Notes under the pieces: generated by a model | Seen by the model: only the letters and a program-made list of their open reading frames with translations | Database searches by the model: none | Told to the model about the DNA's origin: nothing | NCBI RefSeq assembly: GCF_016406105.1 | Contig: NZ_CP066308.1 | Coordinates: forward strand, 3,942,501 to 4,006,500 | Direction of reading: 5' to 3' | Source: Brevibacillus composti | GTDB lineage: Bacteria > Bacillota > Bacilli > Brevibacillales > Brevibacillaceae | DNA: 64,000 bases | Position numbers and translations under genes: made by a program | Shown: positions 1-64,000 of the stretch, one piece after another | How positions within the stretch are numbered: the stretch's first letter is position 1 | How the letters are laid out: each line of letters opens with the position of its first letter

Positions 1-1105
1 GCTCACGGAGCACGTCCCTCACCTTGGGCAGCTCTTCCTTGGTCAAGCCTTGCAGATTGTCCCGGTCTGCCCGCAGATGCACCTGAGCCAGCAAGCCAAA
101 GTAGTACATGATCGCGGGAATCAGCGCAGCGATGGCAATCGTAATGTAGGGAACCCCCAAGGTTTCCGCCATGATAAAGGCAGCCGCTCCCATGATCGGC
201 GGCAAAATCTGTCCGCCCACCGCTGCCGTGGCTTCTACGCCGGCAGCAAAATCCGGTTTATAGCCGACGCGCTTCATCATCGGAATGGTAAAGGAGCCCG
301 TCGTCACCACACTGGCAACGGCCGAACCGTTGATCGAGCCGTGCACCGCGCTGGCGATGACCCCTACTTTGGCGGGTCCCCCTTTGCTGCTTCCGGCCAC
401 GGCCAATGACAAGTCATTAAACAGCGTGCCCATGCCGGACTTGGACAAAAATGCCCCAAAGATGATGAACAAGATAATAAAAGAGGCAGATACCGCCGTC
501 GCGTCGCCAAAAATGCCTTCGGTGGTCACGTACATGTAATTAAAAATGTCGCTGAACGTATAGCCCCGATGGGCAAAATCTCCCGGCAAATAGGGACCCA
601 GGTAGGCATAGGCGACAAAAATGCTCGCCATCGCGGTCAGTTCCCATCCCGCGACCCGGCGGGAGGCTTCCAGTACGAGCAAGCAGGTGACCGTCGCAAA
701 AACCACATCCAGCGTCGAGGGAATACCCCCGCGATTCACAATCTCCAGATAATAGATAAAAATATAGCCTGCCGTCCCAAGCGAAGCCAACGCCAGCACC
801 GCATCAAACAGCGACAGCCTCTTGCGTGACGCCTTTTTCCACCCCGGATATAAAAGGTAGATCAGGCACAGGACAATCGCCACATGGAGCGAACGATGTT
901 TCAGGGTTACAAAGGGGATGGCGTATGCGGCGTAGAGATGGTAGAGTGCAAAGCCTATCGCAATAACAGAAACGAGGACGGTGATCCACTTTTTATCAAA
1001 CACGCGATAGCCGGCTTCTTTGTCGTATTCTTGCAGGATCGCTTGCGCCTTGCTTTCATTCTGGCGCACTTCTTCATCCGTGAGCATCTGGTTCGAAGCA
1101 CTCAT
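1..1105 (-). CDS. TRAP transporter permease, 4TM/12TM fusion (TAXI type), 3' end outside window
   Basis: Fused membrane permease of a TRAP transporter, which drives solute uptake with an ion gradient together with an extracellular TAXI binding protein. The visible 368 residues start MSASNQMLTDEEV, have a short cytoplasmic tail, then many hydrophobic helices, and carry the family-typical HGSINGSAVASVV and GGQILPPIMGAAAF segments. The C-terminal half lies beyond position 1. The ATG at 1105 is preceded by AAGGAAGGGAG and overlaps the stop of the upstream DUF1850 gene in an ATGA. Order binding protein, DUF1850, fused permease is the usual TAXI arrangement, so the three probably form one operon. 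The substrate is not evident; TAXI systems often carry glutamate or other carboxylates. Family assignment is secure. Confidence 0.9.
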   Translation of the reverse strand, partial: MSASNQMLTDEEVRQNESKAQAILQEYDKEAGYRVFDKKWITVLVSVIAIGFALYHLYAAYAIPFVTLKHRSLHVAIVLCLIYLLYPGWKKASRKRLSLFDAVLALASLGTAGYIFIYYLEIVNRGGIPSTLDVVFATVTCLLVLEASRRVAGWELTAMASIFVAYAYLGPYLPGDFAHRGYTFSDIFNYMYVTTEGIFGDATAVSASFIILFIIFGAFLSKSGMGTLFNDLSLAVAGSSKGGPAKVGVIASAVHGSINGSAVASVVTTGSFTIPMMKRVGYKPDFAAGVEATAAVGGQILPPIMGAAAFIMAETLGVPYITIAIAALIPAIMYYFGLLAQVHLRADRDNLQGLTKEELPKVRDVLRE

Positions 1106-1611
1106 CTCCCCGTCACTCCCTTCCTTGTTTCTAGTTTGTATAGATACCGGTACCACCAGGGGAACCATTTGACGGACAACTCCAACGATGTGCCCAATGG
1201 CAGTACATCGGATAATTTCCACTGTTGATGACGAACGCGCAACAGGTAGTCATCTCGGGTGATTAAGTACAAAACGGAATCTCTCCGTTGATGGAGCGCT
1301 GTGATTTTGATCCAGCCGTCTTGAACCGTGACAGTCGCATCTGAAACTTCCGAGGGGACGCCCGCCCCAAAAGCACGAAAAGTCGTTTCCGTTAATTCCA
1401 TCCCGCGAAGCCAATCCACCGTGTACGTCTCCCTCCACGGGGTCCGCTCCACGGAGTGAACCCACTCTACCTCGAACTGATCCCGCCAGTAGAGAGGCAC
1501 CGCGCCAATCATGGCTTGTTGATGAAAATCCCGCATCAGCAAAAAGGGGTGGGGCCCCAGCAGCGCGAGGCCCACGATCAGGAGAATTCCCACGCGTGTC
1601 CAATTCTTCAT
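1102..1611 (-). CDS. DUF1850 domain protein of the TRAP-TAXI operon
   Basis: Small protein of 169 residues with an N-terminal hydrophobic segment (about residues 7-25) that could be a signal anchor. The remainder is predicted to be beta-rich, with the motifs VEWVHSVERTPWRETY and FRAFGAGVPSE that are typical of DUF1850. DUF1850 genes are found almost only next to TAXI-type TRAP permeases, and here the stop codon overlaps the permease start (ATGA), implying translational coupling. Its biochemical role is unknown; an accessory or assembly role for the transporter is inference from gene position. The upstream binding-protein stop lies 31 bases before this start. Confidence 0.8.
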   Translation of the reverse strand: MKNWTRVGILLIVGLALLGPHPFLLMRDFHQQAMIGAVPLYWRDQFEVEWVHSVERTPWRETYTVDWLRGMELTETTFRAFGAGVPSEVSDATVTVQDGWIKITALHQRRDSVLYLITRDDYLLRVRHQQWKLSDVLPLGTSLELSVKWFPWWYRYLYKLETRKGVTGR

Positions 1612-1642
1612 GATGCTTCCCCCTTTTTGTCGAATAAGCGGA

Positions 1643-2647
1643 TTAGTCGAGCGCGCCTACTTCCTTATAGTATTTCTCTGCCCCAGGATGGAGCGGAACT
1701 ACGAGGTTTTTCCCCGCTTCTTTCACATCGATGTCTTTGGCGGCGTTGTGAGCGTCCTTTAACATATCCAGATTCTCAAAGAAGGCTTGCGTCAGCTTGT
1801 ACACCTGATCATCCGACAAATCGCTCCGCACGAGCATGATATTGCGGATCGCCGCCGTCTGGACAGCCTCATCGTTTTTGTAGAGACCCGCCGGAATTTC
1901 CGCCGAGACGAAGAACGGGAACTGCTCTGCCATTTTGTCGACGTCCTCTTTTTTGATCGGGACGATTTCCACATCTTTGGTCGTCATCAAATCGATCACC
2001 GTAGAATTGGGCAATCCCGAGGTGACAAAGGCGGCATCGATCGCATTGTTTTTCAGCTGCTCGATCGCCTCGGCGTAGGAAAGATAGTCGGCCTTGATAT
2101 CGTTGTAGGTAAGACCGTGACCGGCCAGCACCATCCGCGCGTTTACCTCTACCCCGGAGTTGGGCGCCCCGACACCGACGCGCTTCCCTTTCAGATCATG
2201 GATGGATTTGATATTGCGGTCCTTCAGCGTGACGACCTGTACGTAGTTGAGGTACAGCCCGGCCATCGCTCTCAGCTCCTTGATGGCGCCGCTATCTTTG
2301 AAGTTCTCTTGACCTTCGTACGCAAACGAGGTGACATCCGACATCACAAAAGCGAGGTCGGCTTTTTTCGCTTTCAGAAGGTTGATGTTTTCCACGGAAG
2401 CCCCGGTAGATTGGACAGAGGCGTTGTAACCCAGCTTATCCTTGTAGATTTTGGCCATCGCCCCGCCAATGGTGTAGTACGGGCCCGAGCTTCCCCCCGT
2501 GGCAATCGTCAGGAATTTCTGCTCGCTTCCGCCTCCGGATGGAGCCTCTCCAGCAGCTCCGCCCTGTGTCGAGGTTTGCCCACCACAGGCTGATACCGTA
2601 AGGACCAGCAGGGTGGATGACAGAATCGATACCATTTTCTTTAGCAT
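1643..2647 (-). CDS. TAXI family TRAP transporter solute-binding lipoprotein
   Basis: Extracellular substrate-binding subunit of the TRAP transporter. I place the start at the ATG at 2647 (334 aa), preceded by AAAGGGGG, because it gives a clean lipoprotein signal peptide with lipobox VSAC and Cys21; a longer in-frame reading to 2725 would put the signal peptide 26 residues inside the protein. The mature part begins with a Gly/Ser-rich linker and then KFLTIATGGSSGPYYTIGGA, the hallmark start of the TAXI (NMT1-like) fold. It is first in the operon. It has a sigma-54 promoter with a cre box immediately downstream, so expression likely needs the neighbouring NtrC-type regulator and is subject to carbon catabolite control. 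Substrate unknown. Confidence 0.92.
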   Translation of the reverse strand: MLKKMVSILSSTLLVLTVSACGGQTSTQGGAAGEAPSGGGSEQKFLTIATGGSSGPYYTIGGAMAKIYKDKLGYNASVQSTGASVENINLLKAKKADLAFVMSDVTSFAYEGQENFKDSGAIKELRAMAGLYLNYVQVVTLKDRNIKSIHDLKGKRVGVGAPNSGVEVNARMVLAGHGLTYNDIKADYLSYAEAIEQLKNNAIDAAFVTSGLPNSTVIDLMTTKDVEIVPIKKEDVDKMAEQFPFFVSAEIPAGLYKNDEAVQTAAIRNIMLVRSDLSDDQVYKLTQAFFENLDMLKDAHNAAKDIDVKEAGKNLVVPLHPGAEKYYKEVGALD

Positions 2648-2667
2648 GTTGAATCCCCCTTTTTTTG

Positions 2668-2681
2668 TGAAAACGTTTGCA
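2668..2681 (-). promoter_or_regulatory. cre box (CcpA site) in TAXI operon leader
   Basis: TGAAAACGTTTGCA matches the Bacillus cre consensus TGWAARCGYTWNCW at every position. It lies between the predicted sigma-54 transcription start (about 2683) and the ribosome binding site, where bound CcpA-HPr(Ser-P) would act as a roadblock. HprK, which makes HPr(Ser-P), is encoded about 11 kb away in this window. Confidence 0.75.
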
Positions 2682-2693
2682 ATCTGATTAATA

Positions 2694-2710
2694 AGCAACA
2701 TCCATGCCAA
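2694..2710 (-). promoter_or_regulatory. sigma-54 (-24/-12) promoter of the TAXI transporter operon
   Basis: The minus strand reads TTGGCATGGATGTTGCT. The GG and GC doublets are exactly ten bases apart and only one base departs from TTGGCAC-N5-TTGCW. The start point would fall near 2683, 36 bases before the ATG. The adjacent GAFTGA-bearing regulator is the obvious activator. Confidence 0.8.
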
Positions 2711-2771
2711 ACATAAGAGCACCACGTTAAAGAGCCTTTTTCCCGTTTTTCGTCGATTCGCAACAGAAAAA

Positions 2772-2810
2772 CCGGAAAAAAGATCCGTTTGATGCGGAAT
2801 TTTTTTCCGG
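2772..2810 (-). terminator. Hairpin between response regulator and TAXI operon, probable terminator
   Basis: A 10-bp stem, CCGGAAAAAA pairing with TTTTTTCCGG, is extended by an inner TCCG/CGGA stem around a 7-base loop. On the minus strand it is followed by TTTTTCTG. It would end the kinase-regulator transcript before the sigma-54 promoter. The dyad also sits about 60-100 bases upstream of the -24 element, so an activator site is an alternative. Confidence 0.6.
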
Positions 2811-2826
2811 TATTGAAGGCCAGAGC

Positions 2827-4194
2827 TTATTCGGATTCGAAATACTGCTTTAGCTTTTGCCGGAGTCCCCGCTCACTGATCCCCAGCTGATCAGCCGTTT
2901 TTTTCCGATGCCCCCCGTTTTTCTCCAGGGCGTGCAGGATGACGAGCCGTTCCGCTTCCTCCAGAGAGGCGTGAGAGGGGATGAAAAGGCCGTCTTGCCC
3001 TTGCTGGCTCATACGCCTTGCCGACTGCTGATTCACAACGGATGCCGGCAGATCATCCACCGTAATTACATCGCCCGAGGAGAGCGCTACGGCGTACTCG
3101 ATAATATTGGCCAGCTCTCTTACATTTCCCGGATAGGTGTAGGAAAAGAGCTTTTTCTTCGCCTCCGGACTGCACTCCTTCTTTTCTTTTCCCATATTGG
3201 CCGCAGAAAGGTCGAGAAAATGGTCTACCAAAAGAGGCACATCCTCCGGCCGCTCCCGCAGAGCCGGGGTGTGAATCGGAATGACATTGAGCCGGTAGTA
3301 CAAATCTTCGCGAAAAGCCCCCCTGGCGACTTCCTCCTCCAGATTCCGGTTCGTCGCCGCGATGAAGCGAATATCGACTTCCTTGGTCTGGTAACTGCCC
3401 AGCGGCATTACCGTCCGCTCCTGGATCACCCGCAGCAGCTTCGCTTGCAGAGCGAGCGGCATCTCGCCGATCTCATCGAGAAAGACGGTGCCGCGGTGCG
3501 AGCGCTCAAACAGGCCGGTTTTCGTCTGCAGGGCTCCGGTGAATGCGCCCTTCTCGTAGCCGAACAGTTCGCTCTCCAGCAAATTCTCGGGGATCGCCGC
3601 ACAGTTGATCACGGAAAATGCGGCATCCCGCCGCACCCCTTGAAAGTGGATGGCGCGGGCGACCAACTCCTTGCCCGTGCCGCTCTCCCCTGTAATGAGG
3701 ATATTGGACGGAATATCCTTCACTTTTTCAATAAGCTGATACAACTTTTGCATTTGCGGGCTTTTCCCGATCATTCCCGCATAGGACTGCTGCTGCTTGA
3801 CTGCGTCGCTCAAGACTTTTACCCGTTTGTGCAGCTTTTGAAATTCCAGCGCTTTGCCCACAAGCAGCTTTACTTCATCGAGATGAAGCGGCTTGGTCAA
3901 GTAATGGTAGGCGCCGGCCTTCATCGCGGCGACCGAAGATTCAATCGTCCCGAACGCGGTCATCATAATAATCGTGACATCGGGTCGGAGCTGTTTGATC
4001 TTCGGGAGCAGATCCAGTCCACTGATCACCCCCAGATTGAGGTCCAGCAGCACGCAGTCGATCTCCTCCTGCTGCAAGAGAGAGAGGGCGCTTCTCTCTT
4101 CCTTGGCTGTAAACACCTCAAAATCATCCTCTAAGGCGAACGACAGCGAGGCGCAAATAGCCGGTTCGTCGTCCACAATCAGTAATCTTGGCAT
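2827..4194 (-). CDS. Sigma-54-dependent response regulator, NtrC/DctD class
   Basis: Transcription activator of 455 aa with three domains in order. The receiver domain spans residues 1-120, with the acidic pair DDE at 8-10 and phosphoacceptor Asp51. The AAA+ domain has Walker A GESGTGKE at 169-176 and the sigma-54 contact loop GAFTGA at 216-221. A Fis-type helix-turn-helix lies near the C-terminus ([16 protein letters not shown]). The intact GAFTGA loop means it should activate sigma-54 promoters. The gene overlaps the 3' end of the upstream histidine kinase by 16 bases, so the two are translationally coupled. The most plausible target is the sigma-54 promoter about 120 bases downstream, in front of the TAXI transporter. 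Identity is very secure; the target is inferred. Confidence 0.95.
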
Positions 4195-6119
4195 GACGGC
4201 ACTCCTTCTCTTGGCTCTGGAAAGTATAGAATAAACGTCGTTCCTTCTCCCTTTCGGCTGCTGACCTCGATTCGCCCTCCATGCTCCCGCATGATTTTTT
4301 CGCTGACGTACAGGCCGAGTCCGATTCCCTGTGTCTTGGTCGTGAGGAACGGTTCAAACAGATGAGGCAAAAGGTCATCGGCGATGCCTTCGCCGGAATC
4401 GCTGACTGACAGCTGGACGCCGTCCTCTCCTTGCATCGCCCGGATATGCAGCCGTTTTGTCTGGCTGGCGGACATCGCTTCCAGCGCGTTCATCACGAGA
4501 TTAATCAGCACCTGCTTCATCCGGCCGCGGTCCATGCATACCATTATGCCGGGCGGTATATCCACCTTTACCTCCACTTGTTCATTGGCCGCTCTCTTGG
4601 CGAATAGCCCGATGACGGAATCGATCAGCTTACGCACATCGGTCATCGCCATTTCCAGCGGTTTGGAGCGAGAGTAATCAAGCAAATCCTCCAGGATGCG
4701 ATTCATCCGCTCCATCTCTTCCGGGACGTATTGCAGCAGCTGCGAGCGAAAGCGCTGGTCATCCAGCTTTTTCGGCAATAGCTCGATAAACGTCTTGATG
4801 GCCGTCAACGGATTGCGCAGCTCATGGGCCATCCCGGCCGCGAGTTGGCCCAGGGCGTGCATCTTCTCCTGGGCGATCAAGCGGGCCTGCAACCGCTTTT
4901 GCTCCGTTCGGTCCTGCAAATTGACGATCCACCCGACGTGCTCGCTTTCGGCATTGCCAAACGGCGCCATATAATAATGAAAAACCCGGCCGGAGCCCTC
5001 CCCGAATTCAAATTCGCCCTCGAACAGGGACGGCTTGTCCGCCGCCAGCGCTTGCTGCAAAGGCAGCTGCGGCAGCAGCGTCCCGATCGGCAGCCCCAGC
5101 GCGTGCTCATCGGTCACCAGCAGCCGCCGCGCCACCTGATTAACCAGCGTGATGCGGCCGCCGACATCGAGGGACAGGATCGCGCTTTCGGTATTGTCCA
5201 GCACCTCTCGCTGGAAGGCCAACGCATCGGCCAAGGCGGCGGTTTGGCGTCTTACCTCCGCTTTCAGCCGATAGTTCCAAAAGAAAATGGCGACGAGGGT
5301 GATCGCTGCCAGAGACATGATGATCAAAAGGCCGATCACCGCTTTTCGATACCGATCGGTGACATGCGGCGAGTACGGCTCAAAGTAATAGCTGTACAAC
5401 CGGGTATAGGTGCCGTCCCGATACAGCTTGTTCAGACCTTCATTTACCTTTTCCAGCAATTCGTAATTGCCCTCCCGTACGGCAAAGGCATAGTCCGTGG
5501 GGTTGATCAGGCCGGAGCGCATGACGTACTCGTCCGGTTTGCCCGCTTCATTCAGCAGATACTCCGCCGTCCAGCGGTTCCCGATAAACGCGTCCGCCCG
5601 CCCTCTCATCAGATTTTCCAAGGCATCCCGCTGGTTGAAAGAAACAAGCATTTTGACTCTTCGGACATTATTGAGCAGGTCCATGCCGACATTTCCCCGC
5701 TGCACCGCCACGACTTTTTCCCGCAATTGGTTGAGCGTATAGATCTCGCTGTCATGTTTGGGGACCAGCAGCACTTCGGACATGGTAAAAAACGATTCGC
5801 TAAAGTCAAACACGAGGTCATAGGTGCTGGTATATTTGATCCCGAGAAGAACATCCACCTGTCCCTCCCGCAGATAGGCGAGGGCGTCCTCCCACTCCAA
5901 TGGCACGTATTGCAGCTCGTATCCGTTTTCTTCCGCGATTTCTTTCATCAGTTCGATATTAAACCCACGAGGCTGGCCGCTGCGATCCAGATAGGTAAAA
6001 GGGGGAAGCTCCTTGTCGAACGCTACGCGAAGCACCTTGGCCTCAGCCCCTGCCGCCTGCGGGAACAGCCCGAAAAACAGAGCCCATATCAGGATCCAGC
6101 CACAATAGCGTTTCCACAT
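4179..6119 (-). CDS. Sensor histidine kinase with extracellular SBP_bac_3 domain
   Basis: Membrane kinase of 646 aa. A signal peptide (about 1-25, ending AAGAEA) leads into a periplasmic-binding-protein-like domain of the amino-acid type (about 28-250, e.g. LRVAFDKELPPFTYLD and GFNIELMKEIAEENGY). One transmembrane helix follows near 265-285, then a PAS-like region, a HisKA domain with the His box AAGMAHELRNPLTAIKTF, and an HATPase domain with LVMNALEA, SGEGI and GIGLGLYV. It should bind a small ligand outside the cell and phosphorylate the coupled NtrC-type regulator. SD GGAGGAG precedes the ATG at 6119. The sensing domain suggests the transporter substrate or a related amino or organic acid as signal; this is inference. 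Confidence 0.93.
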   Translation of the reverse strand: MWKRYCGWILIWALFFGLFPQAAGAEAKVLRVAFDKELPPFTYLDRSGQPRGFNIELMKEIAEENGYELQYVPLEWEDALAYLREGQVDVLLGIKYTSTYDLVFDFSESFFTMSEVLLVPKHDSEIYTLNQLREKVVAVQRGNVGMDLLNNVRRVKMLVSFNQRDALENLMRGRADAFIGNRWTAEYLLNEAGKPDEYVMRSGLINPTDYAFAVREGNYELLEKVNEGLNKLYRDGTYTRLYSYYFEPYSPHVTDRYRKAVIGLLIIMSLAAITLVAIFFWNYRLKAEVRRQTAALADALAFQREVLDNTESAILSLDVGGRITLVNQVARRLLVTDEHALGLPIGTLLPQLPLQQALAADKPSLFEGEFEFGEGSGRVFHYYMAPFGNAESEHVGWIVNLQDRTEQKRLQARLIAQEKMHALGQLAAGMAHELRNPLTAIKTFIELLPKKLDDQRFRSQLLQYVPEEMERMNRILEDLLDYSRSKPLEMAMTDVRKLIDSVIGLFAKRAANEQVEVKVDIPPGIMVCMDRGRMKQVLINLVMNALEAMSASQTKRLHIRAMQGEDGVQLSVSDSGEGIADDLLPHLFEPFLTTKTQGIGLGLYVSEKIMREHGGRIEVSSRKGEGTTFILYFPEPREGVPSCQDY

Positions 6120-6194
6120 GAGATCTCCTCCTTTCCACGTGTCCTCGTTTTCCTTGTTTCTTGGACGGCAAGCTCGCTAGGTTACGATGAGTCC

Positions 6195-6223
6195 ATTATA
6201 GCCCGGAATATTTCTTATATGGA
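6195..6223 (-). promoter_or_regulatory. Possible sigma-A promoter of the kinase-regulator operon
   Basis: A perfect -10 TATAAT (6195-6200) lies 17 bases from a poor -35 (TCCATA), about 76 bases upstream of the kinase start. The -10 is convincing; the -35 is weak, so an activator may be needed. Confidence 0.45.
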
Positions 6224-6224
6224 A

Positions 6225-6260
6225 AGAAAAATCCACCCTGGCTTTATTTCGCGGGTGGAT
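6225..6260 (-). terminator. Rho-independent terminator of the his operon
   Basis: An 8-bp stem ATCCACCC/GGGTGGAT with a 14-base loop is followed on the minus strand by TTTTTCTTTCC. It lies about 45 bases after the hisIE stop. Confidence 0.8.
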
Positions 6261-6305
6261 AGAAAAAAGGCTGTTATTCAAGCTGATGGTATCTATGAGT
6301 GTGTG

Positions 6306-7013
6306 TTACCGTCTTTTCCGCAGCTCCGCCAGTACTTCGTCCAGCGGCAGCTTCTGTTCGCGGAGCAGCACCAGGAGATGGTACACAAGATCGGCAGCCT
6401 CGCAGCGAAGTTCTTCCGGATTGCGATTTTTCGCGGCGATGATCACCTCAGCCGCCTCCTCGCCCACCTTTTTCAAAATCTTGTCCACGCCCTTTTCGAA
6501 CAGGTACGTGGTGTAGGCTCCCTCCGGACGCTCCGCTTCGCGGGCGGCGATCAGCTGCTCCAATTCGCTCAAGATCGCAAAGCGCTCGGACCCGGGCAAA
6601 GATGCTGCCGCTTTGGCATTTGCCTCGCCACTGGGAATTACCTCACCACCGGCACTGATGCCACCGGCGCTGGCATCTGCCGCGTCCGGGCAGAGTTCAT
6701 GGGAAAAACAGCTGTACGATCCGGTATGGCAGGCGGGTCCCTGTGGAACCACGAGGACGACGAGCGCATCCTGGTCGCAATCGTATTTGATCTGGGCGAT
6801 TCGCTGGGTGTTGCCGGAAGTCGCCCCTTTGTGCCACAGCTCCTGGCGGGAGCGGCTCCAGAACCAAGTCTCTCGGGTCGCCAGAGACTTCGCCAGGGAC
6901 TCCCGGTTCATGTAGGCGAGAGTCAGCACTTCCTTGCTCACGGCATCCTGCACGATGGCCGGGATCAAGCCGTTTTCATCAAATCGCAGCGCTTCGGTGG
7001 AAAACGTAGTCAT
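6306..7013 (-). CDS. hisIE: Bifunctional phosphoribosyl-AMP cyclohydrolase / phosphoribosyl-ATP pyrophosphatase
   Basis: Cytoplasmic enzyme for histidine steps 2 and 3: hydrolysis of PR-ATP to PR-AMP and opening of the purine ring. The N-terminal HisI domain (about 1-115) shows metal-ligand motifs [24 protein letters not shown] and [10 protein letters not shown]. The C-terminal HisE domain (about 140-235) has the MazG-like [15 protein letters not shown] and [10 protein letters not shown] helices. The linker between them is Ala/Gly-rich. The 235-aa length is slightly more than usual for HisIE. It is the last gene of the his operon; its ATG overlaps the hisF stop (ATGA) and a terminator follows. 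Confidence 0.96.
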
Positions 7014-7768
7014 AACCGGATGTCGACTCCTTTCGCCTGCAAATACTCTTTGACTGCCTGAATCGAGGTCTCCTCGTAGTGGAAAATGGAGGCGGCCAGT
7101 GCCGCATCGGCCTTGCCTTCGGTGAGCACCTCATAAAAATGCTCGCGGCTTCCTGCCCCGCCCGACGCGATGACCGGAATTCCTACGGCTTCCGAGACCA
7201 GACGGGTCAGCGCAAGGCCAAAGCCCTTTTTCTCCCCGTCATTATCCATGCTGGTGAGGAGAATCTCGCCGGCTCCCAGCGCTTCCGCTTCCTGTGCCCA
7301 CTCGATCAAATCCCGCCCGGTCGCGTTTCGTCCGCCGTGCGTGTACACTTCCCACTTGTTCTCTCCCACCCGGCGGGCGTCGATGGCCACGACTACGCAC
7401 TGAGAGCCAAAGACAGTCGCGCCCTCGCGGATCAGCTCCGGTCTGAGCAGTGCTGCCGTATTCAGGGAAATTTTGTCCGCTCCTGCGCGCAGGATGCGCC
7501 TCATGTCGTCGACGCTGTTGATCCCGCCGCCGACGGTAAACGGGATCGTGATGTTGGCCGCTGTCCGCTCGATCACATCCACCATCGTCTTGCGCCCCTC
7601 ATGTGACGCCGAAATATCGAGGAAGACCAGCTCGTCCGCCCCTTCCTCGCTGTATTTCTTCGCCAGCTCCACCGGATCGCCCGCATCTCGCAGGCCGACG
7701 AACTGTACGCCTTTGACCACGCGCCCGTCCTTTACATCCAGGCAGGGAATGATTCGTTTGGCCAGCAT
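7010..7768 (-). CDS. hisF: Imidazole glycerol phosphate synthase cyclase subunit
   Basis: Beta/alpha-barrel subunit that, with HisH, uses ammonia from glutamine and PRFAR to make imidazole glycerol phosphate and AICAR. The start [20 protein letters not shown] contains the catalytic Asp of the N-terminal half. The C-terminal phosphate-binding segment [13 protein letters not shown] is present. I choose the ATG at 7768 (252 aa, the same length as B. subtilis HisF), with GAGGGAG ten bases upstream, over a GTG nine bases earlier that would sit too close to the same SD. It lies one base after the hisA stop and overlaps hisIE. Confidence 0.96.
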
Positions 7769-7769
7769 G

Positions 7770-8519
7770 CTACTCACACTCCCTCAGACGCGTTACGGCT
7801 TCGGACAGGGTGAAGGCTTTGGTGTACAGCGCCTTGCCCACGATGGCACCGCGAACCCCTTCGCCCGCAAAGCGATGGAGGACCACGAGATCATCCAGGA
7901 CGCTGACGCCGCCAGAGGCGATCACTTCTTTTCCGGTCGCCCGCGCCAGTGCGGCAATCTCCTCCACATTCGGGCCTGTCAGCGTGCCGTCACGCGCAAT
8001 ATCCGTGTAGATAAAGGTCTCGGCCCCGTAGGAGACGAGCCTGCCCGCCAGTTCGGCGGCGCTTACATCGGTGGTGGTGAGCCAGCCCCGCGTCGCCACC
8101 ATGCCATTTCGGCAATCCAGTCCGATTGCGATCTTTTCGCCATAGCGGCCGAGGATCGCCTCGGTAAACGGTTCATTCTCGATTGCGGCCGTACCCAGAA
8201 TGACGCGGGCGACACCCGCCTCCAGGTAATCGCGGATCTGCTCCTCTGTACGAATTCCTCCGCCGACCTGCACGGGCACCTTCACTGCTTGGGCGATCTC
8301 TTTGATCAGCTCCCCATTGATCGGCTCCCCGGCCTTTGCTCCATCGAGGTCGACCAGATGGATCCAGGAAGCCCCCTGCGCTTCCCACTCCTTCGCCATC
8401 TCCAGAGGAGAGTCGGCATAGACGGTTTCTTGGGCGTAATCTCCTTGGAAGAGCCGGACACATTTTCCGCCCCGTATATCGATAGCCGGATAGATCGTAA
8501 AACGCTCGCTCACACTCAC
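7770..8519 (-). CDS. hisA: ProFAR isomerase (1-(5-phosphoribosyl)-5-[(5-phosphoribosylamino)methylideneamino]imidazole-4-carboxamide isomerase)
   Basis: Histidine step 4, an Amadori rearrangement of ProFAR to PRFAR in a beta/alpha-barrel. Family motifs are [14 protein letters not shown] with the catalytic Asp, [12 protein letters not shown], and [13 protein letters not shown] for phosphate binding. Length of 249 aa is normal. Translation begins at a GTG that overlaps the hisH stop (GTGA), so HisH and HisA synthesis are coupled. The gene is paralogous to hisF; the Arg-Gly-Gly-Lys context at the N-terminus identifies this one as hisA. Confidence 0.96.
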
Positions 8520-9145
8520 GCCGTTTCCCCCTCACACTGTTCTGCAAAATTGGCGAGCAGCCTCATCCCCGTCTCTCCGCTCTTTTCCGGGTGAAACTGC
8601 ATGCCGTAGACCCGCCCCCGTCCCACGATGGCCGTCACCGGCTGATGATAATCGGTCGTGGCGAGCAGCACCTCGGGATCGCTCACACGGACGTGGTAGG
8701 AATGGACAAAATAGACGTATTCCCCGCTCCCCACGCCGCGCAGCAGCGGATGCTCCGAAGCCCTCTCCCCGCACAGGGAGAGTTGATTCCAGCCCATATG
8801 CGGCACCTTGTAGTCTCCTTCGAAGCGAACCGCTTCTCCGCCGAGCAGGCCGAGACCAGTATTTACGCCATGCTCTGTGCTCTGCTCAAACAGTAGCTGC
8901 ATGCCGAGACAAATCCCCAGAAGCGGCCGCCCGGAATCGGCGTAGGCATGAATGCCCGCATCCAGACCCAGGACTTGAATATTTTTCATCGCATCGCCAA
9001 AAGCGCCCACCCCCGGCAGAATCAGTCCGGAAAAATCGTCCAGCCGCTCCGGACGGGAGATGAACTCGTACCCATAGCCGAGCCTTTCGATCGCCTTGCT
9101 CAAGCTGTAGAGATTGCCCATGCCATAGTCGATAATGCCGATCAT
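8516..9145 (-). CDS. hisH: Imidazole glycerol phosphate synthase glutaminase subunit
   Basis: Class I glutamine amidotransferase that feeds ammonia to HisF. It has the nucleophile motif [13 protein letters not shown] and the His-Glu pair in [11 protein letters not shown]. The start is set at the ATG at 9145 ([15 protein letters not shown], 209 aa), with AAAGGGG eleven bases upstream inside the end of hisB. A longer reading to 9175 adds ten residues that the family does not have. It sits two bases beyond the hisB stop and overlaps hisA. Confidence 0.95.
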
Positions 9146-9146
9146 G

Positions 9147-9749
9147 TTATAAAACCCCTTTGGTGGACGGGACACCTTTTACCCGCGGATCGACCGTCGT
9201 CGCTTCATCCAGGGCGCGTCCCAGCGCTTTGAAAATCGCTTCGATCATATGATGGGTGTTGTGGCCGTAGTGCAAGATCACGTGAAGATTGATCCTCGCC
9301 TCCAGCGCAAATTTCCAGAGGAATTCATGCACCAGTTCGGTCGGGAACTGACCCACGACAGGGGACGGGTAGACCGCCCGATACTCCAGATGCGGCCGGT
9401 TGCTGATGTCGATCACGACCTGCGCCAGCGCGTCGTCCATCGGGACAAAGGCGTTTCCGTAGCGCTTGATCCCTTTTTTGTCGCCCAGCGCTTCCCTGAG
9501 TGCCTGCCCCAGACAGATGCCGATATCCTCGACGGTGTGGTGGTAGTCGATCTCGATGTCGCCCTTTGCCTTTACCGTCAGGTCAAAATGGCCGTGCTTG
9601 GTGAACAAATCCAGCATGTGATCGAGAAAAGGCACCCCGGAATCCTGTATGCTGGCCCCTTGGCCGTCGACTGAAAATGTCAGGGCAATATCCGTCTCAT
9701 TGGTCGTGCGGGCGATTTCCGCCGTCCGCTTGGTCGTCTCGCTCATCAT
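9147..9749 (-). CDS. hisB: Imidazoleglycerol-phosphate dehydratase
   Basis: Histidine step 6: Mn-dependent dehydration of imidazole glycerol phosphate. The duplicated metal-binding pattern is visible as VPFLDHMLDLFTKHG with HHTVEDIGICLG in the first half, and HNTHHMIEAIFKALGRAL in the second. The 200-residue monofunctional form is usual in Firmicutes; there is no phosphatase domain. The start codon overlaps the hisD stop (ATGA). Two consecutive ATGs are possible starts and differ by one residue. Confidence 0.96.
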   Translation of the reverse strand: MMSETTKRTAEIARTTNETDIALTFSVDGQGASIQDSGVPFLDHMLDLFTKHGHFDLTVKAKGDIEIDYHHTVEDIGICLGQALREALGDKKGIKRYGNAFVPMDDALAQVVIDISNRPHLEYRAVYPSPVVGQFPTELVHEFLWKFALEARINLHVILHYGHNTHHMIEAIFKALGRALDEATTVDPRVKGVPSTKGVL

Positions 9750-11044
9750 TGGTCACGCTCCCCCTCTTCTTTGGCAAAGTCTATTAGCCGCTCCCGGATG
9801 GCGGCACCGTGTGCGCGCAAGCCCTCCTGTTCGGCCAGCGTTATGATTTTGTGGCCGTGTTCCCGCAAATCCTGTTTGCTGTAGGAGATCACACTTGATT
9901 TTTTGATAAAGTCATCCACGGACAGCGGCGAAGAGAAACGGGCCGTTCCGTTGGTCGGGATGACGTGATTGGTCCCTGCGAAGTAGTCGCCGACCGGCTC
10001 CGAAGAGTAAGGACCGAGGAAAATCGCCCCGGCATTTTCCACCTTGCCGAGCTGGTCGAACGGATTCTCCACCATGATCTCCAAATGCTCGGGAGCCAAT
10101 CGGTTGACGGCAGCAAAGCCCTCGTCCAGATCCTTCACGAGCAAAATGGCGCCGAAGTCGCGCAAGGCAGCCTCCGCGATCGCGCGGCGCGGCAGGTCGG
10201 CCAGTTGTCTCGCAAGCTCCGCGGCCACGGCTTCCGCCAACGCCCGGGAAGGGGTGACCAGCACCGCCGCAGACATCGGGTCGTGCTCGGCCTGGGACAA
10301 AAGATCGGCCGCCACATAGCGCGGGTTGGCCGAGTCGTCAGCCAGCACCACGATCTCGCTCGGCCCCGCCACCATATCGATGCTGACCAGGCCAAAAACT
10401 TCCCGTTTGGCCAACGCGACGTAGATGTTGCCGGGTCCGACGATTTTATCCACGGGCTTGATCTGCTCGGTCCCGTAGGTCAGGGCGGCGATCGCCTGCG
10501 CTCCTCCCACTTTGTACATCTCCGTTACTCCCGCGATCCTGGCTGCCACGAGGATGGCCGGATTGATTTTCCCGTCTTCTCCCGGAGGAGTGACGATCAC
10601 CAGCTCCGGCACACCGGCTATTTTCGCCGGCAGCGCATTCATCAGGACGCTCGAGGGGTAAGCCGCAGTCCCCCCCGGCACATAGAGCCCGACGCGTTTG
10701 AGTGGCCGTACGATCTGACCCAGCAATGTCCCGCTCTCCCGCATCGCCATCCACGACTGGCGCACTTGCCGCTGGTGAAAATCGCGGATGTTTGCGGCGG
10801 CCTCGGCCAGCGCGGCCTTTACCTCGGCAGAGACCAAGCCCTCCGCCTCCGCGTATTCTTCGTCACTGACGCGAAAGCGCTCCAGTCGCACCCGATCAAA
10901 ACGCTCAGTATACGCACGAACCGCCTCGTCGCCCTTTTGGCGCACCTCGGCCAGAATCGACTGAACCGCGGCCCGCTGCTCTAGGCTTCCGGTTTCGACC
11001 GATCGTTTGCCATCGTAGTCGGCGGCTTGCATTATTCGGATCAT
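9746..11044 (-). CDS. hisD: Histidinol dehydrogenase
   Basis: Zn-dependent NAD enzyme for the last two oxidations of histidine synthesis. Family motifs include LYVPGGTAAYPSSVLMNALP, VGPGNIYVALAKREVFG, the zinc-site segment SQAEHDPMSAAVLVT, and GPYSSEPVGDYFAGTNHVIPT. The start is set at ATG 11044 (432 aa), with GGGAG ten bases upstream; a GTG nine bases earlier lies one base from the same SD and is less likely. It is 20 bases downstream of hisG and overlaps hisB by four bases. Confidence 0.95.
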   Translation of the reverse strand: MIRIMQAADYDGKRSVETGSLEQRAAVQSILAEVRQKGDEAVRAYTERFDRVRLERFRVSDEEYAEAEGLVSAEVKAALAEAAANIRDFHQRQVRQSWMAMRESGTLLGQIVRPLKRVGLYVPGGTAAYPSSVLMNALPAKIAGVPELVIVTPPGEDGKINPAILVAARIAGVTEMYKVGGAQAIAALTYGTEQIKPVDKIVGPGNIYVALAKREVFGLVSIDMVAGPSEIVVLADDSANPRYVAADLLSQAEHDPMSAAVLVTPSRALAEAVAAELARQLADLPRRAIAEAALRDFGAILLVKDLDEGFAAVNRLAPEHLEIMVENPFDQLGKVENAGAIFLGPYSSEPVGDYFAGTNHVIPTNGTARFSSPLSVDDFIKKSSVISYSKQDLREHGHKIITLAEQEGLRAHGAAIRERLIDFAKEEGERDQ

Positions 11045-11064
11045 GCTTTTCACTCTCCCATTCC

Positions 11065-11715
11065 CTATCCCCGTGACCGGGGCACGACCTCCAGAAATTT
11101 CTGGGCTATATCATCCACAGCTTCGCTCTTCATCCGATAGCTCGCCCGGTTGGCGATCAGTCTGGTCGTAATCTCGCAGATATGCTCCAGCTCCACGAGT
11201 CCGTTTTCTTTTAATGTCCGTCCCGTAGAGACGATGTCGACGATCCGGTCGGCCAGGCCAATCAAAGGGGCCAGCTCGACGGAGCCGTTCAGCTTGATCA
11301 CTTCTACCTGCTGTCCCTGCTCGCGGAAGTAGCGGGAGGCAATCCGCGGATACTTGGTCGCGACCCGCGGCGCCTCCGCCGGCTTCCAGTCCCCCAGCCC
11401 GGCGACGACCATCCGGCAATAGCCAATCTCCAGATTGAGCAGCTCGTAGACGTCGCGCTCCTCTTCCAAGAGAACGTCCTTTCCCACCACTCCCACATCG
11501 GCTACGCCGTACTCCACATAGGTAGGAACATCGGTCGGTTTGGCCAGGATGAACTCCAGGCTGGCATTTTCCACAGGGATGATCAGCTTGCGGGAGTCCT
11601 GCAATTCCCTCGTTACCTCCAAACCTGCCTGCTGCAGGAAGGCGATCGCTTCTTCAAAAATCCTTCCCTTGGGCATGGCGATAGTTAATTTCCGTTCATT
11701 ATCTGGCAGACTCAT
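11065..11715 (-). CDS. hisG: ATP phosphoribosyltransferase, short form
   Basis: First committed enzyme of histidine synthesis, joining ATP and PRPP. It starts [20 protein letters not shown] at ATG 11715 with GGGAGG upstream (216 aa); an in-frame extension to 11778 lacks family similarity. It has the PRPP-binding [18 protein letters not shown]. The protein lacks the C-terminal ACT-like regulatory domain of long HisG, which fits the HisZ regulatory subunit being encoded immediately upstream. Confidence 0.95.
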
Positions 11716-11802
11716 GTATTGATTCCTCCCGTCCCTTCGGACATCCGCAGCCTTTTTTGGATGCGGCTGTCTCCGCATGTCAGTAGAGCGGCTCGCTATT
11801 CC

Positions 11803-12963
11803 CTAGACGTACAGCACAGCATCATCATCCTGCTCGCTCCAGAGACGCGCCTCCTCCCGGTCTCGCACCCGCTTGGTGACGACCACCTGCCCCGCTTGTC
11901 GCATCTTTTGGGCTTCCGAGAGAGCCTGGGCACGGTATTCATCCGTATAGTACACCTGAACCGGCTTTTTCCAGGGCTGTTCATTCGCGGGGGCCACCTG
12001 CAGCAAACGATCCATTTTGATGGCAAAGCCGGTAGCGGGTGCCGGGCGGCCAAACTGCTCCAGCAGGCGATCATACCGGCCCCCTCCCAGCAGCGGCGAG
12101 CCGAGGTCGGCGGCATATCCCTCAAACACGACACCGGTATAGTAGTCCATATTGCTGATCAGATTAAAATCGAGCAGCAGCGCCTCCGTAACGCCGTATG
12201 CCTCCAGCGCTTCCCACAAGGAAGAGATCGTCTCTACGGCGCGGCGGGCTTTCCCGTTCACGGTCAGCTCCCGCGCTTCCTGGATCTTTCCCTTTCCCCC
12301 GCGCAGCCGCAGAAGCGAATGCAGCCTCTTCTTCTCATCGGGGGCGAGGTCCAGCTCATCCGCCAGTTGACGGAACCCGACAAAATCGCGTTCGTACAGA
12401 AAGCGGCGGAATTGGGAGCGGACAGCTGCTTCGCTCACCGTCTCTTCCAACAGCCCTTCCACAAAGTCCACATGTCCGATCGCAATCCGGAAGGTCTCGG
12501 CACCGGCCGCCCGCAAGCAGAAGACCGCCAGCGCGATCGCTTCCGCATCTGCGTCCACGGCTCCGTCCCCGATCAATTCAATGCCGGTTTGAAAAAACTC
12601 TGCATTGCGCCCGGCTTCCTTTTCCTGTGCTCGAAACACATTGGTCTGATAAAAAAGTCGTATGGGAAAGGGCACATCCTGGTACAAGGAAGAGACGACC
12701 CGCGCGATCGGCGATGTCATATCAGGCCGAAGCACCACCGTATGCCCTTGTTTGTCCAGCAGCCGAAACATTCTGTCAGTCAGCGTGACGCTGGCAGCGC
12801 CGACGGTATCGTAGTATTCCAGGGAAGGCGTGAGAATCTCCCGGTATCCCCACCGCTCTATGCAGGCACGCAATTCGCGCTCCAAATGCCGTTGTTTGGC
12901 CAGTGATTCCGGCAGTATATCCCGCATGCCCAAAGGCTTTTCAAATCCCAACGGCTTCGTCAT
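11803..12963 (-). CDS. hisZ: ATP phosphoribosyltransferase regulatory subunit
   Basis: Paralogue of histidyl-tRNA synthetase that forms the HisG-HisZ hetero-octamer and confers histidine feedback. It shares class II synthetase features (GMRDILPESL, TDRMFRLLDKQGHTVVLRPDMT, GGGRYDRLLEQFG) but is only 386 aa and has no anticodon-binding domain comparable to HisS. The start at ATG 12963 has GGAGGG seven bases upstream; a longer reading to 13059 would run into the promoter region. It is first in the eight-gene his operon. The short leader has no T-box signature. Confidence 0.93.
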   Translation of the reverse strand: MTKPLGFEKPLGMRDILPESLAKQRHLERELRACIERWGYREILTPSLEYYDTVGAASVTLTDRMFRLLDKQGHTVVLRPDMTSPIARVVSSLYQDVPFPIRLFYQTNVFRAQEKEAGRNAEFFQTGIELIGDGAVDADAEAIALAVFCLRAAGAETFRIAIGHVDFVEGLLEETVSEAAVRSQFRRFLYERDFVGFRQLADELDLAPDEKKRLHSLLRLRGGKGKIQEARELTVNGKARRAVETISSLWEALEAYGVTEALLLDFNLISNMDYYTGVVFEGYAADLGSPLLGGGRYDRLLEQFGRPAPATGFAIKMDRLLQVAPANEQPWKKPVQVYYTDEYRAQALSEAQKMRQAGQVVVTKRVRDREEARLWSEQDDDAVLYV

Positions 12964-13030
12964 CGCAAGTCCCTCCGTATCCAAATGCTTTACTCTGCTA
13001 ATATGGTAGCAAACTAAAGTGTTATGTAGA

Positions 13031-13068
13031 AGAGTATCACGTTGCTTCCCTACGGTCAACTCCGTTGA
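13031..13068 (-). promoter_or_regulatory. Possible his operon promoter with overlapping dyad
   Basis: TTGACC (13054-13059) and TACTCT (13031-13036) are 17 bases apart. A perfect inverted repeat TCAAC-N3-GTTGA (13056-13068) covers the -35 and could be an operator. The -10 matches only moderately. Confidence 0.35.
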
Positions 13069-13123
13069 TATTAATGTGAATATTCAGTTTTTCGGGTCTT
13101 TATCCGGCACTTCTTTTGCAACA

Positions 13124-13167
13124 GAAAAAAGCCCGGATGTTCTCACAGGAAACCTGCTTCTCCGGGC
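13124..13167 (-). terminator. Terminator after the acyltransferase gene
   Basis: GCCCGGA pairs with TCCGGGC around an inner CAGG-TTT-CCTG hairpin, followed on the minus strand by TTTTTTCTG. It separates hprK-yvoF from the his operon. Confidence 0.8.
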
Positions 13168-13201
13168 CAGCTCGTCTTCACTGATGGTTGTTCTCTGATT
13201 C

Positions 13202-13708
13202 CTATTCTTCCTTTTGCCCGCCATTCCCTTCGCGGATCAGCTGCATCGGATTCCCGCCGACAAAAGCTCCCGGCGGGACATCCTTGTGGACGACGGTTCC
13301 GGCTGCGACGATGGCTCCCTCGCCAATCGTCACACCAGGCAGAATCGTGCTGTTTGCTCCGATGAGCACGCCATCCCCGATGCGCACCTCGCCGAGCCGA
13401 TACTCCTCCACCAGATACTCGTGCGCGAGGATGGTTGTATTGTAGCCGATGACACAGTTCCGCCCGATCTTGATCAACTCCGGAAACATCACGTCCATCA
13501 TCACCATGAGCGCCACGGCGGTCTGTTGCCCGATCTCCATGCGCAAAAAGGTACGGTACAACCAATTTTTCCAGGAGAGAAACGGCGTGTACCGGGCGAT
13601 TTGAATCACGATGAAGTTTTTCATCACTTTCCAAAAGCTGACCGTGCGATATAGCTGCCATAACGGATTGGCCCCGTGAACGGGGAATCGTCTGGTCTGT
13701 CTGCTCAT
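13202..13708 (-). CDS. yvoF: Hexapeptide-repeat acyltransferase, YvoF-like
   Basis: Protein of 168 aa. The N-terminal third is partly hydrophobic. The rest is a left-handed beta-helix of hexapeptide repeats ([60 protein letters not shown]) as in xenobiotic/galactoside acetyltransferases. In B. subtilis yvoF lies between the hprK group and hisZ, the same position as here, which supports the name. It starts 26 bases after hprK and is followed by a terminator. The acceptor substrate is unknown. Confidence 0.85.
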
Positions 13709-13734
13709 GTGCTCTTCCCTTTCTGCCCCTGCCT

Positions 13735-14670
13735 CTACAGGTCGGAATCCGTATCCTCAAAAATCATATCGGATTGCTTTTTGGTGAAATGGACCGCAGC
13801 ATTGTAGCCCATCCGCTTCAGTCGGAAGTTCATCGCAGCCACTTCGATAATCACGGCCAGATTTCGGCCGGGACGAACCGGAACGGTAATGATCGGAATC
13901 TCCGTATCCATGATTTTGATCTTTTCTTCATCCAATCCGAGGCGCTCGTATTGTTTGTGCGGCTCCCACAGCTCCAACTGCACCACCATCGCGATATTTT
14001 TCACATTGCGGACGGCACCCGCGCCAAACATCGTCATCACGTTGATGATGCCCACGCCGCGGATCTCCAGCAGATGCTGAATCAGCTCCGGAGCGCTTCC
14101 GACCAGCTGCTCCCCCTGAGTCTGCCGAATTTCCACCGCATCGTCCGCTACCAGCCGATGCCCTCGTTTGACCAGCTCGAGGGCCGCCTCGCTTTTGCCG
14201 ATCCCGCTCGCCCCCATGATCAGCACGCCTACGCCGTATATATCAGTCAACACCCCGTGGATCGTCGTGGTCGGAGCCAGGCGGTTCTCCAGAAAGTTGG
14301 TGACCTTTCCCACGAGCGTCGTGGTCGCCAGCGAAGACTGCAATACCGGCAGGCCGCGTTCATTCGAGACCTGCAGCACTTCCTCCGGCACATCGAGATT
14401 GCGGGCCACGCAAATACAGGGAGTCTTGTCCTGCATGAGAAAACGCATCCGGTCCAGCTTTTCCCCTCTGCCCAGGGTCCGCAGGAAATTGATCTCCGTC
14501 AGCCCAAACAGTTGAATGCGCTCCTCAGCGTAGTAGGAGTAATAGCCGGCCAGTTGGAGACCGGGACGACTCAGGTCGGTAACGGTAATTTCTCTTCCCA
14601 GTCCCTCCTCGCCACTGAGCAGCTTCATGTGGAACTGATCCATCAGATGACTTACTTTTGTCTTCCGCAC
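13735..14670 (-). CDS. hprK: HPr kinase/phosphorylase
   Basis: Bifunctional enzyme that phosphorylates or dephosphorylates Ser46 of HPr, setting the level of the CcpA corepressor. It has an N-terminal MurF-like domain (1-130), the P-loop GASGIGKS (residues 153-160) and the following [10 protein letters not shown]. The HprK signature region near the C-terminus reads [20 protein letters not shown]. The length of 311 aa is normal. It starts with GTG, eight bases after GAGGGG. Unlike B. subtilis, lgt, yvoD and ppaX do not follow; the acyltransferase comes next. Confidence 0.96.
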
Positions 14671-14779
14671 TTGTCTTCCCCCTCATCGTTTCTCTTTCTC
14701 GTCCCCTTTTTCGTACCCCCATTGTATCGAAAGTGGACGGGGGGCGACAACATCTCACTGCTTTCCAGTGGCAAGATCA

Positions 14780-14808
14780 TTTACATCGAACCCTTTATTT
14801 CATAAGAT
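14780..14808 (+). promoter_or_regulatory. Putative promoter of the agrCBD-like operon
   Basis: TTTACA (14780-14785) and TAAGAT (14803-14808) are separated by 17 bases, about 100 bases before the TTG start. Match to sigma-A is moderate. The leader of about 95 bases has no obvious terminator. Confidence 0.45.
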
Positions 14809-14911
14809 AAGATTAGTGTTTCACCTTTTGTTACATAATGGTAGCTTCCAAGTCTACCGATTGCCGCCCGTTTTTCGTATGTGTGCCGCAGATTGAGAGG
14901 AGGCAAGTCTT

Positions 14912-16252
14912 TTGGATTTCGTCATCCGTTTTGTCTTGATAGACATGCCCGAAGCCCTTTTGCTTCTGGCGATCGCGTTTGCCGTTTATAACCTTTCTAT
15001 TTTTACGTATAAAAGAAAGGCTTTGCTATTCGGCCTCCTTTTTTCGATTTTCGGAGAATTCCTCTCATTTGCCCATGTCCCTTATCAACCCAAGATCACG
15101 ATCATATTTATCCTGAACATTGTTCTGCTGATTTACCTCTTTAAAGAAAAGATGCACACCGCAGTATCCATGTCGATTGCTGCGATTGGCAGCCTGTTTC
15201 TATCGGAATTTTGTCTGCTGCTTCTTTTCAACAGCATGAATATCTACTGGCCGGACATCCTGGCCTCGCCCTATCTGAAGTACATCGGGAGCGCCGTCTA
15301 TCTGTCCCTGTTGCTGCTTCTGGCCTTCATCCTGCGGGCGACCCGCTTTGATCTGCGAAAATTAGTGCCGCGCAATCGTCATCACCGGTATCTGATTTTG
15401 CTGATTATCGTGGGAAGCGTGGAGTTTCTGCTTATTTTGTTTATGAATACGACTTTCTTTATCAAGGGGAATAATTCGCCCTTGCAAGAGTTTTACGCGC
15501 CGCAGTATCAGCTATTATTTCAATTGATCATTCTGGCTTTATTTATCGTGCTTGTCTTTTTGTTTCGCGTCTACGTCAGTCTCACGATCAATCGCGTCGA
15601 AACGGAAACAGAGATTCCGTATCTGCAAAATATAAACGATATGCTTACGGCGATTCGCTCGATCAAGCATGACTCTCTCAATCATTATACGGCGATCCAT
15701 GGCTTCCTCAAGGAAGGAATGCACGAGAAGGGCAAGGAATACGTACAGCATCTGCTGCGGGAGACTCTATCGATCGAACAAGCAGTCGAAACGACGATTC
15801 AAGTGTTGGATGGAATTGAAAATCCGGCTGTCTCTTCGCTGCTCCAATCCAAGATGGCCATCTGTATCGCGGATCGGATCTCCTGCCGCATCAACATCTC
15901 CGAGAAGCAGCAGTTTTCCTTTATCCGTACATACGACTTGATCAAAATTATCGGCAATCTGTTTGACAATGCGATTCGCGCCGCTTCTTACGAGCTGGAA
16001 GAAAACCGCTACATCAAACTGGAATGGGGAACCGCCCCGGGGGAGCAATACCTGTATATTGAAAACAGCGGCCCGACGATCCCCAAAGAGAAGCTGCACG
16101 CAATCTTTCAACTGGGCTATACAACCAAAACGGATGGAGAAGGAGGGGTGGGACTAGCGGTAGTAAAATCCGTAACCGAGCGATATGGCGGACGGATCGA
16201 CGTACAATCGGAAAATGGTGTTACCAGTTTTCGCGTTTCCTTTGACGCATAG
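14912..16252 (+). CDS. AgrC-like GHKL sensor histidine kinase
   Basis: Membrane kinase of 446 aa. The N-terminal half (about 1-225) is a multi-helix membrane domain of six or seven segments, as in AgrC peptide receptors. The cytoplasmic part has the AgrC-type His box SIKHDSLNHYTAIHGFL (phosphoacceptor probably His253), the N box NLFDNAIRAA, and a GHKL ATPase with GEGGVGLAVVKS. Translation starts at TTG, eight bases after GAGGAGG. It is followed 16 bases later by an agrB gene, so peptide sensing is the likely role. No LytTR response regulator is encoded beside it, so the partner must be elsewhere. Confidence 0.85.
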   Translation: MDFVIRFVLIDMPEALLLLAIAFAVYNLSIFTYKRKALLFGLLFSIFGEFLSFAHVPYQPKITIIFILNIVLLIYLFKEKMHTAVSMSIAAIGSLFLSEFCLLLLFNSMNIYWPDILASPYLKYIGSAVYLSLLLLLAFILRATRFDLRKLVPRNRHHRYLILLIIVGSVEFLLILFMNTTFFIKGNNSPLQEFYAPQYQLLFQLIILALFIVLVFLFRVYVSLTINRVETETEIPYLQNINDMLTAIRSIKHDSLNHYTAIHGFLKEGMHEKGKEYVQHLLRETLSIEQAVETTIQVLDGIENPAVSSLLQSKMAICIADRISCRINISEKQQFSFIRTYDLIKIIGNLFDNAIRAASYELEENRYIKLEWGTAPGEQYLYIENSGPTIPKEKLHAIFQLGYTTKTDGEGGVGLAVVKSVTERYGGRIDVQSENGVTSFRVSFDA

Positions 16253-16268
16253 GAAAAGGAGTGATCAC

Positions 16269-16886
16269 ATGGTCTGGACGACAAAGCTGTCGAACCACCT
16301 CGCCAAAAAGATCACGACAGACGAAAACCATGAGCGGTTCGAAGAAATTTCGCATGGCATCGAAATCTTTCTCTTGTATCTATTGAATATTGCCAGTTTG
16401 TTCGTCGTCTCTTACCTTCTCAATGCCGTTTGGGAAGTATTTTTCTTTACACTCGTCTACTATCTGCATCGTCTCATCACAGGGGGAGTTCATATGAGCA
16501 CCCCCCTCTCCTGTTTGATTGTCGGGACAGCGCTGCTATCCGGACTCGGCTACGCTGTGTCTCTCCTGCCGTTGCTCTCCACCTCTCTAGCCACGGCCTG
16601 GATCCTGGTCGCGACGAGCGCTTCTCTTTTGATCAACTTGCGCTACGCCCCCGCTGCCCACACCTATCTGCCTACTGATGATCGAATCCGAATCATCAGT
16701 AGAAGAGTTGTCGCAATTTTGGTACTACTCAGTTGTCCCTTCCTCCTTTTTCTGGTAAACTATGAGCAGAAGGTAGCCATTCTCTATTCGACAGCTGTTT
16801 TGCTTCAAGCGGTGCACCTGCATCCGGTCTCCTACCGATTGGTAGCGGGCCTCGAAAAAACGATGGGAAAGGGTGGTTTCAAATGA
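16269..16886 (+). CDS. agrB: AgrB-like accessory gene regulator, peptide-processing membrane protease
   Basis: Integral membrane cysteine protease that trims and cyclises the AgrD precursor. The start at ATG 16269 (205 aa) follows AAAGGAG. The first 30 residues (TTKLSNHLAKKITTDENH) are the amphipathic head typical of AgrB. Catalytic His75 in ITGGVHMS and Cys82 in TPLSCLI are seven residues apart, as in Staphylococcus AgrB (His77/Cys84). Four to six hydrophobic helices follow. Its stop overlaps the start of the small AgrD-like gene (ATGA), so peptide and processor are coupled. The active-site pair is intact. Confidence 0.9.
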   Translation: MVWTTKLSNHLAKKITTDENHERFEEISHGIEIFLLYLLNIASLFVVSYLLNAVWEVFFFTLVYYLHRLITGGVHMSTPLSCLIVGTALLSGLGYAVSLLPLLSTSLATAWILVATSASLLINLRYAPAAHTYLPTDDRIRIISRRVVAILVLLSCPFLLFLVNYEQKVAILYSTAVLLQAVHLHPVSYRLVAGLEKTMGKGGFK

Positions 16887-17011
16887 AGAAATTGCGTGTT
16901 CTGGCGTCTAGTTTCTTTGCATCCTTGTCTGCCCTCAGTGTTGCCGGTGTTTTAAAGGGAGGCGTCTTTTACGAGCCTCTGCCTCCTGGTCAACGAGATA
17001 AGCAGTCGTAG
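16883..17011 (+). CDS. AgrD-like autoinducer precursor peptide lacking cysteine
   Basis: A 42-residue peptide starting at the ATG that overlaps the agrB stop (ATGA). It has the AgrD layout: a basic N-terminus and amphipathic leader (MKKLRVLASSFFASLSAL), a hydrophobic/glycine core (SVAGVLKGGVF), the conserved Y-E-P boundary motif (YEPLPPG), and a charged tail (QRDKQS). What is odd is the absence of any Cys. The residues just before YEP, where the thiolactone Cys (or lactone Ser) normally sits, are K-G-G-V-F. The nearest serine is eleven residues before YEP. It may make an unusual ring, a linear peptide, or be non-functional. Function is assigned from position and layout. Confidence 0.75.
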   Translation: MKKLRVLASSFFASLSALSVAGVLKGGVFYEPLPPGQRDKQS

Positions 17012-17056
17012 TCCCTATCGTCAGGTACCTCTCTATCGTCATTGATCTGCAAAAAC

Positions 17057-17095
17057 AAGACCGCTCTTGCCTTGTGGAAGAGCGGTCTTTCCTGT
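17057..17095 (+). terminator. Terminator after agrD
   Basis: A perfect 12-bp stem, AAGACCGCTCTT/AAGAGCGGTCTT, with a nine-base loop is followed by TTCCTGTTTC. It lies about 45 bases after the agrD stop. The stem is symmetrical and could also serve minus-strand transcription. Confidence 0.7.
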
Positions 17096-17165
17096 TTCTG
17101 TTTCTGATGCATTCCTAGCAGCCGGCGTTTGTCCTATCGGATGTCACCCCTGGACAGCCTGTTAG

Positions 17166-17528
17166 TCAGCCCTTCTTTTTGGAAATGATGCTTTCGATTA
17201 TCCAGCCACACAGGCTCATCACAGCTGCCGCCATCAGCACCGTTCCAAAGGAGCCCGGCCATTCGCCGACCTCGAATCCATTGATCAAATAGGCCGTCAG
17301 TGCAAAGGTGAGGGCATTGATGACAAACCAGAACAAACCGAGTGTCATGACGCGCAGCGGCAGCGAAAAAAAGAGCAAGATCGGCCGGATGAACGTATTG
17401 ACCAAGCCCAGGATAAATGCTGCCCACACCGCCACTCCAAACCCGGAGATCGTGACCGCCTCAAACCATTGACTGATCAGCAAAAGGACCGCACCATTCA
17501 ACAATAGCTTGATGATCCAGCGAATCAT
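17166..17528 (-). CDS. yvlD: YvlD-like phage-holin-family membrane protein
   Basis: Small membrane protein of 120 aa with four hydrophobic helices. It carries the family pattern AFILGLVNTFIRPILLFFSLPL and TLGLFWFVINALTF. Homologues (YvlD, '4 TMS phage holin' superfamily) lie near uvrBA and hprK in many Bacillales, as here. Function is not established; membrane-stress association is known for the B. subtilis yvl genes. SD AGGGGGG-type sequence precedes the ATG at 17528. Confidence 0.85.
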   Translation of the reverse strand: MIRWIIKLLLNGAVLLLISQWFEAVTISGFGVAVWAAFILGLVNTFIRPILLFFSLPLRVMTLGLFWFVINALTFALTAYLINGFEVGEWPGSFGTVLMAAAVMSLCGWIIESIISKKKG

Positions 17529-17579
17529 GTCCTCGTCCCCCCTCTTCCCAGATATATGAATCTCCGTTCGGAAGTACGA

Positions 17580-18209
17580 CTACAGGACCCCTTGCATTTC
17601 CTTTTTCCACTGTTCGAAAAAACGGACCATGAACGAGTGACGCTCGCGGGCGATGCGGCGAGCGGTCGCGGTCAGGAGACGTTCCTGAATGCGGCACAGC
17701 TTCCATTCGTACTCTTTCAGCGGCGTGTGCTGGCCGGGGTCATCGGAAGCGATCGGCTGCCCGATGACGCCCGAATAGGCAAAGGCCCGGCCGATCCCGA
17801 TCGCGCCAATCGAATCCAGCTTGTCGGCGTCAAACAGGATCTTGTCCTCCAGGCTGGCCGGGGGCCGCTCCTTGCGAAAGCGGTGGGCCAGGATCACCTG
17901 CTGGATGCGTCCCACCACATCCTGGTCATAGCCGTATGCGGCCAGCAACGCCGGAGCCAACCGCGCACTGATCTCGGCATGGCACTCTCCCGTCTGGCGC
18001 TCTTCGGCGCGTCCAATATCGTGAAGCAAGGCGGCAGGGCGCAAAACCTCCATATCCGCAGACTCCTCTCCGCCGATTCGTTCGCAAAGTCCGATGACCC
18101 GCAAATTATGCTGCCAGTCATGAGCCGGGTCCTGGCCGTCAAAAAACTGTTTGGCTTGTTCGACCAAGGACACGGGCAACTGGCTCAGTGCCTGCTGTGC
18201 GTAATCCAT
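17580..18209 (-). CDS. HD-domain phosphohydrolase
   Basis: Soluble 209-aa protein with the metal-binding HD signature: DPAHDWQHNLRV (His), AALLHDIGRAEE (His-Asp) and DADKLDSIGAIGIGRAF (Asp). This arrangement matches the YedJ/uncharacterised HD hydrolase group. The substrate, probably a nucleotide or phosphate ester, cannot be told from the sequence. It lies downstream of uvrA beyond a terminator and a tandem repeat, so it is probably transcribed separately. Confidence 0.85.
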   Translation of the reverse strand: MDYAQQALSQLPVSLVEQAKQFFDGQDPAHDWQHNLRVIGLCERIGGEESADMEVLRPAALLHDIGRAEERQTGECHAEISARLAPALLAAYGYDQDVVGRIQQVILAHRFRKERPPASLEDKILFDADKLDSIGAIGIGRAFAYSGVIGQPIASDDPGQHTPLKEYEWKLCRIQERLLTATARRIARERHSFMVRFFEQWKKEMQGVL

Positions 18210-18256
18210 CCTCTATTCCTCCTGTACTCACACCTCAGCATTCGTTTCGCAGCGAG

Positions 18257-18288
18257 GAAAGAAAATCCCGGAGCGGCGACTCCGGGAT
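18257..18288 (-). terminator. Terminator, uvrBA transcript
   Basis: ATCCCGGAG/CTCCGGGAT, a perfect 9-bp stem with a six-base loop, is followed on the minus strand by TTTTCTTTCC. It lies beyond the tandem repeat, about 130 bases after the uvrA stop. Confidence 0.75.
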
Positions 18289-18299
18289 GTGTGAAACGT

Positions 18300-18360
18300 G
18301 CTGTTGTTGTGCTGATTGCTGTTGTTGTGCTGATTGCTGTTGTTGTTCTGATTGCTGTTG
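18300..18360. repeat. 18-bp tandem repeat, three copies plus a part
   Basis: The unit GCTGTTGTTGTGCTGATT occurs at 18300-18317 and 18318-18335, and with one change at 18336-18353, followed by seven bases of a fourth. It sits between the uvrA stop and its terminator. On the plus strand it would read as repeated VVVLIA and on the minus strand as an Asn/Gln-rich stretch, but no gene with a good start covers it. Confidence 0.85.
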
Positions 18361-18414
18361 CCGTTTTCACGGCTGTCAGTCACCGTGGCTGCGACTGCTG
18401 CTGTCATCGCAAGC

Positions 18415-21282
18415 CTACTTGACGGCCAGCTGCTCCCAGCGGGCGACTGTACGTGCACGGTCGCGCTCCAGCACCGGGGCCAGAAACTCACCCGTATAGG
18501 AACCTTTTACGTTCACCACTTCTTCGGGTGTCCCGGTGGCGACGATCTGTCCGCCCCGCGTGCCTCCTTCTGGTCCGAGGTCCACGATGTAGTCGACGGT
18601 CTTGATCACATCGAGATTATGCTCGATCACCAGCACCGTATCCCCGTTTTCCACGAGGCGCTGAAGCACCTTCAGCAGACGGTCGATATCGTCCGTATGC
18701 AAACCGGTCGTAGGTTCGTCGAGGATGTAGAGCGTGCGGCCCGAGCTGCGGCGGTACAGTTCGGAGGCCAGCTTGACGCGCTGCGCCTCTCCCCCGGACA
18801 GCGTCGTGGCCGGCTGGCCCAGCTTCACGTAGCCCAAGCCGACATCTACCAGCGTTTGCAGCTTCCGCTCGATTTTCGGGAGGTTGCGGAAGTATTCCAG
18901 CGAATCCTCGATGGTCATTTCCAATACATCGGCGATGCTCTTGCCTTTGTACTTCACTTCCAGCGTCTCCCGGTTGTAGCGTTTGCCATGGCAGACTTCA
19001 CACGGGACGTAGACATCGGGCAGGAAGTGCATCTCGATCTTGATGATCCCGTCCCCGCTGCAAGCTTCACAGCGGCCCCCTTTTACGTTGAAGCTGAAGC
19101 GGCCTTTTTTGTAGCCGCGCACCTTGGCTTCATTCGTGGAGGCAAACAGGTCGCGGATGTCGTCGAAGACGCCGGTATAGGTAGCCGGATTGGAGCGAGG
19201 CGTGCGCCCAATCGGTGACTGGTCGATGTCGATGACCTTGTCCAAATGCTCCAGACCGGTAATGCGGCGGTGCTCACCCGGCTTCGCTTTGGCCCGGTTC
19301 AGCTCGCGGGCCAGTGTTTTATACAGAATTTCATTGATCAGCGTACTTTTCCCGGAACCGGACACACCGGTAACGGCGACGAACAGCCCCAGCGGGATTT
19401 TGACCGTCACGTTTTTCAGGTTGTTTTCTCGGGCCCCTTCGATGGTCAGCCATTTGCCATTGGGCTGACGGCGCTCCATCGGCACCGGGATAAACTTGCG
19501 CCCGCTCAGGTAGGCCCCGGTCAGGGAGTCGGGATTCTCCATCACTTCTTGAGGCGTGCCGGCAGCCATGATCCGCCCGCCGTGGATGCCCGCACCCGGC
19601 CCGATGTCGATGATGTAGTCACAGGCCATCATCGTATCTTCGTCGTGCTCGACGACAATCAAAGTATTGCCCAGCTTGGTCATATGCTCCAGCGTCTTGA
19701 TCAGGCGGGCATTGTCCCGCTGGTGCAGTCCGATGCTGGGTTCGTCCAGGATGTAGAGGACACCCATCAGACTGGAGCCGATCTGCGTCGCCAGACGAAT
19801 CCGCTGCGCCTCGCCGCCGGAGAGCGTCCCGGCCGCCCGGCTCAGCGTCAGGTAATCCAGCCCGACATCGATCAGGAAATTGAGGCGGGCCTTGATTTCC
19901 TTGACGATCAGATTGGCGATTTTCGCTTCTTTTTCCGACAGCTCCAGCGAGTCAACGAATTGGAACGCTTCGGTAATGGAGAGATCGGTCAACTCGGAGA
20001 TGCTGCGGTCGCCGACCTTCACCGCCAGGCTTTCCTGGCGCAGGCGATGCCCTTTGCAGACCGGGCAAGGCTTCTGGCTCATGAAGCCCTCGATCTGCTC
20101 CCGGATGTAATCCGAGCTGGTCTCCAAATGACGGCGCTGCAGGTTGGGGATCACCCCTTCGAAAGGAACGGTTGCCTCTCGCACCTGCCCAAACTCATTT
20201 TCGTAGCGGAACTGGATCTTTTCACCCTGGCTGCCGAACATGAGGATTTGCTTGTGCTCATCGGACAGCTCCTCATAGGGGATGTCCATCCGAATCCCAA
20301 AGTGACGGCAGGCAGACTCCAGCAGCTGCTGGTAGTACGTAGAGGACTTCGGCTCCCACGCTCCGATCGCTCCGTCATTCAATGTCTTGGTAATGTCGGG
20401 GACGACCATGTCGGGGTCGACCTCCAGCTTGACGCCAAGGCCGTCACACTCCGGGCAGGCGCCAAACGGACTGTTAAAAGAGAAGATCCGCGGCTCCAGT
20501 TCGCCGATGGAAAAGCCGCAGACCGGGCAGGCATGCTTTTCGCTGAACAAGAGCTCCTCATGCTCCATCACGTCCACGATGACTTTCCCGTCAGCCAGAC
20601 GCAGCGCTGTTTCCAGGGAGTCGGCGAGACGAGGCTGCACTTCCGGCTTGACCACGATGCGGTCCACGACGACTTCGATGCTGTGTTTTTTATTCTTCTC
20701 CAGCTTGATCTCCTCGGAGAGATCGCGCACCTCTCCGTTTACCCGCACCCGGACAAAGCCTTGCTTGCGGATGTCCTCCAGGAGCTTCACATGCTCCCCT
20801 TTGCGCCCTTTCACCATCGGCGCCAGGATCTGCAGACGGGTGCGCTCCGGGTATTCCATCACGCGGTCCACCATCTGCTCGATGGTCTGGGATTGAATCT
20901 CGATCCCGTGCTGCGGACAGAACGCTCTGCCGACGCGCGCGTAGAGGAGGCGCAAATAGTCGTAAATTTCCGTGACCGTCCCGACGGTCGAACGCGGGTT
21001 GCGGCTGGTCGTCTTTTGGTCGATGGAGATCGCCGGGGAAAGCCCCTCAATCGAGTCTACGTCCGGCTTGTCCATCTGCCCGAGAAACTGGCGGGCGTAA
21101 GCGGAGAGAGACTCGACGTATCGGCGCTGTCCCTCGGCGTAAATCGTGTCAAATGCAAGCGATGATTTGCCCGAACCCGACAACCCCGTCAGCACGACAA
21201 ACTTGTCGCGCGGAATGACGACGTCGATGTTTTTCAGGTTGTGAGCACGGGCCCCTTTTACGACAATATGTTCCAATGGCAT
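18415..21282 (-). CDS. uvrA: Excinuclease ABC subunit A
   Basis: Damage-recognition ATPase of nucleotide excision repair, 955 aa, working with UvrB. It has two ABC ATPase modules: Walker [15 protein letters not shown] near the N-terminus and [14 protein letters not shown] at about 640. The signatures are [12 protein letters not shown] and [12 protein letters not shown]. Zinc-finger cysteines lie in [14 protein letters not shown] and in [14 protein letters not shown] with CEVCHGKRY. It starts 14 bases after the uvrB stop with AAGGAGAGG, so the two form one operon, as in B. subtilis. Confidence 0.98.
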
Positions 21283-21296
21283 GAGTTTACCTCTCC

Positions 21297-23273
21297 TTAG
21301 AGCTCTGCCTTCAGCTCAAGAATCAAGTCACGCAATTCCGCCGCGCGCTCGAACATCAGGTTGCGCGCCGCTTCCTTCATCTCTTCCTCCATCCGCTCGA
21401 TGACGAGCAGACGGTCCTTCTTCGGCATCTTCTTAAACTCGGCATGCGGCAGGTAGTCGGCTTTCTCCTCCGCGACCCTGGTCGCTTCGATGACTTCGCG
21501 AACGGCCTTTTTGATCGTCTGCGGCGTGATGCCGTGCTTCTCGTTGTATTCGATCTGGATCGCCCGGCGGCGTTCGGTCTCGCGAATCGCCGCCTGCATC
21601 GAATCCGTGATTTTATCGGCGTACATGATGACGCGTCCCTCGGAATTCCGCGCCGCGCGCCCAATCGTCTGAATCAGGGAACGCTCATTGCGCAGGAAGC
21701 CCTCTTTGTCCGCATCGAGAATGGCGACCAAAGACACCTCCGGCAAATCGAGGCCTTCCCGCAGCAGGTTGATCCCGACCAGCACGTCGAATTCGCCTAG
21801 GCGCAGGGAGCGAAGTATCTGCATCCGTTCAATCGTCTTGATGTCGGAGTGGAGATAGCGGACCTTGATGCCGATCTCCTTCAGATAGTCGGTCAAGTCT
21901 TCTGACATTTTTTTGGTCAGCGTCGTCACCAGCACCCGCTCGTCCTTGGCGATGGTCGCTTGAATCTCGCCGATCAGATCGTCAATTTGACCCTTGATCG
22001 GGCGTACCGTAACGGTCGGGTCCACCAATCCGGTCGGACGGATGACCTGCTGCACCACCTCGGGGCAATGCTCCAGCTCGTAAGGACCCGGCGTGGCGGA
22101 GATGTAGATCGCCTGCTTGATCTTGGCCTCGAATTCCTGGAAGGTGAGCGGCCGGTTGTCCCGCGCCGAGGGCAGACGGAAGCCGTGCTCCACCAGCACG
22201 TCTTTGCGGGCCTTGTCTCCGTTGTACATGGCCCGCACCTGCGGCAGGGTCATATGGGACTCGTCGACGATGAGCAGGAAGTCATCCGGGAAATAATCGA
22301 TAAGCGTATACGGCGCATGTCCTGCAGGCAAGCCGGTCAGATGGCGGGAGTAGTTCTCAATCCCGGAGCAGAAGCCCATCTCCATCATCATCTCAATATC
22401 GTAACGGGTGCGCTGCTCCAGACGCTGCGCTTCCAGCAGCTTGCCGGCATCCCGCAATTCGGCTAGCCTCTCCTCCAGCTCGCGCTCAATATTTTGAACG
22501 GCGCGCTTCATTTTCTCTTCCCGGGTCACATAGTGGGAAGCCGGGAAGATCGCCACATGGTCGCGCTCGCCTAATATTTCTCCGGTCAGGACATCAATGG
22601 ATGTAATCCGCTCGATCTCATCACCGAAAAACTCGACGCGTATGGCGTGTTCACTCTGAGACGCGGGAAAAATCTCCACCACATCTCCCCGCACGCGAAA
22701 CGTGCCGCGCGTAAAGTTGATGTCATTGCGGTCGTACTGGATGTCCACCAGGCGGTGCAGGATTTCGTCCCGTCCCTTTTCCATCCCGACCCGCAGCGAC
22801 AGCAGAAGCTCGCGGTACTCCTCGGGAGAACCCAAGCCGTATATGCAAGACACCGAAGCGACGATGATGACGTCACGCCGCTCGAACAACGCACTGGTGG
22901 CAGAGTGGCGCAGCTTGTCGATTTCGTCGTTGATGCTCGCATCTTTTTCAATATACGTATCCGAGTGGGGAATGTACGCTTCCGGTTGATAGTAGTCGTA
23001 GTAGCTGACGAAGTATTCCACCGCGTTGTTCGGGAAAAACTCCTTGAACTCGGCACACAGCTGGGCGGCAAGTGTCTTGTTGTGGGCCATCACCAGCGTC
23101 GGCTTATTGACCTTGGCGATCACCTGGGCGGCCGTAAAGGTCTTCCCCGTGCCCGTCGCCCCGAGCAGTGTCTGGTGCCGCTTCCCTGCGAGTACACCCT
23201 CCACCAGTCCGGCAATGGCGGTCGGCTGGTCCCCGGACGGCTGAAACTCCGATACCAATTCAAAACGGTCCAT
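21297..23273 (-). CDS. uvrB: Excinuclease ABC subunit B
   Basis: Central helicase-like subunit of excision repair; it verifies damage and recruits UvrC. The start at 23273 gives [20 protein letters not shown] (658 aa), matching the B. subtilis N-terminus; the longer reading to 23351 runs through the promoter. Features are Walker [13 protein letters not shown], the beta-hairpin region [24 protein letters not shown], helicase motif [19 protein letters not shown], and a C-terminal UVR domain ([18 protein letters not shown]). A LexA-like box lies upstream. Confidence 0.97.
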
Positions 23274-23307
23274 TCCCTCGTTCATCTCCTTGTACCTTCT
23301 CATTTCC

Positions 23308-23313
23308 ATTATA
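23308..23313 (-). promoter_or_regulatory. -10 element of the uvrBA promoter
   Basis: The minus strand reads TGT TATAAT, a perfect extended -10, 35 bases before the uvrB ATG. The -35 region is poor (GCTTAT), which fits a regulated promoter. Confidence 0.6.
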
Positions 23314-23344
23314 ACACAATCATTCAAAAAATAAGCCGGAAATT

Positions 23345-23358
23345 CGAACAAATGTTTG
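23345..23358. promoter_or_regulatory. LexA/DinR (SOS) box upstream of uvrB
   Basis: CGAACAAATGTTTG fits CGAAC-N4-GTTCG with one mismatch. It lies about 32-45 bases upstream of the -10, next to the -35 region. uvrBA is a known SOS operon in B. subtilis. Confidence 0.65.
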
Positions 23359-23449
23359 TCTTTATTTCCCGGAGCCTTTTGCCGATACCTGTTAAAGAAG
23401 CGGCTTTTTCGTCAGATTGACGGACCCGTCCAAGACAGGGAGGTTCACC

Positions 23450-24142
23450 ATGTCCGATACGCGCGTAAATAACAATGCCTATATACAGCCTCACCTCAGC
23501 TACAAGGGGAAAAAGGAGTTTAGCACCGAGCTGGATCAAAACGCATTCATGAAGCTGATGCTGGAGCAATTGAAGCAGCAGGATCCGCTCTCGCCGATGG
23601 ACAACTCCCAATTCCTGCAGCAGACCAGCATGATGACCATGGTGGAAAAAATAACGAAGATGGCCAGCCTGATGGAGCAATCCAACAACAGCATGCTGAC
23701 CCTGCGCGAGTATGAGAGCCTGGTCGGCCGAACCGCTACCTATGATTTGCAGACAAAGGACGAGCTGACCGGCGAAGTCAGCCACCAGAAAAAATCGGGC
23801 GTGATCGAAGCGGTCTATCTCGACCAGGGAAAAATCTATTTCCGCATCCAGGGCGAGGCCACGCCGATCCCACGCGATTGGATTGAGGGCCTGGAGTCCA
23901 AGGGCTTGTCCGGCAACAATCTGGACAGCAGCCTGAAGTACGCGCAGATGATCGGCTACGGGATTACCTACACCGAAACCGCCACACAGCCGGACGGCTC
24001 GCAGTCGACGAGCGAATCGAGCGGCGTGATTCAAGCCGTCAGCATGAGAAACGGATTGGTTGAATTCGTCCTCGGCGACGGCAAAAAAGTAAAGCTGAAT
24101 CAGATCGTCGGCTACGAAGCGCAAGCAAGCACGTTTTCATAA
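23450..24142 (+). CDS. FlgD-like flagellar hook capping/assembly protein, isolated copy
   Basis: A 230-aa protein with the clear FlgD N-terminal signature NAFMKLMLEQLKQQDPLSPM followed by DNSQFLQQTSMMTMVEKI. The rest has beta-rich segments with VGRTATYD and two SGVI(E/Q)AV repeats. FlgD caps the growing hook and is normally encoded in the fla/che operon. Here it stands alone between uvrB (divergent) and an IS element, so it may be a second FlgD or the only one. The ATG at 23450 has GGGAGG six bases upstream; an earlier in-frame ATG at 23417 lacks an SD. No terminator is visible before the IS. Confidence 0.85.
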   Translation: MSDTRVNNNAYIQPHLSYKGKKEFSTELDQNAFMKLMLEQLKQQDPLSPMDNSQFLQQTSMMTMVEKITKMASLMEQSNNSMLTLREYESLVGRTATYDLQTKDELTGEVSHQKKSGVIEAVYLDQGKIYFRIQGEATPIPRDWIEGLESKGLSGNNLDSSLKYAQMIGYGITYTETATQPDGSQSTSESSGVIQAVSMRNGLVEFVLGDGKKVKLNQIVGYEAQASTFS

Positions 24143-24156
24143 GGCAAGAACAGACG

Positions 24157-25911
24157 TTAGTACGCAGAGAAGGGGGCTGTCCAATAAGTCCCCAAAATAA
24201 AAAGTTGGGCGGAAAAACGTAATGTTTTCCGTCCAACTTTTTTGTGCGGCTGCTTTTGCAGGAAAGTAGCGAGGCGGATGCCTGCCACTTTCAATAGATT
24301 GTGGGCCAATGCCACAATCCCAAACTCGACGTGAACCTTGTCCAGCCCCCGTAAGGAGAACCGTCGGAACGACCGGTTGCCCTTGAGGTGACCGAACACG
24401 CTTTCTACCTCCACTTTACGCCGAGCATAGATCGCGGACTTCTCGTCATCCTCAAGGGCTCTTTTGGCCTTTGCCTTTAACTCTTCCCATATCGTGTTCC
24501 AGTGTACCTGGCGATTCCCTTTTGCTTTGGTGCACGAGAGCTTGAGCGGGCAATCGCTACAATCCTCACATTCATAGATCTTGAAGCTTTGCTCCAGGCC
24601 AGAAGCGTTTTTTTTCGTCTGGTATTTCTTAAAGCGAACGTATCGACCATTCGGGCAAACAAAGCGATCATCCTGCTCTTCATACGTCCAGTTGGAAGCG
24701 TGCCGGATGTCCTTCTGGTATCGTCGGGTTTTCTCCTTCAAATAGTTGCCGTAGGGTATGAGAAACTCAAATCGCGGCTGTTTTTCTTCGCCCATCGCAT
24801 ACAAGTAGTTTTCCTCGCTGCCATAGCCAGCGTCGGCAATCACGGTTTTGGGCATCGGCAACGAAGACGCCGCCAATCGCTCCATATGCGGAATAAAGCA
24901 TCGTGTATCCGTAGGACGCTGATGGATGCTGTAGAACAAAACAAACTGGTTTTCCGTGGCCATTTGCACATTGTAGCCTGGCTTCAGTTGGCCATTTTTC
25001 ATGTGATCTTCCTTCATGCGCATAAACGTGGCGTCCGGATCGGTTTTCGAGTAGCTGTTGCGATCGCCAAAGCAGGCTTTCTGCTGCTCATACTTGGCGA
25101 AGCGAGGAAGGAAATCCTTCCGAATCTGTTTCAGCGGCCTCTTCAAGGCACTGCGCGCTTTGCGCAAGGCTTTCCGCTCTTCGCTGCCGCTGGTCTGCGT
25201 GAGCTGTTCGGTTAAGCCTTCGACTCTTTCCTCCAGCACGGCCGCTGCTTCTTCGAGCTTGGCAGGGAGCTCTTCCGGGTCTGCCGCTGCATATTCGCCA
25301 GCTTCTTGCTGCGTGAGCGTATGAATATGCGCAAGGGTGGCCTGCACCTTTTCCTTGAGCTTTTCCTCGAAGCGAAGCGTGGATTTTTTCCACACAAAAG
25401 AGTACTTGTTCGCATCGGCTTCAATCTTTGTGCCATCCAAAAAGTACTGCTCCATCGAAATGTAGTTGTCCGCGATGAGCTTGCGGATCATCGTTTCAAA
25501 CAGTTCGTCCATGAACGCTTTCATGCGCACGCCGCGAAAATCGTTCAAGGTACGGAAGTCAGGCTGCTGCATCGCCGCCAGCCACATGGCCGGGAGGTTC
25601 TCACGCAACAGCTTTTCAATACCGCGGCAGGAATAAACCTTTTGTGAGTAGCCGTAAAGGATCACCTTAAGCATCATTTTGGGATGGTAGGAACTGCGGC
25701 CTCCGCCCGTGTAATGAGCAAACAACTGCTGATCCGGAATGGCTTCGATCATTTCATCAATGACACGAGCCACATGATGGGTGGGAACATACATCTCCAA
25801 ATCCAGAATCATCTGAGCCTGCTTGTTGTCGTACGGTTTGAAGGTAGGGGCAAGATGTCGCGTGGGCATCATTTTTTCTTCCACATCCTGTAGAGGAAGA
25901 GCCAGTTGCAT
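24157..25911 (-). CDS. IS1182-type transposase, stop codon supplied by flanking DNA
   Basis: DDE transposase of the IS1182 family (pattern DUF772 plus DDE domain): HHVARVIDEMIEAIPDQQLF, SYHPKMMLKVILYGYSQKVYS, DGTKIEADANKYSFVWKKS and a C-terminal Cys cluster (CEDCSDCPLKLSC) with SVFGHLKGNRSFRRFSLRG. The likely start is ATG 25911 (MQLALPLQDVEEKMMPTRH, 584 aa); upstream in-frame ATGs at 25989 and 26037 have no SD either. The reading frame passes through the left terminal repeat (GTYWTAPF) and stops at TAA 24157-24159, about 13 bases outside the element. The gene is intact, so the copy may be active. Confidence 0.85.
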   Translation of the reverse strand: MQLALPLQDVEEKMMPTRHLAPTFKPYDNKQAQMILDLEMYVPTHHVARVIDEMIEAIPDQQLFAHYTGGGRSSYHPKMMLKVILYGYSQKVYSCRGIEKLLRENLPAMWLAAMQQPDFRTLNDFRGVRMKAFMDELFETMIRKLIADNYISMEQYFLDGTKIEADANKYSFVWKKSTLRFEEKLKEKVQATLAHIHTLTQQEAGEYAAADPEELPAKLEEAAAVLEERVEGLTEQLTQTSGSEERKALRKARSALKRPLKQIRKDFLPRFAKYEQQKACFGDRNSYSKTDPDATFMRMKEDHMKNGQLKPGYNVQMATENQFVLFYSIHQRPTDTRCFIPHMERLAASSLPMPKTVIADAGYGSEENYLYAMGEEKQPRFEFLIPYGNYLKEKTRRYQKDIRHASNWTYEEQDDRFVCPNGRYVRFKKYQTKKNASGLEQSFKIYECEDCSDCPLKLSCTKAKGNRQVHWNTIWEELKAKAKRALEDDEKSAIYARRKVEVESVFGHLKGNRSFRRFSLRGLDKVHVEFGIVALAHNLLKVAGIRLATFLQKQPHKKVGRKTLRFSAQLFILGTYWTAPFSAY

Positions 25912-26086
25912 GGTATAATCATGATTAGTAGTCGTCCGATTACGCAAGAAAATCGTCCTTTCTTGAATTGGTAGTGTGGTAACTTCCATTTTACAAGAAA
26001 AGACGGTTTTTTTGTGCTTATTTTTTACATTCAACAAAAACGGGGCGCCCAGAAGTCAGTTTATGCTGACTTTCTGGACAGCCCCC
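24172..26086 (-). mobile_element. Insertion sequence, IS1182 family
   Basis: The ends are inverted repeats: GGGGGCTGTCCAATAAGTC on the left (from 24172) and, read inward from 26086, GGGGGCTGTCCAGAAAGTC, 17 of 19 identical. One transposase gene fills the element. No target-site duplication is obvious: the flanks are CGCAGAGAA on the left and TTTTTTGTTT on the right. Confidence 0.85.
24199..24243 (-). terminator. Subterminal hairpin inside the IS
   Basis: AAAAGTTGGGCGGAAAA pairs with TTTTCCGTCCAACTTTT (one G-T), with runs of A and T on both sides, so it can terminate in either direction. It overlaps the 3' end of the transposase gene and may shield it from outside transcription. Confidence 0.6.
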
Positions 26087-26158
26087 TTTTTTGTTTCGGA
26101 TCCCCTCTATTTTTCCGTTGTGATTTTCATCTAAGGAATACATCCGCTCTCGCCTTGC

Positions 26159-27844
26159 TTACTCCTCGGTGATGACTTTTCCTGTCAAGGCATCCACGTA
26201 CACCGTCGTGTCTACCTTGGATTCCACACCGCAGAAGCAATGCTGTTTCGTCTGGCGGAAGGAGAGGTCGTACGCCAGTTTCCATTCTGCTTCCTTCTCC
26301 GCATCCGCTTGCGTCTTTACATAGGCGAGCTCCAGGGGATATGCCTTCAGCAATGCGGCCAGAGCGGCCTGTTCGGAGATCGCCTTTCCGCGCTCCGGAT
26401 ATACGGCATCCTCTGCCGATGCCCGGCTTAGCGACAGGATCGAGCCATTCAGCGGATTCACCTGCACGACAAATGCTCCCTGCTGCTTGCTTTGCCCCTT
26501 CTGATAGACAGGAACACCTTCACGGAGAGGATCGGCTACCCAGATGCTGAATTCTTCGTCCCCTTCATCCTTCAGCCGGAACTCATGCGAACCTGTCGGG
26601 AGCAGGCGCTCCATCCAGGAGACCGCCGTTTTCAAGTCCCTTTCCTTATCGGTTGGTTTGCGCGGATCTGTACCGTCGTGCCGACTCATTCTGACCAGTT
26701 GTCCGGTCTGTTCATCCACCTCGACCAGCACGTGAAGCTTTTGATCGCTTTTCACATCCTCGGGAAACTGGCCGAGGCTGTATACCTTCTCCTCATCCTT
26801 CTGCTCTTTGCCAAAGACGCCCCAAATATACAAGCGGGTCTGCGTCTGCTCATCCGCGTAGGAAATGAGCGGCAGCTTATCCAGCTCTGCGCCGGTGATT
26901 TCCTTGGCGAAGGCTTTGACTGAGTCTTCCCTTTTTAACGAAGCGTACGTTGCCTTTCCCGTCACGGAGACGGTTTGTCCCTGCTGCGCAGCGTTCGCCA
27001 GCGGTTTTCCGCTCATGGCATCTAGGGCGCCGCCCGTATGAGGCCCCTTGACAACTCCGCCTTTGAGGGCGTACACCAATTGGGCCGTTGGCTGCTTGGC
27101 GCTGTCAGACTCCGCCTCTGCGCCCGCTTTCTCATCCAGGAGATAGACCAACTCAAGCGGCTTGCTGTCGGCATAGCGCTGAGCGGCAGTAGCCTCCGAC
27201 ATCACGCGCTGCGCAGATGGCATGCCCTGCGGATCGAGGGTCTCGTACATCGCGCCGTTATGCGTCCGGTACCCGATGACGCGCCCAGTCCCGTCAACTG
27301 TGACAAAACAGTCGTAAGGATCAGTGAGAGCGACCTGATTATGCTTGCGTACAAAGCGGACGGTCGCCTTGCCTTCCTCATGGGAGACGCTTCCCGCTGT
27401 ATAGAATTTGCCATGGGGATGCAGGTTTTGCAAAAAGGCGGCGGCTTTCTCCTTTGCGCTTTCATCCGTCAGCTTCCACGCTTGCGTCTGATCCGGCGCT
27501 TTCGGCTGCAGATCCAGCACCAGCAATTGTCCATTTTGCGGATCAAAAATGGCCCTGCTGACGGCTTCGTCCGCTCCATTCGTCTTGAGCACAAAAGAGA
27601 CGCTGTCCCCGCTGACACCAGGTCCGTCCACGGGCCCCTGGTACACTGCCGTGCTGTTCTGCAATTCAGGCAATAGCTTTGCCAATTGCTGAATTCCCTT
27701 GGATATCGTCGCCGGAACCGGCATCATCGCGATTTGCTCCTCGGCAGCCACAGCCAGATGAGAATGGATCGGGACGGAAAATAGGCTAGCTGTCGCTACG
27801 ACTCCTGCACATAAGCGCAAGGCGTGTTTTTTGTATGCCTTCAT
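26159..27844 (-). CDS. Secreted YcdB/YcdC-domain (PepSY-like) protein
   Basis: Exported protein of 561 aa. A signal peptide of about 34 residues ends SHLAVAAEEQ. The body contains repeated PepSY-like units ending in conversion-type motifs such as FDPQNGQLLVLDLQP, QVNPLNGSILSLSRA and YVDALTGKVITEE, which places it in the YcdB/YcdC family. Such proteins are thought to act outside the membrane, possibly as protease inhibitors or cell-wall accessory factors; the function is not established. SD AAAGGAGGAA precedes the ATG. The promoter just upstream carries a 10-bp direct repeat. No terminator was noticed between its stop and the IS. Confidence 0.8.
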   Translation of the reverse strand: MKAYKKHALRLCAGVVATASLFSVPIHSHLAVAAEEQIAMMPVPATISKGIQQLAKLLPELQNSTAVYQGPVDGPGVSGDSVSFVLKTNGADEAVSRAIFDPQNGQLLVLDLQPKAPDQTQAWKLTDESAKEKAAAFLQNLHPHGKFYTAGSVSHEEGKATVRFVRKHNQVALTDPYDCFVTVDGTGRVIGYRTHNGAMYETLDPQGMPSAQRVMSEATAAQRYADSKPLELVYLLDEKAGAEAESDSAKQPTAQLVYALKGGVVKGPHTGGALDAMSGKPLANAAQQGQTVSVTGKATYASLKREDSVKAFAKEITGAELDKLPLISYADEQTQTRLYIWGVFGKEQKDEEKVYSLGQFPEDVKSDQKLHVLVEVDEQTGQLVRMSRHDGTDPRKPTDKERDLKTAVSWMERLLPTGSHEFRLKDEGDEEFSIWVADPLREGVPVYQKGQSKQQGAFVVQVNPLNGSILSLSRASAEDAVYPERGKAISEQAALAALLKAYPLELAYVKTQADAEKEAEWKLAYDLSFRQTKQHCFCGVESKVDTTVYVDALTGKVITEE

Positions 27845-27922
27845 GGTGAATAATTCCTCCTTTTTCTACTCGTCTAATAGACGATGGGGGGTGCCTTTGC
27901 GTTACGCACCACACCGTTAACA

Positions 27923-27951
27923 ATTATAAAGAATTCTAACTATTTCTAACT
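27923..27951 (-). promoter_or_regulatory. Promoter of the YcdB-domain gene with 10-bp direct repeat
   Basis: A perfect -10 TATAAT (27923-27928) is preceded by AGTTAGAA repeated at a 10-base period (27934-27941 and 27944-27951), the second covering the -35 position. The -35 itself is non-consensus. This is typical of activator-dependent promoters. The leader after it also holds GGTGC-N11-GCACC. Confidence 0.5.
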
Positions 27952-28007
27952 GTTTCGACACCGCTCTCTCCTATTTCGGACGAGGGCCGCACCGCCCCTG
28001 GGATTGG

Positions 28008-28048
28008 AAAAAGAAAAAGCCCCGCCGAGTCAAGGTCGGCAGAGCCTT
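28008..28048 (-). terminator. Terminator of the minJ-like gene
   Basis: The minus strand reads AAGGCTCTGCCGA-loop-TCGGCGGGGCTT, then TTTCTTTTTCC. It lies about 30 bases after the stop. Confidence 0.75.
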
Positions 28049-28075
28049 CTACAATAGGGAATCGATCCTTCGCGA

Positions 28076-29344
28076 TCAGGCACCCAGATTCAGCTTTTCC
28101 AGTTTCTCTTTCACCAGCTGCATGACACTCGCCTGCCGCATATCGACGAACACCCGCGTCGTCGCATCCGGTACGACGATTATCCCCAGCTGATGATGAT
28201 TGCCCGCATAGACGGCGCACTGGACGAATTTCAGCTCGCCTTCCAGCGTCAGCACTTCCATTTTGCAAAAGGCCGGGTTGGCCTGCAGGGCGGGATACAA
28301 GTCTTCTTTGTTGCGCACGGCCTGGCCATTCACCCGGACGATGACCTCGCCGATTCGGACGCCCATCTCCTCCGCGGGCGTGCCGGGCAGCACCGCCATC
28401 ACTTTTACTCCGCGCGAAGACTGGATAAAAGCCGGGGCCTTTTGCCTTTCCTGCCATTCGCCCAGCCAGAACAAGCCTTCGTGGCCAATCAGCGCAAACA
28501 GCGCAGCCAGCAGAATGAGCGGCGGCCACCATACAGCCAGAGCAGTCAGGCCGAGCAGCAGGAGGGCGTAAAAAGTCAATTGTCTGGAAATATGCCCCGC
28601 CTTGCGAGCGGGAATCTCCGTCTGCGTCAACGCCGAAAAGCCTGTGACCGAAGGGAGGAGCAAGAGACCATAGGCAGCCGCTTCGGTGCCAAAGAACGGC
28701 CAGCCCGCATACAGCTCTCCGCCAAATGCTCCCGCTTCCACGGGCACGAACAGCGCCAGCGGCGTCACCCAGAAAGAATGGAGCAGATACGCTCCGACGA
28801 TCCGTCCCCGCTGTCCCTCCACGAACATCGGCGACGCATCCCTTCCCCGGTTCCAGCGCACCAAAAACGCTTCGATCAGATGCATCACCGCTACAAGACC
28901 GAGCAGCGGCAGCGGCTTTGCCTGGATAAACAGGCTCCATAGCGATCCGATGCCGGGAGTGTGCGTCAAGTCGGGCAACAGCTTCGCCGCCGCGTGAAAC
29001 AGCGTCAGCAAACCGGCCGCGTAAGCAAAACAGAGGTAGCGCAGTCGGATGAGTGCCAGGATGGCGGCCAATCCCCAGAGCAGCCACAAATCCTGGAGCT
29101 GAATCACAATCCCCAGAGCGGCAGCCAATACAGAGATCAACAAGCCGCCGACGATGCCCATGCCCAGGGAGCGGACCGTCTGCTCCAGCGGATGTTGAAT
29201 GCGAACGGCAAAGAGCTGTCTTTCCAGCAGCATCTGGCGCCGATAGTGCAAGTAAATAAACAGCAGAAACAGGTAAAATACGGGGTTCAGAAAGAAACGG
29301 CCAAACCCGGAGAGAACCGCCCCTATATCGCTTTCTATCGCCAT
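28076..29344 (-). CDS. minJ: Polytopic membrane protein with PDZ domain, MinJ-like
   Basis: A 422-aa protein with about eight hydrophobic helices in the first 290 residues, then a cytoplasmic PDZ domain (about 310-390: VKVMAVLPGTPAEEMGVRIG, EVIVRVNGQAVRNKEDLY). It ends in a short segment rich in Val and Lys. In B. subtilis the gene after ctpB is minJ, which bridges DivIVA and MinD to place the division septum. Layout and synteny (ftsEX, ctpB, then this gene) support the same role, although sequence identity cannot be measured here. The start at ATG 29344 has GAGGTG upstream; a longer reading would run into the terminator behind ctpB. Confidence 0.8.
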   Translation of the reverse strand: MAIESDIGAVLSGFGRFFLNPVFYLFLLFIYLHYRRQMLLERQLFAVRIQHPLEQTVRSLGMGIVGGLLISVLAAALGIVIQLQDLWLLWGLAAILALIRLRYLCFAYAAGLLTLFHAAAKLLPDLTHTPGIGSLWSLFIQAKPLPLLGLVAVMHLIEAFLVRWNRGRDASPMFVEGQRGRIVGAYLLHSFWVTPLALFVPVEAGAFGGELYAGWPFFGTEAAAYGLLLLPSVTGFSALTQTEIPARKAGHISRQLTFYALLLLGLTALAVWWPPLILLAALFALIGHEGLFWLGEWQERQKAPAFIQSSRGVKVMAVLPGTPAEEMGVRIGEVIVRVNGQAVRNKEDLYPALQANPAFCKMEVLTLEGELKFVQCAVYAGNHHQLGIIVVPDATTRVFVDMRQASVMQLVKEKLEKLNLGA

Positions 29345-29383
29345 CTGTTTCACCTCGTCTGTGAACAGCTTCTGTATCGTCCG

Positions 29384-29418
29384 AGAAAAAAGAAACCACG
29401 GCCATATCGAGCCGTGGT
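29384..29418 (-). terminator. Terminator between ctpB and minJ-like gene
   Basis: ACCACGGC/GCCGTGGT with an eight-base loop is followed on the minus strand by TTCTTTTTTC. It isolates the ftsEX-M23-ctpB transcript. Confidence 0.8.
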
Positions 29419-29465
29419 AACCACTTCTACGGAGAGCAGGCAATTCCCTGCCTTTCGCTCCTGGA

Positions 29466-30944
29466 TTATTTTGCTTTTGCCTGCTGGGCCACGACCTCAA
29501 GCGCTTTTTGCAGCTGGAGATCATTTTCCGGTTTGCGCATCTCTTCGCGCAGGCTGTCTTCCATCGCAGTCCGCGTCGCCTGATCTACTTTTCCGGTTGC
29601 CGGCAGGTTATGCGCGGCCTGGAACTTCTTGACGGCCTGCTCAGTTTTTTCATCAAAGTAGCCGTCGTCCCGCCCGGTCGGAAGCTTCAGTCCGGTCAGG
29701 ATCAACTGCAGGTTCTTGACGTCATTGCCGGCCATGTCGCGGGCCAGGACCTTGTCTGCGGGAAGCTGCGTGGCGTTAAAGTAGGCGGGCTGCTCTACCT
29801 TGACGTCAGGCTCGATTCCTTTTTCATGAATCCAGTTTCCTTTGGGCGTCAGCCACTTGGCGATGGTCAGCTTGAGCTGGCTCTTGTCCGCCATCTCCAT
29901 CGTGCTCTGAACCGTGCCCTTCCCGAAGGATTTTTCCCCGACGAGCTTGTAGCCGCCGCTTTCGCTCATCGCTCCGGCGAGAATCTCCGACGCGCTGGCG
30001 CTTCCGCCGTTAATCAAGACGGCGATGGGATACGGCTTCGCTTCGTCGATTTTGGAATAATACTCTTCATGCTGCTTGGTAGCCGAGCCATACTCAATTT
30101 CCACGATCTTGCCCTTCTTCGGTATCAGCGTTTCGCCGATCTCCTTGACGGCCAAGAGATAGCCGCCCGGATTGCCGCGAACGTCGATAACCAACCCGTC
30201 CATCCCCTGTTTCTCCAGATCGCTCAGCTGGTCGGCAAAATGTTTCGCGGTCTCCGAGGAGAATTGGCTCAGGTTCATGACGCCGATTTTGACTCCATCT
30301 TTCTCCATCAGCTCACTGGTGACGGTCTCGATCGGGATATCGTCGCGGATGCAGACGATCGTGAGCGGCTCCGGCACGCCCGGCCTTACGATCTGCAGAA
30401 CCGCCTTCGTGCCTTTCGGTCCGCGGATTTTCGTGACCGCTTGGTGCAGATCCAGCCCTTCGAGCGATTCGCCGTTCACGCTGATGATCTGGTCGTTCGG
30501 ACGCAAGCCCGCACGTTCGGCCGGGGACCCTTTGAAAGGAGAAACCACGGTCACACGTCCGTTTTGCATCGTCACTTCCGTCCCGATCCCCTGAAAGGTG
30601 GAATGCAGCGTGGAATTGAATTCCGCTGCGGAGGTCGGGTCCATATAGTCGCTGTACGGATCTTTGAGGGAGCCTACCATGCCGCTGATGGCCCCTTCAA
30701 CCAGTTGTTCCGTCGTGACATCCTGAATGTATTCCTGCTTGATGGCAGAAAAGGCATCGAGAAGCTTCTTGAATTCCTTCGGGTATTCCTGCTGTCCTCC
30801 GCTAAACAGCGCGCCTGCTGCTGCCGTGACAGCTGAGGTGCTCTGCGTGCTGGCTGACGTTTTCAACAATCCCATAGTCAGAAAGCTGCTCGCGACCATG
30901 GAAACAAGCACGAGGGCCAACACGGAACGTCCATTCCATTTCAT
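29466..30944 (-). CDS. ctpB: C-terminal processing serine protease, S41 family
   Basis: Exported protease of 492 aa. An N-terminal signal anchor (about 8-28) is followed by a PDZ domain (VTVVSPFKGSPAERAGLRPN, DQIISVNGESL). The S41 catalytic core has the nucleophile in NGGSASASEILAGAM and the lysine in GEKSFGKGTVQS. A C-terminal peptidoglycan-binding domain (LQLILTGLKLPTGRDDGYFD, AVKKFQAAHNLPATGKVD) closes the protein. B. subtilis CtpB cuts the SpoIVF complex during sporulation to release sigma-K activation. The start at ATG 30944 has AAGGATGG upstream. It lies downstream of ftsEX and the M23 hydrolase. Confidence 0.92.
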   Translation of the reverse strand: MKWNGRSVLALVLVSMVASSFLTMGLLKTSASTQSTSAVTAAAGALFSGGQQEYPKEFKKLLDAFSAIKQEYIQDVTTEQLVEGAISGMVGSLKDPYSDYMDPTSAAEFNSTLHSTFQGIGTEVTMQNGRVTVVSPFKGSPAERAGLRPNDQIISVNGESLEGLDLHQAVTKIRGPKGTKAVLQIVRPGVPEPLTIVCIRDDIPIETVTSELMEKDGVKIGVMNLSQFSSETAKHFADQLSDLEKQGMDGLVIDVRGNPGGYLLAVKEIGETLIPKKGKIVEIEYGSATKQHEEYYSKIDEAKPYPIAVLINGGSASASEILAGAMSESGGYKLVGEKSFGKGTVQSTMEMADKSQLKLTIAKWLTPKGNWIHEKGIEPDVKVEQPAYFNATQLPADKVLARDMAGNDVKNLQLILTGLKLPTGRDDGYFDEKTEQAVKKFQAAHNLPATGKVDQATRTAMEDSLREEMRKPENDLQLQKALEVVAQQAKAK

Positions 30945-31043
30945 CGTTACGACACCATCCTTTGTGCTCCCCGGTGGAAAAGGTATGCAGCTAGTGTATG
31001 CGAAACTGGCAAGCAATATTGCCCAAACATCTCCGGAACAAGC

Positions 31044-32243
31044 CTATCGCAGGAACGGCATCGGATTCACAGCCACATCATTTTGGTATACGGTAAAATG
31101 CAGGTGGTTCCCCGTAGAACGGCCAGTGGAGCCAACCTCTGCAATCTTTTGTCCAACGTCCACTTTTTGTCCGACGGAGACCTTGATGCCACCCTCGCGG
31201 ATATGGCCGTATAGCGTCGTGATCTCCGGACTGTGTTTGATCATGACGGCGTTGCCGAATCCCCCGTAGTAGCCGGCGAACACGACAATCCCCGGAGCCG
31301 CAGCCTTGATCGGCGTTCCTTTTGGCGCTGCCATATCTACTCCATTATGCCCAGCAGAGCGACCGGTAAACGGGTCTTTGCGAACGCCGAAGCCGGAAGT
31401 CCAGCGAAACAGTCCGTCATCAATCGGCAGGGCAAGCCGCCCGCCCTTGTAGCCGCTGCTGCTCGAGCTGAGCGCGCGCACTTTTTCAGCGTACTTGGCC
31501 TCTTCCTGTTTGACAAGGGCCAATAATTGCTGTCCGTATTCTTCCAGACTCTCGTTCAGCTCTTCTTCCTGCTTTTGCAGCTCGGCCTTCACTACGACGC
31601 TGCGCTTGTACTGCTTGTCCAATTCGGCTTTGAGATTTTCCGCCTCTTCGTACATGGCGGCAAATACCGTCAGCTGATGGTCAATCTCGCTTTTCTTCTT
31701 TTCGATCGTTTCCTTGTCGCGCTTGTTCTCTTCCAGGATCTTGGTATCCTGCTCAAAAATCAGCTTCAACCCCTGCATACGGGTCAGAAAATCGCCGAAA
31801 TCCGAGGCGCCCAAGAGTACGTCCAAATAAGACACGGAACCGCGTTCATACATGACCTTGACCCGCGTCCGCAAGAGACTGTCCCGCTTGGCTACGCGTT
31901 CTTTGGCCTCATCCAGCTGATCCTGCGCTTCCGCGGCCCTGACCTTGGTCACTTCCATTTCCGCTTCGAGCTTGTCCAGCTTTTTCTGGGTCTCGTTGCG
32001 GCGCAGGTCGATGGCCATCAGTTCCGTCTCCAGATCTTTCGCCTGTTTTTTGACAGAAGCAATTTTTTGTTCGGTTTCTTTTACTTGCTTCTTTTGGGCA
32101 TTCTTCTTTCGCTTAATGGCTTCCAGTTCCTGGTTGATTTTCTCCAGGGATGACTTGCTCGCCGCCCAACTGACGGTGACAGGTGCGACGGACGCGGTCA
32201 GCAGGCCGGTTGCCAGGACGGATAACAGTATCTTCTTCCTCAT
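31044..32243 (-). CDS. Murein hydrolase activator/endopeptidase, EnvC-like M23 protein
   Basis: Secreted 399-aa protein. A signal peptide (about 1-28, ending SWAASKS) leads to a long coiled coil (about 32-235, rich in K/E/Q/L). The C-terminal LytM/M23 domain begins at about 285 (WTSGFGVRKDPFTGRSAGHN, GVDMA, GNHLHFTVYQ). The zinc ligands (His, Asp of HNGVD and His-x-His of HLHF) look complete, so it may be an active hydrolase and not only an activator. Its place directly after ftsX is typical: FtsEX acts through the coiled coil of such proteins to control septal or lateral wall cleavage. It lies 24 bases after ftsX. Confidence 0.9.
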   Translation of the reverse strand: MRKKILLSVLATGLLTASVAPVTVSWAASKSSLEKINQELEAIKRKKNAQKKQVKETEQKIASVKKQAKDLETELMAIDLRRNETQKKLDKLEAEMEVTKVRAAEAQDQLDEAKERVAKRDSLLRTRVKVMYERGSVSYLDVLLGASDFGDFLTRMQGLKLIFEQDTKILEENKRDKETIEKKKSEIDHQLTVFAAMYEEAENLKAELDKQYKRSVVVKAELQKQEEELNESLEEYGQQLLALVKQEEAKYAEKVRALSSSSSGYKGGRLALPIDDGLFRWTSGFGVRKDPFTGRSAGHNGVDMAAPKGTPIKAAAPGIVVFAGYYGGFGNAVMIKHSPEITTLYGHIREGGIKVSVGQKVDVGQKIAEVGSTGRSTGNHLHFTVYQNDVAVNPMPFLR

Positions 32244-32267
32244 GGTTTTCCTCCCTAACGTGCGTGA

Positions 32268-33164
32268 TTACACCCGCAAGAAACGGCGTACGGACACCAG
32301 GCTGCCCCAGATGCCGATAAAGGCGCCGATCGCCAGGAGAGCCAGCGATACTTGGTAGACGAGCGGGAACAGCGGCAACAGTTGGAACATTTGGGATGCG
32401 ATCAGGCTTCCATTGATGGCGTCGACCAGATAGTGATAGCTGATGATCAGAATGACGATCGGAATCAGCGCGCCGACGAGGCCCATCAGAAGACCCTCGA
32501 CGAAAAACGGCCAGCGGATAAACCAGTTGGTCGCGCCCACCAGCTTCATGATCTCGATTTCCCGGCGGCGGGCTACGATCGTCAGCTTGATGGTGTTGGC
32601 GATCAGGAACATGGCGGTGAAGCCCAGGCCGATGATAAAACCGATGCCGACATTGCGAACCGCGCCGGTGGCGGCAAACAGCTTTTCTACGGTGCCTTCG
32701 CCGTAGTTGAGGCTGCTGACGTATTCGAGCTGCTTGATCTCGGATGCGACGGCAGCCGTCTCCTGTGGCAGCTTGGTCTTGACGACAAAGGCGTCCGGGA
32801 GCGGATTTTCCTTTTCCATCCCGTCAAATAAGTATGCTTTCTCGCCCAGGCTTTCCCGGAGCTGCCGCAATCCCTCATCTTTGGGAATAAACTGAACCGA
32901 GGCTACCTTGGGAATTGCCTTTATTTTTTGCTCAAGAGCGGTAATGTTGTCTTTTGTCGCGAGCGTGTCGATAAAGACGCGAATTTCGACTTGTTTTTCC
33001 ACGTTTTGCGCAAAGAAGTTTACGTTCATCGCCAGGATGAGAAAGACGCCTAGAATGAGCAGAGTAATGGTCACGGCGCTGATGGAAGCAAAGGTCATCC
33101 AGCCGTTGCGGACGAGGTTTTTGACCCCTTCACGGGCGTGGCGTCCCAGCGTTCTAATCTTCAT
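32268..33164 (-). CDS. ftsX: Cell division ABC-type permease subunit
   Basis: A 298-aa membrane protein with one N-terminal helix (about 22-42), a large extracellular loop and three C-terminal helices, the standard FtsX topology. Motifs include MKIRTLGRHAREGVKNLVRN at the N-terminus and IVARRREIEIMKLVGATNWF near the third helix. With FtsE it senses the cell cycle state and switches on a peptidoglycan hydrolase, here probably the neighbouring M23 protein. The start at ATG 33164 has GAGGGG upstream and overlaps the end of ftsE by 11 bases. Confidence 0.95.
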   Translation of the reverse strand: MKIRTLGRHAREGVKNLVRNGWMTFASISAVTITLLILGVFLILAMNVNFFAQNVEKQVEIRVFIDTLATKDNITALEQKIKAIPKVASVQFIPKDEGLRQLRESLGEKAYLFDGMEKENPLPDAFVVKTKLPQETAAVASEIKQLEYVSSLNYGEGTVEKLFAATGAVRNVGIGFIIGLGFTAMFLIANTIKLTIVARRREIEIMKLVGATNWFIRWPFFVEGLLMGLVGALIPIVILIISYHYLVDAINGSLIASQMFQLLPLFPLVYQVSLALLAIGAFIGIWGSLVSVRRFLRV

Positions 33165-33840
33165 AACCGTATTCCCCTCTCTGTTCGTCGCGGGCAATCT
33201 GCCCCGCCTCGATGGCAATCACCCGTTTTCTCATGGTGTTCACAATTTCGCGGTTATGGGTAGCCATGACGACCGTGGTGCCTCGCTGGTTGATCTCTTC
33301 AAACAGCTTCATGATCTCCCAGGAGGTCTCCGGGTCCAGATTTCCGGTCGGTTCGTCGGCAATGATGATCCCGGGGTTGTTGACCAGCGCGCGGGCCAAG
33401 GCGACGCGCTGCTGCTCACCGCCGGACAGCTCTCGCGGCAGCATTTTGGCCTTGTGCTTCAGCTTGACCAGGCCGAGCACATCCATCACGCGGGGCTTGA
33501 TCAGCTTGGGGGAAGCTTCGATCACTTCCATCGCAAAGGCGACATTTTCGAAAACGCTCAGCGTAGGGAGCAGTTTGAAATCCTGGAAAACGACGCCGAT
33601 GCTGCGGCGGACCGTGGGGATTTGGCGCTCCTTGATGCGGCTGACATTGAAGCCCCCGAGGAAAATCTGCCCCTTGGTCGGCTTTTCTTCGCGGTACATT
33701 AATTTAATAAAGGTGGATTTTCCCGCGCCGCTCGGACCGACGACATAGACAAACTCACCTTTTTCAATACGTACGTTAATCCCTTTGAGGGCGTTGGTGC
33801 CATTCGGGTATGTTTTCCATACGTCAAACATCTCGATCAA
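33154..33840 (-). CDS. ftsE: Cell division ATP-binding protein
   Basis: ABC ATPase partner of FtsX, 228 aa. Walker A is GPSGAGKSTFIKLMYREEKP, the signature LSGGEQQRVALARAL, and Walker B IIIADEPTGNLDPETSWEIM. A TTG start at 33840 gives MIEMFDVWKTYPNGTNAL, in register with the B. subtilis N-terminus, and stands eight or nine bases after GGAT; a GTG nine bases earlier (33849) is the alternative but is too close to that SD. A promoter lies about 150 bases upstream. Confidence 0.93.
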   Translation of the reverse strand: MIEMFDVWKTYPNGTNALKGINVRIEKGEFVYVVGPSGAGKSTFIKLMYREEKPTKGQIFLGGFNVSRIKERQIPTVRRSIGVVFQDFKLLPTLSVFENVAFAMEVIEASPKLIKPRVMDVLGLVKLKHKAKMLPRELSGGEQQRVALARALVNNPGIIIADEPTGNLDPETSWEIMKLFEEINQRGTTVVMATHNREIVNTMRKRVIAIEAGQIARDEQRGEYGYED

Positions 33841-33986
33841 GCCAATCACATCCTACATTGTCAGATCTCTCTGTATACAAGCTGCAGATCTTAGATTTTG
33901 GGTGCTGATCCGACAGAGATTGCTACCATCCGTCGGCCGATGCCGCGAGCTGTTCTCGCTCGACAGCAGATATAGTCATCTTCCCT

Positions 33987-33992
33987 ATTATA
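33987..33992 (-). promoter_or_regulatory. Extended -10 promoter for ftsE
   Basis: The minus strand reads TGG TATAAT (TGN extended -10) about 147 bases before ftsE. The -35 is poor. The leader between them contains a short CGAGC/GCTCG hairpin and nothing else I recognise; the rest of the 33.85-34.15 kb gap holds the start region of the divergent dehydrogenase gene. Confidence 0.5.
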
Positions 33993-34152
33993 CCACCCTG
34001 TTTCGATCATGGTATCCACTAAATCTCTCATTTCTTGTCGAATCGGCATTTCGCCGGGCTTGTCTTCGCACTTTGCCGGGCTCGCGAACTGGTTTGAACG
34101 GGGGGGATTGGCTACAATAGAGAGGAATACAGGGTGTGGAGGGAGCTTTACC

Positions 34153-35310
34153 ATGAACAATTTCGTTTACCGTAATCCGACTGAATTGATCTTTGGTGCA
34201 GGACAATTGTCCCATTTGCCTGAAAAGGCCCGGCAGCTTGGCTCCACTGTCCTGTTGGTATACGGGGGCGGCAGCATCAAGCGCTCCGGCCTCTATGACC
34301 AAGTCACGGCCCATCTTGCAGAGGCAGGCTGCCGCGTCATTGAACTGCCCGGCGTCGAGCCGAACCCGCGCCTCGCCACCGTGAAAAAAGGCATCGAGCT
34401 CTGTCGTCAGGAGCGAGCAGACTGGATCCTGGCGGTCGGCGGAGGAAGCGTGATCGATGCGGCCAAGGCGGTGGCTGTCGGCGTCCCCTATGACGGCGAT
34501 GTTTGGGATTTCTATCTGCGCCGCGCGGTGCCAGAGAAAGCCCTTCCCCTCGGGACCGTGCTGACCCTCGCAGCTACGGGCTCCGAGATGAATCGCAGCA
34601 GTGTCGTCACCAATTGGGAGACCCAGGAGAAGCTGGGAGCGAGCACGACATTTCCTGCCTTCTCCATCCTCGATCCGACGTACACGTTCACCGTCCCTCG
34701 CGATCAGACCATCTACGGCATTTGCGACATGATGTCGCATGTTTTTGAACAGTATTTCAGCCATACGCCGGAAATCCCGCTACAGACCCGCTTCGCCGAA
34801 TCGATTCTGAAAACGGTCATCGAAAATGCGGAGCGCGTCCTGGAGAAGCCTGCCGATTACGACGCGAGAGCCAATCTGCTCTACTGCGGCACGATGGCAC
34901 TGAACGGCACACTGCCCGTCGGGGTGGAGACGGACTGGGCCACTCACAAGATCGAACATGCTGTCAGCGCCATCTACGACATCCCCCACGGCGGCGGTCT
35001 TGCGATCATCTTCCCGAAATGGATGCGCTACGTCTACCGGGAGAATGTGGAGCGCTTCAGCCGCTACGCCACAGAAGTCTGGGGGATCGATGCGGACGGC
35101 AAGACGGACGAGGAGCTGTCCCTCGCCGGCATCGAAGCGACCGAGGCCTTCTTCGCCCGCATCGGGGCGCCGACCCGCCTGGCCGATTACCAGATCGGCG
35201 AGGAGAACTTGGATGCCATGGCAGAAAAAGCGACGCCCTTCGGCCCGATCGGCAACTTCAAGCAGTTGACCAGCACAGATGTGCGAGAGATTTTGCGGAT
35301 GTGCCTGTAG
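34153..35310 (+). CDS. Iron-containing alcohol dehydrogenase, butanol dehydrogenase-like (YugJ/YugK type)
   Basis: A 385-aa NAD(P)H-dependent group III alcohol dehydrogenase. The nucleotide-binding part has [19 protein letters not shown] and [19 protein letters not shown]. The metal site region has [11 protein letters not shown] and, further on, [20 protein letters not shown]. Its closest match by pattern is the YugJ/BdhA group acting on butanal or other aldehydes. The start at ATG 34153 follows GGAGGGAG; a TACAAT -10 lies at 34113-34118 with a weak -35. It is a single-gene unit with its own terminator. Confidence 0.92.
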
Positions 35311-35336
35311 TTTGATCCAGTCGGCCCGCCGCATGC

Positions 35337-35375
35337 AAAAAGGATAGGAGCCGGATGAGGCCCCTATCCTTTTTT
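35337..35375 (+). terminator. Terminator of the alcohol dehydrogenase gene
   Basis: AAAAAGGATAGG/CCTATCCTTTTT with a 14-base loop and run of six T, about 27 bases after the stop. Confidence 0.85.
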
Positions 35376-35384
35376 CTTCATAAA

Positions 35385-35419
35385 CACGAAAAAGGGACAG
35401 ATATGATCTCTGTCCCTTT
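35385..35419 (-). terminator. Terminator of argGH
   Basis: A perfect 11-bp stem AAAGGGACAGA/TCTGTCCCTTT with a seven-base loop, followed on the minus strand by TTCGTG after the T run. It lies 18 bases after the argH stop. Confidence 0.85.
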
Positions 35420-35437
35420 GCGTATGCTTATCCACGT

Positions 35438-36883
35438 TTATGCAGGCGAGCCTACATCGATGAGCGATTCAATCATGACCTTTTGGCTGTTTTTATCGAC
35501 CCACTGATGGGTTTCCGCCAGCAGTTTGCGGTATTCCGAGATTTGCAGCTCCACCTGATTGCGCGCGGTGCCGCCCAAGACGTTGCGGGCATTGACTACC
35601 GTCTCGACAGCCAGGGCTTCGTACACATCCTCGTCGATGAGCGCGGAGAATGATTTGTACTCCTCCATGGTCAGATCGAGCAGGTATTTCTGCTGTTCGA
35701 TGCAGTAGAGCACGGCACGCCCCACCACTTCATGCGCCTGGCGGAACGGCATCTCTTTGCGCACCAAGTAATCGGCCAGATCCGTCGCGTTGGAGAAGTC
35801 CTGCGTCACCGCTTGGCGCATGCGGTCGGTGCGCACCTGCATGGTCTGGATCATCGGCGTCAGCAGGGCCAGGGCCCCGTGCAGCGTAGCGACCGTGTCA
35901 AACATGCCCTCTTTGTCTTCTTGCATGTCTTTGTTGTACGCCAGGGGAAGCCCCTTCAGCACCGTCAACAGACCAAACAGATTGCCGTACACGCGTCCTG
36001 TCTTCCCGCGCACCAGCTCCGCCACGTCCGGGTTCTTCTTCTGCGGCATGATGCTGGACCCCGTGCAGAATGCATCGTCCAGCTCGACGAAGGAAAACTC
36101 CTGGCTGCTCCAGATGACCAACTCTTCGCACAGGCGGGAGAGGTGAGCCATCAGGAGGGAAGCGCTCGCCAGGAACTCCACGATAAAATCGCGGTCGCTC
36201 ACGGCGTCCATGCTGTTCAGATAAATGCCGTCGAACTGAAGCATCTCCGCCACGAAGGCGCGGTCGATCGGAAAAGTCGTCCCGGCCAGTGCGCCGGCAC
36301 CTAGCGGCAGGACATTGACCCGTTTCCAGCAGTCGCGCATCCGCTCGATGTCACGCTGCAGCATGGAGACATAGGCCATCATATGGTAGCCGAACAGCAC
36401 CGGCTGCGCGCGCTGCAGATGGGTATACCCCGGCATGACGGTATCGAGGTGGTTGTTCGCCTGCTCGACCAAAGCCTCTTGCAGGTACATCGCCAGCTGG
36501 ATGATCTCCATCAGCTTTTCCCGCAGATAGAGATGCATGTCGAGCGCCACCTGGTCGTTGCGGCTCCGGCCTGTATGCAGCTTGCCGCCGACAGGTCCGA
36601 TCTCTTCGATCAGCATTTTTTCGATATTCATATGCACATCCTCGTTTTCCACGAGGAACTCTACCTGTCCGCGCTCGATCTTCTCTTTTACCTTTTTCAG
36701 ACCGGCGATGATTTGTCTCACTTCATCCATCGGCAGGATGCCGCACTTGCCCAGCATTGCTACGTGAGCCAGGCTGCCGACGATGTCTTGCCGCCACATC
36801 TGCTTGTCAAAAGAAATGGAAGCCGTATATTCTTCTACGAGCTGATTCGTCGGCTTTGTGAAGCGTCCTCCCCACAGTTTCAT
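35438..36883 (-). CDS. argH: Argininosuccinate lyase
   Basis: Last step of arginine synthesis: cleavage of argininosuccinate to arginine and fumarate. The 481-aa protein of the fumarase/aspartase superfamily starts [20 protein letters not shown]. It contains [19 protein letters not shown], the catalytic-loop signature [12 protein letters not shown], and a C-terminal ArgH domain. The start overlaps the argG stop (ATGA), so expression is coupled to argG and thereby to the ARG operator upstream. The gene ends just before a strong terminator. Confidence 0.97.
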
Positions 36884-38139
36884 TGCGTAATCGCATCCTT
36901 TTCGTCCAAAATCTTGATCGGCGTCTTGGTGTTTTCATGCAGCACGCCTTCGTTCACCTGTGCGTATACCTTGGTAGGCAGGCCCCACAGCTTGATGAAT
37001 CCGATCGCCGCTTTATGGTCAAACTGGTCACCAGCGGCATACGTTGCCAGTTCGTGGCTGTACAGCGTCGAGTCGGATTTGCGTCCGACGACGATGGCGT
37101 GGCCTTTGTGCAGCTTCACGCGCACGACGCCCGTCACGTGTTTTTGCGTCTCTTCAATAAAGGCTTGCAGGGCATTGCGGATCGGCGAATACCAGAGACC
37201 TTCGTAGATCACCTGCGCCATTTTTTGCTCCACAATCGGCTTGAACTGCGCCACTTCGCGCGGCTGTGTCAGGAATTCCAGCTCGCGGTGAGCCAGAATC
37301 AGCGTCGTCGCAGCTGGCGTTTCGTAGACCTCGCGGGATTTGATGCCCACCAGGCGGTTTTCCACATGGTCGATACGTCCCACACCGTGGTTGCCGGCGA
37401 TTTTATTCAGCTTCAGGATCAGTTCGGACAGCGGCAGCTCTTCGCCGTTCAGGGCAGTCGGCACGCCTTTGACAAAGGTGATCTCTACTTCTTCGGCCTC
37501 ATCCGGCGCATCCGCGATGGATTTGGTCAGATCATAGGCACCTTCCGGCGGAGCCGCCCACGGATCTTCCAGAACGCCGCACTCGCAGCTTCTGCCCCAG
37601 AGGTTTTGGTCGATGCTGTATGGATTGTCCAGATCGATCGGGATCGGAATGTTGTTCTTGGCTGCATATTCGATCTCTTCTTCGCGCGTCCAGCCCCATT
37701 CGCGGACTGGCGCCACAATTTTCAAGTTTGGATTGAGCGCTGTAAAGGATACGTCGAAACGAACCTGGTCGTTTCCTTTCCCCGTGCATCCGTGGGCAAC
37801 AGCGACTGCTCCCTCTTTTTCCGCGATCTCTACCAGCACGCGGGAGATCAGATAACGGGACAGGGCAGATACCAGCGGATACTTGCCTTCATACATCGCG
37901 TTTGCTTGCAGGGCAGGCAGTACATATTCGCGGGCGAAAGCTTCTTTGGCATCCACGACGATCGATTTCAATGCGCCGACTTTCAGCGCCTTCTTTTGAA
38001 TGAAGTCCAGATCTTTTCCTTCCCCTACATCCAGCGCTACAGCAATGACGTCATAATTGTAAGTATCTTGCAGCCACTTGATTGCGACAGATGTATCTAA
38101 ACCGCCAGAATAGGCCAAAACAATTTTTTCTTTTGCCAT
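36880..38139 (-). CDS. argG: Argininosuccinate synthase
   Basis: ATP-dependent ligation of citrulline and aspartate. It starts [20 protein letters not shown] at ATG 38139 (419 aa) with AAGGAGAG upstream; the P-loop-like AYSGGLDTS is the N-type ATP pyrophosphatase motif. Further signature segments are [15 protein letters not shown] and [13 protein letters not shown]. The length is in the usual 400-420 range. It is first in argGH and has a promoter covered by two ARG boxes. The argGH unit lies about 4 kb from the remaining arg genes of this window. Confidence 0.97.
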
Positions 38140-38173
38140 CGGTTTCTCTCTCCTTACATAATCGAAGATTGTT

Positions 38174-38211
38174 CTTGAGTAATTATACAAACGAACTAAT
38201 AAAAATACAAT
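38174..38211 (-). promoter_or_regulatory. argG promoter with tandem ARG boxes (AhrC/ArgR operator)
   Basis: Two 18-base ARG-box-like sequences, at 38174-38191 and 38194-38211 (AACTAATAAAAATACAAT on the plus strand), are separated by two bases. They resemble CATGAATAAAAATKCAAK. They overlie a promoter on the minus strand: TTGTAT (38205-38210), 17 bases, TATAAT (38182-38187). Arginine-bound AhrC would block it. Confidence 0.8.
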
Positions 38212-38245
38212 ACCTTTTTCTTTGGGAGCAGCTGAGAGAAAGGGA

Positions 38246-38277
38246 TTGACTTTGACGTATGCGTAAAGGTGTACAGT
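38246..38277 (+). promoter_or_regulatory. MerR-type promoter with long spacer and dyad operator
   Basis: TTGACT (38246-38251) and TACAGT (38272-38277) are 20 bases apart, the long spacer of MerR-family promoters. Between them is the dyad ACTTTGACG-TATG-CGTAAAGGT. It directly precedes the MerR gene, so autoregulation is likely. Confidence 0.75.
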
Positions 38278-38300
38278 AAAGTTGTCAGGAGGTGAATACC

Positions 38301-39065
38301 GTGGAATACACCGTGCAAAAGCTGGGGCAATTAGCCGGAATCAGCACCAGAACCCTTCGGTATTACGATGAGATTGGCATTCTGAAGCCAGCCCGAATCA
38401 ATTCCTCAGGATACCGGATTTACGGTCAGGCTGAAGTGGATCGCCTCCAGCAAATCCTCTTTTACAAAGAGCTGGGGGTTCCGCTCGAGCTGATCAAAGA
38501 AATCGTAACGGCCCCTACCTTTGATCGGGAAAAAGCGCTGAAAGAACATCGCCGGCAGCTGCTCGACAAGCGCAAGCAGCTCGACCTCTTGATTGTCAAC
38601 GTCGAAAAAACCATCGCCGAGATGGAAGGGAGAATCAAGATGACGGACAAAGAAAAATTTGAAGGCTTCAAACAACAACTGCTGGATGAAAATGAACAAA
38701 AGTACGGCAAAGAGATCCGGGAGAAATACGGGGAGGATACGGTCAACAAGTCCTATGAAAAACTGAAGAACATGACGCAGGAAGAGTACGATGAAGTGAC
38801 GCGGATCGCAAACGAACTGTACGCCACCCTGGCCGAAGCCTACAAGACCGGCGATCCGGCGGGCGAGCTGGCCCAAAAAGCGGCCGGCTTGCATAAGCAA
38901 TGGCTGCTCTTTCATTGGAGCGATTACAGCAAGGAGGCACATGCCGGACTTGCCCGCATGTATGTCGAAGATGAACGGTTTCGGGCTCATTACGATGAAA
39001 AGCAGCCCGGCACGGCAGCGTTTCTCCGAGATGCGATCCTGATTTTCACCGGTCAGGATCAGTAA
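38301..39065 (+). CDS. MerR family regulator with TipAS ligand-binding domain
   Basis: Activator/repressor of 254 aa. The N-terminal winged helix ([52 protein letters not shown]) is classic MerR. A dimerisation coiled coil follows (about 80-115), and then a TipAS-type antibiotic-recognition domain (about 120-254, [20 protein letters not shown]). TipA proteins bind thiopeptides or other multidrug ligands, so it may control drug response, but no efflux gene is adjacent. GTG 38301 lies eight bases after AGGAGG; an in-frame GTG at 38292 overlaps the SD. A strong terminator follows. Confidence 0.9.
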
Positions 39066-39066
39066 G

Positions 39067-39123
39067 AAGGAACAAGGGTGTACCGACGGATGGATAGATC
39101 CCGGTACACCCTTGTTCCTTTTC
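39067..39123 (+). terminator. Terminator of the MerR gene
   Basis: A perfect 16-bp stem GGAACAAGGGTGTACC/GGTACACCCTTGTTCC with an 18-base loop, followed by TTTTCTC, starting at the stop codon. The remaining bases up to 39266 hold no gene I can support. Confidence 0.9.
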
Positions 39124-39266
39124 TCTCGGAGACTGGTGATCGACAAAAGAACGGGAAACCGCCTCGCCGAAGAAATGATCATCCGCAATTTCTCCGAGGT
39201 GCAGTACAGCTTGGACGACACCCTCCCGTGACTTGACGGACGGAGAAGACGCTCCTTTGGCTCCCT

Positions 39267-39698
39267 TTATCCCGCTGTGGGATAAGGCACCTCCGGAACA
39301 TACTGGGCTCCCTTCTTCTCGGCAATCCAGGCCAGCTCTGCCCGCGCGAGTCGTTCAAAATTTTCCGCCACATGGATGTCCCCTTCTGCTCTCCAGCCCT
39401 CGATGATCGGGTACAGCGGGATAAAATATCCATTTATAAACCACATGTCAAACAACAGATCGGGGTGGACCAGGCCATTCTTATGGAGCACGCCCACCAT
39501 CTCGAAAAATCCGTAAAGCGTGACGAACTGCCGGAAGCCTTCGCTACCCCGCGGATGGAGCCGCATAAAAGACTCATACGTCCACGGCTCGCCGAGAAAG
39601 GTGCTGCTAAACCACCGTTTGGCCTCTCGCAGCCGGTCCGATTCAAACTGGTCGTACAGCTTCAATACAATGTCAGCATCCTGATAGGTTGGGATCAT
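39267..39698 (-). CDS. DUF4760-like conserved hypothetical protein
   Basis: A small protein of 143 aa if translation starts at ATG 39698 (MIPTYQDADIVLKLYDQFES), with GGGAGAG about eleven bases upstream; a longer in-frame reading to 39833 exists but lacks an SD. The helical pattern ADIVLKLYDQ, EAKRWFSSTFLGEPW and MVGVLHKNGLVHPDLLFDMW resembles the DUF4760 family of uncharacterised proteins. There is no signal peptide or membrane helix. Both neighbours are in separate transcripts. Function unknown. Confidence 0.65.
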   Translation of the reverse strand: MIPTYQDADIVLKLYDQFESDRLREAKRWFSSTFLGEPWTYESFMRLHPRGSEGFRQFVTLYGFFEMVGVLHKNGLVHPDLLFDMWFINGYFIPLYPIIEGWRAEGDIHVAENFERLARAELAWIAEKKGAQYVPEVPYPTAG

Positions 39699-39859
39699 TC
39701 TTTGTTCTACTCTCCCTTTCTCTTCTGTGTGTAGACTTCTCCCATAATTATCCACGCAGTTGGGGATTGGCACAAGCATATTCATTCCGAGATTTGGCCT
39801 GATCAAGGGCAATAGAGCGGAGCCTCGCTGCAAAAGAAAAACAGTTACAGTCGGATGAT

Positions 39860-41197
39860 CTAGTCGATCACCTCCTGTAACTGTTTGGTTTCGTGCCCAT
39901 CTTGCTGGATGATTTTCTCCAGTTCTTCTCGCGACAACTGATTGACGACCCGAATAAAATGCTGGGCTAACTCCGAATCAAACTGCGTGCCAGCCCCCCG
40001 TCTGATCTCCTGCAGCGCATCCTCTACCGGAAGACCTTTGCGGTATGGCCGGTCGGCCACCATGGCATCAAATGCGTCCGAGATTGCGAGGATACGCGCC
40101 ATGAGCGGGATGTCCTCGCCTTTTAAGCCATCCGGATATCCCTTTCCATCCATTCTTTCGTGATGAGAACGAATGGCAGGCAGCAACTCATGAAACATGC
40201 CTGCTTGCAAAATAATGTCATATCCAATCACCGTATGCTGCTTGATCTGGTCGTATTCTTCCGGTGTTAATTTCCCTTTTTTATTTAGAATCCTGTCTTC
40301 AATGCCGATTTTCCCGATATCGTGCAAAATTCCACCGAAATACACTTCCTCCACTTTTTCCGACGACAGGCCGATCGCTTTCGCAATTTCCCGTGCCCAG
40401 TGTGCGACCCGCTGGGAATGGCCGCTCGTGTAATGGTCGCGAGCATCGATTGAGGCGGCCATTGTCGTGAGGAAGCGGTGGTTGAAGGTTTTGATTTCCT
40501 CTACTTTTTGCTGTAGTTTCTGAACATTACTATAGTATTGGTGAAAGACGTAGCTGATTGTAATAAAAGCAATCATCATAGGGATTAACGTAAGCAGACC
40601 GTGTGATTCTACCAGACGGGACCCTACACCTGCCAATACCATGAGGAGCAGGTATGTAGATGTAAATCCTTTCGCCATTTCTTTGACCGTTTCTATCCAG
40701 CCTTTGTTATAAAAATACGAGATTCCAAGACCGCATAAAATCAAATTGACCAACCAATACACAACGGCTAGAAAAAGGTCTGCAAGAATTGGTGAAATGG
40801 CATTTATACTAACTATCCAATCTTTTAGAAATCCTACAGTCCAAATTGTCATGACAAGCTGACCAATATTCACGGCAGCTTTAATGACATTTACCCTCGT
40901 TAACGAAGAAATAATAAGGGCTTCAATGACAGCACACCACACACCAACCGAAGTTCCAAAAAGTAGTATCCCCGAGAAGATGACGGCATTATTCACGGTC
41001 AAGATGGTGTTTGACAGTCGAACTGGAGTAAATGTCGAAAGAATAGTCAGGAGAGTATAAGCAGACAATACTCCCCAGTGATCACGAGACTGCCAATCAA
41101 AAAAAGACGAATAAATGATAAGAATTGCTCCCAGAACAAATCCAAATTGGACAACTGTACCCTTGGCAATTCTTCGCAAACTAGTTTTTGGCTGCAT
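39860..41197 (-). CDS. Membrane-anchored HD-GYP domain protein, probable c-di-GMP phosphodiesterase
   Basis: A 445-aa protein. The N-terminal half (about 15-215) has six or more hydrophobic helices resembling a MASE-like sensor. The cytoplasmic C-terminal half is an HD-GYP domain: RDHYTSGHSQRVAHWAREIA, GGILHDIGKIGIEDRILNKK, HTVIGYDI, and the defining HHERMDGKGYPDGLKGEDIP. All metal ligands expected for HD-GYP are visible, so it should hydrolyse c-di-GMP. It overlaps the end of the DUF5317 gene by 17 bases and so is coupled to it. The operon is headed by two c-di-GMP-II-like RNA elements, suggesting feedback by its own substrate. Confidence 0.92.
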   Translation of the reverse strand: MQPKTSLRRIAKGTVVQFGFVLGAILIIYSSFFDWQSRDHWGVLSAYTLLTILSTFTPVRLSNTILTVNNAVIFSGILLFGTSVGVWCAVIEALIISSLTRVNVIKAAVNIGQLVMTIWTVGFLKDWIVSINAISPILADLFLAVVYWLVNLILCGLGISYFYNKGWIETVKEMAKGFTSTYLLLMVLAGVGSRLVESHGLLTLIPMMIAFITISYVFHQYYSNVQKLQQKVEEIKTFNHRFLTTMAASIDARDHYTSGHSQRVAHWAREIAKAIGLSSEKVEEVYFGGILHDIGKIGIEDRILNKKGKLTPEEYDQIKQHTVIGYDIILQAGMFHELLPAIRSHHERMDGKGYPDGLKGEDIPLMARILAISDAFDAMVADRPYRKGLPVEDALQEIRRGAGTQFDSELAQHFIRVVNQLSREELEKIIQQDGHETKQLQEVID

Positions 41198-41732
41198 AGC
41201 TTTTACCTTCTCGAAGTTGTAGTAGCGAGATGGGTTTATTCATTAAGCGTTGCACCAGCAAAAATGCTCCGAGCATGATAAAAATATCGCCGATGCTAAT
41301 CACCCTCGGGATAATCGACGGCATATAAATGACGTCTGTTAAGAATGGAAGATTCGAGGCTTCTGTTAACACACTGTGTTTAAAATTTGTGCCGTTGATG
41401 ACCGGTTCTAAATCATATGGCAATCTTTTCGCCTGCTCCAGATCGATTGGCATCTTTCCTCGATTAGTCCAGATCGCCAAGGCATTGAGAAACCAGCCAA
41501 CCATAAAAATCCTCATATCTTCATACTGACGATTAAATACGAAAAAACCCAAAATGAGCACATAGGCTACGGATATGAAAACACCGCTCCATTTGGAAAA
41601 AAAAGCTGCACAAACTTGAAGAATAATGCTCCCAACGAGTAGCCCGACCTTATAAAATTTTGGTAACTCCTTTACTCTACCTCCCCGTAAAAGGGCAACA
41701 ATAAAAGAAAAGCAAATCACATCCAAAAGCAT
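41181..41732 (-). CDS. DUF5317 membrane protein
   Basis: A 183-aa integral membrane protein with about five hydrophobic segments (for example LLVGSIILQVCAAFF, VFISVAYVLILGFFVF and IFIMLGAFLLVQRLM). A conserved-looking extracellular loop has NRGKMPIDLEQAKRLPYD and HSVLTEASNLPFLTDVIY. The pattern agrees with DUF5317, a family often found before HD-GYP genes. ATG 41732 follows GGAGG; an upstream ATG overlaps that SD. A hairpin separates it from the preceding 25-aa peptide gene. It might be a receptor or regulator for the HD-GYP partner; this is inference only. Confidence 0.8.
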   Translation of the reverse strand: MLLDVICFSFIVALLRGGRVKELPKFYKVGLLVGSIILQVCAAFFSKWSGVFISVAYVLILGFFVFNRQYEDMRIFMVGWFLNALAIWTNRGKMPIDLEQAKRLPYDLEPVINGTNFKHSVLTEASNLPFLTDVIYMPSIIPRVISIGDIFIMLGAFLLVQRLMNKPISLLQLREGKSYAAKN

Positions 41733-41752
41733 GTAACTTTCCTCCAAAGCTT

Positions 41753-41790
41753 AAGAAAAAACACCACTCAACCAAGCGGTGTTTCTTCTT
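41753..41790 (-). terminator. Hairpin/attenuator between peptide gene and DUF5317
   Basis: AAGAAAAAACACC pairs with GGTGTTTCTTCTT, 12 of 13 pairs, 12-base loop. On the minus strand the 3' arm ends in TTTTTTCTT. It starts nine bases after the peptide stop and ends about 20 bases before the DUF5317 start, so it would reduce expression of the two downstream genes relative to the peptide. Confidence 0.7.
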
Positions 41791-41798
41791 AAACATTA

Positions 41799-41876
41799 TT
41801 AGCCAATGTGGAAGTTCGCCGAAGTAGCAGCTACGATTGCAACAACCATCATGATAGCAACGATCCATTTTTTCAT
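41799..41876 (-). CDS. 25-residue hydrophobic small peptide
   Basis: A short gene starting at ATG 41876, eight or nine bases after AAGGAGGG, encoding MKKWIVAIMM, a run of Val/Ala/Ile, then SANFHIG. It resembles a minimal signal peptide or membrane-spanning peptide with a polar C-terminal tail (ATSANFHIG). An ATG two codons earlier overlaps the SD. The good SD, its position between the tandem RNA elements and an attenuator-like hairpin, and the compact length support it being translated. It could be a secreted signal peptide, a membrane micro-protein regulating DUF5317/HD-GYP, or a leader peptide. I know of no named family. Confidence 0.65.
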   Translation of the reverse strand: MKKWIVAIMMVVAIVAATSANFHIG

Positions 41877-41904
41877 GCCCATTTCCCTCCTTATATTAAA
41901 TAGT

Positions 41905-41977
41905 GGAAAACAGCTGGATTCGCTATTTGCTACTGCAAGGACCAAGCGACCAGATAAAGTCCTCGCGCGTTTTCTCC
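41905..41977 (-). promoter_or_regulatory. c-di-GMP-II-like riboswitch, copy 2 (proximal)
   Basis: On the minus strand stem a, CGAGGAC/GTCCTTG, encloses the 5' half of a pseudoknot TCGCT, which pairs with AGCGA downstream; a short hairpin lies between. The flanks GG-TCGCT-TG and AGCGA-A-TCC follow the c-di-GMP-II layout. An outer stem AAAAC/GTTTT closes the element. It ends 12 bases before the SD of the 25-aa peptide. The 3' arm TTTTCC could alternatively pair with GGGAAA next to that SD. Confidence 0.65.
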
Positions 41978-41987
41978 TTTTCAATGA

Positions 41988-42066
41988 AAAGGCCGGATTC
42001 GCTACTCGCTCCATACAGACCAAGCGACCAAATACAGTCTGTACTTCTTCGCAGCTTCTTGCCTTT
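41988..42066 (-). promoter_or_regulatory. c-di-GMP-II-like riboswitch, copy 1 (distal)
   Basis: It has the same architecture as copy 2: stem a is TACAGAC/GTCTGTA (compensatory changes relative to copy 2), pseudoknot TCGCT/AGCGA, shared TGGTCGCTTGGTC and GTAGCGAATCCGG. The outer stem is AAAGGC/GCCTTT. The 3' arm can instead form the hairpin CCTTTTC-ATT-GAAAAGG with the linker between the copies, so two states are possible. Confidence 0.65.
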
Positions 42067-42068
42067 AT

Positions 42069-42096
42069 ATTACACGAAACTGACAATTTTCGGCAA
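42069..42096 (-). promoter_or_regulatory. Possible promoter of the tandem-riboswitch operon
   Basis: TTGCCG (42091-42096), 16 bases, TGTAAT (42069-42074). The start would fall near 42062, at the first bases of the distal aptamer. Match is moderate. Confidence 0.35.
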
Positions 42097-42158
42097 TGGT
42101 AGATTCGTAGTCTATTCGCTTCAATTCAACCTAGGAACATATACCTAGAACTATGTCC

Positions 42159-43130
42159 TCACACAACTGCGGCCATGACGGCTTTTTGTGCATGTAGTCT
42201 ATTTTCAGCCTGATCAAACACGACGGAGTGAGGACCATCGATCACGCTGGAAGAGACTTCTTCCTCACGGTGGGCAGGCAGGCAATGCAGGAAAATGTAG
42301 GACGGGCTCGCGTGGCTGACCAGCTCGTCGTTTACCTGGTAAGCGGCAAAATCGTTCAAACGCTGTTCGTTTTCCTTTTCAAAGCCCATGCTGGTCCAGA
42401 CATCGGTGTAGACGACGTCGGCGTCTTTGACCGCTTCGATCGGATCGTGGGTCACGAGCAGTTTTCCGCCGCTTGTTTGCGCATAAACTTTTGCCTGCTC
42501 TACGATTTCCTCATTCATTTCATATCCTGGCGGCGTGGCGATTCGCACATCCAGACCGAGCAGGGCAGCCGCCAGCACGAGCGAGTTGGCGACGTTGTTT
42601 CCGTCTCCCACGTATGCCAGCTTGATGCCTTTCAGCTTGCCCTTGTGCTCCCAGATGGTCAGCATGTCAGCCAGGGCCTGGCACGGATGGAACTCATCCG
42701 TCAGACCGTTGATGATCGGGATGGTGGCATGCTTCGCCAGCTCCTCCACGCCCGCGTGGGAGAACGTGCGAATCATGATCACATCTACGTAGCGGGACAT
42801 TACTTTGGCCGTATCGCTGATCGGCTCGCCGCGTCCGAGCTGCAGCTCCTTGCCGCTCATAAACATCGCCATGCCGCCCAGTTGGTGCATCCCTACTTCG
42901 AAAGAGACGCGGGTGCGGGTAGACGCTTTGTCAAATATCATGCCCATGGTTTTGCCCACAAGCGGTTGATACGGCTGCCCGCTCTTTTGCAGTTGCTTGA
43001 TATGGACGGCCAGCTCCAGTAGCTGCATCAGTTCTTCCCCGGTAAACTCGTCGATGCGCAGCAGATCCTTCCCCTTAAAATTGGCCCACTGCACGTTTGG
43101 AAATTGATCCAATATCTTCACAGATTGCAT
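42159..43130 (-). CDS. argF: Ornithine carbamoyltransferase
   Basis: Makes citrulline from ornithine and carbamoyl phosphate. It starts [20 protein letters not shown] at ATG 43130 (323 aa) with AGAGGTG upstream, overlapping the carB 3' end by 56 bases. Carbamoyl-phosphate site [20 protein letters not shown], and the ornithine/catalytic [10 protein letters not shown] are present. As last gene of carA-carB-argF it is translated from the carA promoter. Anabolic rather than arc-type, judged by context. Confidence 0.95.
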
Positions 43131-46100
43131 GCCCAACACCTCTTTTCTCAGAAATGGATTGTACATATAAATCAAATGTTTCGGTCGATGTAAACAGCGG
43201 CACACCCAGCTGCAGGGCACGGCTTCGCAGGGCGAATCCGCTTCGTCCGCGTCGGTTTCCTTTGGTCGCCGTGATCATGGCAAAAGCGACGGGCTGTGCT
43301 TGCACCAGCTCGGTAAGTTCCTGCTGGCCGCAGATCTCGTACGCGATCGAAAAGCCTGCATTCCTCATCCATTCGGCAGTGCCCGGTGTCGCTGCCCAGA
43401 CAGCTCCCAGCTCCTGCAGACGCTCCAGAGCGGGCAGTACAGCCGCTGTCTTATCTGCATCGGCCAAGGATACCAGACAGATCTGGCCTTCCTGCCACTT
43501 GCCAAAGATATTGTCCTTAAAGCAAAATGCTTTGCCTGCCGCCTCGGGAAATGTAGACCCCAGTCCGAGCACTTCCCCTGTCGACTTCATTTCCGGTCCC
43601 AGTACCGGGTCGACGCCGGTCAGCTTGACGGTGGAGAAGACAGGTGCCTTGACCACGGCAAACGGAATATCGGGCAGCAAACCGGTGCCGGCGCCCATCT
43701 CTTTCAGTTTTTCGCCCAATTGGGCACGGACGGCCAGCTCAACCATCGGAATGCCGGTAACCTTGCTCGTGATCGGCACGGTTCGCGAAGCACGCGGGTT
43801 TACTTCCAGGACGTAGACTGTCCCTTCGCTGATGACGAACTGGATATTGATCAGCCCGACTGCCCCCATCTCACGGGCGATCGCTTCCGTATAGCGGGCA
43901 ATGGTCTCTTTGCACGGCTCCGTCAAATTGGGTGCCGGGAACAGGGCGACACTGTCTCCCGAATGTATGCCTGCCTTCTCTACGTGCTGGTAGATGCCCG
44001 GGATCAGGACGGATTCGCCGTCGCAGACCGCATCCACTTCTGCTTCCTGGCCGGGTACGTACTTGTCGATGAGGAGCGGGAAGAACGCCGCGCTGTTTGG
44101 ATGATTCAGCCACTCGGCAATCATCGCCGACAGCTCTGCCTGGTCGTGCACCACGACCATTCCCTGACCTCCGATCACGTAGGAAGGACGGAGCAGCACG
44201 GGATAGCCGATCTCTTCGGCAGCGCTGACAGCCTCCTCGATAGTCGATACGCCCCTGCCGGGTATGTGCGGGATCTCCAGCTTCCGCAGCATCTCGTAAA
44301 AGAGCTCGCGATCCTCTGCCCGCTCGATCGCTTCCAGCTTGGTCCCCAGTATGGCGAGGCCTGCCGCTTCCAGCTTGGCAGCGAGGTTGATCGCGGTCTG
44401 TCCGCCGAACTGCACCATCACGCCGTCTACCTGCTCCCGCTCCGCTATGTGAAGCACATCCTCCGCGTGCAAGGGTTCAAAGTAGAGGTGATCTGCGGTC
44501 GCGTAGTCGGTACTGACCGTCTCCGGATTGTTGTTGACGACGACTGCGGCCATTCCCTTTGCCTGCAAAGCTTTTGCGGCATGCACCGAACAGTAGTCGA
44601 ATTCGATGCCCTGCCCGATTCGGATCGGACCTGAACCGAGCACCAGTATCTTTTTCCCAGACAAAGTCTCCACTTCATCGACACCTTGCCAATCGGAGTA
44701 GTAATAGGGCGTCTGCGCGTCGAACTCTGCGGCACAGGTATCGACAATTTTATAAGTAGGCTGGATGCCGTATTGCTGGCGAAGCTGCTTCACTTCTGCC
44801 GGGGTCCGCCCGGTGCAGGCGGCGATCGTCTCATCCGTGAAGCCGCGCTGTTTGGCTTCCCGCAGCAGTTCGGCATGCAGCAAATCGCTTTCCGCCAGCT
44901 TGTTTTCCAGCGAGACGATCCTGGCCAGGCTGCGGAGGAAGAAGGGGTCAATCCCCGTCCATTCGTGCAGCTCGCTTTCCGAGCATCCCCGGCGAATCGC
45001 TTCGGCGAGCGCAAACAGCCGGATATCGGTTGCTTCCCGGCCGAGCCGGATCAGCGTGTCGCGATCCGCCTCGGCCAGCTCCGGACGGTGCAGATGGGTG
45101 CAGCCCAGTTCGAGGGAGCGGACTGCCTTCAAAATTCCTGCTTCCAGATTGCGGGCGATGGCCATCACTTCTCCCGTCGCTTTCATCTGGGTGCCCAGTT
45201 CTCTGTCCGCCAGCGGAAATTTGTCAAAGGGCCAGCGCGGAATTTTCACGACAACGTAGTCCAGCGTCGGCTCAAAACTGGCGTAGGTGTACCCGGTGAT
45301 CGGATTGACCACTTCATCCAGGTGATACCCCAGCGCCAGCTTGGCCGCGATCCGGGCGATCGGATAGCCGGTGGCTTTCGATGCCAGTGCGCTGGAACGG
45401 CTCACCCGCGGGTTTACCTCGATGAGGTAATAGTTGTCCGAATGCGGATCCAGCGCGAACTGGATGTTGCATCCGCCGACGACTCCCAGCGCGCGGATCA
45501 CTTTGGTGGAAACACTGCGGAGCATCTGATACTGCCTGTCGGTGAGCGTCTGGGACGGCGCGACGACGATGCTGTCACCCGTATGGATGCCCACCGGATC
45601 GAGATTTTCCATGTTGCAGACGATGATGCAGGTATCATTGGCATCACGCATTACTTCGTATTCGATTTCTTTCCACCCTTTGACGCTGCGCTCGATGAGC
45701 ACTTGGTTGATCGGGCTGGCGGCGATTCCGTTTGCTGCTACTTCCCGGAGACTCGCTTCGCTGTCGGCGATTCCTCCGCCAGCGCCGCCGAGCGTGTAAG
45801 CGGGACGGACGATGACAGGATAGCCGATGGAGGATGCGAACTTGACGGCCTCCTCCACGGATTCAACAGTCGCGCTTTCCGGCACGGGCTCCCCGATTCT
45901 CTTCATCAGCTGCTTGAACAGCTCGCGGTCTTCTCCGTTCTGAATCGCAGTCAGGGGTGTACCCAGCAACTCCACTCCGTACTTTTCCAGTACGCCTGCT
46001 TCCGAAAGTGAAACGGCCAGATTCAGCCCCGTCTGCCCACCCAGTGTAGGAAGCAGGCCGTCTGGACGCTCCTTGGCGATAATCGCCGTGAGAGAGTCCA

Positions 46101-46311
46101 GCGTCAGCGGCTCCAGATAGACCTTGTCGGCAACCTGCTGATCAGTCATGATCGTGGCAGGATTGTTGTTGACCAACACGACCTGGACGCCCGCTTCCTG
46201 CAGGGACAGGCAGGCCTGGGCCCCCGCGTAGTCGAATTCGGCTGCTTGCCCGATGACGATCGGACCGGAGCCAATCACCAGCACTTTTTGGATGTGGGTC
46301 AATTTAGGCAT
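43075..46311 (-). CDS. carB: Carbamoyl-phosphate synthase large subunit, arginine-linked
   Basis: A 1078-aa ATP-grasp enzyme that makes carbamoyl phosphate from bicarbonate, ammonia and two ATP. It has two homologous halves, each beginning with a dinucleotide-like [20 protein letters not shown] or [20 protein letters not shown]. Both ATP-grasp metal regions are visible ([20 protein letters not shown] and [14 protein letters not shown]). The C-terminal allosteric domain is present. Position within the arg cluster under an ARG operator indicates the arginine-regulated isozyme, distinct from the pyr-operon enzyme. The start overlaps carA by eight bases. Confidence 0.96.
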
Positions 46312-47410
46312 AGGTTTTCGCCCCCTCTGTACGCATTAGCTGCAAAAATTGTTCGAAGAGATGAGAGGTGTCACTCGGACCGGGATGTGCCTCGGGATGA
46401 AACTGAACGGTCATGACAGGCTTGGTTTGGTGGCGCAATCCTTCTACAGAGCCGTCGTTAACGTTTCGGTAGGTGACCGCGAGCAGCCGACTGTCCAAAG
46501 ACTCCTCCTTCACCACATATCCGTGGTTCTGCGAGGTCATGTACACTTTGCCGGTCAAAAGCTCTTTTACCGGATGATTGCCACCGCGGTGGCCGTACTT
46601 CAGCTTCTCCGTCTTTCCGCCAAAAGCCAGCGCCAGCACCTGATGCCCCAGACAGATTCCCATCGTCGGGAATGCTTCGGCCGCTTTGCGCCACTCGGTG
46701 CAGTAGCTGCGCAGATCTTCCGGATCGCCGGGGCCGTTTGAAAAGAGCAGGCCATCCGGCTGGAGCGCTTGTATCTGTTCATAGGTGGTATCGAAAGGGA
46801 CGACTGTCACGCGGCAGCCCTGCGCGAGCAGCGCATTCAGAATCGACCGCTTCATGCCCAGGTCCACGAGCACCACATGTTCATGCGGGCCGGGGTAATG
46901 CTGCACTTCGCGGCAGGATACATCGGCAACCAGCGATTTTTTGAGATGCTTTCTGTCGCGGGCGGCGAACTCTTCCGAGGTGAGGGGGCGATCTGAAATG
47001 ATTCCCCACAGAGGGCCTTCCTGCCGCACTCGCTTGGTGATCGTCCGCGTATCGACGCCCGCAAGTATCGGGAACCCGTACGCTTCCGCGGCCTCTGCCA
47101 GGGTGCGCCCGGCGAGATAATGACTGGGCTCCAGGCATAGCTCACTGATCACCATTCCTGCCAGTGCAGGCTTTGCCGCTTCAAAATCAATATCGTTGAT
47201 CCCGTAATTTCCAATTAGCGGGTAGGTGAATGTGACGATCTGCCCCGAAAAGGAAGGGTCGCTCATCACTTCCTGATACCCAGTCATTCCTGTATGAAAA
47301 ACCACTTCGCCAAAACCATCCTGGAGAGCGCCATAGAGCGTTCCAGCAAACACCTCACCGCTCTCCAGTGTCAGATATCCGGGGCCATACCCCTGTTTTT
47401 CTTTGTTCAT
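46304..47410 (-). CDS. carA: Carbamoyl-phosphate synthase small (glutaminase) subunit, arginine-linked
   Basis: A 368-aa subunit that releases ammonia from glutamine for CarB. The N-terminal CPSase domain (LTLESGEVFAGTLYGALQDG, FGEVVFHTGMTGYQEVMSDP) is followed by a class I amidotransferase with nucleophile GICLGHQVLALAFG and His-Glu in VQFHPEAHPGP. It starts at ATG 47410, preceded by GAGGAG at a rather long 12-base spacing. It has its own AhrC-type operator and promoter, separate from argC-B-D. Confidence 0.96.
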   Translation of the reverse strand: MNKEKQGYGPGYLTLESGEVFAGTLYGALQDGFGEVVFHTGMTGYQEVMSDPSFSGQIVTFTYPLIGNYGINDIDFEAAKPALAGMVISELCLEPSHYLAGRTLAEAAEAYGFPILAGVDTRTITKRVRQEGPLWGIISDRPLTSEEFAARDRKHLKKSLVADVSCREVQHYPGPHEHVVLVDLGMKRSILNALLAQGCRVTVVPFDTTYEQIQALQPDGLLFSNGPGDPEDLRSYCTEWRKAAEAFPTMGICLGHQVLALAFGGKTEKLKYGHRGGNHPVKELLTGKVYMTSQNHGYVVKEESLDSRLLAVTYRNVNDGSVEGLRHQTKPVMTVQFHPEAHPGPSDTSHLFEQFLQLMRTEGAKTYA

Positions 47411-47465
47411 CTATGAAGTCCACTCCTCTCCGAAGGGCTTGCTTTAACGAAAATTTATGCAACTA

Positions 47466-47503
47466 CATGTATTAATATACATTCGAAGTAATAAAAATGC
47501 AAT
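47466..47503 (-). promoter_or_regulatory. carA promoter with tandem ARG boxes
   Basis: ARG-like boxes CATGTATTAATATACATT (47466-47483) and AAGTAATAAAAATGCAAT (47486-47503) are separated by CG. The minus-strand promoter is TTGCAT, 17 bases, TATATT, fully inside the operator. Layout is the same as at argG. Confidence 0.8.
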
Positions 47504-47531
47504 GAGTTTTTTGTCAGCTTTCACTCATTGC
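47499..47531 (-). terminator. argD terminator overlapping the carA promoter
   Basis: GCAATGAGT/ACTCATTGC with a 15-base loop is followed on the minus strand by ATTTTTATT. The 3' arm supplies the -35 of the carA promoter. Confidence 0.65.
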
Positions 47532-47582
47532 ATGTATGTTTTCTCGCGGTTAGGCGGGAGGCGAAGCGATTATTCTCTGCCT

Positions 47583-48764
47583 CTACACCTCTGCCAGTAC
47601 CTCGTCCAGTACGGATGCCACCCGCTCCACTTCCGCTTCTGTCGTGACGAAGGAAGGAAGCATTCGGACCACCTGCGGGCCGGCCAGCATCAGCAGCACG
47701 CCTTTTTCCCGCACACGCTCGATCACGTCGGCAGCCGGGATGGACAGCTCCATGCCGAGAAGCAGACCCTTGCCTCGAACCTGTGCCACCTTGTCCGGAT
47801 GCGCCGATCTCAACTGCTGCAAGCGGCTCACCAACAGTTCATGCAGCTGGTTGACCCGATCCAGATAGCCGTCCTCTTCGATGGTCTCTACCGTCGCGAT
47901 CGCCGCTGCCATCGCCAGGGGATTGCCGCCAAAGGTGGTCCCGTGCGATCCTGGTGAGAAAGCCTGTGCTGCTTCTTCCGTCGCCAGGACAGCCCCGACG
48001 GGGAAGCCGCTGCCCAGTCCCTTTGCCAGTGAAATGGCGTCGGGCATGACCCCATACTGCTGAAAGGCGAACCAGGTCCCGGTACGGCCAATCCCTGTCT
48101 GCACCTCGTCGATCAACAACAGCAGGCCGTGCTCGTCGCATAGCTGGCGAAGCCCTGTGACAAAGGATGGCTCTGCAGGATGGACGCCGCCCTCTCCCTG
48201 CACGAGCTCCAGCATGATGGCGCATGTCTTCTCATTGACGGCTGCGCGGACCGCTTCCAGATCGTTGTACGGCACGGTGACGAAGCCTGCGGGGAGCGGC
48301 AGGAAGCCTTCCTTTACCTTTTCCTGTCCGGTAGCGGTCAGCGTCGCCATCGTTCTGCCGTGAAACGACTGCCCGAAAGTGATAATTTCGTAGCGATCGG
48401 TGCCTTTTACTTTTTGCGCGTAGCGGCGGGCCAGCTTGATCAAGCCTTCGTTTGCCTCTGCCCCGCTGTTGCAGAAAAGGGCCCGATCCAGTCCGGACAG
48501 CTTGCTCAATTTGGCTGCCAGAATATTCTGCTGGGGAATGTGAAACAGATTGGAGCAATGCCAGAGCGTATCTACCTGTTCATGCAGCTTTCTGGCTACC
48601 TTAGGCGGCACATGGCCGAGCGAGGCAACGGCGATGCCGGAGATGAAATCCAGGTACTCTCTGCCCGATTCATCCCACACCCGGTTGCCTTCCCCCTTCA
48701 CCAGTTGAATCGGCCACCTCGCATAGTTATTCATCAAATGGTATGGAGCTGTCATCGTACTCAT
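47583..48764 (-). CDS. argD: Acetylornithine aminotransferase
   Basis: PLP-dependent class III aminotransferase, 393 aa, converting N-acetylglutamate semialdehyde to N-acetylornithine. The PLP lysine is in DAISLAKGLGSGFPVGAV; LLLIDEVQTGIGRTGTWFAF and GSHGTTFGGNPLAMAAAIAT are family hallmarks. The ATG at 48764 follows GGAGGAG, 13 bases after the argB stop. It is the last gene of the argC-B-D transcript before a terminator-like hairpin. Confidence 0.95.
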   Translation of the reverse strand: MSTMTAPYHLMNNYARWPIQLVKGEGNRVWDESGREYLDFISGIAVASLGHVPPKVARKLHEQVDTLWHCSNLFHIPQQNILAAKLSKLSGLDRALFCNSGAEANEGLIKLARRYAQKVKGTDRYEIITFGQSFHGRTMATLTATGQEKVKEGFLPLPAGFVTVPYNDLEAVRAAVNEKTCAIMLELVQGEGGVHPAEPSFVTGLRQLCDEHGLLLLIDEVQTGIGRTGTWFAFQQYGVMPDAISLAKGLGSGFPVGAVLATEEAAQAFSPGSHGTTFGGNPLAMAAAIATVETIEEDGYLDRVNQLHELLVSRLQQLRSAHPDKVAQVRGKGLLLGMELSIPAADVIERVREKGVLLMLAGPQVVRMLPSFVTTEAEVERVASVLDEVLAEV

Positions 48765-48777
48765 TTTTCTCCTCCTC

Positions 48778-49581
48778 TCAAAGACCCGCCTCTATCCTTT
48801 CTGCGACAATCGCCGTCCCGGCCGCCTCTCCCTTGCTGACGCGAAGGAGATCATCCGCTGTCCCCCGGCAAATGACGACCTGGGCGACACCTGCCGACAA
48901 CGCATCGAGAGCCGCCTGTACCTTGGGAATCATCCCGCCTGTAATCGTGCCGTCCTGAATCATGCGGTCTATCTCCCCTGCATCGGTGCGTTCGACAAGC
49001 GAGCGGCTGCCATCCGCCTCCGGCTTCAAGATCCCCGGCACATCGGTCACCATCACCAGGCTCTCCGCTCCCAGCGCAGCCGCGATCGCGCCGGCAGACA
49101 CATCGGCGTTTACATTGTAGTGCTCGCACCCGTCACTTGCGATGGCCAGCGGCGCGATCACCGGGATATATCCCGCGGCGAGCATCGTCAGCGGGATATC
49201 CGCACTCACGGCCTGCACATCGCCCACCAGCCCGAGCGGTCTTTCGGTCCGAACCGCCGAGATCATGCGGCCGTCCATACCGCTTACGCCCCAAGCCCGG
49301 GCCCCGTGCTCGGTCAATTTCCTCACCAGCCATTTGTTGATTTGGCCGCATAGCACCATCTCGACTACCTGCAGGGTATCCTCGCAGGTCACCCGCAACC
49401 CATCCGCGAATCGGGACGGGATCGCCAGCTTCTCCAACATGCTGTTGATCGCCGGGCCGCCGCCGTGGACGATGACCAGTTGCTTTCCGCTTTGCTGAAT
49501 CTCGGCAATCATCCGAAAAAAACTGTCGGGCAGCTGCTCCATCGTACTGCCCCCGCATTTGATCACGACAATTCCTCGCAT
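48778..49581 (-). CDS. argB: Acetylglutamate kinase
   Basis: Amino-acid kinase fold enzyme, 267 aa, phosphorylating N-acetylglutamate. It begins IVVIKCGGSTMEQLPDSFF, with the catalytic lysine in IKCGGS, and has VIVHGGGPAINSMLEKL and VTDVPGILKPEADGSRSL. Size matches the shorter, non-hexameric B. subtilis-like form that lacks the N-terminal arginine-sensing helix, so control is probably transcriptional. SD GAGGAGG; 13 bases after argC. Confidence 0.95.
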   Translation of the reverse strand: MRGIVVIKCGGSTMEQLPDSFFRMIAEIQQSGKQLVIVHGGGPAINSMLEKLAIPSRFADGLRVTCEDTLQVVEMVLCGQINKWLVRKLTEHGARAWGVSGMDGRMISAVRTERPLGLVGDVQAVSADIPLTMLAAGYIPVIAPLAIASDGCEHYNVNADVSAGAIAAALGAESLVMVTDVPGILKPEADGSRSLVERTDAGEIDRMIQDGTITGGMIPKVQAALDALSAGVAQVVICRGTADDLLRVSKGEAAGTAIVAERIEAGL

Positions 49582-49594
49582 CTTGTTTCCTCCT

Positions 49595-50635
49595 CTAGGG
49601 GAAAAGCGGCACGAGAGACAGACCGGCTGTCTCGGGCAACCCGAACATGAGGTTCATGTTTTGCACCGCTTGGCCTGCTGCTCCCTTGACGACATTATCG
49701 ATCACCGAGAGTACGATCACCCGTCCCGTCCGCTCATCTACATGCAGCGCGATGTCGCAATAGTTGGAACCATACACCTCTTTTGTGCGCGGATGGCTCC
49801 CCGGCGGGCGCACCCGGACAAACGGCTTGCCCTCATAGGCGGATTCGTACAGTTCCTGCACATCAGCCGCGCTTACTTTCTTTTCCAGCTGACCGTAGGC
49901 AGTGACCAGGATCCCTCGAGTCATCGGCACCAGGTGCGGGGTAAACTGCACGAGCTGCTCCATTCCGGCCTGCCTGCCCAGTTCCTGCTCGATCTCAGGC
50001 GTATGCTGATGGCCCGCTACCTTGTAGGCATGAATGCTTTCATTGATTTCACTGTAATGGACGCCGAGTGAAACGCCGCGCCCCGCTCCCGATACTCCCG
50101 ACTTGGCATCGACGATCCAGCTTTTGGAGTGAACCCAGCCGGATTTGGCCAGCGGAATCAAACCGAGCAGCGTGGCCGTCGGATAGCAGCCGGGATTGGC
50201 GATCAATTTGGCCGCCGCAACCTCTGTGCCATTCCACTCGGAGAGGCCGTATACAGCCTGTTGCAGCCACTCGTCTCCAGCAGGCTTTTTCTTGTACCAA
50301 TTCTGATAGGTTTCACCGCTTCTCAGGCGGAAATCTCCGGACAAATCAATCACCTTGGTGCCATGCTGCAGCAGGGCAGGCGATAGCTCGGCGCTCACTC
50401 CTGCAGGCGTCGCCAAAAAGACGACATCGTTTTCCGCTCCCATCTGCTCTGCGTCGATTTTGGCGAGAGCAGGCAGCGGATGGGCGTGAAGATGAGGAAA
50501 GACGCTCGCCAGCGATTCCCCTTCCGCCGAACTTGAATATAAATGAGCCACCTGTACATGGGGATGGCCAGCCAAGAAACGTATCAGCTCGACGCCGCTG
50601 TAACCAGTGGCACCGACAATTCCGACCCGGATCAT
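49595..50635 (-). CDS. argC: N-acetyl-gamma-glutamyl-phosphate reductase
   Basis: NADPH-dependent reductase for arginine step 3, 346 aa. It starts MIRVGIVGATGYSGVELIRF (Rossmann loop), with the catalytic cysteine in ANPGCYPTATLLGL. It is the first gene of argC-argB-argD; argJ, which follows argC in B. subtilis and many relatives, is absent here. SD AGAGGGAG. The upstream region carries a pair of ARG boxes. Confidence 0.96.
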   Translation of the reverse strand: MIRVGIVGATGYSGVELIRFLAGHPHVQVAHLYSSSAEGESLASVFPHLHAHPLPALAKIDAEQMGAENDVVFLATPAGVSAELSPALLQHGTKVIDLSGDFRLRSGETYQNWYKKKPAGDEWLQQAVYGLSEWNGTEVAAAKLIANPGCYPTATLLGLIPLAKSGWVHSKSWIVDAKSGVSGAGRGVSLGVHYSEINESIHAYKVAGHQHTPEIEQELGRQAGMEQLVQFTPHLVPMTRGILVTAYGQLEKKVSAADVQELYESAYEGKPFVRVRPPGSHPRTKEVYGSNYCDIALHVDERTGRVIVLSVIDNVVKGAAGQAVQNMNLMFGLPETAGLSLVPLFP

Positions 50636-50650
50636 AGTCTCTCTCCCTCT

Positions 50651-50688
50651 TTTGTATTTTTATACATGAATAATAATAAAAATTCATA
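50651..50688 (-). promoter_or_regulatory. argC operator, tandem ARG boxes
   Basis: The box at 50651-50668 (read on the minus strand CATGTATAAAAATACAAA, 15 of 18 to the ARG consensus) and one at 50671-50688 (TAATAATAAAAATTCATA) are two bases apart. A TATAAA -10 lies inside; the -35 is not clear. Same spacing as at carA and argG. Confidence 0.75.
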
Positions 50689-50710
50689 CAAAACACAACC
50701 CTTTGCCATA

Positions 50711-50743
50711 GAAAAAAGCGCCCGATCACTTTTCTCGGACGCT
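50711..50743 (-). terminator. Terminator of cccB
   Basis: AGCGCCCGA/TCGGACGCT, eight of nine pairs, followed on the minus strand by TTTTTTC. It lies 13 bases after the cccB stop, separating it from argC. Confidence 0.75.
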
Positions 50744-50755
50744 TTGCTTGCTTGT

Positions 50756-51121
50756 TTACTTTTTGTCAGCCAACCAGGCTGCCACGGTTTCCGCATCTTG
50801 ACCCGTTACCAGACCACCCGGCATTCCGCCTTTACCATTTTGCAGGATATCCAAGATTTGATCTTTGGAGTATTTGCCGCCAACTTGTGTCAAATTCGGA
50901 CCGACTGCCCCTGAAAGATCCTGCCCATGGCAACTGGAGCACTTGCTGTTATATAGAGTCTGTGCCGTAGCCGCGTCATACCCGCCCGACGGTGCTGTTT
51001 GGCCGCCATTTTGGCCGCCTTGGCCTGCAGGGGGCTGCGCTTGACCGCCACCACCGCCACCACAAGCACTTACCAACAAAATAAGCGCAGCGGAAAGGAC
51101 GGCTAATGGGAATCGCTTCAT
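50756..51121 (-). CDS. cccB: Membrane-anchored cytochrome c-551
   Basis: A 121-aa lipoprotein cytochrome. The signal peptide ends in lipobox VSAC (Cys20), followed by a Gly/Gln/Pro-rich spacer. One haem-binding motif CSSCH lies at residues 61-65, and a Met ligand is likely in GGMPGG. It carries electrons outside the membrane, as B. subtilis CccB does. The gene lies between prfB and the ftsEX region in B. subtilis, consistent with its place here. SD GGAGGG upstream of ATG 51121. Confidence 0.92.
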   Translation of the reverse strand: MKRFPLAVLSAALILLVSACGGGGGGQAQPPAGQGGQNGGQTAPSGGYDAATAQTLYNSKCSSCHGQDLSGAVGPNLTQVGGKYSKDQILDILQNGKGGMPGGLVTGQDAETVAAWLADKK

Positions 51122-51213
51122 GGCTGTTCCCTCCTTATTGAAGAATAGTTCTTCGCTAAGTATGCCTCCTCTGCGCTGCCTTCATTCCTTTGAATTGCTT
51201 TATTTTGGCGCAA

Positions 51214-51483
51214 TCAGCCTAACGGAAATTCCAACGGACTCCACTCGCGGAGCTCCAGTGTGCGGGCCCCTTCCTTTACCACTGGGTCTGCCTTGGCCAG
51301 CTCCAGCGCTTCCTCGGGGGATGCCGCTTTATAGATTACCATGCCGCCCTGTTTATCCGTAAACGGACCGGCCATGACGACTTTTCCTTGTTTGTACAGA
51401 TCGTCGATGTACGCCAGATGGGCAGGTCGAACTTTGGCATTCAAATCTGGATCCACAATCGTAAGCATCGCTACGTAATGCAT
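51214..51483 (-). CDS. YciI family protein
   Basis: An 89-aa ferredoxin-like alpha-beta protein of the YciI/EthD type: VRPAHLAYIDDLYKQGKVVM, AGPFTDKQGGMVIYKA and SPEEALELAKADPVVKEG. The His in RPAH and Asp in DKQGG are the conserved pair of the family. Biochemical function is unproven. SD GGGAGAGG precedes the ATG. It is separated from prfB by 80 bases. Confidence 0.85.
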   Translation of the reverse strand: MHYVAMLTIVDPDLNAKVRPAHLAYIDDLYKQGKVVMAGPFTDKQGGMVIYKAASPEEALELAKADPVVKEGARTLELREWSPLEFPLG

Positions 51484-51563
51484 GCTTTCCTCTCCCTTTG
51501 TCTATGATTCAGATCTATCCGGCCAAGCAGCAGCCGCGGCAAAATGGGCAGAGCGATACAGAA

Positions 51564-52683
51564 CTATTCCGAACGGCGGATCTGCGAACGCAGGTAGGCA
51601 TCGATAAACATATCGATCTCCCCGTCCATCACAGCCTGCACATTTCCACTCTCCACATTGGTCCGGTGATCTTTCACCATGCTGTAAGGGTGGAAAACAT
51701 AGGAGCGGATCTGACTTCCCCAGGCGATATCCTTTTGCTCGCCCTGGATCGCCTGAAGCTCTTTTTCCTGCTCTTCCCGCTTGGCTTCAAACAACCGGGC
51801 CATCAGCATCTTCATCGCTCGCTCGCGGTTTTTGATCTGGGAGCGCTCTGTCTGACAGGTGACGACAATGCCGGTCGGCAGATGGGTAATCCGGACAGCA
51901 GAGTCTGTCGTATTGATGTGCTGACCGCCCGCTCCACTGGATCGGTACGTGTCAATTTTCAACTCTTCTGCGCGGATGTTGATCTCCGTGTCGTCCTCGA
52001 TTTCGGGCAGCACATTGCAGGAGACAAAAGAGGTGTGCCGGCGGCCCGAAGAATCAAATGGCGAAATCCGAACCAGGCGGTGGACGCCTTTTTCCGATTT
52101 CAGATACCCGTACGCATTATGTCCCTTGATCAAAAGGGTAACGCTCTTGACCCCTGCTTCATCTCCCGGGAGGTAGTCAAGCGTTTCCACCTTGAAGCCT
52201 TTGCTCTCGGCCCAGCGCGTATACATGCGGAGCAAGAGAGAGGCCCAGTCCTGCGATTCTGTTCCCCCGGCGCCGGGGTGAAGCTCCAGGATGGCATTGT
52301 TCTTATCGTACTGGTCGCTGAGAAGCAGCTCCAGCTCGAAGCTCTCGAATTCCTTTTTCAGCTCCTGCGTGCTGTTGTACAAATCCTGAATCATCGAGGC
52401 GTCGCCCTCTTCGATGATCAGCTCCAGCATCACTTGCAAATCCTCGTACTGGGCATCCAGGCTGCCCATGGTCTCGACCAGACCTTTGAGCGCGTTCAGT
52501 TCGCTGATCGTTTTCTGGGCGGCGTCATTGTCGTCCCAAAAGTCCGGGGCCAGCATGCGCTCTTCCAGCTCGCCGATGCGCTCCTGTTTGATTGGGAGGT
52601 CAAAGAGACCCCCTGATATCCGCTAAACGTTTAGCCATGCTCGACATCTCTTGTTTGATATCGGCAATATCAATTAATGCCAT
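51564..52683 (-). CDS. prfB: Peptide chain release factor 2, with programmed +1 frameshift
   Basis: Release factor for UGA and UAA. The first frame starts at ATG 52683 ([20 protein letters not shown]) and runs 27 codons to an in-frame TGA at 52600-52602. The ribosome must shift +1 at CTT-TGA-C to continue with [17 protein letters not shown]. The second frame has the SPF-type recognition region and catalytic GGQ in [20 protein letters not shown]. Total is about 372 residues, the normal size. The slip site is preceded by AGGGGG as an internal SD. B. subtilis has the same arrangement, and prfB follows secA there as here. Confidence 0.95.
52600..52614 (-). other. prfB autoregulatory frameshift site
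   Basis: The minus strand reads AGGGGG-TCT-CTT-TGA, followed by C: internal SD, slippery Leu codon, poor-context UGA. Low RF2 makes the ribosome pause and shift. Confidence 0.93.
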
Positions 52684-52789
52684 GCGCGAATCACCTACTC
52701 TTTTGTTTGCTATGTTACATTGTACCGCAAATTGTCGGATTCGCAACATGACCGATTGCCGATCAGGCAAGGTCCCACTTCCTGGGATG

Positions 52790-53308
52790 TCAGACAGGGG
52801 CGGTGTGGGGAGGGGCAGGAGCAGAGCGTGTATCCTGCGGTTCATTTTGACGTACCGGCTCCTTTTTCCCTCCCGCTTCCCCGATCCATACGAGCACACT
52901 TTGGCCCGTGCGGTTTTGTCTCTTCGGCTTGTACCTGCTATGGCTCGTGCGGGAGCTGCGCAGGGCTGGAGCTCCGCCGCACTCCCTCCCCCGGTCTGCC
53001 AGCAGCATGACCGGGAGAGGGGAGCCATGGCCCAGGCAAGACCAGTTCGGCTCCGGCAGCTCGCTCAAGCGCTGATCGTCAAAAACGGCAGGCTTTCTCA
53101 CGGCATAGACCGGCTTCTCCTCGCGAGACTCGTCTTCCCTCTGCAGATCGGCGCTCCCGAGAAGAATCGCTTCCCAAGGCTCCGTTTCCGAAAACAGAAA
53201 GTTTTTATGGCTTTGCTCGGCTCCGCTCCTCAGCACCTTCCAGGTCTCATCTATTTTTTCCAGAATGAATCGGGCTTGAACTCCCATGACATTCCCCGCT
53301 GTCCTCAT
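52790..53308 (-). CDS. Hypothetical protein, weakly supported
   Basis: A possible 172-aa protein starting MRTAGNVMGVQARFILEKID at ATG 53308, eight bases after AGGAGG. The first about 100 residues look coding-like (FILEKIDETWKVL, ETEPWEAILLGSADLQ), with charged residues and few rare patterns. The C-terminal third is Arg/Pro-rich and low in structure (RYKPKRQNRTGQ, SAPAPPHTAPV), as often seen when a reading frame runs beyond the true gene, so a shorter or frame-shifted gene is possible. No family recognised. It lies between the protease gene and prfB. Confidence 0.4.
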   Translation of the reverse strand: MRTAGNVMGVQARFILEKIDETWKVLRSGAEQSHKNFLFSETEPWEAILLGSADLQREDESREEKPVYAVRKPAVFDDQRLSELPEPNWSCLGHGSPLPVMLLADRGRECGGAPALRSSRTSHSRYKPKRQNRTGQSVLVWIGEAGGKKEPVRQNEPQDTRSAPAPPHTAPV

Positions 53309-53349
53309 CCCTCATTCCTCCTATCCGGCTCGTCGCCGTCTCGTTTGGC

Positions 53350-54783
53350 TTAATCGGTCAGCGCATTGTAAATATTGGCTTCTCCGGCACCGAAGTATTT
53401 GTCATCCCCGCGCTTTCCGAAGTCCTCGGCGGTTTTGCTGATCAAATTGGCAATTTGAGACGGTTTCATCCGCGGATTTTCAGACTTGATGACGGCCGCA
53501 ATTCCCGCCACTTTCGGCGCAGCCATCGACGTGCCGTGCATGAAGGCATAGCCTTCGAGATTGGATGTGAAGTACGGCGGCAGGTAGGTCGGGTACGTTG
53601 ACAAGGTGCGATAGCGGAAATCGCGCTTATGCAGATAGTCGCCCTTCGGATCTTCGCGATACAGTCTGTCGTACTCCGGACCGTTGTCGCCGCCCGGTGC
53701 CGCGACATCGATCGGATTGCCGTAGTTGGAGTAGAAGGCGAGCACGTCCTCGGACCACTCGTTGGACGACGACACCGTAATCACGCCCGGGATTTGGGCC
53801 GGCACGACCCGGGATGGTCCCTTGATGTCCAGTCCGTAGGTTTCCTTCCAGTACTCCTGCATGTCATGCAGGCTTCCGAGGTTGCGCGAATCGTTGCCGG
53901 CCGCAACCACGACCGTTACGCCTTTTTGCACCGCGTACTGTACGGCGCGATGGTAGGCCACCATGGACGCGGAGTCTCCCTTTTCCCCATAGTTATGAGC
54001 CATCCACCGCCAACCGCCGAGACTCATGTTCACGACATCGACGCCATCGTTGGCTGCGGCCACCAGCGCGTTGGTAATCCAGGACTGCTGAGCTCCCCCT
54101 GTTGCGCCGAAGACGCGGTACGCCCGCACCGTCAGATTGGGGCCTACGCCCAGCACCTTGCCGTTGGCTGCAATCGAACCGGCCACGTGCGTACCGTGAC
54201 CGTTTTCATCCCAGGCGTCTCTCGTGCCCGGCACGAATGTCCGGCTGCCCGCCTCATCCGCATTGTCCCTGAGGTCGGGGTGGTCAAAGTCCAGTCCGGT
54301 ATCGATTACGCCGACGACGGTACGTGCATTTCCTTTGCTGATCTCATGCGAGCGGAAATCATTCGTGATGCGCTTGATGTCCCATTGCAGATCGTGGTAG
54401 TTCTGGTCCGGGTCATCCCAGTCCGGCTGGGGAATATCCGTAATCGGCTGTCCGTCTGCCGCATCCGGCTTTTCATGGTCGAGGAAGATTTCCAGCTCCT
54501 CTTCAGCAGCCAGAACGTTCCGCTCCTCTTTGATTCTATCCAGAAAGTCAGGATCATTGGAGCTGGCAGAAACGATGCCTACTTCATCGACGACTGTCTC
54601 TACCGTCCCTCCCAACTCTTCGATCCGTTCCTCAAAATCTCTTGGAAGCTCATTTTTGTAAGCGATGAGGTAGCTCGTTTCCTTACCTTTCCCGTAGACA
54701 GGTGACTGCACCACAGACAGAGCAGAAGCAGCCAATCCCAATACCAAGGTAGAACTGAGCAATACTTTTACCGTTTTCTTCAT
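53350..54783 (-). CDS. Secreted subtilisin-like serine protease, S8 family
   Basis: Exported protease of 477 aa starting MKKTVKVLLSSTLVLGLAAS at ATG 54783 (SD GGAGGATG). A signal peptide of about 31 residues is followed by an I9-like propeptide (YLIAYKNELPRDFEERIEEL) and the catalytic domain. The triad is visible: Asp in GVIDTGLDFDHPDL, His in NGHGTHVAGSIAANG and Ser in MHGTSMAAPKVAGIAA, with the oxyanion Asn in VVVAAGNDSRN. It lies between secA and prfB, which are neighbours in B. subtilis, so it looks inserted into this conserved block. Confidence 0.93.
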   Translation of the reverse strand: MKKTVKVLLSSTLVLGLAASALSVVQSPVYGKGKETSYLIAYKNELPRDFEERIEELGGTVETVVDEVGIVSASSNDPDFLDRIKEERNVLAAEEELEIFLDHEKPDAADGQPITDIPQPDWDDPDQNYHDLQWDIKRITNDFRSHEISKGNARTVVGVIDTGLDFDHPDLRDNADEAGSRTFVPGTRDAWDENGHGTHVAGSIAANGKVLGVGPNLTVRAYRVFGATGGAQQSWITNALVAAANDGVDVVNMSLGGWRWMAHNYGEKGDSASMVAYHRAVQYAVQKGVTVVVAAGNDSRNLGSLHDMQEYWKETYGLDIKGPSRVVPAQIPGVITVSSSNEWSEDVLAFYSNYGNPIDVAAPGGDNGPEYDRLYREDPKGDYLHKRDFRYRTLSTYPTYLPPYFTSNLEGYAFMHGTSMAAPKVAGIAAVIKSENPRMKPSQIANLISKTAEDFGKRGDDKYFGAGEANIYNALTD

Positions 54784-54885
54784 CGCTATCATCCTCCACA
54801 CAGGAATAGTAGTGAGTTCATTACTCTTGATTGTAAAGATTATGCCTACTTTTTCCAGGAGAATCGTTCGATTCGTTTTTGCAAG

Positions 54886-54948
54886 GTCAGACAAAGCCTC
54901 CCCGTTTTCTCTACGAAAACATGAGGAAAGCGGCGAAGCCTGTCTGAC
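54886..54948. repeat. Three-tier inverted repeat upstream of the S8 protease gene
   Basis: Nested complementary arms are GTCAGACA/TGTCTGAC (outer), CCTC/GAGG (middle) and GTTTTC-N5-GAAAAC (inner). A further palindrome GAATCG-TT-CGATTC lies at 54861-54874. They fill the gap between the secA terminator and the protease start and could fold in RNA from either strand. Confidence 0.6.
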
Positions 54949-54963
54949 GGTAAGGAACCATAA

Positions 54964-54998
54964 CGAAAAAAACCACCTTTTCCGTACGGAAAAGGTGG
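54964..54998 (-). terminator. secA terminator
   Basis: CCACCTTTTCCGT/ACGGAAAAGGTGG forms a perfect near-loopless palindrome, followed on the minus strand by TTTTTTTCG, about 25 bases after the stop. Confidence 0.85.
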
Positions 54999-55022
54999 GG
55001 AAAGGGACTCGATTGTTTCTGT

Positions 55023-57545
55023 TTATTGACCGCGCTTCATCTGGCGACGGCGCTCTTGCTCCGCAGCCCGGCGCTGCGCACGATTTTTGGGATCGGCGTC
55101 TCCGGATGTCTCGCCGACAGGACGCTCGGATGGACCGGACGTCTGCAGCTGAGACTGGTCCGCCGCCTGGCCGCGGATGACTTCCTGACGCTCCAGGTTT
55201 TGGCTGACCTCCGCTTTCATGATATACATGGCCACTTCCTCCTCGACGGCCGCCACCATCGACTGGAACATCTCGTAGCCTTCGAACTGGTATTCACGCA
55301 GCGGATCGTTTTGACCGTAAGCGCGCAGATGGATACCTTGACGCAGTTGCTCCATCGCATCGATATGATCCATCCATTTGCTGTCTACGGCACGGAGGAC
55401 GACGACTTTCTCAAACTCGCGCATCATCTCGCCAATTTCCGCTTCACGCTGTTTGAACTGCCTGTTTACCTCTTCCTTGAGGAATTCAGCAATCTCCTCG
55501 GCCTCTTTGCCTTTCAACTGGCTGACAGTCAGTGTCTCATCATGCAGGAAGCCGTTGTTGGCCGCTTCGACCAATCCTTCCAGATTCCATTCTTCCGGCA
55601 CTTCTTCTTTGGGGCAGAAGCTCTCTACATGGCGGTCCACCACGCTGTAGATCATCGGCAGGATCACGTCGCTCAGTTCTTCTTTCTCCAAAATGTCACG
55701 GCGCTGTTTGTAGATGACAGCACGCTGCTGGTTCATGACATCGTCGTACTGCAGAACCACTTTCCGGGCATCAAAGTTGGCGCCCTCTACCCGTTTCTGG
55801 GCCGACTCTACTGCACGGGTCACCAGACGGCTTTCGATCGGCATATCTTCTTCCATGCCGAGACGGTCCATCATGTTCATGATGTTGTCTGCTCCGAAAC
55901 GGCGCATCAGCTCATCCTGCATCGACAGGAAGAACTGGGACGAGCCCGGGTCACCCTGACGACCCGCACGACCGCGCAGCTGGTTGTCGATCCGGCGGCT
56001 CTCATGGCGCTCCGTCCCGATGATATGCAGACCGCCGAGATCCGCTACACCCTCGCCGAGCTGAATGTCGGTCCCGCGCCCCGCCATGTTGGTCGCGATA
56101 GTGACAGCTCCGTATTGACCGGCACGGGCGATAATCTCCGCCTCGCGAGCGTGCTGCTTGGCGTTGAGGACGTTGTGCGGAACGCCCTTTTGTTTCAGCA
56201 TGTGGGAGAGCATCTCCGAATTCTCGATGGAGATCGTACCGACCAGGACCGGCTGCCCTTTTTTATGGCGCTCGACAATATCATTCACGACAGCGCGGTA
56301 TTTCGCGGCCTCCGTCTTGAAGACCAAGTCCGGCAGATCCTGACGGATGACAGGCTTGTTCGTCGGGATGACGACGACATCCAGGCCGTAGATTTTCTTG
56401 AACTCTTCTTCTTCCGTCTTGGCGGTCCCCGTCATACCGGAAAGCTTTTGGTACATGCGGAAGTAGTTTTGCAGCGTGATGGTGGCCAGCGTCATGCTCT
56501 CGCTCTGCACGCGCAATCCTTCCTTGGCTTCGATCGCCTGGTGGAGACCTTCGCTGTAGCGGCGTCCCACCATCAGACGGCCGGTAAATTCGTCGACGAT
56601 GACGACCTCGCCATCCTGCACCACGTAGTCCACATCGCGCTTGAACAGAACTTGCGCCTTCAGCGCAGCGTTGATATGGTGGTTCAGGGTCATGTGGGCG
56701 GTATCGTACAGGTTATCGATATTAAAAGCCTGCTCGACCTTGGCTACACCCTCGTCGGTCAAGGTTACAATTTTCAATTTTTCGTCTACCGTATAATCCG
56801 TCTCCTGCACAAGTCGCTTCACAAAATGAGAGCAGATGTAGTATAGCTCTGTCGTCCGATTGGCAGCACCGGAGATAATCAGCGGTGTACGCGCTTCGTC
56901 GATCAGGATGCTGTCCACCTCGTCGATGATGGCGAAGTACAGCGGACGCTGCACCATTTGCTCTTTGTACAGCACCATGTTGTCGCGCAGGTAATCGAAT
57001 CCAAACTCGTTGTTGGTTCCGTAAGTAATGTCGCAGGCATAGGCTTCGCGCTTTTCCTCTGCGGACAGGCCGGACTTGTTCAGACCAACCGAAAGGCCGA
57101 GGAAGTTGTACAGCTTCCCCATGATCGTGGAGTCGCGCTCAGCCAGGTATTCGTTGACTGTGACTACGTGAACCCCTTTGCCTTGCAGGGCATTCAGGTA
57201 AGTAGCGAGCGTGGCGACGAGGGTTTTCCCCTCCCCTGTCTTCATCTCGGCAATGCGTCCTTCCTGCAGGACCATACCGCCGATCAGCTGCACGTCAAAG
57301 TGGCGCATGCCCAGCACCCGCTTGGAGGCTTCGCGGACGACGGCAAACGCTTCATTTAAAATATCGTCCAGCGTCTCGCCCTGCGCCAGACGATTTTTGA
57401 AATCCTCTGTTTTCGCGCGCAGCTGCTCATCAGACAATGCCGCTACTGTCGGTTCCAGCGCGTTGATCTTTTCCACACGCTTGAACATTTTTTTCACTTC
57501 ACGTTCGTTGCTGTCGCCAAAAATCTTTTTAACGAGTCCCAGCAT
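55023..57545 (-). CDS. secA: Preprotein translocase ATPase SecA
   Basis: Motor of the Sec secretion pathway, 840 aa. It has Walker A in [19 protein letters not shown], the DEVD box [17 protein letters not shown], the preprotein-binding domain, [16 protein letters not shown], and helical scaffold/wing segments. The C-terminus ends in a basic tail ([20 protein letters not shown]) directly before a terminator. The usual Cys-rich zinc-binding SEC-C motif (CxCxSGKKYK) is missing. That motif binds SecB or ribosomes in other bacteria. SD AAGGGGTG. The gene follows hpf as in B. subtilis. Confidence 0.98.
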
Positions 57546-57707
57546 AAGGACACCCCTTTTCTAGTGGCAAAACTACCCCGATTATGAGTACCTTTGTATT
57601 TTCTTGTACACACTTACAGCAGTCCATAGAGGCTTGCAGGGTGTACATCCTATATATGCATCTTCCCTAAAATGATATTTTATCAAATGAGAATAGGAGT
57701 GCACAAG

Positions 57708-57738
57708 TAAAGGGAGTTGCCAGAATAAGCAACTCCCT
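57708..57738 (-). terminator. hpf terminator
   Basis: AGGGAGTTGC/GCAACTCCCT with an eight-base loop; the minus strand continues TTACTTGTG. It is 12 bases after the hpf stop. The rest of the 205-base gap up to secA holds only weak promoter-like sequences. Confidence 0.65.
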
Positions 57739-57750
57739 CATTTCGCTGTC

Positions 57751-58311
57751 TTATTTCGGTTCAATCAATCCGTATCGTCCGTCGTTTCTTCGGTATACGA
57801 CATTGACATCGTTGGTGTCGCTGTTTTGGAAGACAAAGAAGCTGTGGCCCAGCATATCCATTTGCATCACGGCTTCATGGGCATCCATCGGCTTCAGGTT
57901 GAAGCGCTTTGTCCGGACGATGTCGATTTCGATGTCATCGCCGTCTTCCAGGTCTTCTGTCAGTACGGCTACCGGCTGGCGGCCATTCCCTACTGCTCTA
58001 TTGTTGGATTCAATGCGGAGCTTGCGAATCAATTTCGTTTTGTGCTTGCGAATTTGCCTTTCGAGCTTTTCTACCACCAGATCGATGGCGGCGTACATAT
58101 CTTCATGTGTTTCTTCGGCGCGGAGGATCACGCCACTGAGAGGGATGGTTACCTCTATCGTCCCTTCGCCACGGATGACGCTCATCGTGACTTGTACATC
58201 CGCAAGGCTAGAGGATTCGAAATACTTTGCAAGACGGCCCACTTTCTTTTCTACATAATCTCGAAGTGCTGCGGTTACTTGAATGTTTTCTCCACGAATT
58301 TGAAATTTCAT
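57751..58311 (-). CDS. hpf: Ribosome hibernation promoting factor, long form
   Basis: A 186-aa protein that dimerises 70S ribosomes into inactive 100S particles in stationary phase. The N-terminal S30AE domain (1-100: MKFQIRGENIQVTAALRDYV, EKKVGRLAKYFESS) binds the small subunit. The C-terminal dimerisation domain (about 128-186: IVRTKRFNLKPMDAHEAVMQ, MDMLGHSFFVFQNSDT) marks the long form. A sigma-H-type promoter lies 33-59 bases upstream, in agreement with stationary-phase expression of the B. subtilis gene. Confidence 0.96.
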   Translation of the reverse strand: MKFQIRGENIQVTAALRDYVEKKVGRLAKYFESSSLADVQVTMSVIRGEGTIEVTIPLSGVILRAEETHEDMYAAIDLVVEKLERQIRKHKTKLIRKLRIESNNRAVGNGRQPVAVLTEDLEDGDDIEIDIVRTKRFNLKPMDAHEAVMQMDMLGHSFFVFQNSDTNDVNVVYRRNDGRYGLIEPK

Positions 58312-58343
58312 GGTTCCAACCTCCTTCCGTCTTTCCTATTACT

Positions 58344-58370
58344 ATTCCATGCATTTGTAAAAAATCCTCC
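58344..58370 (-). promoter_or_regulatory. Sigma-H promoter of hpf
   Basis: The minus strand has GGAGGATTT (58362-58370), 11 bases, ATGGAAT (58344-58350), a full match to RNAGGAWWW-N11/12-RNNGAAT. B. subtilis hpf (yvyD) is sigma-B and sigma-H dependent; no clear sigma-B site was seen. Confidence 0.65.
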
Positions 58371-58459
58371 TGCCCTCTTCAAAAAACCTTTACAAAACCT
58401 TTACAATTCTACAAATTACGACAAATCCTAGTAAACTCTCCAAGCCCTTTTCTGCCCAC

Positions 58460-58494
58460 GCAAAAATCCCCTGTACGTATTCGGTACAGGGGAT
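58460..58494 (-). terminator. Terminator of the amino-acid ABC genes
   Basis: ATCCCCTGTAC/GTACAGGGGAT with a seven-base loop, followed on the minus strand by TTTTGCG, 30 bases after the permease stop. No ATPase gene comes before it. Confidence 0.75.
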
Positions 58495-58523
58495 CGTTTT
58501 CGTCCAGGGATTTGTTGTCCCGG

Positions 58524-59198
58524 CTAACGGGTCGAATATTTCTTTTCCAGTCCTCTGACGACGACTCGCGACAAAAACAGTGTCAGCACGAGATAGATCG
58601 CGGCTTCCGTCAGATACGGGGGGTACCGCTCAAACGTGCTCTTGGCGACGCTCATCGCCGCGTAGTTCAACTCCGGCGTGGCAATTACCGCCGTGAGGGA
58701 AGAGTCTTTCAACAGCGAGATAAACTCATTGCCAAGCGCCGGCAGCATTCGCGTAAAGGCCTGCGGGATCAGGATCAGGCGCATGGCCATTCCTTTGGTC
58801 ATCCCCAGCGAACGCGCGGCTTCCATCTGCCCTGGATCGATCGACTGAATCCCGGCGCGAAAGATTTCGGCGATATAGGCAGCGGCATTCAGCGACAGGG
58901 CGATCATCCCGGAGTAGATCGCTTCCGGGCTCTTTTGGCCCGGGAAAAATGCCTCCCAAATGGAAGGAATAACGGCAAAATGAATCAACAAGATTTGGAC
59001 CAGCATCGGAGTTCCCCGAAACAGCTCGACGTAAACGGCGCTGGGCCATCGCAGCCACTTTTTGCTGGACATCTTGCCCAGACAAATAAAGAGGCCGAGA
59101 AGGGTTCCTGCAACAGTGGCGATCGCGGTCAGCATGATCGTGTTCAAAAAACCGCGGAAAAACATTTCCCGATAATCGTATACGACACTCCAGTCCAG
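58524..59198 (-). CDS. Amino-acid ABC transporter permease, possible CTG start
   Basis: Membrane permease of the HisM/GlnP type with about five helices and the ABC-coupling motif EAARSLGMTKGMAMRLILIP, QAFTRMLPALGNE. I propose translation from CTG 59198: it lies eight bases after GGGAGG and yields MDWSVVYDYREMFFRGFLNT, the usual length of the N-terminus. The first in-frame ATG is at 59165 (213 aa) but has no good SD. The gene follows the binding-protein gene, with an attenuator-like hairpin in between. No ATP-binding protein gene is adjacent, so it must borrow one encoded elsewhere. Confidence 0.85.
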   Translation of the reverse strand: MDWSVVYDYREMFFRGFLNTIMLTAIATVAGTLLGLFICLGKMSSKKWLRWPSAVYVELFRGTPMLVQILLIHFAVIPSIWEAFFPGQKSPEAIYSGMIALSLNAAAYIAEIFRAGIQSIDPGQMEAARSLGMTKGMAMRLILIPQAFTRMLPALGNEFISLLKDSSLTAVIATPELNYAAMSVAKSTFERYPPYLTEAAIYLVLTLFLSRVVVRGLEKKYSTR

Positions 59199-59235
59199 AG
59201 GTATGCCCTCCCTTCCATGCTGCTAGTCTTAGGTA

Positions 59236-59269
59236 TGAAAAAAACAGGGGTACGCCTGTCGACGTACCC
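59236..59269 (-). terminator. Attenuator-like hairpin between binding protein and permease
   Basis: The minus strand reads CGGGTACG-loop-CGTACCC, then CTGTTTTTTTC. It would stop most transcripts after the binding protein, giving the excess of binding protein over permease usual for ABC importers. Confidence 0.7.
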
Positions 59270-59280
59270 GGCTTCCTCAT

Positions 59281-60075
59281 CTACTCATCCCCGAAGTACT
59301 GCTTGCGAATCTCTTCCAGCTTTCCGTTTTCCTTGATCTTTTTCAAGCCCTCGTTGATTTTGCCCATGATTTCGGAATTCCCTTTTTTCACCATGATGCC
59401 GTAGTTCTCCACTTCAAACGAATCGTCTTTGATGAGCTTGAATTTTTTGTTTTCGATTTTTTTCACGTAATACTGGATGACGCCGTTGTCGCCGACGACT
59501 GCATCTACGCGGCCGTTGAAGAAGTCATCGACAGCAGAAGGCATGTCGTCGTACTCCTTCAGCCCCTCGTAGGTATCGCCAAACGCTTTTTTCACGACCT
59601 CGCCGCCGGTGGTGGCGCCCTGCACGCCGATCTTTTTGCCTTTCAGATCGGCCAATGTGTTCACCGGAGAATCCTCGGCCACGAGAATCAGCTGATTCGC
59701 GACGAAATAGGGTTCAGAAAAGTCATACTTCTCTTTGCGCTTCTCTGTAATTGTAATGGACGAGATCCCAATGTCGACGGTCCCTCTGTCCAGTCCGTCA
59801 AACAGCGGATCCCACCCCGTATTTTTCCACTCGATCTTGAAGCCTGCCGCTTCGGCCACCGCATTCATCACGTCGATGTCATGACCCGTAATTTTCCCAT
59901 CAGCCTCAAGCATTTGGAACGGAGGATAGGCTGCATCGGTACCGACGACATACACTTTTTCCGATGTTCCGCCCCCAGACGCCGCCTGGTTGCCGCCCGA
60001 TCCACAGGCAGATACCAAAAGTCCCACTCCGACGGTCAAAACCAGTGATGTTAACCAATTTTTGCCCATTTTCAT
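59281..60075 (-). CDS. Amino-acid ABC transporter substrate-binding lipoprotein
   Basis: A 264-aa SBP_bac_3 lipoprotein. The signal peptide ends in lipobox VSAC before GSGGNQ. The body has VVGTDAAYPPFQMLEADGKI, GHDIDVMNAVAEAAGF, DIGISSITITEKRKEKYDFS and KKIGVQGATTGGEVVKKAF. The pattern is close to basic amino acid or glutamine binding proteins; exact specificity is uncertain. SD GGGGGA nine bases before the ATG. Upstream is a region with clustered DnaA-box-like sequences. Confidence 0.92.
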   Translation of the reverse strand: MKMGKNWLTSLVLTVGVGLLVSACGSGGNQAASGGGTSEKVYVVGTDAAYPPFQMLEADGKITGHDIDVMNAVAEAAGFKIEWKNTGWDPLFDGLDRGTVDIGISSITITEKRKEKYDFSEPYFVANQLILVAEDSPVNTLADLKGKKIGVQGATTGGEVVKKAFGDTYEGLKEYDDMPSAVDDFFNGRVDAVVGDNGVIQYYVKKIENKKFKLIKDDSFEVENYGIMVKKGNSEIMGKINEGLKKIKENGKLEEIRKQYFGDE

Positions 60076-60126
60076 GTGTTCTTGTCCCCCTTATCTGCAT
60101 CTGTCATGGTTCTTTTTTCCCCAGCC

Positions 60127-60201
60127 CTGTCCACAACGAAATTCCCTGTATTCTGCCTCATCCACAGAATTATCCACATGATCCACAGGGCGTTGTGCAC
60201 A
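60127..60201 (+). promoter_or_regulatory. Cluster of five DnaA-box-like sequences
   Basis: Nine-base sites in one orientation: CTGTCCACA (60127), TCATCCACA (60158), TTATCCACA (60170, perfect TTATNCACA), TGATCCACA (60179) and TTGTGCACA (60193). They occupy the 299-base gap between the ABC binding protein and the motB-like gene. B. subtilis carries similar clusters away from oriC. Confidence 0.6.
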
Positions 60202-60287
60202 AGCGGGGGATAACTTACCCTGCTGTCCCTCTTTCTACCATCACTATGTCAGTCATTGTGAAAAAAGAACAGGGGTTCGCATAAAAA

Positions 60288-60336
60288 AGAAAACGGATTC
60301 CTATCAGATATAGTTCGATCTGATACATCGGAATCC
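60288..60336 (-). terminator. Terminator of the motAB-like operon
   Basis: The stem GGATTCC/GGAATCC plus inner TATCAGAT/ATCTGATA is followed on the minus strand by GTTTTCTTTTTT. It is about 40 bases after the motB-like stop. Confidence 0.75.
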
Positions 60337-60374
60337 TTCTAAAAAAATGATTCATTCACAGAAAATTTTCACCA

Positions 60375-61172
60375 TTAGCTCTTTTCTGCCATTATGACGA
60401 TTTCCACCCGCCGATTCCGCTTCCGGTTTTCCGGATTGGAGTTGTCGACCAGCGGCTTGTACTCGCCCCAGCCGGCAATCGTAAAGCGCGACGCCGGCAG
60501 CGCATAGGCATCCACCATCTCCCGCATGACCGCAATCGCCCGGGCGGAGGAGAGCTCCCAGTTGGAGCGGAACGAACTGTGGGTGATCGGGACGTCATCG
60601 GTATACCCTTCGATGCGGACGCGGTGGGGAAAGCGCTCCAGCACGCCAGCCACGGTCCCTACGACCTGCTTGCCCTGCTCCTGCAGCTCCGCAGACCCGC
60701 TGGCAAACAGGATCGCTTCCGGCAGCCTGACTCTCAGCCCTTCTTCGGTCTCTTCATAATCGATATTCAGCTCTTGCAGCGCAGAGGACAGCTCTGTGCG
60801 CACCGTTTCCATGTCGCGATCGGGCGACTCCTCCGAATCGACAGGAACGGCGGCCCGCGGCACCAGCTCACTTGCGGCTTGCCCGTTCACGGCGCCCTCC
60901 AGCGTCGCCCGGCGCGCTTCCAGCTCATGGACCTGGCGCTGCAGCTCCAGCTTTTTGATCGTGAGCAGGTCGAGACTCTCCTGGACCTCCTGCTGCTGGG
61001 CCTCCTGCTTCGCCTCCGCCTGCTTCACCTCCTGCATCTCGGCTTTCAGCTTGGCGGCGTGGGCGGCCGCGATGATGAGAATGATCACAAAGAGCAGCGT
61101 AAACAGGTCGCTGTAGCTGATCAGCCAGCTTTTCTCCAGCTCCTTCTCGTCGTACAATCGCTCGTCATGCAT
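60375..61172 (-). CDS. MotB-like flagellar stator protein with OmpA domain
   Basis: A 265-aa protein: a short cytoplasmic N-terminus, one transmembrane helix (WLISYSDLFTLLFVIILIIA) with the ion-binding Asp22 in SYSDLF, a long coiled coil (about 45-110), and a C-terminal OmpA peptidoglycan-binding domain (ILFASGSAELQEQGKQVVGT, GYTDDVP, NRKRNRRVEIVIM). It pairs with the MotA-like protein upstream; the start at ATG 61172 overlaps that gene by eight bases. Whether it uses H+ or Na+ cannot be decided by eye. Confidence 0.88.
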   Translation of the reverse strand: MHDERLYDEKELEKSWLISYSDLFTLLFVIILIIAAAHAAKLKAEMQEVKQAEAKQEAQQQEVQESLDLLTIKKLELQRQVHELEARRATLEGAVNGQAASELVPRAAVPVDSEESPDRDMETVRTELSSALQELNIDYEETEEGLRVRLPEAILFASGSAELQEQGKQVVGTVAGVLERFPHRVRIEGYTDDVPITHSSFRSNWELSSARAIAVMREMVDAYALPASRFTIAGWGEYKPLVDNSNPENRKRNRRVEIVIMAEKS

Positions 61173-61977
61173 GGAGATCCTGCCTTTCAATCGTTCCTTT
61201 CATGCTGCCCGGCGCTTTGATCAGGACCAGTTTTTTGTCTCCGGGGAGGAACGAATTCAGTTTTTCAAACAACACACGGGGCGTCTCCATCCGCTGCAAC
61301 CCGATGCATCCCTCGATGTAGAGACGCTTTTCAAACATCTCCTGGTCCACCAGATCCATCAGGCGGTAGTAGCACGGCAGGGCGAACATGTTGGCGAGCA
61401 GCGCCCCGTAGAGTGTCGCCACGACAGCGGCGCTCAGGCTGTAGCCCGTCTGGGTCAAGTCCGACAGCGTCTCCAGCACCCCTGTCATCCCGAGCAGGGT
61501 ACCCACCAGCCCCATTCCCGGCGCAAGCAGGCTGACCAGTCGGAAAAATCCGGCCGCTTGCTGATAACGGTACTGCTCGCCCTTCAGCTCATTTTCCAGA
61601 ATCAAGCGCAGCTCGTCCTCCGGAACGCCCTCGATGGCCAGCAGGCTGCCGCGGCGGACGAAGGAGTCCCGCTCGTTTTGCAGCTCTTTTTCCAGCTCGA
61701 GATACCCCTGCTCTTTTTGCACCAGCGCGTAATAATAAAATCGTTTGATGGTCTCTTCTATGTTCCCCTCGCGCCCGTGAACCAGGAGCCGGGCCAATTT
61801 GCGCACCTCCAGATGCTTTCTTTTGATCGCATAGGAGATGATTACGGACAGCCCGACCAATTCAATCGCGGCGAGGTTTACCAGCTCGGACAGGTTCCCT
61901 TTGAGATAAATCGCGTGTGTAAAGATAAGCACTACCGCTCCGACCAAGAGGAGCGAGCGTCGTTTTGTGGACAACAT
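61165..61977 (-). CDS. MotA/TolQ/ExbB proton-channel family protein, MotA-like
   Basis: A 270-aa membrane protein with two N-terminal helices (LLLVGAVVLIFTHAIYL, LAAIELVGLSVIISYAI), a cytoplasmic domain of about 100 residues, and two C-terminal helices holding PGMGLVGTLLGMTGVLETL and SAAVVATLYGALLANMFALP, the channel motif. Followed by a MotB-like OmpA protein, it is most likely a flagellar stator; nearby flagellar genes agree. ExbB/TolQ identity is the less likely alternative. Confidence 0.88.
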   Translation of the reverse strand: MLSTKRRSLLLVGAVVLIFTHAIYLKGNLSELVNLAAIELVGLSVIISYAIKRKHLEVRKLARLLVHGREGNIEETIKRFYYYALVQKEQGYLELEKELQNERDSFVRRGSLLAIEGVPEDELRLILENELKGEQYRYQQAAGFFRLVSLLAPGMGLVGTLLGMTGVLETLSDLTQTGYSLSAAVVATLYGALLANMFALPCYYRLMDLVDQEMFEKRLYIEGCIGLQRMETPRVLFEKLNSFLPGDKKLVLIKAPGSMKGTIERQDLHA

Positions 61978-62035
61978 CGGTCACCTTCCTGCGTACAATC
62001 TTCTTTTCCATTATCGGAAATGTACAGACTCCATG

Positions 62036-62063
62036 TAATAGCAAAGCTTTGCCAAGCCGATAA
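62036..62063 (+). promoter_or_regulatory. Possible sigma-D promoter of the yjfB-like gene
   Basis: GCCGATAA (62056-62063) matches the sigma-D -10 GCCGATAT at seven of eight. TAAT (62036-62039) stands 16 bases upstream in place of TAAA. It lies 38 bases before the ATG; B. subtilis yjfB is a sigma-D gene. Confidence 0.55.
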
Positions 62064-62101
62064 AAAAGGGAAGGCGAATTTCTGGGAAAGGAGGAACTCT
62101 C

Positions 62102-62305
62102 ATGGACATCAACTCGATCATGGGCGCACAGCTCAGCCAGCTTCAGCATACCGTCAGTCTCAGCATGCTGAAGATGACACAGGCGACACAAGCCGCCGGA
62201 GCGACGGTCATGCTTCAGGAGTTTGCCGAGACGCAGCAAAGCATCCAGCAGGCAGCTCAGGCACCCCATCCGACAGCCGGCAAGGTGATTGATATCAGCG
62301 TTTGA
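62102..62305 (+). CDS. yjfB: YjfB family putative motility protein
   Basis: A 67-aa protein: MDINSIMGAQLSQLQHTVSL, then helical SMLKMTQATQAAGATVMLQE, and a C-terminal HPTAGKVIDISV, the standard YjfB layout. Its exact role in motility is unknown. AAAGGAGGAA lies seven bases before the ATG and a sigma-D-like promoter is upstream. It is the only plus-strand gene in this part and has its own terminator. Confidence 0.88.
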   Translation: MDINSIMGAQLSQLQHTVSLSMLKMTQATQAAGATVMLQEFAETQQSIQQAAQAPHPTAGKVIDISV

Positions 62306-62336
62306 TCCTTCGTCCGCTCTTTCCCAAAAAGCGAGA

Positions 62337-62370
62337 AGCAGGCTGCCAAGCACCGGCAGCCTGCTGTTTT
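62337..62370 (+). terminator. Terminator of the yjfB-like gene
   Basis: A perfect 11-bp stem AGCAGGCTGCC/GGCAGCCTGCT with a seven-base loop, followed by GTTTTCTC; an outer GCGAG/CTCGC can extend it. Confidence 0.75.
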
Positions 62371-62383
62371 CTCGCCTCTTCCT

Positions 62384-62641
62384 TTACTGTTCGTCTCCGC
62401 CCAGCTGTTCGCCTCCGCTCGCCAGCTTGGCGCCCGTCTTTCTCTGACCCCGTCTCTCTTGCAGCCCCTCCAGGCCGAATTCCCGGTAGTTCTTTACCCA
62501 TCTGCGGATATAGGAGCTGCTGATCAGATTCAGTTCGCGGATGACCCTGTTATAGCCCATACCATCCTCCAGATACATTTTCACAGCCTGGAGCTTGAAC
62601 TCTGTGGTGTACTTTTTGAATGTCTGCCCCTTTGCAGGCAT
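62384..62641 (-). CDS. IS3-type transposase OrfA remnant (helix-turn-helix)
   Basis: An 85-aa protein with an OrfA-type HTH: GQTFKKYTTEFKLQAVKMYL, GYNRVIRELNLISSSYIRRW and VKNYREFGLEGLQERRG. SD GGGGAGG precedes the ATG. The C-terminus departs into Gly/Lys-rich sequence, and no OrfB (integrase core) follows; the next base pairs belong to the yjfB terminator. No terminal repeats were found. It is therefore probably a residue of an insertion sequence, or a domesticated DNA-binding protein. Confidence 0.6.
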   Translation of the reverse strand: MPAKGQTFKKYTTEFKLQAVKMYLEDGMGYNRVIRELNLISSSYIRRWVKNYREFGLEGLQERRGQRKTGAKLASGGEQLGGDEQ

Positions 62642-62701
62642 AAAAGTTCCTCCCCGATTGAATGGCTTCCCGGATGCCCTTTTCTCAGGCGAAAAAGGGA
62701 G

Positions 62702-63139
62702 TTATGCGTAAATATTCAGAACCAAACCTTTGATTTCCCCGACGCGCTCAAGTATGCGCAGACCGGGCTCTTGACTCTTTAACACGGCATCTGTCAGTTC
62801 CAGCAGCTTCTGGTCGACTTCCTTGACAATTTTAAACACGCGCGAACGCCCCCTCCGGTTGTAGCCTTGCTGCTCTTCCAACCGAAGGCCATTTTTGACA
62901 GCATCGTCGAGAAGGCTCTTGACCAATGACTTAAACTTGCGCAGGTCCCCGACCGTTCGGGTATCCGCGAGAATTTTTCCTTGGTCTTCGAGGTCCGCGA
63001 TCAGTTTTTGCAGCCGCTCCGCGTTTAATTGATCTCTGCCTCTATTCATCAGTTCCGAAAAAACGACCCGATCTGCCGGCACATCCTGTTTTGCCTTGCG
63101 CTGTTCCACGGATGCCTGTCCGATCCTGTTTACTTCCAT
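62702..63139 (-). CDS. YaaR (DUF327) family protein
   Basis: A helical protein of 145 aa if started at ATG 63139 (MEVNRIGQASVEQRKAKQDV); a TTG at 63175 would add 12 residues and neither has an ideal SD. Family segments are RTVGDLRKFKSLVKSLLDDA, RGRSRVFKIVKEVDQKLLEL and a C-terminal GEIKGLVLNIYA. YaaR proteins are widespread in flagellated Firmicutes and often lie near flagellar genes, as here. Function unknown. Confidence 0.8.
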   Translation of the reverse strand: MEVNRIGQASVEQRKAKQDVPADRVVFSELMNRGRDQLNAERLQKLIADLEDQGKILADTRTVGDLRKFKSLVKSLLDDAVKNGLRLEEQQGYNRRGRSRVFKIVKEVDQKLLELTDAVLKSQEPGLRILERVGEIKGLVLNIYA

Positions 63140-63194
63140 GATTGATCCGTACCTTTCCGTCAGTGTCTCTTTCAAAATGACGAGGGTCTCCCGG

Positions 63195-63494
63195 CTATCC
63201 CCTTCGTTTTTCCATTTCTTCGATCAGCAGCAAAATTTCCGCTACGACCGAATACAGCTGCGGCGGGATATTTTCCCCGAGATCCATATCGATCAGGTTC
63301 TTGATGAGAGAAGCGTCCTCCTGCAGCGGAATATCGTTTTGCCTGGCCATGGCCACGATTTTTTCCGCCAGCTGCCCCCTGCCTTGAGCCGTAATCGTCG
63401 GGACGTAATCCCGCTCCTGGTCGTAGCGGATCACGGCTGCCATCGGCCCGTTGATCGCTTGTCTCTGTTTTTGGTTGAATGATTTGCGGATCAT
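63195..63494 (-). CDS. FlhB-like C-terminal domain protein (EscU/YscU/HrcU family, YlqH-like)
   Basis: A 99-aa protein equal to the cytoplasmic C-terminal domain of the flagellar export switch FlhB: AAVIRYDQERDYVPTITAQG, KIVAMARQNDIPLQEDASLI and GENIPPQLYSVVAEILLLI. The autocleavage motif NPTH is replaced by N-G-P-M, so self-cleavage is not expected. Stand-alone FlhB C-domains (FlhX, YlqH) are known and can partly substitute in export. Its ATG overlaps the stop of the YlqG-like gene (ATGA), matching the B. subtilis ylqG-ylqH pair. Confidence 0.85.
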   Translation of the reverse strand: MIRKSFNQKQRQAINGPMAAVIRYDQERDYVPTITAQGRGQLAEKIVAMARQNDIPLQEDASLIKNLIDMDLGENIPPQLYSVVAEILLLIEEMEKRRG

Positions 63495-64000
63495 ACCTTC
63501 AGATCAAACCCTTTCGCGGCTGCGCCAGCCTCATTAGCTGAAGCAGGAATGGCCGGGGACGGGCGGTTGGGCCCTGCTTGCCTCTCGTCTTTTTTCGGCT
63601 CCGTAAACCTCGTAAAGTTCACTCCCACCACATTGTACCCGATCTCCGCGAGGTTTTCCTTACAGCTTGCGACGAGCGATTCTACCTTTTCTTTGAAGGT
63701 GGGCTGGTCATTTTTAAGCGTGATCGAAAGGTTTCGATCCACAGCGTTGATATGGATCCCGGTTTGTCCCATTTTTTTCGTCTCGATCAGAAAGTAGAGG
63801 CTGCAATTTTCCCAGTCCACTTTTTGCCCCTCATTCTTTGAGTTTACGTACATTTTGACGTTCTCCAGCCCGTTTTCCAATAGCAAGGGCAGCTGGAAAA
63901 ACATGCTTTGCGGCTGATTGCCCGCCTCCGGTTTGCTCAGTAGCTGCTGCCCGGTCAAATTTTGCAGCGCCTGCTCGACCGCGGGATGGCTCTTGGCCGT
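63491..64000 (-). CDS. YlqG/FliK-like flagellar hook-length-control C-terminal protein, 5' end outside window
   Basis: The open frame continues to the right edge (TAKSHPAVEQALQNLTGQQL), so only the C-terminal 169 residues are visible. The segment FFQLPLLLENGLENVKMYVN, WENCSLYFLIETKKMGQTGI and LSITLKNDQPTFKEKVESLV is the Flg_hook fold of FliK-like proteins, which interact with the FlhB C-domain. The next gene encodes exactly such a domain, overlapping by four bases, which supports the pairing. The tail is Pro/Ala-rich. Confidence 0.8.
   Translation of the reverse strand, partial: TAKSHPAVEQALQNLTGQQLLSKPEAGNQPQSMFFQLPLLLENGLENVKMYVNSKNEGQKVDWENCSLYFLIETKKMGQTGIHINAVDRNLSITLKNDQPTFKEKVESLVASCKENLAEIGYNVVGVNFTRFTEPKKDERQAGPNRPSPAIPASANEAGAAAKGFDLKV

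Follow-up and report, generated by a model that had tools for sequence, protein, structure and literature searches.

The window (the whole stretch of DNA analysed, 64 kb) carries on its minus strand a leader RNA followed by genes for a small peptide, a DUF5317 membrane protein and an HD-GYP protein. This cassette lies between argF (with carB beyond) and argG-argH (window 35438-46311), and argF was present on 32 of the 33 family stretches fetched. In the order of transcription, the features are:

42067..42096, minus strand: likely sigma-A promoter, TTGCCG - 18 nt - TAATAT, read from the sequence
41982..42065, minus strand: copy 1, c-di-GMP-II aptamer (Rfam RF01786, 56.8 bits against a cut-off of 53.5)
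41976..41992, minus strand: linker hairpin, which uses the P1 3′ strand of copy 1 and is an alternative to P1 (fold comparison)
41906..41981, minus strand: copy 2, remodelled c-di-GMP-II-type aptamer (20.1 bits; stem covariation; matches of its own model)
41882..41911, minus strand: expression platform, in which the ribosome-binding site (41882-41890) is a possible pairing partner of the P1 3′ strand of copy 2 (41905-41911)
41799..41876, minus strand: 25-codon peptide gene MKKWIVAIMMVVAIVAATSANFHIG (profile presence in the family; selection)
41751..41784, minus strand: intrinsic terminator downstream of the peptide gene (all 24 genus loci tested have a terminator-like hairpin here)
41181..41732, minus strand: DUF5317 membrane protein, 183 aa (Pfam PF17248, E 2.3e-30)
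39860..41197, minus strand: HD-GYP phosphodiesterase, 445 aa, with six hydrophobic segments in its N-terminal half (HD_5, E 8.5e-41; hydropathy)

The peptide gene starts right 3′ of copy 2 and the ribosome-binding site and is followed by the terminator. It is the direct target of the leader, and the first-pass annotation, which had placed the RNA upstream of an HD-GYP operon, was wrong or incomplete on this point. It was right that an HD-GYP gene lies downstream: the protein has an intact HHERMDGKGYP, which fits the motif HHExxDGxGYP. An in-frame ATG at 41882 would extend the peptide by MG. A peptide profile was found in 35 of 39 family genomes, covering all 7 genera. Across 24 genus loci, pN/pS was 0.13 in codons 1–21, which fits a real, selected protein gene, and 0.44 in codons 22–25. 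The peptide is constant up to ..IVAATSA and variable thereafter, with NFHIG in the window and NYNIG, NYHIG, NWTSW and others elsewhere (16 distinct last-five sequences among 34 peptides; tail length 5 to 15 residues). Its positive N-terminus and hydrophobic core are signal-like, and an AxA-like motif directly precedes the variable tail in the home family and in the largest other group; the first 20 residues could also be a membrane anchor. Pfam gave no match for the peptide at E 0.001, and no NCBIfam score came close to a cut-off.

The terminator-like hairpin separates the peptide gene from the DUF5317 and HD-GYP genes in all 24 genus loci tested, which suggests that the peptide is made in excess of the receptor; outside the family, the filter found no terminator in 10 of 30 loci. 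The contig fragment G009 is counted among the 25 leaders described below and excluded from the 24 genus loci used for pN/pS, terminator and Mantel counts. G017 has no tandem leader and carries its peptide elsewhere, in a peptide-DUF5317-HD-GYP cassette (L111) with no recognised riboswitch, on a stretch where argF was not found.

The DUF5317 protein next to the peptide gene gave no other Pfam match at E 0.001. Residues D133 and S146-x-G148-D149 are kept in at least 95% of the 57 sequences aligned, a hint that the protein may be an enzyme or bind ions within the membrane; an aspartyl protease was considered. Single-sequence AlphaFold2 models of DUF5317 (pLDDT 46) and the HD-GYP protein (pLDDT 41) were unusable. 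When the HD-GYP protein was searched against genome contigs, four partial matches (about 190–216 residues, 38–46%) were obtained in distant organisms.

The tandem leader and its expression platform

Both copies were found where the first-pass annotation had put them on the minus strand, with the stems it described and the TCGC/GCGA pairing. Its assignment of both to c-di-GMP-II was upheld for copy 1, which passed the RF01786 cut-off (E 6e-10 over the 64 kb window), and failed for copy 2, which reached E 0.17 in a 701-base search, lies far under the gathering cut-off and, in the window, lacks RF01786 model positions 16–21. In copy 1, the Rfam consensus GCAC/GUGC is replaced by UCGC/GCGA through two compensatory pair changes; these bases we take to be the pseudoknot of c-di-GMP-II. 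Throughout the genus, copy 2 has variable sequence at the former P3 site, often able to form a small hairpin. Since 20.1 bits misses the Rfam cut-off, copy 2 was classed as a derived relative and not as a member.

RF01786 matched at E 0.001 or better in all 26 genus genomes and over its cut-off in 11. The two-copy leader was present in 25 of the 26, in line with the tandem arrangement first proposed; the exception, G017, has a match at another site only. A second-copy model was built from 16 of the genus's 21 distinct second copies, and 150 first-look candidates were scored with it per genome. In 25 of 26 genomes it gave exactly two matches at E 0.1 or better, namely the two copies of this leader. 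In the alignment of the 16 distinct sequences, 95.1% of cells were paired and 18 cells were changed on both sides (shuffled mean 4.5). The pairing of copy 2 is thus kept in relatives, with compensatory changes in 6 of the 8 main-stem pairs. The pseudoknot pairs are kept in 16 of 16 sequences and are invariant, hence give no covariation signal within the genus, and the core is likewise invariant. Taken alone, copy 2 is not acceptable as c-di-GMP-II; the genus comparison rescues it as a putative aptamer. Searches for ligand-pocket residues gave nothing useful for copy 2, so loss of the pocket was judged by Rfam positions alone.

Tandems were also found in G037 and G038 (two other genera of the family) and in G116 (another family). 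Their second copies (46–50 bits) are nearer to RF01786 than those of the genus, yet under its cut-off. Because of these, the tandem arrangement looks older than the genus, with copy 2 apparently remodelled within it. The two copies of the window look like c-di-GMP sensors. Among the 35 peptide genes of the home family, 27 have tandems, 2 have singlets and 6 have no riboswitch match at E 0.001. By eye, L112 (G035) has a degenerate c-di-GMP-II leader with no match at E 0.001. Singlet c-di-GMP-II RNAs (64–69 bits) also occur elsewhere in four genomes of the genus (L002 of G001, L003 of G009, L004 of G021 and L005 of G017, around position 1500); a terminator-like hairpin follows each and, in three, a gene that by reading resembles a globin-type sensor.

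All 25 genus leaders that were extracted contain the sequence ATTGCCGAA, the extraction itself having demanded it. In 26 of 27 tandem leaders, the P1 3′ strand of copy 1 folds onto purines just 3′ of itself, and compensatory changes were found in the resulting linker hairpin. When the aptamer was omitted from the fold, the P1 3′ strand of the last aptamer covered the ribosome-binding site in 31 of 31 leaders (a set that includes singlets, one leader from another family, and L112). The platform hairpin is modestly stronger than mononucleotide shuffles (mean z −1.6; 0.1 to 0.4 in L023, L026 and L029). Since the strand covers the site without the aptamer, c-di-GMP is predicted to switch translation ON and should do so for the peptide.

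Accessibility of the ribosome-binding site was calculated with an ensemble model for 28 tandem leaders. Mean accessibility was 0.15 with the copy 2 strand on the site and 0.46–0.60 with that strand in P1. The copy 1 strand had no effect while the copy 2 strand covered the site (0.15 vs 0.15); with the site uncovered, placing it in P1 raised the mean from 0.46 to 0.60 (+0.14). Formation of copy 1 P1 added at least 0.2 over copy 2 P1 alone in 10 of the 28 leaders, among them that of the window (0.35 with copy 2 P1 alone, 0.91 with both P1 strands in place), and in three (L024, L064, L145) the site stayed closed (0.17 or less) despite both. The coupling energy between the aptamers was not favourable (mean +1.0 kcal/mol; below −0.3 in 6 of 28). 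A domino mechanism, in which P1 strand exchange would couple both aptamers energetically, was dropped because the model gave no favourable coupling on average, despite the alternative linker pairing in 26 of 27 leaders. As for the steeper or logic-gated response proposed for two copies, the model is mixed: the coupling energy does not favour it, and the opening in 10 leaders, window included, would be AND-like; AND-like use of both copies is thus possible in some species and not general.

The peptide tail is exchanged together with DUF5317 and the HD-GYP membrane half

The sister genomes G003 and G025 share 94% identity in argF, 99% in argG, 98% in argH and 97% in the catalytic half of HD-GYP. 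Their tails are NWTSW and NYHIG, respectively, and they share only 62% in DUF5317 and 42% in the membrane half of HD-GYP; the DUF5317 and membrane half of G003 are nearest to those of other genomes with NWTSW tails. Nucleotide identity between the two falls from about 95% to about 57% at peptide codons 20–21 and returns at about residue 220 of HD-GYP. G002 and G011 gave the same pattern in the two pairs profiled with close relatives; here the left breakpoint lies at peptide codon 22 and the right one near HD-GYP residue 290, slightly inside the HD domain. In these two independent cases, the left breakpoint thus falls at codons 20–22 and the right one within the HD-GYP gene, at positions that differ (about residue 220 vs 290) and do not mark one domain boundary; neither exchange took in the start of the peptide, and the catalytic half was spared wholly or for the most part.

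Partial Mantel correlations given argF were calculated for 24 genus genomes. The tail correlated with the membrane half (r 0.92, p 0.0002) and with DUF5317 (r 0.91), compared with r 0.16 (p 0.07) for tail vs catalytic half and r 0.45 for peptide start vs membrane half. For 32 family genomes, the values for the tail were 0.74 with the membrane half, 0.67 with DUF5317 and a weak 0.25 (p 0.014) with the catalytic half. Among pairs with argF at least 93% identical (n = 59), all 30 with equal tails have membrane halves at least 82% identical, and the 29 with different tails comprise 19 at 63% or below, nine at 75–82% and one at 95%.

In the membrane-half tree, NWTSW (100/100) and NYNIG (95/90) form clades, which were rejected for the catalytic-half tree (p-AU 0.00018 and 0.0021, values that are optimistic because these groups were picked after the data had been seen). 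NFHIG, NYHIG and NWHIG are scattered on both trees, and none of them is a single clade in the membrane-half tree. Counted across all 15 tail types, the trees differ little: 16 changes for the membrane half vs 18 for the catalytic half (least possible 14). The genes of the cassette are neighbours, so that a correlation would arise even if linked DNA were simply exchanged, and physical linkage accounts for part of that between tail and membrane half. Left breakpoints within three codons of a 25-codon gene, between its constant part and its tail, go beyond what linkage explains. As read from the breakpoints, the exchange in both cases took in the tail and DUF5317 along with the membrane half of HD-GYP.

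The cassette in other families

DUF5317 was found at E 0.001 in 95 of 398 genomes of a class sample. Outside the family, lower-scoring DUF5317 (about 125 bits or less) was accompanied by a peptide gene in all 30 loci fetched (L114-L126, L132-L148), encoding 25–38 aa and lying 210–340 bases before the DUF5317 match. Lower-scoring matches left unfetched were G051 C54, G155 C34, G088 and G242 (fragments, contig edges, weak). The sole miss among 36 loci in the peptide-gene scan was L127 (132-bit DUF5317). For the high-scoring type (over 140 bits; G079 left out of the fetched set), an ORF passed the peptide filter in 1 of 30 and 0 of 3 loci, and the one was taken as spurious. Upstream of a DUF5317 of this type, with no peptide gene by the filter, L151 (G218) has a c-di-GMP-I RNA (3189-3277, 73.2 bits).

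The leaders of the 30 outside loci were varied: c-di-GMP-I over cut-off just upstream in 4 (L118, L122, L136, L144), tandem c-di-GMP-II slightly under cut-off in 1 (L145), weak c-di-GMP-II of 26–29 bits in 3 (L120, L137, L138), a conserved leader not listed in Rfam in 10, and no recognised leader in 12. By motif, the third gene was of HD-GYP type in 15 and a histidine kinase in 7; the script left 8 unmatched, and more types can be read by eye. Pfam searches with three third genes gave GGDEF + HD_5, PAS + HisKA + HATPase, and HD_5 + HATPase. Profiles of the membrane halves form a chain, from home HD-GYP to other HD-GYP (96.8%), from those to the kinases (88.4%) and from the kinases to an HD-HATPase group (99.9%); its ends do not match directly (0.5% and 4.5%), the 0.5% being the hhalign probability of the home family against the kinases, which are linked through intermediates only. 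Two genomes, G185 (L135, L136) and G399 (L122, L143), have a pair of cassettes apiece: in one, c-di-GMP-I goes with a histidine kinase, and in the other, the unlisted leader (165 bits in G185, 51 bits in G399) goes with an HD-GYP output.

In one other family, 18 of 41 genomes have a single copy of the unlisted leader, and nine of these were used to draw its model. A peptide gene follows in 17 of the 18 loci, the remaining locus ending about 60 bases past the match. The 5′ end of the leader is complementary to its own ribosome-binding site and start codon. A search of Rfam with one example, L116, returned nothing at E up to 1, and for the remaining loci of the ten no match reached gathering level at this position. 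As c-di-GMP sensors are found at this gene in relatives, the leader is a candidate for a new riboswitch class, possibly a c-di-GMP sensor. In L116, the peptide lies 244 bases before the DUF5317 match; further loci with this leader are L152-L169. In one leader group, the tails differ in 17 of 17 peptides.

A proposed c-di-GMP-gated peptide signal and its alternatives

The locus is probably best explained as a c-di-GMP-gated pheromone with its receptor, a ComQXP-like pattern built from other parts. Weighing against this reading are the six home-family peptide genes that lack a riboswitch match, the 12 outside loci that lack a recognised leader, the differing right breakpoints, the modest strength of the platform hairpin and the three modelled leaders whose site stays closed. 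Binding of c-di-GMP would let P1 of the last aptamer form, its 3′ strand would leave the ribosome-binding site, and the peptide would be translated. The peptide would be exported by its own signal-like segment and cleaved after the AxA-like motif to give a short variable tail (NFHIG here). DUF5317 and the membrane half of HD-GYP would together recognise this tail in a type-specific manner, and recognition would alter the activity of the phosphodiesterase half; we infer both the binding and the sign of the effect on the enzyme. Production of such a private signal would depend on c-di-GMP and its receptor would set c-di-GMP, so that c-di-GMP feedback is plausible and would probably run via the peptide.

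The peptide might instead stay unreleased, as a small membrane subunit of a DUF5317-HD-GYP complex with a tail that coevolves by contact. Its hydrophobic core and positive N-terminus, and the exchange of its tail together with the membrane half, would suit this role as well; we nevertheless hold it unlikely, since an AxA-like motif sits right before the variable part (home family, largest other group), tails of 5 to 15 residues that differ in every member of one group are poorly accommodated, and the terminator suggests that peptide output exceeds that of the receptor. A leader peptide (attenuator) or hydrophobic type I toxin, to which a short hydrophobic ORF followed by a terminator might point, scarcely deserves credence given the purifying selection on codons 1–21, a tail that tracks the receptor membrane half, and the empty Pfam (E 0.001) and NCBIfam searches.

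Two further alternatives concern the RNA. On the first-pass reading, the RNA would act directly on the HD-GYP operon to give feedback, and its duplication would serve steepness or logic; strand and order are the same in the genus, read-through of the terminator is possible and 10 of the 28 modelled leaders open in an AND-like way. With a terminator-like hairpin before DUF5317 in 24 of 24 loci, a platform that covers the ribosome-binding site of the peptide and a coupling energy that is not favourable on average, we regard this as quite improbable. A stronger contender, towards which we incline somewhat less than away from it, is that copy 1 is the sole c-di-GMP sensor and that copy 2 of the genus has lost ligand binding and acts as a structural platform. 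The score of copy 2 (20 bits, without positions 16–21, vs 46–50 bits in G037, G038 and G116) and the clearly more open site with copy 1 P1 also formed (10 of 28 leaders, window included) favour it; the invariant core and covarying stem of copy 2 in 16 sequences, and the ineffectiveness of the copy 1 strand while the copy 2 strand is on the site (mean 0.15 both), argue against it.

The pheromone-receptor reading was compared with known systems. In agr of staphylococci, adjacent genes for a signal and a membrane receptor co-vary between relatives and define communication groups. Phr and SHP are short exported peptides with a variable C-terminal signal, received by cytoplasmic TPR or Rgg proteins. 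Like these, the peptide described here is short, has a variable C-terminus and is predicted to be exported, but no TPR or Rgg gene was found among the window neighbours scanned with Pfam. For the ComQXPA pherotype loci of Bacillus subtilis, the excerpt of PMC4408185 describes adjacent signal and membrane receptor genes that differ together among close relatives, the joint differences leading to communication groups. As in ComQXP and agr, signal and receptor sensor half are exchanged together between relatives; unlike there, the cassette's neighbour is DUF5317, with no ComQ or AgrB match (Pfam, E 0.001), the receptor in the window is an HD-GYP phosphodiesterase, histidine kinases occurring only in other families, and translation of the signal would be under a c-di-GMP riboswitch.

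By itself, the RNA is close to known kinds. Copy 1 shares the stems of c-di-GMP-II and passes its cut-off; copy 2 differs in lacking positions 16–21 and in its variable sequence at P3, and the target differs in being a peptide gene. Tandem c-di-GMP-II RNAs are already known: the excerpt of PMC9481103 gives 59 doublets and 9 triplets, most of which precede the gene of a surface anchor protein in Paraclostridium and its relatives. Compared with the tandems described in that excerpt, the target here is a peptide gene and the second copy of the window lies far under the Rfam cut-off. DUF5317 was named in no paper of the open-licence literature searched, and no description of the cassette (c-di-GMP riboswitch, small peptide, HD-GYP) was found there, some of the papers having been judged by title and abstract opening.

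As peptide signalling, a cassette of peptide and receptor controlled by c-di-GMP would be a new variant, perhaps more. On balance, and by a narrow measure, we favour an undescribed family of peptide-signalling systems in Bacillota, made up of DUF5317, a hypervariable tail that is secreted and a membrane receptor whose output can be exchanged (HD-GYP, GGDEF-HD-GYP, histidine kinase, HD-HATPase). Translation of the peptide would be gated by c-di-GMP through a pair of unrelated riboswitch classes and, within one family, through the unlisted leader, which may be a further c-di-GMP sensor. If this is true, intracellular c-di-GMP and private intercellular peptide languages, usually studied apart, would be joined in one cassette, DUF5317 would gain a role, HD-GYP proteins and kinases would gain a candidate ligand, and sequence would predict which strains should understand each other.
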